A stretch of 33,647 nucleotides of DNA from contig CAMOYX010000005.1 in NCBI GenBank assembly GCA_946630615.1, positions 1 through 33,647 on the forward strand. Direction: 5' to 3'. The notes under the pieces were generated by a model, which saw only the letters and a list, made by a program, of their open reading frames with translations, was not told the origin of the DNA and ran no database searches. The stretch comes from an uncultured Mycoplasmatota bacterium (GTDB lineage Bacteria; Bacillota_I; Bacilli_A; RF39; UBA660). The translations under genes were made by a program, and so were the position numbers. Shown here one piece after another: positions 1-33,647 of the stretch. Within the stretch, counting starts at the first letter, position 1, and each line of letters starts with the position of its first letter.

Positions 1-8
1 TTATCATA

Positions 9-32
9 GAAAAAGAGAATTTTTACATTCTC
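9..32 (-). terminator. intrinsic terminator of the 56-442 gene
   Basis: GAGAAT/ATTCTC stem followed by a T-run on the minus strand. Confidence 0.55.
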
Positions 33-55
33 CTAATATCTTAATCTTACGATAA

Positions 56-442
56 TTAATTATCAAATCCTTTTTTATTAATAAATAATAAATATATTAA
101 ACTTATAATTACACCAACCACTCCATAAACCGCATCTATTAAATCTACTGTATTTATAAATGGAAATATTGTTTCATAAATAAGATTTATACTTATTAGT
201 ACTAATCCAACTATTACAATAATCCAATATTTCTTTCTATAACATAATAATAAATATCCGATTAAAGTACACAACATTAAACTTATAGTAAAATTAGTTA
301 TATGTGAATTGATTTCTTTTGTTATTACAAAAACATTTTCATTAAATATATTAATCCATCTAATAATTCCTAATATAAAACACAATAAGAATATAAATAT
401 TACTGATATTGTTGTATTTGTTTTGACTTTTCTTATATCCAT
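56..442 (-). CDS. small multi-pass membrane protein, hypothetical
   Basis: ORF with several hydrophobic segments; AGGAGTT Shine-Dalgarno upstream of ATG; hairpin terminator downstream at about 9-32. Confidence 0.65.
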   Translation of the reverse strand: MDIRKVKTNTTISVIFIFLLCFILGIIRWINIFNENVFVITKEINSHITNFTISLMLCTLIGYLLLCYRKKYWIIVIVGLVLISINLIYETIFPFINTVDLIDAVYGVVGVIISLIYLLFINKKGFDN

Positions 443-539
443 TTTTAACTCCTCTACAAATTACCATTTATCTATTTTTTTAATTATAACATAAAACCTA
501 GTTATTTTTTTGACTTACTAATTGCAAAATTACTAAAAA

Positions 540-561
540 CAGATGAGATTTCTCTCATCTG
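540..561 (-). terminator. intrinsic terminator of the TraX-like gene
   Basis: CAGATGAGA-TTTC-TCTCATCTG perfect 9-bp stem, minus-strand T-run. Confidence 0.8.
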
Positions 562-595
562 TTAGTACGGAATATCTTAATCTTCCGAACAATCA

Positions 596-1321
596 TTATT
601 TAAAAATTATTGGTATATTTCCATATATTACTAATCTTATAATTCCTATAATAATTAAATGCAATGGATAATATATGTAAAATAAATATTTCAGATTTAC
701 TTTACCTCTTTCACCATTATATAAATATAATACTGGAATAGTTAAACAAGTAAACAATTGCAACAATCCATATACTTTATCTAGGAAAATAAAATAAACA
801 GTTGCATACATTAATGTTCCAAGCATCATCATTATCATTTGTTTTTTAAAATTGTCTCTATATTTATTCATAAATATTATTGAAAATACAGCTATACAAC
901 TCCAATCTGATGGAAATGTTATTACAAATATTAAAATCATTAATAACACTTTTAACTTTTCGTTTATCTCACTATCAAATATGGCAAGAAGTGCTACTGC
1001 CCAAGCAAGAGACCACATAACACTTGTTCCATTAAATATAGAGTTAGGTATAAAAGGTATACCAAATGCTAAACAGAAAGCAAAATGAGAAATAAATGCA
1101 AATAAAAATAATCTTATTAAATATTTTTTTAAATTATGGGTATGATTATACCCTTCTACGATGAAAAACCACATTATTGGAGCTGTTAATCTTCCAACAA
1201 TATGAAGTAACATTACATACCATATTTTTTGACATCCTGGAAATGCTAACCAAGTTAAATGATCTATTGTCATCGCAATTATTGCGATTAGCTTTAAATG
1301 ATTTGAATTTAATCTTTTCAT
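596..1321 (-). CDS. TraX family membrane protein (acyltransferase-like)
   Basis: MKRLNSNHLKLIAIIAMTIDHL...GRLTAPIMWFFIVEGYNHTHNLKKYLIRLF is typical of TraX-family proteins; start moved from 1405 to the ATG at 1321, which has AAGGTGAT upstream. Confidence 0.8.
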   Translation of the reverse strand: MKRLNSNHLKLIAIIAMTIDHLTWLAFPGCQKIWYVMLLHIVGRLTAPIMWFFIVEGYNHTHNLKKYLIRLFLFAFISHFAFCLAFGIPFIPNSIFNGTSVMWSLAWAVALLAIFDSEINEKLKVLLMILIFVITFPSDWSCIAVFSIIFMNKYRDNFKKQMIMMMLGTLMYATVYFIFLDKVYGLLQLFTCLTIPVLYLYNGERGKVNLKYLFYIYYPLHLIIIGIIRLVIYGNIPIIFK

Positions 1322-1410
1322 TTTATCACCTTTATAATTATACCATACTTTTCTATAGTTTAGATTAATCGCAAGATTACTATATCGTGATTGAATTAGA
1401 TTCAAATTTA

Positions 1411-1440
1411 CAAAAAAACGTATCTAAACTGTATCTAAAA
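1411..1440. repeat. GTATCTAA motif pair (B-type repeat)
   Basis: CAAAAAAACGTATCTAAACTGTATCTAAAA; 17 bp identical to 3476-3492. Confidence 0.6.
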
Positions 1441-1465
1441 CAAAAAAAATTGCAATAAATTGCAA
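1441..1465 (-). terminator. putative terminator of the NUDIX gene
   Basis: TTGCAA-TTTA-TTGCAA followed by T8 on the minus strand. Confidence 0.55.
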
Positions 1466-1480
1466 CTTTTATGTAAGTTC

Positions 1481-2062
1481 TTATTTATGTCTTTTATTCA
1501 TATAACTAATATATGATTTTATTAAATCTGCATCCATTAAATTTTCAGGTACTTCTTCAGGATTAAAGAATCTTAATCTCTTAGTTTCAGAATCGCCTTT
1601 TAAATTAGAAGCATCTTCCATTGACACATCAGCTAAATATAATGACGTATTATTATAGACAATATCTCCATTCGGATAACTATTCTTTCTAGATTCTCCA
1701 GATAAAGTATCAATTAATTCAATTTCATTAGGATCAAGTTTAATTCCTGTTTCTTCAAAAGCTTCCCTTACTGCAGTGACTCTTAAATCTTCTCCTAAAT
1801 CTTGGCATCCACCAGGAAGGCCCCATTTATCTCTATCAGTTCTTTCTTGTAAAAGAATTTGACCATTTTCATTTCTTATAATAATAGCCGCACCTGTTTG
1901 AATAAATGGTATGTGACTAATTCTATCATCTAAAGCCATTCTAAATAGAACAGGGTAACCGCCATATTTGGCACTTAACTCCAATAATTGTTGTTCATCC
2001 AAGCTTAATATCAAATTTACAAATTCTTCGTGAGTATATTCTCTCATTTTTTTAAAGTTCAT
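1481..2062 (-). CDS. NUDIX hydrolase
   Basis: Nudix box GGCQDLGEDLRVTAVREAFEETGI. Confidence 0.92.
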   Translation of the reverse strand: MNFKKMREYTHEEFVNLILSLDEQQLLELSAKYGGYPVLFRMALDDRISHIPFIQTGAAIIIRNENGQILLQERTDRDKWGLPGGCQDLGEDLRVTAVREAFEETGIKLDPNEIELIDTLSGESRKNSYPNGDIVYNNTSLYLADVSMEDASNLKGDSETKRLRFFNPEEVPENLMDADLIKSYISYMNKRHK

Positions 2063-2124
2063 TATATCAACTCCTAGATCAATTATATCATGCCCTCTTA
2101 ATTAATTCATTCTGAAGTAGGAAA

Positions 2125-2148
2125 TTAAAAAAGTAGGACCTCTCCTAC
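2125..2148 (-). terminator. intrinsic terminator of the MGMT-like gene
   Basis: GTAGGA-CCTC-TCCTAC stem with minus-strand T6. Confidence 0.7.
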
Positions 2149-2198
2149 CTTGAAACTCAGAATAACTTAATATTGCGATTATTTAAATAAATTGTAAT

Positions 2199-2672
2199 TT
2201 ATAGTTCTATCAAACTTTTTTCAAAATCTTTAACATAGTATTTTATATTTTTTGTACCTTTTGAAATAATTGTATGTCCTTCTTCTTCAAGTAATCTTTT
2301 TTGTAGTTCTATTGCTTCTGGATATTTAACATTTAATTCTCCATCTGATTTTAATGTTCTCCAATATGGTGTAATATTTTTATCTCTTTGATAACTAGCC
2401 CATGCACAAATGTTTACAAAGATTCCACAAGTTAGCGGACAAGTAATATCAGTTTTATATTTTTTTGCAATTGCTTTTCTTAATGCATCAATAGTTATAA
2501 GTTTACCTTTTGGTACCTTTTTCATTAATTCATCATAATCAATTGGAGGAGCAATAACCATTGTCTTTCCTCCCCATTTTTTTGATGCTTCATTATCTAA
2601 TTCCACTATTTTAGGCATATCTTTACTATTGTTCATTTTAGCATTAAAATCTTTTTTATTTTCATTAGACAT
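2199..2672 (-). CDS. MGMT family / alkyltransferase-like protein
   Basis: TPYWRTLKSDGELNVKYPEAIELQKRLLEEEGH resembles the MGMT/ATL active-site and C-terminal region; the PCHR cysteine is replaced (PYWR). Confidence 0.7.
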   Translation of the reverse strand: MSNENKKDFNAKMNNSKDMPKIVELDNEASKKWGGKTMVIAPPIDYDELMKKVPKGKLITIDALRKAIAKKYKTDITCPLTCGIFVNICAWASYQRDKNITPYWRTLKSDGELNVKYPEAIELQKRLLEEEGHTIISKGTKNIKYYVKDFEKSLIEL

Positions 2673-2783
2673 TTTACTTCAACTCCTAAACAAATTACTA
2701 TTTATCTATCAGTTCTAATTATATTATATTTTTAAGTATATTTTTTATTGATTTGATTGGAATATCAAAAAACGTATGTAGAA

Positions 2784-3344
2784 CTAATTTTTAAATTCTT
2801 TTTTAATTTCAATTAGTATGTTTTTATATTTTTCATATAAACCATAATTATTATCATTTATGTCTTTTTTGCCAAACTCTATATAGTCTTCTAAAAATTC
2901 ATCTATTGTATCTTTATTTACTTTATCTTTAATAAGCTCCATACATACTTTTTCGAAACCTCTTATTGCTAATATAGCTAAAACATCATGATAAGTTTTT
3001 TCTGGTATGTTTGATTTTTTATATAAATCCATTACAAGTTCTTCTGTTAAAGGTACTGGATTTTTAACTATAATTTTATTAGTTCTATATATTCCATCCG
3101 GAGTAAACGTACCTGGGCATTTAATAACTTCTGCATCAGGAGGTAACTCAACATCATATAAAGTATCTCCTCGTCTAATCCATCTTATTATACTTTCATA
3201 TGTTGAGAAATTTATTCCTTTAATAGTATCTAAAGTTTTAGCATTAGAATCCCACTCATCACTTATATTAACTTCATTAAGCTTAAATTTTTTACCGCTA
3301 GCATTTGATATATCTTTATCCATTACTCTTACATATTTAGTCAT
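2784..3344 (-). CDS. hypothetical protein, family not recognised
   Basis: 186-aa ORF with AGGAGTT Shine-Dalgarno and a TATAAT-like -10. Confidence 0.65.
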   Translation of the reverse strand: MTKYVRVMDKDISNASGKKFKLNEVNISDEWDSNAKTLDTIKGINFSTYESIIRWIRRGDTLYDVELPPDAEVIKCPGTFTPDGIYRTNKIIVKNPVPLTEELVMDLYKKSNIPEKTYHDVLAILAIRGFEKVCMELIKDKVNKDTIDEFLEDYIEFGKKDINDNNYGLYEKYKNILIEIKKEFKN

Positions 3345-3464
3345 TATATCAACTCCTATATCAATTATACAATAAATTAACCACTGTCATTATGGGTTAT
3401 GACACTTTTATATTTTTTCCTTATAAATCAAGGAATTGAGAACATCAATTTGATTTTAAATACG

Positions 3465-3492
3465 TTTTAGATACTCAAAAAAACGTATCTAA
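3465..3492. repeat. inverted GTATCTAA motif (B-type repeat)
   Basis: TTTTAGATAC-TCAAAAAAAC-GTATCTAA; 8-bp inverted arms; shares CAAAAAAACGTATCTAA with 1411-1427. Confidence 0.6.
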
Positions 3493-3517
3493 TGATGATT
3501 GATTTAATTTCAGGTAT

Positions 3518-3547
3518 AAAAAAAGCCTTATTAACAAGGCTTTTTTT
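3518..3547 (-). terminator. intrinsic terminator following the displaced SEC-C tail
   Basis: AAAAAAAGCCTT-ATTAAC-AAGGCTTTTTTT. Confidence 0.8.
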
Positions 3548-3604
3548 ACTTACCACAACATTGTTTATATTTTTTACCACTGCCACATAGCGTCAGAGCG
3601 TTTA
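3546..3604 (-). pseudogene. displaced 3' end of secA (SEC-C zinc-finger tail) or remnant of another SEC-C gene
   Basis: minus-strand reading ...NALTL-CGSGKKYKQCCGK-stop; the same 13 C-terminal residues as intact secA, no intact ORF upstream (in-frame stop). Confidence 0.75.
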
Positions 3605-3613
3605 ATATTTCAG

Positions 3614-3637
3614 TCACTATTTTTCACGATTCTTCAC
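3614..3637. repeat. 10-bp-phased TCAC triplet (left)
   Basis: TCAC at 3614, 3624 and 3634. Confidence 0.55.
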
Positions 3638-3728
3638 TAAACCTTTATACTTTCCCACTTTTATTCATTTTGTATCACTCTTTTTAATGTGAAGAAAAGT
3701 GATGAAGAATGAAAAAAAGATACCTATT

Positions 3729-3751
3729 GGTATCTAAAAAGGTATCTAATT
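3729..3751. repeat. direct repeat flanking the P-loop gene pair (left copy)
   Basis: GGTATCTAAAAAGGTATCTAATT, 22/23 match to 5018-5039. Confidence 0.75.
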
Positions 3752-4298
3752 AATTCAAAATTTTGTTTAATAAATTGTTCAATACTTCTTTTCTTTCATC
3801 ACCTGATTTAGTATCTACTAAAGTCACATTGTATTTATCACATTCTTCTACAAGCATTTTATTTCTATCAAAAAATCTATCTACACAACTATTTAAGTAT
3901 TCTTCATTAACTTGTGCTATCCAATCAGTTGGTTTTGCATAGTGAACTACATTGTATTTTATTTCCTCTTTTGTACATTCAGGATATGCTAAGAAGTATA
4001 CTTCTACTTTATTCTTATTTTGTAATTTATCAATATCAGCAGGCAAATAATCATACATATCTATAACTATATTAATATCTTCATTTTCTGATTCATTTAT
4101 TGCTTCATTAACTACAGATTCAAAATAATTGAATTTCTTTTCTTCACTTAAATCATCAAAATTAATATTTAATCCATCTTCTATATATGTATTTAATAAA
4201 TCAAACGATATTCTATTAAATCCTTCTTTTTGAAGCATGTAAGCTAGTGTTGTTTTTCCACTCCTTGCATTACCTCCTAATATTACTACTTTTGCCAT
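3750..4298 (-). CDS. P-loop AAA/kinase-like protein
   Basis: Walker A GGNARSGKTTL near the N-terminus; ATG preceded by AAGGTG. Confidence 0.75.
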   Translation of the reverse strand: MAKVVILGGNARSGKTTLAYMLQKEGFNRISFDLLNTYIEDGLNINFDDLSEEKKFNYFESVVNEAINESENEDINIVIDMYDYLPADIDKLQNKNKVEVYFLAYPECTKEEIKYNVVHYAKPTDWIAQVNEEYLNSCVDRFFDRNKMLVEECDKYNVTLVDTKSGDERKEVLNNLLNKILN

Positions 4299-4932
4299 TT
4301 ATAACACCTTCCATTCTATATGATCCTGTAAGTGATTCTATTATATATATTGGTATGTCATAATTACTAAATGTACTTATGACATCTTCTTTATGTTTTT
4401 CCTGTTTTAAAGGAATAGTTTTAATTAATCTTTCTTTTTCATCTTCATTATCTAGTTCTTTAAACCAGGTTTTACTTTCTATCCTTCTTTTTAATTCTTC
4501 TTCATTTGTTACCTGTAAAACAAATGCTTCTATTCTTAAATTTTCTAATCCAGAATATTTATTTAAAAAGTTGCCTATTATATTACCTCTTTTAAGATTC
4601 ATATCATTTACTTGGCCTTTGATTAATAAAATATCATTATTGCTTTTAATAAAATTATCTGTATCATACATGATTCCAGTTCTTCTTTGAAGTGCCTCTT
4701 TTTTATTAAAATATAAGTTATCTTCTTCGATTAATGAATCATCATAATATGTATTATCTTCTATGGTTCCATAATCACTATTTCTATCTTCTAGAGTTAT
4801 TTCACTAATACTTATTTTTTTACCACTCATATTAAATATATTTAAAGTATTAATATCTCTATTATAAAGATTATTAATTAGAGTAATTTTTCCTGTTGCT
4901 GATTCACCAAATATCCATATTATTCTTTTCAT
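4270..4932 (-). CDS. P-loop NTPase-like protein with altered Walker A (GESATGKI)
   Basis: MKRIIWIFGESATGKITLINNLY; start reassigned from 5001 to the ATG at 4932 with GGAAGTGA upstream; overlaps the next ORF by 29 nt. Confidence 0.7.
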   Translation of the reverse strand: MKRIIWIFGESATGKITLINNLYNRDINTLNIFNMSGKKISISEITLEDRNSDYGTIEDNTYYDDSLIEEDNLYFNKKEALQRRTGIMYDTDNFIKSNNDILLIKGQVNDMNLKRGNIIGNFLNKYSGLENLRIEAFVLQVTNEEELKRRIESKTWFKELDNEDEKERLIKTIPLKQEKHKEDVISTFSNYDIPIYIIESLTGSYRMEGVINGKSSNIRR

Positions 4933-4990
4933 TTTTTCACTTCCAATGCCTTTGAGTTCTTTAACTAAATTATATAATATTTTTGTAAGC

Positions 4991-5014
4991 AAAAAGACCA
5001 TTTCTGGTCTTTTT
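4991..5014 (-). terminator. intrinsic terminator downstream of secA
   Basis: AAAAAGACC-ATTTCT-GGTCTTTTT. Confidence 0.8.
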
Positions 5015-5017
5015 CAG

Positions 5018-5039
5018 GGTATCTAAAAGGTATCTAATT
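5018..5039. repeat. direct repeat flanking the P-loop gene pair (right copy)
   Basis: GGTATCTAAAAGGTATCTAATT. Confidence 0.75.
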
Positions 5040-5062
5040 CACGTTTTTTCACTTTTTCTCAC
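5039..5062. repeat. 10-bp-phased TCAC triplet (right)
   Basis: TCAC at 5039, 5049 and 5059. Confidence 0.55.
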
Positions 5063-5092
5063 TTATCAATCTTCTAAAACCCTTGATTTTAC

Positions 5093-7594
5093 TTACTTTC
5101 CGCAGCACTGCTTATACTTCTTGCCACTTCCACATGGACACAAATCGTTTCTCTTTATCTTCTTGTCATTTTTAACTGTTTTAACTTTTTTATCTCCATC
5201 TTGTTTAGTGTCATTAGTTTTACCTGAATTTAATGTTTGTGTCATTTGAGTATTTTGTTCAATATTAGCTTTTAATAAGAACTTAGCAATTGATTCATCA
5301 ATTTGATTTAATAATTGTTCAAACATATTATATCCTTCCATAGTATATGCTTGTAAAGGATTAGTTTGAGCATATTGTCTTAAGAAGATACCTTCTTTTA
5401 AAGCTTCCATAGCATTTAAGTGTTCTACCCATAAGTTATCAATAATTCTAAGAGAAATAGCTCTTTCAAATTCTTCAAAATGAGGAGCATCAGCTATCTT
5501 AGCTTCATAGTCTTCATTTACAAGGTCAGTAATAAAATCAATTACTCTTGCTTCTTCTTTATTCCACTTACTAATATCATCTTTATTTAACTTAGTAGTC
5601 TTTAAGAAGTTAGTATTAACATATTCTTCAATTTCTTCAAAGTCTTTATCTGTTAAGTATCCTTCAGGAGCTAAGTGTCCAGTTACTAAGTCTTCAATAG
5701 TATTTCTAAATGTTTCTTTAATTGAATCATGAATAGATTCATTATCAATTATTTCATTTCTTTGTTCATAAATGATTCTTCTTTGTTCATTAACTACGTT
5801 ATCGTAATCAAGTAAGTTCTTACGCATATCATAGTTGTTACCTTCTACCTTCTTTTGAGCACTTTCAATAGATCTAGTTAATGATTTAGAACGAATTGCT
5901 TGATCTCCAGTTAAACCTAATGCAATAACCATGTTCTTAACTTTATCTGTACCAAATCTTCTCATTAAGTCATCTTCAAAAGATACGAAGAATTGAGAAA
6001 CACCTGGATCTCCTTGACGTCCTGATCTACCTCTTAATTGGTTATCAATACGTCTTGATTCATGTCTTTCAGTACCGATTACATAAAGTCCACCTAGTTC
6101 TCTTACACCTTCACCAAGTTTAATATCTGTACCACGACCTGCCATGTTAGTAGCAATAGTAATAGCACCTTTTTCACCAGCATGAGAAATAATTTCAGCT
6201 TCTCTTACATGATTCTTAGCATTTAATACTTCATGAGGTAATTTAGCTTTAGTAAGCATCTTAGATAATAACTCATTCATTTCTACTGATATAGTACCAA
6301 CAAGAATTGGTTGACCAGTTTTATGAATTTCTTCAATACATTTTACAATAGCTTGGAATTTACCATCTATAGTTGAGTAAACTAAATCTGGTAAATCTTT
6401 TCTTTGAATTGGTTTATTTGTTGGTATTTGAATAACATACATGTTATAAATATCTCTAAACTCTTCTTCTTCAGTCTTAGCAGTACCAGTCATACCAGCT
6501 AGCTTTTTATACATTCTAAATAAATTTTGATATGTAATAGTAGCCATTGTTCTAGTTTCTTCATTAATATGAACGCCTTCTTTAGCTTCAATAGCTTGGT
6601 GTAGACCTTCACTAAATTGTCTACCTTTCATTAAACGTCCAGTAAATTGGTCAACTATAACGATTGCTCCATTATCAACTACATAGTCTACATCTTTATT
6701 AAATCCATAATTAGCTTTTAAAGCATTATTAACGTGATGTACTAATGCAGAGTTTTCAGAATCATATAAATTATTTAAATTAAATATTTTTTCTAAATGA
6801 GCTGCACCTTTTTCAGTAATAGATACATTTCTTGTTTTTTGATCTAAAGTATAATCTTCTTCATCTAATGCCTTAACTGCAATATCAGCTTTAGTATATA
6901 ATTCAGCTGCATTTTGTTTACCACCAGAAATAATTAATGGTGTTCTAGCTTCATCGATTAGGATACTATCTACTTCGTCTACAATAGCAAAGTTAAGTGG
7001 TCTTAATACCCTATCTTCTTTTCTAACTACCATGTTATCTCTTAAGTAATCAAAACCTACTTCATCATTAGTAGAGTAAGTTATATCACAATTATAAGCT
7101 TCTCTTTTTTGCTCAGGATTCATTTGTTTCATATTTAATCCTACAGTTAAACCAAGGAATCTAAATACTCCACCCATCCATTCTGAGTCTCTCTTTGCAA
7201 GGAACTCATTAACTGTAATGATATGTACGCCTTCACCAGTTAAAGCATTTAAGTAAGCTGGCATAGTTTCAGTAAGAGTCTTACCTTCACCAGTTTTCAT
7301 TTCAGATATGTTACCAAAATGAATTGCTAAAGCACCTAAGATTTGTACATAGTATGGTTTTTCACCAAGTACACGGAAGTCTGCTTCTCTAACAACTGCA
7401 TAAGCATCTACCATAATATCTTCTAAGTCTTCACCATTAGCTAGTCTTGTCTTAAATTCAGTAGTTTTAGCTTTTAATGCATCATCAGATAATTTAGCCA
7501 TTGTATCTTCTTTAGCTACAATTAAATCTGCAATCTTTCTAAATTTTTGTAATTCTTTATATTCACTATCAAACAACTTTGTTAATATTCCCAT
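5093..7594 (-). CDS. secA: preprotein translocase ATPase SecA
   Basis: MKTGEGKTLTETMPAYLNAL, DEVDSILIDEARTPLIISG, GRGTDIKLG, C-terminal SEC-C CPCGSGKKYKQCCGK. Confidence 0.98.
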   Translation of the reverse strand: MGILTKLFDSEYKELQKFRKIADLIVAKEDTMAKLSDDALKAKTTEFKTRLANGEDLEDIMVDAYAVVREADFRVLGEKPYYVQILGALAIHFGNISEMKTGEGKTLTETMPAYLNALTGEGVHIITVNEFLAKRDSEWMGGVFRFLGLTVGLNMKQMNPEQKREAYNCDITYSTNDEVGFDYLRDNMVVRKEDRVLRPLNFAIVDEVDSILIDEARTPLIISGGKQNAAELYTKADIAVKALDEEDYTLDQKTRNVSITEKGAAHLEKIFNLNNLYDSENSALVHHVNNALKANYGFNKDVDYVVDNGAIVIVDQFTGRLMKGRQFSEGLHQAIEAKEGVHINEETRTMATITYQNLFRMYKKLAGMTGTAKTEEEEFRDIYNMYVIQIPTNKPIQRKDLPDLVYSTIDGKFQAIVKCIEEIHKTGQPILVGTISVEMNELLSKMLTKAKLPHEVLNAKNHVREAEIISHAGEKGAITIATNMAGRGTDIKLGEGVRELGGLYVIGTERHESRRIDNQLRGRSGRQGDPGVSQFFVSFEDDLMRRFGTDKVKNMVIALGLTGDQAIRSKSLTRSIESAQKKVEGNNYDMRKNLLDYDNVVNEQRRIIYEQRNEIIDNESIHDSIKETFRNTIEDLVTGHLAPEGYLTDKDFEEIEEYVNTNFLKTTKLNKDDISKWNKEEARVIDFITDLVNEDYEAKIADAPHFEEFERAISLRIIDNLWVEHLNAMEALKEGIFLRQYAQTNPLQAYTMEGYNMFEQLLNQIDESIAKFLLKANIEQNTQMTQTLNSGKTNDTKQDGDKKVKTVKNDKKIKRNDLCPCGSGKKYKQCCGK

Positions 7595-7678
7595 GTTGTT
7601 ACCCTCCTAAAATTAATCACTCTTTGATTAATTACTCCTATATAATAGCAAAAAAAGCCTTATTTTAAAAGAAATAAT

Positions 7679-7702
7679 TAAAAAGATAGGTTAAAACCTA
7701 TC
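7679..7702 (-). terminator. intrinsic terminator of hpf
   Basis: AAGATAGG-TTAAAA-CCTATCTT with minus-strand T-run. Confidence 0.7.
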
Positions 7703-8236
7703 TTATTCCCCACTAATCTTACCAAATGAACCATCTCTACGTTTATAAACTACAGTTGGAGCATTTGTTTTACTATCTAAATATAGATAGAAATCATGAT
7801 CTGTTAACTCCATTTCTAATATAGCTTCTTCAACGTCCATTGGTCTTAATTCTACCTTTTTATCCTTTTTAATCTTCAAGTCTGATTCTTTAACGTTAAC
7901 TTCTTCTTTTTCAAATATTTCGTATCTTAAAGAATCTTTAAATTTCTTCTTTAATTTAGTTTTGTTCTTGCGAACTTGTCTAACTAACTTATCTACAACT
8001 AAATCTATAGCTGCATATAAGTCTTCGTGAATTTCTTCACCTCTAAGAGTAAACTTAGGTGTTGGAATAGTAACTTCGATACTTTCAAGGTTGTTCTTAG
8101 CACGTACAATAACATATGCCTTTAACTCTTCAGGATTAGGAAAATACTGATCCAACTTTTGAAGTTTCTCATCGATTCTATCTCTGATGGCTTCAGTAAC
8201 CTTAATCTTGTCCCCTCTTACTTCTAATCTCATCAA
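7703..8236 (-). CDS. hpf: ribosome hibernation-promoting factor, long form
   Basis: N-terminal HPF/RaiA domain plus C-terminal VELRPMDVEEAILEMELTDHDFYLYLDSKTNAPTVVYKRRDGSFGKI. Confidence 0.93.
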   Translation of the reverse strand: MMRLEVRGDKIKVTEAIRDRIDEKLQKLDQYFPNPEELKAYVIVRAKNNLESIEVTIPTPKFTLRGEEIHEDLYAAIDLVVDKLVRQVRKNKTKLKKKFKDSLRYEIFEKEEVNVKESDLKIKKDKKVELRPMDVEEAILEMELTDHDFYLYLDSKTNAPTVVYKRRDGSFGKISGE

Positions 8237-8404
8237 ATCACCTCTCTAGCTAGATTATATCATATTTAAAATTAAAATCAAAAAACTGCATGCACTATAT
8301 AATATAAATCTATTTAAAGAGTTTTATCACACTTTAATCCCCCTTTCCGCATGATAAATTAACACATATTATTTAAATTATTTTTAAATATGTCTTAAAT
8401 GTAT

Positions 8405-9061
8405 TTATCTTTGTCTGAAAAGACTTATAAGCTTAGATTTTGAACTACGAGATAAATAATCTATACTTATATTATTCTTAAATACTATACTCTTTTCAGT
8501 AACATAATTAATGTTATAAATATTAACTAAACAAGATCTATGAGATCTAAAAAAGTATCCCTTTGCTTGATTATTTATTGAATCAAGAGAATCATTAACT
8601 ACTATTTCCTTATTGCCATAACTAATTATTATCTTTCTTAAAACTTTATCTCTAATAATATAGTTTATTTTACTGTATTCTAGATAATAAATATCTTTAT
8701 TTATATTAACTTTTAATATATGTAAATTTTCAATTTCATTTATTATTTTTAATACAGTTTTGCATAAATCATATTTACTACTAATTAAATAATAAGGTAA
8801 ATAAGACTTAGATAAATCTCTTTTATGTACATTATTAGAATATATTACTAAATGAGTTTTATAAAAATGATAATAATTAGATATTTTATCTAAGTTATTA
8901 TTATCAACTATTAAAATAGTATAATCATCCTTATCATATTTATCATTAAAAGAATAATTCATAATATCTAAACCAAATAAAAACTCACTTAAAGTGAGTT
9001 TAATTAACTTTTTATTGCTTTTACTAGCAATTATCACAATACTTAACACTAACTCTCCCAC
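8405..9061 (-). CDS. LytTR-type DNA-binding protein with divergent N-terminal receiver-like region
   Basis: C-terminal YLEYSKINYIIRDK...FFRSHRSCLVNIYNINYV is LytTR-like; the N-terminus lacks an obvious complete receiver signature. Confidence 0.75.
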   Translation of the reverse strand: MGELVLSIVIIASKSNKKLIKLTLSEFLFGLDIMNYSFNDKYDKDDYTILIVDNNNLDKISNYYHFYKTHLVIYSNNVHKRDLSKSYLPYYLISSKYDLCKTVLKIINEIENLHILKVNINKDIYYLEYSKINYIIRDKVLRKIIISYGNKEIVVNDSLDSINNQAKGYFFRSHRSCLVNIYNINYVTEKSIVFKNNISIDYLSRSSKSKLISLFRQR

Positions 9062-9065
9062 TTTC

Positions 9066-9251
9066 TCACATGTTAAAAAACGCTATGATTAGTTGAGAGC
9101 TTAAATAGCCAAGTGATAGCGTACACAAGACTACTAATATTCTAACTTGCCAGTACGCTTTTTGTCTAACTATTTTATTAAAATTAACACCTGATAAAGC
9201 AAAACTTGATAGTAATGTCATAAAAAAGTATAGATAAATACGCATATTCAT
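9066..9251 (-). CDS. DUF1146-like small membrane protein (YwzB family)
   Basis: ALSGVNFNKIVRQKAYWQVRILVVLCTLSLGYLSSQLI. Confidence 0.7.
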   Translation of the reverse strand: MNMRIYLYFFMTLLSSFALSGVNFNKIVRQKAYWQVRILVVLCTLSLGYLSSQLIIAFFNM

Positions 9252-9253
9252 AA

Positions 9254-9688
9254 CTATTTATCTAATTCCTTTATCATGTCAACTCTACGTAAATGTCTTT
9301 CTTCGTGAGCACTAGGTGTATTTATAAATGTTAAAACTAAATCTAATGCATCATTATTATTAAGTCCTCCAAACGACACCATGTTGGCTCCATTATGTTC
9401 TTTTGCTTTTCTAGCATCATCAGAGTTTACACATCTTGCACATCTAATTCCTTTAATTTTATTTGCAACAATGCTCATTCCAATACCATTACCACAAATT
9501 AATACACCTAAGGAATCACTATTTCTTGCCACATTACTAGCTACTTCAATAGCAAACTTAGGATAATCGTCTCCTTCACTATTAACTAATTTAGTTCCTA
9601 CTGCTTCATATCCCAATTTATTTAATTCACTAATTAGATAATCTTTAGTTTCTATTCCATTATGATCAGTTCCAATAAATATTTTCAT
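9254..9688 (-). CDS. rpiB: ribose 5-phosphate isomerase B (RpiB/LacA/LacB family)
   Basis: IGTDHNGIETKDYLISEL, GVLICGNGIGMSIVANKIKGIRCARC. Confidence 0.93.
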   Translation of the reverse strand: MKIFIGTDHNGIETKDYLISELNKLGYEAVGTKLVNSEGDDYPKFAIEVASNVARNSDSLGVLICGNGIGMSIVANKIKGIRCARCVNSDDARKAKEHNGANMVSFGGLNNNDALDLVLTFINTPSAHEERHLRRVDMIKELDK

Positions 9689-9732
9689 TTATATCATCTC
9701 CATGAATATATTATACCAATAAAAAAAGGAAA

Positions 9733-9945
9733 TTACTTTCCTTCTTGATTTAAATTATATTTCTTGTTAAATTTCTCAATCTTACCAGCCTTACTTACTT
9801 TACCTTGTTTACCAGTGTAGAATGGATGGCAATTTGAACATACATCAACTTCAATTTTTTCAGCAGTAGATCTTACAGTAAATTTATTACCACAAGAAGC
9901 ACATACGATTTCAGTTTCATGCATTGTTGGATGAATACTCTTCAT
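9733..9945 (-). CDS. rpmE: 50S ribosomal protein L31 (Cys-containing type)
   Basis: [27 protein letters not shown]...[15 protein letters not shown]; start reassigned to 9945 downstream of GGGAG. Confidence 0.96.
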
Positions 9946-9967
9946 AAATCTTTTCTCCCTTCTTCCC

Positions 9968-10033
9968 ATGTTAAATTCTTAACATAGTTTTTCTACGTCT
10001 TAAGTATTGTATCATAAACTATTAATAATGCAA
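9968..10033 (-). promoter_or_regulatory. rpmE promoter and short leader hairpin
   Basis: -35 TTGCAT (10028-10033), 16-bp spacer, TGATACAAT extended -10 (10006-10011); leader hairpin ATGTTAA-ATTC-TTAACAT at 9968-9985. Confidence 0.55.
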
Positions 10034-10034
10034 G

Positions 10035-10469
10035 TTATTTTATTTTGAATATCTTCACACAAGTTAAAGCAAATAACTCTTGTATAAATAATGAATATAT
10101 AAACAATATAAATGGAATATATAACTTACTACTAAATAGTATTAAACAATCTATAAAAGAAATAATACTAAATAATATAGGAATTAATACTAATATATCT
10201 AATCTAATTTCTTTCTTACCTTTAAAATTCATACCAGTTTTATCTCTTGTAATAGCAACAAAAGATAATACTACAGATATTAAATATATAAAAAAATAAG
10301 CAATACCAAATCTAATACCTACTTCACCTAAATCTTTAATATCTCCCATGTTAATAAATATACTAGATATAAGTAATAATATTAAATAACTAATAGAATA
10401 CACAAATGTATATTTAATTAAAGATTTATTATAATTAATCTTAGCTCTATTCTTAAAAAAATTTAACAT
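10035..10469 (-). CDS. membrane protein, hypothetical (about 4 TM)
   Basis: hydrophobic segments; between rpmE and murA. Confidence 0.65.
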   Translation of the reverse strand: MLNFFKNRAKINYNKSLIKYTFVYSISYLILLLISSIFINMGDIKDLGEVGIRFGIAYFFIYLISVVLSFVAITRDKTGMNFKGKKEIRLDILVLIPILFSIISFIDCLILFSSKLYIPFILFIYSLFIQELFALTCVKIFKIK

Positions 10470-10480
10470 ACTAACTACCT

Positions 10481-11740
10481 CTAATCTTCATCAATTAATC
10501 TAATATCTGCTCCTACTTTATTTAACTTAGAAACAATATTCTCATAACCTCTTAATATATGTTCAATATTAGATATCTCTGTTGTTCCTTCAGCTACCAT
10601 TCCTGCAACAAGAAGTGATGCACCTGCTCTTAAATCTGTAGCCTTAACTTTTCTTCCAACTAACTTTGATGGACCTATAACAACTGCTTTCTTTTCAAAA
10701 GCATTAATATTAGCGCCCATTGCATTTAGATGTGGAATATGTCTTAATCTATTCTCATAAATAGTTTCTTCAAATATAGATTCACCACTACATTGAGTCA
10801 AAAAAGTACTCATTGGTTGACCAAGGTCAGTTGGAAAACCAGGATATACAGTAGTTTTTATGTTAACAGCATTTAATTTCCTAGTTCTAGAAATATAAAC
10901 ACTATTTCCTTTTATCTTATACTTAACACCTGCTTCTCTAAACTTAAATAATAAAGATTCTAAATGTTCAGATACTAAGCCAGACACTTTAAAATTTCTA
11001 CCAAGTAAAGCACCCATAATTAAGTATGTACCAGCTTCAATTCTATCAGGTATTACAGTAACTTCTCCATCATGTAGTTCTTCTACACCTTCTATTATGA
11101 TTTCACCTGTTCCAGCGCCTTTAATTTTAGCACCCATAGAGTTTAGAAAATCAGCAACATTTACTATTTCTGGTTCTCTAGCAGCATTTATAATCTTTGT
11201 AACACCATTTGCTAATGTAGCAGCAATCATAACATTTATAGTTGCACCAACAGATGGAAAATCAAAGAATAAACTAGTTCCCTTTAATCTACTCTTAGAC
11301 TTCATTAAATAATGTCCATCTACTTCTTTAATAGTTACATTCATTTTCTTAAATGAATCTAAGTGTATATCTATAGGTCTACTACCAATAATGCATCCAC
11401 CTGGATAACTTATTTCTGCTTTATTAAATAAACCTAATAAAGAACCCATAAAATAATATGAAGCTCTTAACTTAGAAGCATATTCTTGTTTAATTAATTC
11501 ATTATGTAAGTTCTTATTATCTATAATAAGAGTTTCATTTTTATAAATAACTTCAGAACCTAAACTTTTCATAATATCAAGCAGTATTCTTACATCAGAT
11601 ATATCAGGTACGTTATGAATTACACACTTACCCTTAGTTAAAACACTAGCTGGTATTAAAGCTACTATAGCATTCTTAGCGCCACCAATATGTACTTCCC
11701 CATTTAATTCTTTGTTACCTTTAATTAATAACTTTTTCAT
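10481..11740 (-). CDS. murA: UDP-N-acetylglucosamine 1-carboxyvinyltransferase
   Basis: GNKELNGEVHIGGAKNAIVALIPASVL, TVYPGFPTDLGQPMSTFLTQCSG, DLRAGASLLVAGMVAEG. Confidence 0.96.
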   Translation of the reverse strand: MKKLLIKGNKELNGEVHIGGAKNAIVALIPASVLTKGKCVIHNVPDISDVRILLDIMKSLGSEVIYKNETLIIDNKNLHNELIKQEYASKLRASYYFMGSLLGLFNKAEISYPGGCIIGSRPIDIHLDSFKKMNVTIKEVDGHYLMKSKSRLKGTSLFFDFPSVGATINVMIAATLANGVTKIINAAREPEIVNVADFLNSMGAKIKGAGTGEIIIEGVEELHDGEVTVIPDRIEAGTYLIMGALLGRNFKVSGLVSEHLESLLFKFREAGVKYKIKGNSVYISRTRKLNAVNIKTTVYPGFPTDLGQPMSTFLTQCSGESIFEETIYENRLRHIPHLNAMGANINAFEKKAVVIGPSKLVGRKVKATDLRAGASLLVAGMVAEGTTEISNIEHILRGYENIVSKLNKVGADIRLIDED

Positions 11741-11787
11741 ACAATTCTCCTATTAAATACATATTCTTCTTTGTAACTTAATATTAA

Positions 11788-11815
11788 CAAAAAATAGCCT
11801 TTAAAAAAAGGCTAT
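11788..11815 (-). terminator. intrinsic terminator of prmC
   Basis: AAATAGCCTTTAAAAAAAGGCTATTT with minus-strand T6. Confidence 0.8.
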
Positions 11816-12537
11816 TTAACTTTCTTTACAGCAAACACAAATCTGTCTCTTCCATTTAAATCTTTATTAATAGATACATCATACATAGGTAACTTACTAT
11901 TAAATAAGTCTTTAATCTGATTACCTTGTAGCATACCTATTTCAAAAGCTATTATAATTGGTTTACTATTTATATTACTTAATTTATCTATTATTAATCT
12001 ATAAAAATCAAGACCATCTTCTCCACCAAATAAAGCTATCTGAGGTTCATACTTAGTTTCAACACCAACATCTTCACTATTCATAACATAAGGAGGATTG
12101 CTTACTAATACATCATATCCTTCAAAGTTAACATTAGCCATATCATCACTTATAAATGTAATATTATTAACTTTGTTATGTAAAGCATTCTCTTTTGCTA
12201 CTTTAATAGCATCACTAGATATATCTACAGCTGTAATACTTGAATTAACATTGTTTAAAGAAATATTAATAGATATACAACCAGAACCAGTCCCAAGTTC
12301 TAAAACTTTTATATTATTTAAATTTAATTCTTTTATCTTTTTGTTTAGCATATCTACAAGCAGTTCAGTTTCAAATCTAGGTATTAATACACTTTCATTA
12401 ACTTTTATAGTAGAGTCTAAAAATTCTACATCTCCAATAATATATTGAATAGGATAACCACTTTTAACTTTTTCTAAAGCATAGTTATAATCTATTCCTC
12501 TTTCTTCTAATATCTTTTTATTTAATTCATCAATCAT
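11812..12537 (-). CDS. prmC: peptide chain release factor N5-glutamine methyltransferase
   Basis: VLIPRFETELLVD, VLELGTGSGCISI, VSNPPYV. Confidence 0.95.
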   Translation of the reverse strand: MIDELNKKILEERGIDYNYALEKVKSGYPIQYIIGDVEFLDSTIKVNESVLIPRFETELLVDMLNKKIKELNLNNIKVLELGTGSGCISINISLNNVNSSITAVDISSDAIKVAKENALHNKVNNITFISDDMANVNFEGYDVLVSNPPYVMNSEDVGVETKYEPQIALFGGEDGLDFYRLIIDKLSNINSKPIIIAFEIGMLQGNQIKDLFNSKLPMYDVSINKDLNGRDRFVFAVKKVK

Positions 12538-12558
12538 ATCTTTACCTAAAAAAGCAAG

Positions 12559-13614
12559 TTATTCACTTGCTAATTTTCTCTTTAAATCTTCAGTAGTTAA
12601 AGCTTCAATAATAGGATCTAAATCTCCATCCATTACTCTATCTAAAGACATAACTGAAAAACCAATTCTATGATCAGTTACTCTATTTTGAGGATAATTA
12701 TAAGTTCTAATCTTTTCAGATCTATCTCCAGAACCTATCTTACTTCTACGTTCACTACCTACTTTAGCTTCTTGTTCAGCAATCATATTATCATACATCT
12801 TAATCTTTAATAATTTCATAGCCATATCTTTATTCTTTAATTGACTACGTTCATTTTGACATGTAACAACAGTATTTGTTGGAACATGAGTAATACGTAC
12901 TGCAGAGTTAGATGTATTTACGGATTGTCCACCAGCTCCAGATGAGTGATATACATCAATCTTTAAATCAGATTCTTTAATCTCAATATCTACATCATCT
13001 ACTTCAGGCATTACTAAAACTGTAGCAGTAGAAGTATGAACTCTACCAGCAGTTTCAGTAACTGGAACTCTTTGAACTCTATGTGCACCAGATTCATATT
13101 TCATTTTTGAATATACACTTTGACCTTTAATAATAAATTCTATTTGGGCATATCCACCAGAAGATCCTGGTACTTCATGGTTAATTTCAATCTTCCAGCC
13201 TTGCTTTTCAGCAAATCTTTCATACATTCTAAATAAATCTCCAGCAAATATGTTAGCTTCATCTCCACCTGCAGCTCCACGGATTTCCATGATAATATTC
13301 TTATCATCATTTTTATCTTTAGGAATTAACATGATTTGAAGTTCATCTTCTAATCTTGCTATCTTTTCTTCATTATCTGCAATTTCCATTTCAGCTAATT
13401 CTCTCATATCTGGATCACTAACAAGTTGTTTAGCTTCTTCTAAAGATTGTTTAGCGTCTTGATATTCATGGTATTTATCTACTACTTCTGCTAAATCACT
13501 TTGTTCCTTTGATAATTGTTTAACTTTAGAAAAGTCAGACATTACATCAGGTTTCATAAGTTCTTCACTTAATAAATTATACTTTTCTTCCATAGCTTTT
13601 AATTTTTCTTCCAT
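12559..13614 (-). CDS. prfA: peptide chain release factor 1
   Basis: SSGAGGQSVNTSNSAVRITH; start reassigned to the ATG at 13614 with AGAGGTGAT upstream. Confidence 0.97.
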   Translation of the reverse strand: MEEKLKAMEEKYNLLSEELMKPDVMSDFSKVKQLSKEQSDLAEVVDKYHEYQDAKQSLEEAKQLVSDPDMRELAEMEIADNEEKIARLEDELQIMLIPKDKNDDKNIIMEIRGAAGGDEANIFAGDLFRMYERFAEKQGWKIEINHEVPGSSGGYAQIEFIIKGQSVYSKMKYESGAHRVQRVPVTETAGRVHTSTATVLVMPEVDDVDIEIKESDLKIDVYHSSGAGGQSVNTSNSAVRITHVPTNTVVTCQNERSQLKNKDMAMKLLKIKMYDNMIAEQEAKVGSERRSKIGSGDRSEKIRTYNYPQNRVTDHRIGFSVMSLDRVMDGDLDPIIEALTTEDLKRKLASE

Positions 13615-13645
13615 GAGTATCACCTCTTTTCTTAAATATTAATTA

Positions 13646-14086
13646 TTAGTTTTCTTCTTCTTCGTCACTTACAACAACAAAATCTTTTAAATCGTCATCA
13701 GTAGTATCGTTGTTTTCAGCGTCATCAACATCTTCATAAATTGAAGAATCATCATCTTCAATTTCATCTTCCATACTATCTTCATCAGAATAATCATAAT
13801 CATATTCATCATCGTCATCATCAATTACGATTTTTTCTGACTTTCTAGTTCTTAAATCAAAATATCCTTTGTCTAACATTACAAATCTCTTATCAGTAGC
13901 AAGCATTTCAAAGAAGTCAGCTACTTGATCTTCAAAAGCATCTTCGCCTAAACCAAGTAATTCACAGATTTTCATAAACATATCTGTTAATTTCATTTTC
14001 TTATTACTTTCTTCTAATAGTTTGTATGCTATAGCATCATAGCTCATTAATTCTAATTCTTCTCTTGGTATGTCTTTTAATTTCAT
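13646..14086 (-). CDS. rpoE: DNA-directed RNA polymerase subunit delta
   Basis: N-terminal helical HARE-HTH-like domain and strongly acidic Asp/Glu-rich C-terminus. Confidence 0.85.
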   Translation of the reverse strand: MKLKDIPREELELMSYDAIAYKLLEESNKKMKLTDMFMKICELLGLGEDAFEDQVADFFEMLATDKRFVMLDKGYFDLRTRKSEKIVIDDDDDEYDYDYSDEDSMEDEIEDDDSSIYEDVDDAENNDTTDDDLKDFVVVSDEEEEN

Positions 14087-14100
14087 ATAAATATCTCCTT

Positions 14101-15789
14101 TTACATCTTAGTTGGTATATCTATTATTAATAAATTAAGCATTTCTTTTAATACTTTATTAGTTAATGTTAATAGTAATAGCCAATTATCCTTTTTTTCC
14201 TTATCTTCTAAGCCATTTATACGGTTAGCTTCATAGAATTGACTTGCTTTCATAGCCACTTCAAATAAATAACTTCCTAGCACTGATGGCATTCTTGAAT
14301 TTAAAGCATTATTAAATACATTACATAGATTTAATAATTTAATTCTTAAATCTCTGTCAAAAGCATTATATATGTCATTATTAAATGAATCAATATCTAA
14401 TTTTTCATTATTTAAAATCTTATTAATTCTTAAATATGTATAAAGTAAATATGGTCCTGTTTTTCCATGAATTTCAGAAAACTTACTTATATCAAATATA
14501 TAATCCTTTTCTCTATTATTTTGTAAGTCAGCATACTTAATAATAGCGTTAGTAATTATATCTAAATCACTTTCACTCATTTCTTCATTCTTGCTATTTG
14601 ATTTTAAAAATGATTCTTTAACTTCCTTAAATAAATCATCTAATTTAGGAGCATCTCCTTTTCTTGTTTTAAAAGGTTTTCCATCTACTCCATTTACAGT
14701 ACCATATCCTAAATGTTCATATGAAATATCATATCCCATTTTCTTAGCTACTCTAAATAATGATTCAAAATGCATATGTTGTCTTAAATCAGTTACATAA
14801 AGCATATGAGTAGGATTATAATCTTCCATTCTTTGTTCTATAGTTGCTAAATCTGTAGAACTATATAAATATGCTCCATTACTCTTTTGAAAAATAAATG
14901 GTGGCATTTCATTATGGTCATTATCTTCTTTTACATCAACTACTTTAGCACCTTGAGAATCATATAATAAGCCTTTTTCATTTAACTTATCAGTAACTCT
15001 ATCTAAATATTTATAAGAGTCTGATTCTCCATACCATAAATCAAAGTTAACATCTAAGAATCTATATATTCTTAAAATATCTTCTCCAGAAATATCTCTT
15101 ATCTTTTTAAAGTATTCATTGTATTCTTTATTACCATCTTGTAAGTCTTTAGTTATTTGTTCACATATTTTTTTTACTTCTTCATCTTCTTTACATAAAC
15201 CTGACATTTCAGGATATACTTTTTCTAAGATATCTAAAGTAATATTATCAATAGAAATATTATACTTTTTAAGTCCATAGATAACTTGACCTATTTGTAA
15301 TCCATAATCACCTAAATGAACATCAGAAATAACTTTATTACCTGCATAAAGTAAAATTCTTTTAATAGATTCACCAATTATTGCACTTCTTAAATGTCCT
15401 ACATGTAAAGGTTTAGCTATATTTGGTCCACCATAATCAATTACATAAGTATCTTTATTATCTAAATTAATATTAAACTTAGGTTTAGAAAGCATTTCAT
15501 TTAATGCTTCATTAATAAATTCATTACTTAAAGTAAAATTAATAAATCCAGGCTTAGCAAATTCAATTTTAGAAAAACTATTATAATTAAGTTCATTTAA
15601 TTTATTAGTTATCTCTTCGCCTATAACTATAGGATTATTATGTAATTCTTTTGCTAAACTAAATACACCATTATATTGATAATCAGCTAATTCTGGTCTA
15701 TTAGAAACCACTACAGATATATTATCAGTAGGATAATCTAACTCTATTAAAGCTTTCTTTATTGCTTCTACTATCTTATTTTCTATCAT
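14101..15789 (-). CDS. argS: arginyl-tRNA synthetase
   Basis: VIDYGGPNIAKPLHVGHLRSAIIGESI; MPPFIFQKSNGAYLYSSTDLATI. Confidence 0.97.
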   Translation of the reverse strand: MIENKIVEAIKKALIELDYPTDNISVVVSNRPELADYQYNGVFSLAKELHNNPIVIGEEITNKLNELNYNSFSKIEFAKPGFINFTLSNEFINEALNEMLSKPKFNINLDNKDTYVIDYGGPNIAKPLHVGHLRSAIIGESIKRILLYAGNKVISDVHLGDYGLQIGQVIYGLKKYNISIDNITLDILEKVYPEMSGLCKEDEEVKKICEQITKDLQDGNKEYNEYFKKIRDISGEDILRIYRFLDVNFDLWYGESDSYKYLDRVTDKLNEKGLLYDSQGAKVVDVKEDNDHNEMPPFIFQKSNGAYLYSSTDLATIEQRMEDYNPTHMLYVTDLRQHMHFESLFRVAKKMGYDISYEHLGYGTVNGVDGKPFKTRKGDAPKLDDLFKEVKESFLKSNSKNEEMSESDLDIITNAIIKYADLQNNREKDYIFDISKFSEIHGKTGPYLLYTYLRINKILNNEKLDIDSFNNDIYNAFDRDLRIKLLNLCNVFNNALNSRMPSVLGSYLFEVAMKASQFYEANRINGLEDKEKKDNWLLLLTLTNKVLKEMLNLLIIDIPTKM

Positions 15790-15790
15790 A

Positions 15791-16129
15791 TTATTCTCCT
15801 AGCTCAATAACTAACTCAACAGGATCCTCTTCGCTCTCTAGTTGATAAGCTAAATGAATTGAATTTTTATTCTTTAATAGATTAGCATATTCTACCTCTA
15901 TATTCAAGAAGTAGTGCTCCTTTTTAAGTGTTAGTTCACACTCTTTATTTTTTATATTTAAAAAGAAAGAATATTCTTTATTTTCTCTTATAAAAGTATC
16001 ATTATTAAGATCTAATAAATGTTCCATATCATCAATAAAAAAGTGTATTTTATTATTCACTTTATTACAATCAATATTTAAATATTCTTTAGTTTCTTTA
16101 CTAGATGTAATTTTAATATTAGAAAACAT
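15791..16129 (-). CDS. DUF1934-like protein (YwiB-like)
   Basis: small beta-rich protein directly upstream of argS, same context as YwiB. Confidence 0.6.
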   Translation of the reverse strand: MFSNIKITSSKETKEYLNIDCNKVNNKIHFFIDDMEHLLDLNNDTFIRENKEYSFFLNIKNKECELTLKKEHYFLNIEVEYANLLKNKNSIHLAYQLESEEDPVELVIELGE

Positions 16130-16160
16130 AAAAACACCTCTTTTTCGAGGTGATTATATT

Positions 16161-16184
16161 AAAAAAAATCTTGCAATGCAAGAC
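16161..16184 (-). terminator. intrinsic terminator of noc/parB
   Basis: AAAAAAAATCTTGCAATGCAAGA. Confidence 0.6.
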
Positions 16185-17378
16185 TTATTTATTTTCAGAA
16201 ATATTTAATGTCATTTGATAAGAACCATCTAATGGTATTTCATCTAATTTAACATTAAATCCTTTTTGATTCATACTATCAACAAAAGCTCTTACTTCAT
16301 TAATAGCAGAACCTAAATCTAAATGATTTTGTTGCTTTAAATTATTTAAATAATTAGGATCTAAAATATTAACTGTATCCATTGGATTAAATACTGGAGT
16401 TTCATTCTTAACTTCTAAAATACTATTATTTGGAGAAATATTTGTAATAGGAGCTTCTTGAATAACATTTGGAGTAGCAACTTCTTGTATATTATTAGCT
16501 ACTGGAGTAATTTCATCATCACTATCTAATACATCTATATCATTAGTATTAACTGATTCAACTGTATTAGCTCCAAAAGGATTATTCATACTCATATCAG
16601 TTGGATTTTCTTCTAAGAAATTAAAGAATTTATTTGTAGCACTAACTGGTTCTGGATTAACATTAGTTGCTTCTATATTATTTTGTACTTCGTTATTTAC
16701 TTCTATATTATTATTCACTGATATTACCTCATTTAAATTAGTTTGTTCACTAACATTCTCTAAAGGAGTTGATTCTTCTCCCTTTTCACTCTTAATTGCC
16801 ATATCTAGTTGTCTAACTGTCATTCTCTTAGAAATAATTTTCTTTAACCATGCACCCTGTTCTTCTTTAGGTAAAGCAAGTAAGCTTCTAGCATGTCTTT
16901 CACTTATCTTTTCTTCAAGTAAGGCATCTTGAACTTCAGGAGCTAAATTTAAAAGTCTTAATTTATTTGCAATTGAACTTTGACTAACACCCATCTTTTC
17001 AGCTAAAGATTCTTGAGTTAAATATCCTCTATCAAGTAATGATTTATATGATTTAGCTTCTTCAATTGGTGTTAAGTTTCTTCTTTGAATATTTTCTACT
17101 AAAGCAACTTCAGCACTTTCATTATCGTTTAAATCTGAAATAATAGCTGGTACTTTTCTTAAACCTGCCATAGTAGCAGCTTTATATCTTCTTTCACCTG
17201 CAATAATTTCAAATTTATCTCCCAGTCTTCTAAGTACTAAAGGTTGAATAATTCCATGTTCTTTAATAGATTCAGAAAGTTCTTTTAATCCTTCTTCATC
17301 AAATGCTAATCTAGGTTGAAATCTATTAGGTATAATATCTTCGATTGCAACTTGTAAAACTTTTTCTTCAGTTTTCAT
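16185..17378 (-). CDS. noc: ParB/Noc family nucleoid occlusion protein
   Basis: IPNRFQPRLAFDEEGLKELSESIKEHGIIQPLVLRR, IAGERRYKAATMAGL, GVSQSSIANKLRLLNL (Noc-like); adjacent to rsmG; cognate NBS palindromes nearby. Confidence 0.85.
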   Translation of the reverse strand: MKTEEKVLQVAIEDIIPNRFQPRLAFDEEGLKELSESIKEHGIIQPLVLRRLGDKFEIIAGERRYKAATMAGLRKVPAIISDLNDNESAEVALVENIQRRNLTPIEEAKSYKSLLDRGYLTQESLAEKMGVSQSSIANKLRLLNLAPEVQDALLEEKISERHARSLLALPKEEQGAWLKKIISKRMTVRQLDMAIKSEKGEESTPLENVSEQTNLNEVISVNNNIEVNNEVQNNIEATNVNPEPVSATNKFFNFLEENPTDMSMNNPFGANTVESVNTNDIDVLDSDDEITPVANNIQEVATPNVIQEAPITNISPNNSILEVKNETPVFNPMDTVNILDPNYLNNLKQQNHLDLGSAINEVRAFVDSMNQKGFNVKLDEIPLDGSYQMTLNISENK

Positions 17379-17417
17379 TATTAATCAGCCCCTTTATGCC
17401 TATTTTATCTAAAAAAC

Positions 17418-17446
17418 ATTTTATCAATTTTTAATCAATTTATCAA
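17418..17446 (-). promoter_or_regulatory. noc promoter
   Basis: minus-strand TTGATA-17 nt-TAAAAT. Confidence 0.55.
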
Positions 17447-17458
17447 TAGAATAAAATT

Positions 17459-17472
17459 ATTTCCCGGGAAAT
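17459..17472. promoter_or_regulatory. Noc binding site (NBS)
   Basis: exact ATTTCCCGGGAAAT, inside a 24-bp perfect palindrome 17454-17477. Confidence 0.9.
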
Positions 17473-17481
17473 AATTTACAT

Positions 17482-17512
17482 AAAAAAAGCCTATTTTAAA
17501 GGCCTTTTTTTA
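17482..17512 (-). terminator. intrinsic terminator overlapping the 3' end of rsmG
   Basis: AAAAAAAGCCTATTTTAAAGGCCTTTTTTT. Confidence 0.75.
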
Positions 17513-18195
17513 ATATCAGCATACTTTCTTGGATACTTATTTGATATTTCTTTTACTTTTTTTATTTTAAGTAATGTTCTATTTCCAGCATCAAATGGTA
17601 AGTTAAATTCTTTTTTCTCTTCTAATTCTACTTCTAATACTCTAAAAGCTGATTTAGCATTTTCTAATTCTTCATCTACATTACCTTTCATAGCTATCAT
17701 TACTCCACCTATTTTAACTAAAGGTAAGTTCATTTCCATTAAAATTCTAAGTTCAGCAACTGCTCTAGAAGTAACTATATCAAAGAAATCTCTATAATCA
17801 CTTGTTAATTCCTCTACTCTACCTAAAATAAATTCTACATTATTAATATTTAATTTCTTAACACATTCTTTTAAGAAAGTTATTTTTTTATTATTAGAAT
17901 CTAATAAAGTAACTTTAAGTGTAGGATAGCATATTGCTAGTACTAATCCTGGAAAACCAGCACCGGTACCTACATCAAGTAATGTTTTATTATTGAAATC
18001 CATTACTTTAGTAATAGTTAAAGAATCATAAAAATGTTTTAAATATACATCATTAATGTCTCTTATAGCTGTTAAATTAGTATGAGTATTATATTCTAAT
18101 AGAAAGTTAGCATAGATTTCTAATTTATCTAACATATCATTAGTTAAATTAATATTTATTTTATTAAGTTCACTTACAAATACTTCTCTATTCAT
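17491..18195 (-). CDS. rsmG: 16S rRNA (guanine527-N7)-methyltransferase
   Basis: LLDVGTGAGFPGLVLAICYPTLKVTLLDSNNKKITFL; TSRAVAEL; MNREVF start chosen (an upstream ATG at 18207 is also possible). Confidence 0.95.
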   Translation of the reverse strand: MNREVFVSELNKININLTNDMLDKLEIYANFLLEYNTHTNLTAIRDINDVYLKHFYDSLTITKVMDFNNKTLLDVGTGAGFPGLVLAICYPTLKVTLLDSNNKKITFLKECVKKLNINNVEFILGRVEELTSDYRDFFDIVTSRAVAELRILMEMNLPLVKIGGVMIAMKGNVDEELENAKSAFRVLEVELEEKKEFNLPFDAGNRTLLKIKKVKEISNKYPRKYADIKKRPLK

Positions 18196-20062
18196 TATCT
18201 TTTCCATATTCTTTCTTTAAATACACAGATAATATAGAAATATCTGAAGGATTAACACCAGATATTCTAGTTGCTTGAGCAATAGAAACTGGTCTTACTT
18301 TTTCAAGTTTTTGTCTTGCCTCAGAAGCTAAATTACCTACCTTACTATAATCTATATCTTCAGGTATCTTCTTATCTTCTAGCTTCTTAAACTTTTCTAT
18401 TTCTTTATTCATTTTCTTAATATAACCTTCATATTTAGTAATAATTTCTAATTCTTCCTTAATATCATCATCATAAGGAATACGAGCAAACTTAGATAAG
18501 AAATCAAGTGTTATCTCTGGTCTTTTTAATAAATCATAGAATGATTCAGTAATAACTGGAACTACCATATTATTATCTTCAAATACTTTTCTAACTTCAG
18601 AAGTTATTTTTAACTTAGTATCTTTTAAGTAATTACTACATTCTTCTATCTTATTTTTTCTATTTAAATAATTATTATATTGCTCTTCAGATATACTTCC
18701 AACTTCATGAGCATATTCTCTTAAACGTAAGTCTGCATTATCATGTCTTAATACTAATCTAAACTCTGCTCTACTAGTAAGCATTCTATAAGGTTCATGA
18801 GTTCCTTTAGTTACTAAATCATCTATTAATACACCAATATATGCATCGCTTCTCTTAAGTATTAAAGGTTCTTTATCTTCTAATTTTAAAGAAGCATTAA
18901 TACCTGCAATAATACCTTGTCCAGCAGCTTCTTCATAACCTGAAGTACCATTTATTTGACCAGCTGTAAACAAATTTTCTATGACTTTATTTTCTAAACT
19001 TGGTTTAATTTGTAAAGGATCTATTGCATCATATTCAATAGCATAAGCGTATTTAGTTATAACAGCATTCTCTAATCCTTCCAAACTGTGTACCATCTTA
19101 TCTTGTATGTCTCTTGGCATAGAAGTACTAAATCCTTGTAAATACCAATCATCATAATATAAAGACTCTGGTTCTAAGAATAATTGATGTCTTTCTTTAT
19201 CTTTAAATCTTACTAATTTATCCTCTATAGATGGACAGTATCTTGGTCCAACACCTGTTACATATCCTCCATACATAGCAGACTTATCTAAATTATTTAA
19301 TATTAATTCATGAGTATTTTTGTTTGTATAAATTAAATAACATCTTTCTTGTTCACTTGGTTTATAAGTAGCTGGATAATCATGTGAGAAAGTCCATATT
19401 CTTTCATCACCAAATTCTTCTTGCATCTTAGAAAAATCTATAGAAGAAGCTTTAATTCTTTGAGGAGTACCAGTTTTTAATCTTTGAATAGTAATTCCAT
19501 TCTTAGCTAAATTATCAGATAAGTGATTACTTCTTCTTTCTCCATGAGGTCCACCTGGATTATTTTCTGATCCTACTAAAATATTAGCTTTTAAATATGT
19601 ACCTGTAGTTAAAATAACTTCTTTAGAAGTTATTTTTTTACCATCTTCTAAGATAACTCCTTCAACCTTATTATCATTTATAATAAGATCTTCTACCATA
19701 CCTTCAATAACATCTAAATTAGGCATCTTATCTAAATATTCTTGCATATTCTTTGGATAAGTAACTTTATCAGCTTGGCATCTTAAACTTCTAACAGCAG
19801 GTCCTTTAGAATTATTAAGCATTTTAATTTGGAAATGACTTCTATCAGCCATCACACCCATTAAACCACCTAATGCATCTATTTCTCTTACTATTACACC
19901 TTTAGATGTACCACCTATAGCTGGATTACATGGCATATCACCAATATTTTTCTTATTAATAGTTATTAAAGCAGTCTTATGTCCTTTGAAAGCAGATATA
20001 TGTGCTGCTTCAATACCAGCATGTCCACCACCTACTACAATTATTTCATAATCAAAATTCAT
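18188..20062 (-). CDS. mnmG: tRNA uridine-5-carboxymethylaminomethyl modification enzyme MnmG
   Basis: VVGGGHAGIEAAHISAFKGHKTALIT, CNPAIGGTSKGVIVREIDALGG. Confidence 0.98.
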   Translation of the reverse strand: MNFDYEIIVVGGGHAGIEAAHISAFKGHKTALITINKKNIGDMPCNPAIGGTSKGVIVREIDALGGLMGVMADRSHFQIKMLNNSKGPAVRSLRCQADKVTYPKNMQEYLDKMPNLDVIEGMVEDLIINDNKVEGVILEDGKKITSKEVILTTGTYLKANILVGSENNPGGPHGERRSNHLSDNLAKNGITIQRLKTGTPQRIKASSIDFSKMQEEFGDERIWTFSHDYPATYKPSEQERCYLIYTNKNTHELILNNLDKSAMYGGYVTGVGPRYCPSIEDKLVRFKDKERHQLFLEPESLYYDDWYLQGFSTSMPRDIQDKMVHSLEGLENAVITKYAYAIEYDAIDPLQIKPSLENKVIENLFTAGQINGTSGYEEAAGQGIIAGINASLKLEDKEPLILKRSDAYIGVLIDDLVTKGTHEPYRMLTSRAEFRLVLRHDNADLRLREYAHEVGSISEEQYNNYLNRKNKIEECSNYLKDTKLKITSEVRKVFEDNNMVVPVITESFYDLLKRPEITLDFLSKFARIPYDDDIKEELEIITKYEGYIKKMNKEIEKFKKLEDKKIPEDIDYSKVGNLASEARQKLEKVRPVSIAQATRISGVNPSDISILSVYLKKEYGKDNE

Positions 20063-20071
20063 ACATACACC

Positions 20072-21427
20072 TTACTTTCCAAGACAGAATCTAGCAAAAA
20101 TATTATCTACTAATTCATCTTCATAATATTTTCCAATTACTTTACCTAAGTTTTCCCAAGCTTCTCTAATATCTATAGCAAGCATATCAACTGGAATATC
20201 ATTATCATTTTCCTCAATAACATGCTTTATATCTTTTAAAGCTACCTTAGCTAAACTAATTTGTCTTGCATTAGATAGATATGTTAAGTCTTTACTACCC
20301 ATATCTATTAAATTAAATTCTTTAATTATTTCTTCTTTTAATTCATTAATACCTACATTATTTCTAGTACTTCCTATAATAATAGGTTTATTAATATTAT
20401 CTAAATCAATATTTTTATCTAAATCATTTTTATTTAAGAAAATAATAGCTTTCTTATCTTTAATAGATTCTAATAATTCTTTATCTTCTTTAGTTAATTT
20501 CTCATTACTATTTAAAACTAAGATTGTAATATCTGCCTTATTCATTTCTTCTATACTCTTCTTAACACCAATAGCTTCTACAACATCACTAGTTTCTCTA
20601 ATACCAGCAGTATCAATAAAATTAAATACAATCCCTTTATAATTAATTTGACCTTCAACAATATCTCTTGTTGTACCAGAAATATCAGTAACAATAGCTT
20701 TATCTTCTTCAATTAAAGTATTTAAAAGAGAACTTTTACCAACATTTGGTCTACCTACTATAGCAATATTAATTCCGTTTTTAATTAAAATACCATTTTC
20801 AGATTCTTTAATAATTCTATCTAACTCTATTTTAATATCACTCAATACAGGTCTAATATTTGATTTAGTAATTTGTAGTTCATCTTGATATTCAGGGTAA
20901 TCAATATTAACTTCAATGTTAGAAAGTAATTGAGCCATTTTTTCTCTTAAATTAGATATAAGTTTAGTTGTTTCTCCATTTAATGAATTTAAAGCCATTT
21001 TAGATTGTAAATCAGTCTTAGCTTCAATTAAATCTTCTACACCTTCAGCTTCCATTAAATTTATTCTTCCATTTAAATAAGCTTTTTTAGTAAATTCACC
21101 AGGTTCTGCAAGTCTTGCTCCATTACTTAGTAATAATTCTAAAATCTTATTAGTAGTAGCATAACCACCATGACAGTTAATCTCTACTACATCTTCCATA
21201 GTATATGTTTTAGGAGCTCTCATAAGCATAACTAAAACTTCATCTACAACATTATTACCATCTTTAATAAAACCATAATGAATTGTATGAGATTCTGCAG
21301 AAGAAAAATTTTTATTAGAAAAAATTTTTTCTACAATGCTAATAGCATCCTCACCAGATACTCTAACAATATTTATAGCACCAACCCCAATATTATTAGT
21401 AGAAATTGCAGCAATAGTATCATTCAT
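20072..21427 (-). CDS. mnmE: tRNA modification GTPase MnmE
   Basis: GRPNVGKSSLLNTLI, DTAGIRET, C-terminal IFARFCLGK. Confidence 0.98.
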   Translation of the reverse strand: MNDTIAAISTNNIGVGAINIVRVSGEDAISIVEKIFSNKNFSSAESHTIHYGFIKDGNNVVDEVLVMLMRAPKTYTMEDVVEINCHGGYATTNKILELLLSNGARLAEPGEFTKKAYLNGRINLMEAEGVEDLIEAKTDLQSKMALNSLNGETTKLISNLREKMAQLLSNIEVNIDYPEYQDELQITKSNIRPVLSDIKIELDRIIKESENGILIKNGINIAIVGRPNVGKSSLLNTLIEEDKAIVTDISGTTRDIVEGQINYKGIVFNFIDTAGIRETSDVVEAIGVKKSIEEMNKADITILVLNSNEKLTKEDKELLESIKDKKAIIFLNKNDLDKNIDLDNINKPIIIGSTRNNVGINELKEEIIKEFNLIDMGSKDLTYLSNARQISLAKVALKDIKHVIEENDNDIPVDMLAIDIREAWENLGKVIGKYYEDELVDNIFARFCLGK

Positions 21428-21487
21428 ATGATCACTTCCCTCTTCGCGCGTATTATATCACTCTAAATTATAAAAAAAAATAAAATT

Positions 21488-21501
21488 ATTTCCCGGGAAA
21501 T
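21488..21501. promoter_or_regulatory. Noc binding site (NBS)
   Basis: exact ATTTCCCGGGAAAT inside a 26-bp palindrome 21482-21507. Confidence 0.9.
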
Positions 21502-21540
21502 AATTTTTATTTAAAAATATTTTTTTGAAAAAAATTTTTT

Positions 21541-21750
21541 CTAATATTTTTTTTCTAATTCTTTAAATAATAATTTTTTATAATTAATTATTTCTACAGC
21601 ATTCTCATGATGTAAAGATGGAAAAGTAAGTTCTAATGATTCCACTTCACTTAAACCATTTTTTAAATAATAATTATATTTCTTATTATTTTGAATAACT
21701 TTCAAAATTTTCTTTAAAAATATTAAATTTTGTTTTGACAACCGACACAT
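21541..21750 (-). CDS. hypothetical small protein
   Basis: AAAGGAGATAAT Shine-Dalgarno directly upstream of MCRLSKQNLIF; start reassigned from 21780. Confidence 0.6.
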   Translation of the reverse strand: MCRLSKQNLIFLKKILKVIQNNKKYNYYLKNGLSEVESLELTFPSLHHENAVEIINYKKLLFKELEKKY

Positions 21751-21792
21751 ATTATCTCCTTTGTAGTAATTATTATACATTAATTAATTTAT

Positions 21793-21820
21793 TAGTCAAA
21801 AAAAGAAGTAAATTACTCAT
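21793..21820 (-). terminator. terminator overlapping the 3' end of jag
   Basis: AGAAGTA...TACTTCTTTTTTT on the minus strand. Confidence 0.6.
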
Positions 21821-22451
21821 CTACTTCTTCTTTATTTTTTTTAGCTTCATATCTAACAACAATATGTCTATTTGGTTCTTCACCTTCACTATTAGATGAA
21901 ATATTTTTAAATTTAGCTAATCTATTATGAATTATTCTTCTTTCATAACTGTTCATATTATCCATATGAATTTCAAAATGAGTCTTTTGAACTTCTCTAG
22001 CAGTTTTAACAGCTAATCTTTCTAAAGCAGCTTGTCTCTTTTCCTTATAATTAGAAACGTCTAAAACTACTTTAATACCTTCATTCCATTCATTAAATAA
22101 TTTAGTTCTAACTAAAGTTTCTAATGCTTTTAATGTTCTTCCTTCATAACCTATTAATATAGAGTTATTATCAGAATACATTACTACATATATAGCATCA
22201 TCTCTAACACTTGATTCAAAGTTTTCTATTGTAACTCCTAATGGTTCAACCATTTGTTTTAGAAACTCTTTAACATCACTTATTAATTCATCATATGAAG
22301 TTGCTACAACTTTATATGTAGATGCTTTAAATAGTTTTCCTTTAATTAATTCACTTTTATAAATTATTTTTTCTGTATGTAATTGATTCTTAGCATTTTC
22401 AATTGCTTCTAATTCTGTTTTTGCTTCTACTACTACTGCCATATTATTCAC
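21813..22451 (-). CDS. jag: Jag/KhpB RNA-binding protein (KH + R3H)
   Basis: ILIGYEGRTLKALETLVR (KH) and R3H RRIIHNRLAKFKNISSNSEGEEPNRHIVV; directly downstream of yidC. Confidence 0.93.
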   Translation of the reverse strand: MNNMAVVVEAKTELEAIENAKNQLHTEKIIYKSELIKGKLFKASTYKVVATSYDELISDVKEFLKQMVEPLGVTIENFESSVRDDAIYVVMYSDNNSILIGYEGRTLKALETLVRTKLFNEWNEGIKVVLDVSNYKEKRQAALERLAVKTAREVQKTHFEIHMDNMNSYERRIIHNRLAKFKNISSNSEGEEPNRHIVVRYEAKKNKEEVDE

Positions 22452-23593
22452 TACTTCTTTCTTTTATAAGCTACCTTTTTATTTGTTGCAGCTTTCTTAT
22501 TTGAACTTTTATTAACTTTCTTTGTTACTTCTTCTTTTTTTACTTCTCTAGTAACAGCTTCTATAACTTCTTCATTATTAGCTTTCTTTTCCTTTTTCTT
22601 TAAATAATCACTTAAAGTTTCAGGTTTCTTTTCATCTCTATTCATTATTAATTTAATAATGTAATTTTGACAAACAGCATATAAGTTAATAACTATCCAA
22701 TAAAGTGCAATTGCAGTTGGTAAACTAAATGATGCAAGTGTAATACTTAATACCATGAAAATATACATAAATTTCATTTGGCCCATCATTTCTTGTGTTT
22801 GAGCATTATTATTTTGTTGTTTCATTGTATTTTTAATAGAAATAATAGTTGATAAGAATATTAATACAACTAGTACTAAATAAATATAATTTCCATTACC
22901 TATACCAGTACTTGGTGTCATACCAAGGTTCATTCCAAATACTGTTCCTTCATAAATTGCAGGTACCTGATAAATTGCATTTAAGAAAGCAAAGAAAATA
23001 GGAATTTGAATTAATACTAATAAACATCCTGATGCTGGACTAATCTTATACTTTTGATATAAAAGCATTGTTTCTTGACTCTTAGCCATCATAGATTCTT
23101 TATCAGTTCTACCAGCATATTTCTTTTCTAGTTTAGCTAACTCAGGTTGAATCTTTTGCATATTCTTAGTAGCTTTCATACTCTTAACTGAGAAAGGTAA
23201 TAATATTAATCTAATTAATACACCTATAATCATTACAGCAAAACCAAAGTTATTAATTAAATAACCTAACTTTATAATTAATAAAGCTAATGGTTTAACA
23301 AGTAATGAATTAAATAATCCATTATATTTACCATCACTTAAAGTAAAATCACTACAAGCTGGTAATTCATCAACTGTTTTATCTAATTGATCACTATGTT
23401 CTCTATAGATATTTAATAAATCTTCTTCATTTGGCTTACATAAAATATCTTTTCTAACTGATTGACCAGTTTTTTCATAAGTAATTACTTTTCCGTTTTC
23501 ATCTTTTAAATAATCGTTAGCACCACATCCAGTTGCCATTAATGCTACAAGTAATAAAACCACTACTTTAAGCATATTATTCTTTTTCTTCAT
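22451..23593 (-). CDS. yidC: membrane protein insertase YidC (lipoprotein form)
   Basis: lipobox LVALMATGC; PFSVKSMKATKNMQKIQPELAKLEKKYAGR. Confidence 0.96.
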   Translation of the reverse strand: MKKKNNMLKVVVLLLVALMATGCGANDYLKDENGKVITYEKTGQSVRKDILCKPNEEDLLNIYREHSDQLDKTVDELPACSDFTLSDGKYNGLFNSLLVKPLALLIIKLGYLINNFGFAVMIIGVLIRLILLPFSVKSMKATKNMQKIQPELAKLEKKYAGRTDKESMMAKSQETMLLYQKYKISPASGCLLVLIQIPIFFAFLNAIYQVPAIYEGTVFGMNLGMTPSTGIGNGNYIYLVLVVLIFLSTIISIKNTMKQQNNNAQTQEMMGQMKFMYIFMVLSITLASFSLPTAIALYWIVINLYAVCQNYIIKLIMNRDEKKPETLSDYLKKKEKKANNEEVIEAVTREVKKEEVTKKVNKSSNKKAATNKKVAYKRKK

Positions 23594-23599
23594 ATATAT

Positions 23600-23929
23600 T
23601 TAATTCTCCTGTCTACTAACTAAGGAATTAAAACTTTGTTTCATTTCTTCAAAGTTCATTTTTCCGGCGTTTTCTTTAAGTATTATAATATAATCCCTAT
23701 TAATCCTCAAATCTTTTTTAAACTCATCTAGAATAACTCTCATTCTTCTTTTCTGAAGATTTCTTGTTACAGCATCACCCATTTTTTTAGTTACTGCTAT
23801 ACCAAAATGAGGATAATTATATCTGCCGTCTATATAATATAAGGAAAGAAACTTATTTCCTACCCTATTCCCTTTCTTTATTATATAAGTAAACTCGTCA
23901 TGTTCTTTAATCATTTCACACTTTTTCAT
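23600..23929 (-). CDS. rnpA: ribonuclease P protein component
   Basis: HFGIAVTKKMGDAVTRNLQKRRMRVILDEF; between yidC and rpmH. Confidence 0.94.
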   Translation of the reverse strand: MKKCEMIKEHDEFTYIIKKGNRVGNKFLSLYYIDGRYNYPHFGIAVTKKMGDAVTRNLQKRRMRVILDEFKKDLRINRDYIIILKENAGKMNFEEMKQSFNSLVSRQEN

Positions 23930-23948
23930 CTCTATCCTCTTCTTCCAT

Positions 23949-23978
23949 AAAAAAATGCCACATTAAAAACGTGGCATA
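23949..23978 (-). terminator. hairpin/terminator between rpmH and rnpA
   Basis: ATGCCAC-ATTAAAAAC-GTGGCAT with minus-strand T7. Confidence 0.7.
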
Positions 23979-23979
23979 A

Positions 23980-24105
23980 TTACTTACAAAGTCTCTTACG
24001 TCCCTTTGCTCTTCTTCTTTTTAATACATTAGAACCTTTACGAGAAAAGAAACCGTGTGCCTTTTTCATCTTACGTTTATTTGGTTGATAAGTTCCTACT
24101 TCCAT
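23980..24105 (-). CDS. rpmH: 50S ribosomal protein L34
   Basis: [35 protein letters not shown]; start reassigned to 24105 after GGAGG. Confidence 0.95.
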
Positions 24106-24201
24106 TTTGCTTCCTCCTTCCACAAAAAAGTCTTCCATATTATAATATGATAACTTTAAAAATGTCAATTAAATAATAATTAACAATATAGTTAAATAAA
24201 G

Positions 24202-24469
24202 TTATCCACATTAATTGTGAATAATTTACTTTTTCTATATATATATTATATGAAATGTGATTAACTTTGTGAATAACATTTACTATTATTTACTTATTTA
24301 TAAACAAATTCTAAACTTATTAACATTATCAACATTCGCAACTATAAACATATCCACACTATTCACACATTTAAATACATATTAAATGTGGATAATGTGG
24401 AAAACTTAAAAATTTCCCATAAATAGACACTTTGTAAGTTATTTATTTTGTGGATAATTTTGTGGATAA
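24202..24469. other. oriC upstream DnaA-box cluster
   Basis: TTATCCACA 24202-24210; TGTGAATAA 24216-24224 and 24268-24276; TTATCAACA 24326-24334; TGTGGATAA 24387-24395, 24449-24457 and 24461-24469. Confidence 0.9.
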
Positions 24470-24486
24470 AATTTTGCGTTTTTATC

Positions 24487-24515
24487 TTTTCAAACTATCG
24501 CTTTCATTGTAGAAT
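24487..24515 (+). promoter_or_regulatory. dnaA promoter candidate
   Basis: TTTTCA-17 nt-TAGAAT. Confidence 0.45.
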
Positions 24516-24548
24516 ATATGTCGAAATATTTGAAAGCGGGGTGGTTAA

Positions 24549-26003
24549 ATGACCGATAAACAACTATGGGATACATACTTAAAAGAAATAAAAGGTCAAC
24601 TTAACCAACCATCTTATAAATCTTGGTTTGAATCCCAAGAACTTATTAAGATAGAGAATAACAAAATATACGTTAAAGTACCGCTAGAAATACACAAAAA
24701 AATACTTAATCAAAACTATGTAACACTTATACAGGATACATTATTTAATATTACAAAAGAAAACTATGAAGTAGAGTACTTACTACAAAGTGAATTAGAG
24801 GCTATTAAAGCAAAAGAAAAGCCTAAAAAACCTAAAATAATAAAAGAAATAGAAGAATCTGATTCAGAAGAAATGGATAACATTCCAAATATAGTAGAAG
24901 AAGAAATAGAAGAAGAAAAAACTACTAAACCTAAGAAAACTACTAAAAAAGATGATGAACCTTGGGAATCTAACTTAATACCAAGCTTAAACTTTGATAA
25001 CTTCATAGTAGGTAATTCCAATAGAATTGCAAAAACGATAGCAATGGACATTGCACAAAACCCAGGTAATACACATAATCCACTATTTATTTATGGTAAA
25101 AGTGGAATAGGTAAAACCCATCTTATGCACGCTATTGGTAACTATATAACAGAACACTCAAATAAAAAGGTGTTATACACAACTTCAGAAATATTTAAAG
25201 ATGACTACGTAAAAATAATGAGTTCATCAGGTAATAATATAGATAAAGCAGTAGATTTTAAAAAGAAATACAGAGAATTAGATGTCTTAATAATAGATGA
25301 TATCCAATACTTAGTAGGTGCAGAAAAAACTCAACAAGAGTTTTTCCACACATTTAACGATCTAAGACAAGCTGGAAAACAAATGATAATCTCTTCAGAT
25401 AGAAGTCCAAACGACTTAACACTATTAGAAGACAGATTAAGATCAAGATTTCTATGGGGATTATCAGTTGATATTTATCCACCAGACTTTGAACTTAGAA
25501 TTAATATAATTAAATCAAAACTTAAAAACTTAAATTATGCTAATAAAATAGATGATGAAGTAATAGATTATATAGCTAATTCATGTACTAATGACGTAAG
25601 ATTTATAGAAGGAACTATAAATAGACTAATGGCATACACAGCAATGATAGTACCAGATAAAATAGACCTAAAATTTGCAAATGAAGCCTTAGCAGACTTC
25701 GTAGATCATAACATTTACTCAGATAATTCTATAGAATCCATTCAAAGAGCAGTAGCTCAACACTATGGATTAACTGTAGAAGACCTAAAAGGTAAGAGAA
25801 GAATGAGTAAAGTAGCTAATGCAAGACAAGTAGGTATGTACTTATCAAGAGAATTAACTCAAGAAAACCTAAGTAGAATAGGGCTTGAGTTCGGTGGAAG
25901 AGATCACTCAACAGTTATCCACGCATGTGAAAAAGTTGAGAAAGATTTAAAGAAAGATAACAAACTTCAAGAAGACTTAAAAGCAATAAAAATGATGATA
26001 TAA
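24549..26003 (+). CDS. dnaA: chromosomal replication initiator protein DnaA
   Basis: NPLFIYGKSGIGKTHLMHAIGN, VLIIDDIQYL, GGRDHSTVIHACEKV. Confidence 0.98.
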   Translation: MTDKQLWDTYLKEIKGQLNQPSYKSWFESQELIKIENNKIYVKVPLEIHKKILNQNYVTLIQDTLFNITKENYEVEYLLQSELEAIKAKEKPKKPKIIKEIEESDSEEMDNIPNIVEEEIEEEKTTKPKKTTKKDDEPWESNLIPSLNFDNFIVGNSNRIAKTIAMDIAQNPGNTHNPLFIYGKSGIGKTHLMHAIGNYITEHSNKKVLYTTSEIFKDDYVKIMSSSGNNIDKAVDFKKKYRELDVLIIDDIQYLVGAEKTQQEFFHTFNDLRQAGKQMIISSDRSPNDLTLLEDRLRSRFLWGLSVDIYPPDFELRINIIKSKLKNLNYANKIDDEVIDYIANSCTNDVRFIEGTINRLMAYTAMIVPDKIDLKFANEALADFVDHNIYSDNSIESIQRAVAQHYGLTVEDLKGKRRMSKVANARQVGMYLSRELTQENLSRIGLEFGGRDHSTVIHACEKVEKDLKKDNKLQEDLKAIKMMI

Positions 26004-26011
26004 ACAATATA

Positions 26012-26141
26012 TGTGTATAACTCATAACTTATTCACAAAGTTATAAACACTAAAATTCCTTATATTATCTACAAAAACAATAGTTATCCACATTATCCAC
26101 ATCTATATAAATAATAATATATATTATATATAATAAATAAA
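26012..26141. other. oriC downstream DnaA boxes plus AT-rich unwinding element
   Basis: TTATTCACA 26029-26037, TTATCTACA 26065-26073, abutting TTATCCACA at 26084-26092 and 26093-26101, then a nearly pure A/T tract from 26102 to 26141. Confidence 0.85.
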
Positions 26142-26161
26142 AAGAAAGAAGGAAGAACAAA

Positions 26162-27283
26162 ATGAAATTTTCAATTGAAAAAAATGTATTATTAGAAAAC
26201 TTAAATAATGTAGTAAGAGGTATATCAAATAAAAATGTAATCCCAATATTAAGTGGTATTAAATTTGAATTAAAAAATGAAGGATTAACACTAACAGCAT
26301 CAGATTCAGAATTAACTATAGAATCTTTTATAGAAAAAGAAAAAATTAGAACTATAGAATCAGAAGGAACAGTTATTATTAGTAGTAAATATATACTAGA
26401 AATAATTAGAAAAATGCCAAGTGATGTTATTAACTTTGAAATGCAAGATAGCTTAAAAATTAAAATATATTCAGACTTTAATGAATATAATTTAAATTGC
26501 TTAGATCCAACTGAATATCCAAGTATCAAATTAATACTTCATAAAGACCCTATAGTAATTAAATCTAATATTCTAAAGGAAACTATCAATCAAACATCAT
26601 TTGCTATCTCAAATCAAGAATTAAGACCTATTCTTACAGGTTTAAACGTAAAAATAAATGGAGATATATTTGAATGTATAGCAACAGACTCTTATAGATT
26701 AGCAAAGAAATCTATTAAAATTGATACACCAGTAGAAGAAGATGTTAACATTGTTATTCCTGGTAAAAATATAAGTGAACTAGAACATATCTTATCTGAT
26801 GAAGATGTAGATGTATTTATGCATATTTTCAACAACAGAGTTCTATTCCAATACAAAAACATTAAATTCCAAACTAATCTATTATCTGGATCATTCCCAA
26901 ATACTTCAAATTTAATTCCAACTGACTTTGAAATCACAGTTAATACAAACAAATTCGATTTCATGGGTGCTGTTGACCGTGCAGCATTACTTACAATGGG
27001 TAAAGATAAAAACATTGTTAAAATGAAAATAGATGAAGAAAACATGGTTATCAACAGTTATGCTTCAGAAATTGGTAAAACTGAAGAAAAAGTTAAAGTT
27101 CAAACTGAAAAAGGATCTAAAATTGATATATCATTCTCAGCTAAATACATGATGGAAGCACTTAAAACATTTAAAGATGATGATTTACAAATTCTACTTA
27201 ATAATGATGTAAAACCAATTATCTTAAAATCAGCAAAAGAAGATTCATTAATTCAATTAATTCTTCCAATTAAAACATACTAA
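26162..27283 (+). CDS. dnaN: DNA polymerase III beta subunit (sliding clamp)
   Basis: clamp-like sequence, FECIATDSYRLAKK, C-terminal LILPIKTY; position after dnaA. Confidence 0.97.
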   Translation: MKFSIEKNVLLENLNNVVRGISNKNVIPILSGIKFELKNEGLTLTASDSELTIESFIEKEKIRTIESEGTVIISSKYILEIIRKMPSDVINFEMQDSLKIKIYSDFNEYNLNCLDPTEYPSIKLILHKDPIVIKSNILKETINQTSFAISNQELRPILTGLNVKINGDIFECIATDSYRLAKKSIKIDTPVEEDVNIVIPGKNISELEHILSDEDVDVFMHIFNNRVLFQYKNIKFQTNLLSGSFPNTSNLIPTDFEITVNTNKFDFMGAVDRAALLTMGKDKNIVKMKIDEENMVINSYASEIGKTEEKVKVQTEKGSKIDISFSAKYMMEALKTFKDDDLQILLNNDVKPIILKSAKEDSLIQLILPIKTY

Positions 27284-27284
27284 T

Positions 27285-27314
27285 AAAAAAAACCCGTATT
27301 TCACGGGTTTTTTT
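27285..27314 (+). terminator. intrinsic terminator of dnaN
   Basis: AAAACCCGT-ATTT-CACGGGTTTTTTTT. Confidence 0.85.
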
Positions 27315-27388
27315 ATTTTCTATAAACCTTATTCAACTTTAATTGACTTAAATATTTGTTATATTAACCCTTGAAAAGGGGAGATTAT

Positions 27389-27856
27389 ATGAATAACTAT
27401 GAAATAACAGAAGACACATTAGCAATAATTCCATCTGGAATTGATAAAACAAAAATATATGAAGTAGATAAAAGCTTTGAATTAGACATATCAACAAAGA
27501 AATTATTGGATAAATCATGTAGATATTATGGATCAAGTCTAGAAGGTAGAATAAAAGGAACTATAGAAATGATTGGAGTAAGATATAAACCACCTATAAT
27601 AGTTGAAGAAACAAGAGATTTAATATTCTTTCCAACAGGTTCAACAAGAGCTGAAGAATCATCTTGGATTAGCTTAAATAACATTATTAATTACTATAAA
27701 AGTAACTCTAAAACTATAATAGAATTTAAAAATTACCAAGAAATCAAGTTTTCAACATCATTTGGAATAATAGATAATCAAATTCTAAGAGCAACAAGGC
27801 TAGAAAGTGCATTAAAAGGGCGAAAAATAGCTAAAAAACATTTTAAACAGGCATAA
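27389..27856 (+). CDS. ComK family protein
   Basis: LDKSCRYYGSSLEGRIKGTIEMIGVRYKPPIIVEETRDLIFFPTGSTRAEESSWISLNNI resembles ComK (DRSCRFFGSSYAGRKAGT...KPPIMV...FPT.STR...WIS); start reassigned to 27389. Confidence 0.8.
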   Translation: MNNYEITEDTLAIIPSGIDKTKIYEVDKSFELDISTKKLLDKSCRYYGSSLEGRIKGTIEMIGVRYKPPIIVEETRDLIFFPTGSTRAEESSWISLNNIINYYKSNSKTIIEFKNYQEIKFSTSFGIIDNQILRATRLESALKGRKIAKKHFKQA

Positions 27857-27860
27857 TCTA

Positions 27861-27908
27861 TGATATAATGTATGTAGGTATAGGAGTACACGTATACCTA
27901 ATTTTTTT
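27861..27908 (+). promoter_or_regulatory. extended -10 promoter followed at once by a terminator-like hairpin
   Basis: TGATATAAT 27861-27869; TAGGTATA (27875-27882) / TATACCTA (27893-27900) then ATTTTTTT. Confidence 0.55.
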
Positions 27909-27937
27909 CTAGAAATTAATTTTTAAGGGGTAATTTT

Positions 27938-29026
27938 ATGAAGATAGTAAATTTAAAACTTATAAATTTTAGAAATTACGAAAATTTAGAAGTAAATTTT
28001 GATCCATCCCTTAATATAATTTATGGAAAAAATGGAGAGGGAAAAACTAATCTAGTAGAAGCTATCTATACATTAGCTTTAACAAGATCATTTAGAAATA
28101 TTAATGATTATAAATTAATAAGAGATACAGAAACTATTGCCAAAGTAGAAGGTAATATTTCTAATAAAATGACAGATAATTACAAAGTAATAATTTCTAA
28201 AGATGGTAAAAAAGTTAAAGTTAATAACAATAAAATACAAAAGATATCTGACTACATATCAAAAATCCCTCTAGTACTTTTTCATCCAGATGACTTACGT
28301 TTTATAAAAGATACGCCATCAATAAGAAGAAAAAGTCTAAATATTTCAATCTCTGAAATAAATCCTGAATATTTAAAGGTATTAAATTATTATAATAAGG
28401 TATTAAAACAAAGAAATGCATACTTAAAAGAAATGATGCTAAACTCAAATAAAGATAGGCATTATTTAGATATTCTAGATGAAAAAATAATTACATATGG
28501 AATGTTTATAAATAGTAAGCGTAAAGACTATATTCATGTTATCAACAATTATTTAAATAATATATTTAAAAATATAACAGGAATAGATGGTCTAACTATT
28601 GAATATATATCTGATTATAATAATTTAACAAAAGAAGAAATATTAAAAAAATACAATGATAACCTATCAAAAGACATGTCTTTTGGTAAAACAAACTTCG
28701 GAGTACATACAGACGACTTCAAATTCAAAATAAATGATAAAGAAGTAAGAGATTATGGAAGTGAAGGAGAACAAAAAAACGTTATTATTGCTTATAAATT
28801 CAGTGAATTAGAAATATTTAAAATTATAAATGGTAATTATCCTTTACTTATTCTAGATGACTTATTTAGTGAACTAGATACTGAAAAAATAGATAACATC
28901 TTAAAGTTATTAAAACCTGATTGTCAGACATTTATAACTTCAACAAGCTTATCATTCTTTAATAATTTAAAAAAAGATAGTTACAAACAAATACACATAG
29001 TAAATGGAAAAATAGAGGAGGTTTAA
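27938..29026 (+). CDS. recF: DNA replication and repair protein RecF
   Basis: [58 protein letters not shown]. Confidence 0.97.
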
Positions 29027-29027
29027 A

Positions 29028-31019
29028 ATGGAAAACGAATTAAAAGATTTAGAAAATACTGATGAAGTAGTATTAAATGAATCTGAAGAAGCTGCAAAAG
29101 AAATGACTAAAGCCACTCACTATACTGATGATGATATCCAAGTATTAGAAGGACTAGAGGCAGTTAGAAAAAGACCAGGTATGTATATCGGTAATACAAA
29201 TATTAACGGTCTACATCACTTAGTTTGGGAAATCGTAGATAATGCTGTAGACGAAGCATTAGCAGGATACTGTAATACTATTCATGTTACTGTTGATAAG
29301 GGAAATATTGTATCTGTAGAAGATAACGGTCGTGGTATGCCAACAGGTACTAACGCAAAAACAGGTAAATCTACAATTGAAACAATATTTACAGTATTAC
29401 ACGCCGGTGGTAAATTCGGTGGTGGAGGATACAAAGTATCAGGTGGTCTTCACGGTGTAGGTGCCTCTGTAGTTAACGCTTTATCTGACTTTTTAGAAGT
29501 AAGAGTTAAAAGAGAAGGTACAGTATATTATGAAAGATTTGAAAATGGAGGACATCCAAAAGGAACTTTAGAAGTAATTGGTACATGTGATCCATCACTT
29601 TCTGGTACAACAGTTACATTCCACCCAGATGCAAGTGTATTTGAAACAACAGTTTATGAATACAATACTCTACGTAAGAGATTACAAGAAATGGCATTCT
29701 TAAACAAAGGAATTAAAATAACACTTACAGATAAACGTGAAGAAGAAGAAAAACACGAAGAATTTAAATATGATGGTGGTATTAAAGAATACGTAGCAAT
29801 GTTAAACTCAAATAATAGCACTATTCAACCAGATATAATCTACGTTGAAGGTAGTGAATCTAACGTTATGATTGAAGTTGCTGCTCAATATAACTCTACA
29901 TATAATTCACAAGTATATTCTTTTACAAATAACATTCACACTACTGAAGGTGGTACACATGAAGAAGGTGTTAAAAATGCCTTAACACGTGTATTAAATA
30001 ACTATGCAAGAAACCAAAAAATACTAAAAGATGCTGATGAAAACTTCACAGGAGAAGATGTTAGAGAAGGTCTTACAATGATAGTATCTTGTAAACATCC
30101 AAATCCACAATTTGAAGGACAAACTAAAACTAAATTAGGTAACTCTGAAGTTAAAAAAGTAGCAAATGACGTATTCTCAAAAGGTTTTGAACGTTTCTTA
30201 ATGGAAAACCCAGATCAAGCAAAAGCAATCTGTGAAAAAGCAATGGGTGCTCAAAGAGGACGTATAGCTGCTAAAAAAGCAAGAGAATTAACAAGAAGAA
30301 AAACAGATTTAGATGTAACTAACTTCTATGGAAAACTAAGTGATTGCAAGTCAAAAGATCCAAAAGAATGTGAAATATTCTTAGTCGAGGGAGATTCAGC
30401 CGGTGGATCTGCCAAAAAAGGTAGAGATTCAATGACTCAAGCTATTCTTCCACTAAGAGGTAAGATTTTAAATGTAGAAAAAGCAAGAATTGATAAAGCC
30501 TTATCAAATGAAGAAATAAGAACTATTATTACTGCATTTGGTACAGGTATAGGTGATGACTTTGATCTATCTAAATTAAGATATGACAAGATCGTTATCA
30601 TGACCGATGCCGATGTCGATGGATCACATATTCGTGTACTTCTATTAACTTTATTCTATCGTTTCTTTAAACCAATTGTTGAAGCAGGTCATGTATACGC
30701 CGCTCAACCACCATTATTTAGTATTAAATACGGTAAGAATACTATATATGCTTTAGATGAGGCAGAATTAAAGAAAAAATTAGCAGAAATTCCAGGCAAT
30801 GTTAAACCAGTAATAGGACGTATGAAAGGTTTAGGAGAAATGAATGCCGATGAATTATTTGATACAACAATGGACATTAATAAACGTGTATTAAGAAAAA
30901 TAACAGTAGAAGATGCAATGGCTGCAGATGAAATATTTACTACTCTAATGGGTGAAGAAGTTGAACCTAGACGTAAGTTTATTGAAGAACATGCAGAGTA
31001 TGCAGATTTAGATATATAG
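29028..31019 (+). CDS. gyrB: DNA gyrase subunit B
   Basis: [45 protein letters not shown]. Confidence 0.98.
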
Positions 31020-31034
31020 GAGGTGAGGTAGTAT

Positions 31035-33491
31035 ATGGATAATTTATTAGAAAACAATATTGTTGAAGAAGTTAGCAAGTCATTTACTGACTATGCTGCC
31101 TCAGTTATTACAGCTCGTGCTATTCCAGATCTAAGAGATGGATTAAAACCAGTTCATAGACGTATTTTATACGGAATGTGGGAAGAAGGACATACTTCAG
31201 ATAAGATTCATGTTAAATCAGCAAGAATTGTCGGAGATGTCATGGGTAAATATCACCCACATGGTGACTCATCTATTTACGAAGCCATGGTAAGAATGGC
31301 GCAAGATTTCTCATATCGTTGCCCACTAGTAGATGGACATGGTAACTTTGGTAACATGGATGGTGACGGCGCTGCCGCAATGCGTTATACAGAATCTAGA
31401 CTATCAAAGATAAGTAATGAAATGTTAAGAGATATTCAAAAAGATACTGTTAACATGATTCCAAACTTCGATGAAACTGAAAAAGAACCTGAAGTATTAC
31501 CTTCAAGATTTCCAAACATCTTAGTAAACGGTACAACTGGTATCGCAGTAGGTATGGCAACAAACATTCCACCTCACAATTTAGGTGAAGTAATTGATGG
31601 ATGTGTTGCATATATTGATAATCCAGAAATAGACACAATGGGTCTAATGGAATATATTAAGGGACCAGACTTCCCAACAGGTGCTACTATCCTAGGAAAC
31701 TCAGGTATTAAAAAAGCATATGAAACAGGAAGAGGTATTATTACTGTAAGAGCTAAAGCTGAAATTGAAGAACATAATAATAAATATCAAATTGTAGTAA
31801 GCGAAGTTCCATATGGAGTAAATACTCTTGATCTTAAAAATAAAGTAGCAGAACTTGTTCATAACAAAGTTCTAGAAGGAATCTCAGATTATCATAGTGA
31901 TCTTAAAAATGGTAAGATTACAATCACTCTAAAAAGAGATGCTAATCCACAAGTAGTTTTAAATAACTTATATAAACATACAGATTTCCAAACTACATAC
32001 GGTATTATTCTTTTAATGATTGATAATAAAGTACCTAAAACATTAGGCTTAAAAGATATTATTGCTAAATACATTACTTTCCAAAAAGAAGTAATCGTAA
32101 GAAGAACACAATATGATTTAAAGAAAGCTGAAGAAAGAGCTCACATCTTAGAAGGTCTAGCAATAGCCATAGATAACATTGATGAAGTAGTTAAAATTAT
32201 TAGAAACAGTGATGATGAAGAAACAGCAAGACAAACATTAATGTCTAGATTTAGCTTAGATGAAATTCAATCTAACGCAATCCTATCAATGCAACTAAGA
32301 AGATTAACTCATATGTCAAAAGACGCTATAGAGGCCGAATTAAACGATTTAAGAATCAAAATAGCAGAATTTAAAGAAATACTTGCAAGTGAAGAAAAAG
32401 TTGCTCAAATCGTAAAAAATGAGCTTCTAGAGATAAAAGAAAAATATGCAGACGAAAGAAGAACTCATATTGATATGACAGCTGTTGAATATATCGAAGA
32501 TGAATCATTAATACCAGAACAAAATATCATGGTTGTAATGACTAACAACGGATATATTAAACGTACTGAAAGTTCAAATATTAAAGTACAACACCGTGGA
32601 GGTGTAGGTATGAAGGGTATGACAACAAATGAAGACGATTCAATCATGCAAATGATTAATATGTCTACTCACGATCACTTACTATTCTTCACTAATAAAG
32701 GTAAAGTATATAGAATTAAAGGATATGAAGTACCAGAAGCAGGAAGAACTTCTAAAGGAACACCTGTTATTAACTTCATTCCAATTGATAAAGCAAATAA
32801 TGAAGTTGTTAACGGTATGATTACTGTTACTAAAGAAGATGCTGATAAATTCTTAATGTTAGTAACTAAAGAAGGTATTATTAAGAAAACAGCTCTAAGT
32901 GAATTCGATAGCATTAGAAACAATGGTAAGATTTGCATTACATTAAAAGATGACGATGAATTAATCTCAGTTAGAAAGACAACAGGTAATGACCAAGTAT
33001 TATTAGGTTCTACTGAAGGAAAGATCGTTAAATTCAATGAAAATACTGTTAGACCAATGGGTAGAAATGCTGGAGGAGTAAAAGGTATTAACCTTGATGG
33101 TGCTAAGTGTATTGGTGCTGAAGTAGCAACTGATGATGATGTAATCTTAATTGTTACAGAAAAGGGTTACGGTAAGCAAACAAACGTACGTGACTTTAGA
33201 GAAGTATCAAGAGGTAGCAAAGGTGTAAAAGGTATTAATATTACTGAAAAGAATGGACCAATTGCAGTATTTAAGCTAAGTAAAGTATCAGGAGATGCAA
33301 TAATTGTAAGTAATAATGGTATGACTATACGTTTACCATTAGAACAAGTATCTACTCTTGGTAGAGTTACTCAAGGTGTAAAACTTATGAACTTAAAAGA
33401 TGGTGAAAAAGTATCTACTATTTCAATAGTTGATCATGAAGAAGAAACTAATGAAGTAGAAGAAACAGAAAAACCACAAACAACTGAATAA
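31035..33491 (+). CDS. gyrA: DNA gyrase subunit A
   Basis: [53 protein letters not shown], GyrA C-terminal repeats. Confidence 0.97.
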
Positions 33492-33496
33492 ATATA

Positions 33497-33528
33497 AAAA
33501 ATTCTAACAAGCGTTAGAATTTTTTTTT
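33497..33528 (+). terminator. intrinsic terminator of gyrA
   Basis: AAAATTCTAAC-AAGC-GTTAGAATTTTTTTTT. Confidence 0.85.
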
Positions 33529-33647
33529 GCAAAAAAAAATAAATTATTTTATTTTTAAAATGTTAAAACTAAAAATAAAAAGAAAAATTATTTTTAAAAA
33601 TATAGTTATGCACAAAAAAATATTAAAAATATTTTTTTATAAAATAA

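Follow-up and report, generated by a model that had tools for sequence, protein, structure and literature searches.

SCC elements of staphylococci are composite islands that accrete at the 3' end of rlmH and use serine recombinases. In elements of the Tn916 and lambda type, direct repeats inside the ends act as arm sites, which are bound by the N-terminal domain of the integrase. Elements that have lost their integration and transfer genes, and kept attL and attR, are referred to as CIMEs (PMC5704250). They are described as decayed ICEs or IMEs, with tandem accretion at the 3' ends of genes (PMC5704250; Pavlovic 2004 and Bellanger 2011, as cited therein). Integron arrays without an integrase are called CALINs (PMC11389934). 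Phage satellites, e.g., PICIs, PICMIs and tycheposons (PMC10803314, PMC11389934), typically span 7-20 kb and encode their own integrase (PMC13376191).

The window, i.e., the whole stretch of 33,647 nucleotides from an uncultured Mycoplasmatota bacterium that was analyzed, harbors at the 3' end of secA a unit that resembles each of these systems in part. As in CIMEs, attL and attR are kept, integration genes are absent, the end of the target gene is restored and units accrete in tandem at one site, but the secA units are cassettes of 0.9-5 kb with phage-type ends and a standard design, found in many genera. The only autonomous element found with cassette-type ends was a phage; no ICE was seen. 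CALINs are similar in that small tandem units in a fixed orientation carry accessory cargo and depend on a recombinase acting in trans, but the att sites of the secA cassettes are double-stranded and of the phage type, there is no IntI, and many of the cassettes carry their own promoter. As judged from the core and arm sequences, the units display secA-end cores with paired arms where an integron would display attC hairpins, and no integron integrase was found in the window. The cassette works like a CIME and like a CALIN and is assigned to neither: an origin from an ICE or IME is at most a possibility, and the integron features are absent.

Phage satellites are likewise small elements with ends that match those of a helper-type phage, but the secA cassettes are smaller and contain no integrase or replication gene; the window cassette has neither the integrase nor the regulatory and replication genes of a satellite. 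SCC elements share accretion at the 3' end of a single housekeeping gene, but are larger and depend on another recombinase family, while Tn916- and lambda-type elements share direct repeats inside the ends, from which the secA cassettes differ by an 11-bp/12-bp asymmetry of these repeats and by the secA core. The open-access papers searched contained no account of an attachment site in secA.

A probable gene cassette in the 3' end of secA

A first-pass annotation of this DNA had pointed to a direct repeat, GGTATCTAAAAAGGTATCTAATT (3729-3751) and GGTATCTAAAAGGTATCTAATT (5018-5039), around two P-loop genes. The reported difference of one A between the copies was confirmed exactly on re-inspection, and the match had been considered too long for chance. 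The 9-mer GGTATCTAA is found four times in the window compared to 0.31 expected (0 of 100 shuffles reached four), each time inside one of the two repeats. Each repeat is itself a doublet with a period of 11-12 bp, as had been noted; the period is 11 bp in the copy at 5018-5039 (left) and 12 bp in the copy at 3729-3751 (right), as in most of the class of elements described below. A genome-wide search, which had been proposed as a check, found the doublet at only these two places in the 800,188-bp assembly, with 0 matches for a reversed control pattern.

The repeats do bracket two overlapping minus-strand ORFs and a terminator-like repeat (4991-5014), but the unit extends beyond them. A second copy of the final 13 codons of secA, diverged and in frame (LCGSGKKYKQCCGK*), is found at 3546-3589, 1547 bp downstream. 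The P-loop pair is therefore located between two copies of the secA 3' end, and the unit spans 1547 bp with its ends outside the doublets, which are found 94 bp (left) and 165 bp (right) inside the secA-end copies. The features are, in window coordinates:

5093..7594, minus strand: secA, whose last codons (CPCGSGKKYKQCCGK*) hold the proximal attachment site (attL)
5130..5136, minus strand: proximal 7-bp overlap CATGTGG in secA, the presumed crossover region according to attL/attR identity over 60 intervals
5018..5037, minus strand: arm doublet of the left end, TTAGATACCTTTTAGATACC, with a period of 11 bp and a distance of 94 bp from the core
4991..5014, minus strand: terminator-like hairpin AAAAAGACCAGAAATGGTCTTTTT; a similar left end with a hairpin is found in one cassette of L099
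4270..4932 (or -5001), minus strand: cargo gene 1, 220 aa (243 aa from an upstream ATG), P-loop-like
3750..4298, minus strand: cargo gene 2, a 182-aa P-loop protein with an NMP/small-molecule kinase fold (predicted)
3729..3749, minus strand: arm doublet of the right end, TTAGATACCTTTTTAGATACC, with a period of 12 bp and a distance of 165 bp to the distal core
3719..3725, plus strand: inverted third arm, AGATACC on the plus strand; similar inverted copies are found in the right ends of L200 and L195
3546..3589, minus strand: displaced second secA 3' end (attR), overlap TATGTGG at 3583-3589, CGSGKKYKQCCGK* frame intact

Judging by its sequence, the stretch 3583-5136 is very probably a mobile gene cassette that is non-autonomous and has entered secA at its 3' end. 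According to ORF and Pfam analyses it contains the two P-loop genes only, and no integrase or transfer gene. Because no near-identical copy of the P-loop cassette was found elsewhere, its recent mobility is deduced from that of its class. The structure is larger and more general than first described, and the initial idea was right in kind.

Recurrence behind secA in gut Bacilli

In the genomes of the genus, a duplicated secA end is found 1.2-3.8 kb downstream of secA, and 7 of the 12 genomes with at least 1.5 kb of downstream sequence have such an extra end. Related named public MAGs share the duplication (an extra end at 9 of the 28 named loci in which the sequence continues for 4 kb or more beyond secA), and one of these, L062, has a run of five extra copies. 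A pool of 50 oriented loci yielded 109 cores, 0 of them antisense, which define 60 core-to-core intervals of 878-4892 bp (median 1951) in arrays of up to six in a row. No core was found in 392,523 bp of sequence upstream of secA. Of 32 secA loci that belong to other groups, 31 displayed a single core. The window unit is very probably one of dozens of integrase-less cassettes that pile up behind secA in gut Bacilli.

Outside the main group, the secA locus of L102 (Tenericutes MAG AS09scLD_189) has three secA-end cores. Separately, ORFs of ~630 aa that end in a SEC-C motif are found in G009:C22 (near 7948 and 12365), G010:C10 and G017:C98, two of them 4.4 kb apart in G009.

Probable crossover site and transfer between species

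Over the 60 intervals, attL and attR are 88-100% identical at the seven positions of CATGTGG (-5 to +1), including two synonymous positions; identity is ~30% to the left of this sequence and, immediately to its right, 38-58% at those codon positions that vary. This pattern would place strand exchange in CATGTGG, i.e., in the Pro-Cys-Gly codons of the SEC-C motif, such that secA would take its last codons from the incoming element. The doublets themselves are not the crossover points; these lie in the secA 3' end and its displaced copy. A short overlap identical at both ends was found together with a restored target gene, as in elements moved by tyrosine integrases.

In L234 and L235, which are different genera by the labels of the search tool, a 962-bp cassette is identical from core to core (0 mismatches) and bounded at CCTTGTGG, next to secA genes that are only 69.4% identical. 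These sequences strongly support precise transfer of cassettes between species. Between cores, a sequence of 30-40 bp is conserved fairly well and might allow pairing, and copies of the secA end might in principle have spread by homologous recombination between repeats, or by tandem duplication, i.e., without any site-specific recombinase. This explanation is highly improbable because the identical cassettes end exactly at CCTTGTGG with no identity beyond it on the secA side, duplicated blocks never reach upstream into secA, and the arm doublets at fixed distances would be left unexplained.

Residues of the zinc motif vary in element-borne or displaced secA ends, e.g., in L055, L062 and L200 (CCGK compared to CHGK or CHGR), and insertions may therefore change the metal-binding tail of SecA.

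Arm doublets

In most intervals, a paired repeat is found at a distance of ~75-130 bp inward of the left core, and again ~96-175 bp inward of the right core. The motif varies by element (TTAGATACC, -CG, -CAG, -AAG, TTAGATCAG, TACATACG), and another arm class includes GTTTCCA, GTCCACA, TTCCTCA, TGTTTGC and others. Among 25 scorable cassettes of the TTAGATAC class, 22 have a left doublet with a period of 11 bp, and all 25 have a right doublet with a period of 12 bp. The one-A difference seen in the window is thus a property of the class. The left and right variants within one cassette agree in 20 of the 25, compared to 8.1 upon shuffling (p<1e-4); the departures are three left doublets with a period other than 11 bp and five mismatches between left and right variants.

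In a blind test, the right-hand doublet alone was used as a query against 291 genomes of the family, with the reversed pattern as a control. The doublet turned out to be rare and unscattered in these relatives (40 sites in 24 of the 291 genomes; 0 control matches). The sequence was long enough for a reading at 30 of these sites, 25 of which had a secA-end core at the expected place, 115-172 bp further on, compared to 4% of random windows of the same core-rich loci. The five sites without a core at the expected distance are one within a coding stretch (L198) and those of L190, L194, L211 and the first of L210, where the ends are apparently fused or eroded.

These data support the earlier suggestion that the doublets resemble recombinase or integrase arm sites, as does the observation of the same doublets, core and spacing in integrase-bearing prophages (see below). 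One doublet of the window adjoins a terminator and the other is found at an ORF end, as would be expected if they were regulator-binding or terminator-linked repeats of a P-loop operon with no role in recombination. Such a function is the least credible of the explanations considered here, given that in many genomes these doublets border unrelated cargo at a fixed distance from the secA core, and that they are also found at both ends of an integrated phage.

Cargo

Of 108 ORFs in the intervals, 104 are oriented as secA, and an extended -10 box is found upstream of or near the first ORF in 45 of 59 cases, compared to 31% of random windows. The commonest cargo genes encode acetyltransferases and NUDIX proteins; PADLOC matches, which are family matches only, include a retron-type reverse transcriptase and candidate defence families. 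Most of the cargo resembles cellular accessory genes rather than phage structural genes.

The 182-aa protein of the window cassette is confidently modeled (pLDDT 94) with an NMP/shikimate-kinase-like P-loop fold; its homologues are distant (at most 33% identity) and no close relatives were found in viral contigs. The 220-aa protein has a degenerate Walker A motif, GESATGKI, and matches no Pfam family; a single-sequence fold gave a pLDDT of 32.6, and homologue searches of 37 genus and 395 class genomes returned no clear homologue. For neither protein did PDB sequence searches give a meaningful match. The module between the repeats is not invariant among relatives: neither of these two genome sets yielded a close homologue.

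A homologue of the 182-aa protein in L177 (280-1392, minus strand) is, as judged by eye, fused to an N-terminal macro-domain-like stretch, which may point to some connection with ADP-ribose or a similar nucleotide as substrate. An unusual cargo, also identified by eye, is an apparently complete class I lysyl-tRNA synthetase in a 2.3-kb cassette (L080:11198-12769, plus strand). Homologous cargo (78% nucleotide identity over 478 bp) is found in the G021 cassette (L034) and in the L234/L235 cassette between different arm motifs, GAGCCA and AGATAAG, respectively, which suggests that cargo moves between cassette classes.

Phages that target secA and their integrases

A scan of viral contigs for the doublet identified four phages in which a secA-end core and a doublet with the same spacing adjoin a gene for a tyrosine integrase of 373-376 aa (a 219-aa part on locus L169). 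The contigs L163, L164, L166 and L170 matched the doublet without a secA core and were set aside. Of the four phages with a core, the siphovirus prophage G046 is a complete insertion: 37.2 kb separate the secA ends on either side, and the doublets have a period of 11 bp on the left and of 12 bp on the right. It encodes an integrase beside attL and contains repressor, Erf, SSB, terminase, portal, head and tail genes. The cognate integrase is found beside the same ends in autonomous relatives, i.e., in phages L165, L167 and L168 and at loci L243 and L245.

Integrases related to that of the phage are encoded in 135 of the 291 family genomes. Among the 30 loci with such homologues that were inspected, the closest (62% identity) and one at 52% are located at secA with the doublets AGATACC and AGATAAG, both of which are also found in cassettes; other relatives are located elsewhere, with other doublets. 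Related integrases in L264, L270 and L272 adjoin other targets with AGATACCAA-type doublets, and paired arms therefore look like a general habit of this integrase family.

The small cassettes of the TTAGATAC class lack an integrase, so that the enzyme would have to come in trans; the most plausible source, given the shared ends, would be the phage integrase. No integrase related to it was found in the window's own genome, but this genome is an 87%-complete draft and the gene could be in the missing part. The recombinases found in this genome are Xer-like only. A host Xer recombinase was considered as the mover of the cassettes, but an enzyme of the phage type is favored here, in view of the arm-type architecture and of a phage whose ends are the same. 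At the same secA site, several relatives carry larger, integrase-bearing elements with other arm motifs, and more than one integrase family may therefore be involved.

Proposed mechanism

The preferred model, to which we assign a probability of about 85%, is that of non-autonomous, often promoter-bearing cassettes, which are moved in trans by secA-targeting phage integrases and accrete in integron-like arrays. The tyrosine integrase of a secA-targeting temperate phage, or a relative thereof, would bind the paired 9-bp arm sites inside each end and swap strands in the 7-bp core CATGTGG in the Pro-Cys-Gly codons of secA, such that the cassette integrates or excises. Insertion would supply secA with the cassette's own last ~12 codons and push the old secA end downstream, where it would serve as attR and as a site for further accretion. 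Cassettes usually contain one to three genes, often with their own promoter and almost always in the orientation of secA. Cassette DNA could pass between cells by packaging, by co-transfer beside an integrated phage or by uptake of free DNA. The duplicated core, the arm architecture, the position of the overlap, the precise transfer between species and the phage with the same ends are read from the sequences themselves; the action of the phage integrase on the cassettes, the arms that it contacts and the route between cells are deduced from them.

Alternatively, the cassettes could be decayed prophages or islands, i.e., an immobile graveyard formed by accretion after deletions in secA-integrated phages had spared only the two ends and a small number of genes. 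A prophage that integrates at secA and shares these ends does exist, larger intervals of relatives contain broken integrases, and the further array of the window is eroded. Nevertheless, this scenario is unlikely, considering that the whole L234/L235 cassette is identical in two species with 69% identical secA genes and that NUDIX cargo of the window is 99% identical in another host. In addition, the cargo is mostly of a cellular accessory type rather than phage structural, its orientation is biased 104:4 and the arm variants match within a cassette.

In the model of cassettes moved in trans, these elements would account for one source of gene turnover in those gut Bacilli that have reduced genomes and are mostly uncultured, and the C-terminal codons of an essential secretion gene would be repeatedly replaced by mobile DNA. 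They would also offer a catalogue of accessory genes (acetyltransferases, NUDIX hydrolases, candidate-defence matches, a retron-type reverse transcriptase and P-loop pairs), for which a secA end and an 11-bp doublet, followed by a 12-bp doublet and a secA end, could serve as a signature in automatic searches. In a broader interpretation, for which we consider the odds even, the clade-wide secA array would be a second bacterial gene-cassette platform beside integrons, where any available secA-specific phage integrase shuffles minimal cassettes (phage attachment ends, promoter, one to three accessory genes) between species and each insertion rewrites the C-terminal zinc tail of SecA.

Eroded cassettes further along the window

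Beyond the P-loop cassette, the array in the window is eroded, with the following features:

3455..3492, minus strand: repeats that resemble arms (TTAGATACG and inverted GTATCTAAAACGTATTTAAA), left end of the next cassette, which is eroded
2784..3344, minus strand: 186-aa ORF of this second, eroded cassette; L228 has an intact 1417-bp cassette with cargo that is 42% identical
2763..2780, minus strand: possible remnant of a right arm doublet (TACATACGTTTTTTGATA), tentative
1481..2062, minus strand: NUDIX gene; behind secA in L079, an intact cassette of 972 bp carries cargo with 99% amino acid identity
1419..1440, minus strand: arm doublet TTTTAGATACAGTTTAGATACG, located where the NUDIX cassette ends and apparently joined to an end of the left type

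The DNA stretch with the NUDIX gene and its right doublet is 96% identical between the window and L079, compared to 73% for secA. In window 1-1400, no core was found; this region, beyond the NUDIX gene, contains a TraX-family gene (596-1330) and a 128-aa ORF (56-442), which may be further eroded cassettes. Repeats at the gene starts (2059-2087 and 3341-3369) are shared ribosome-binding leaders, and similar leaders precede the genes of intact cassettes.
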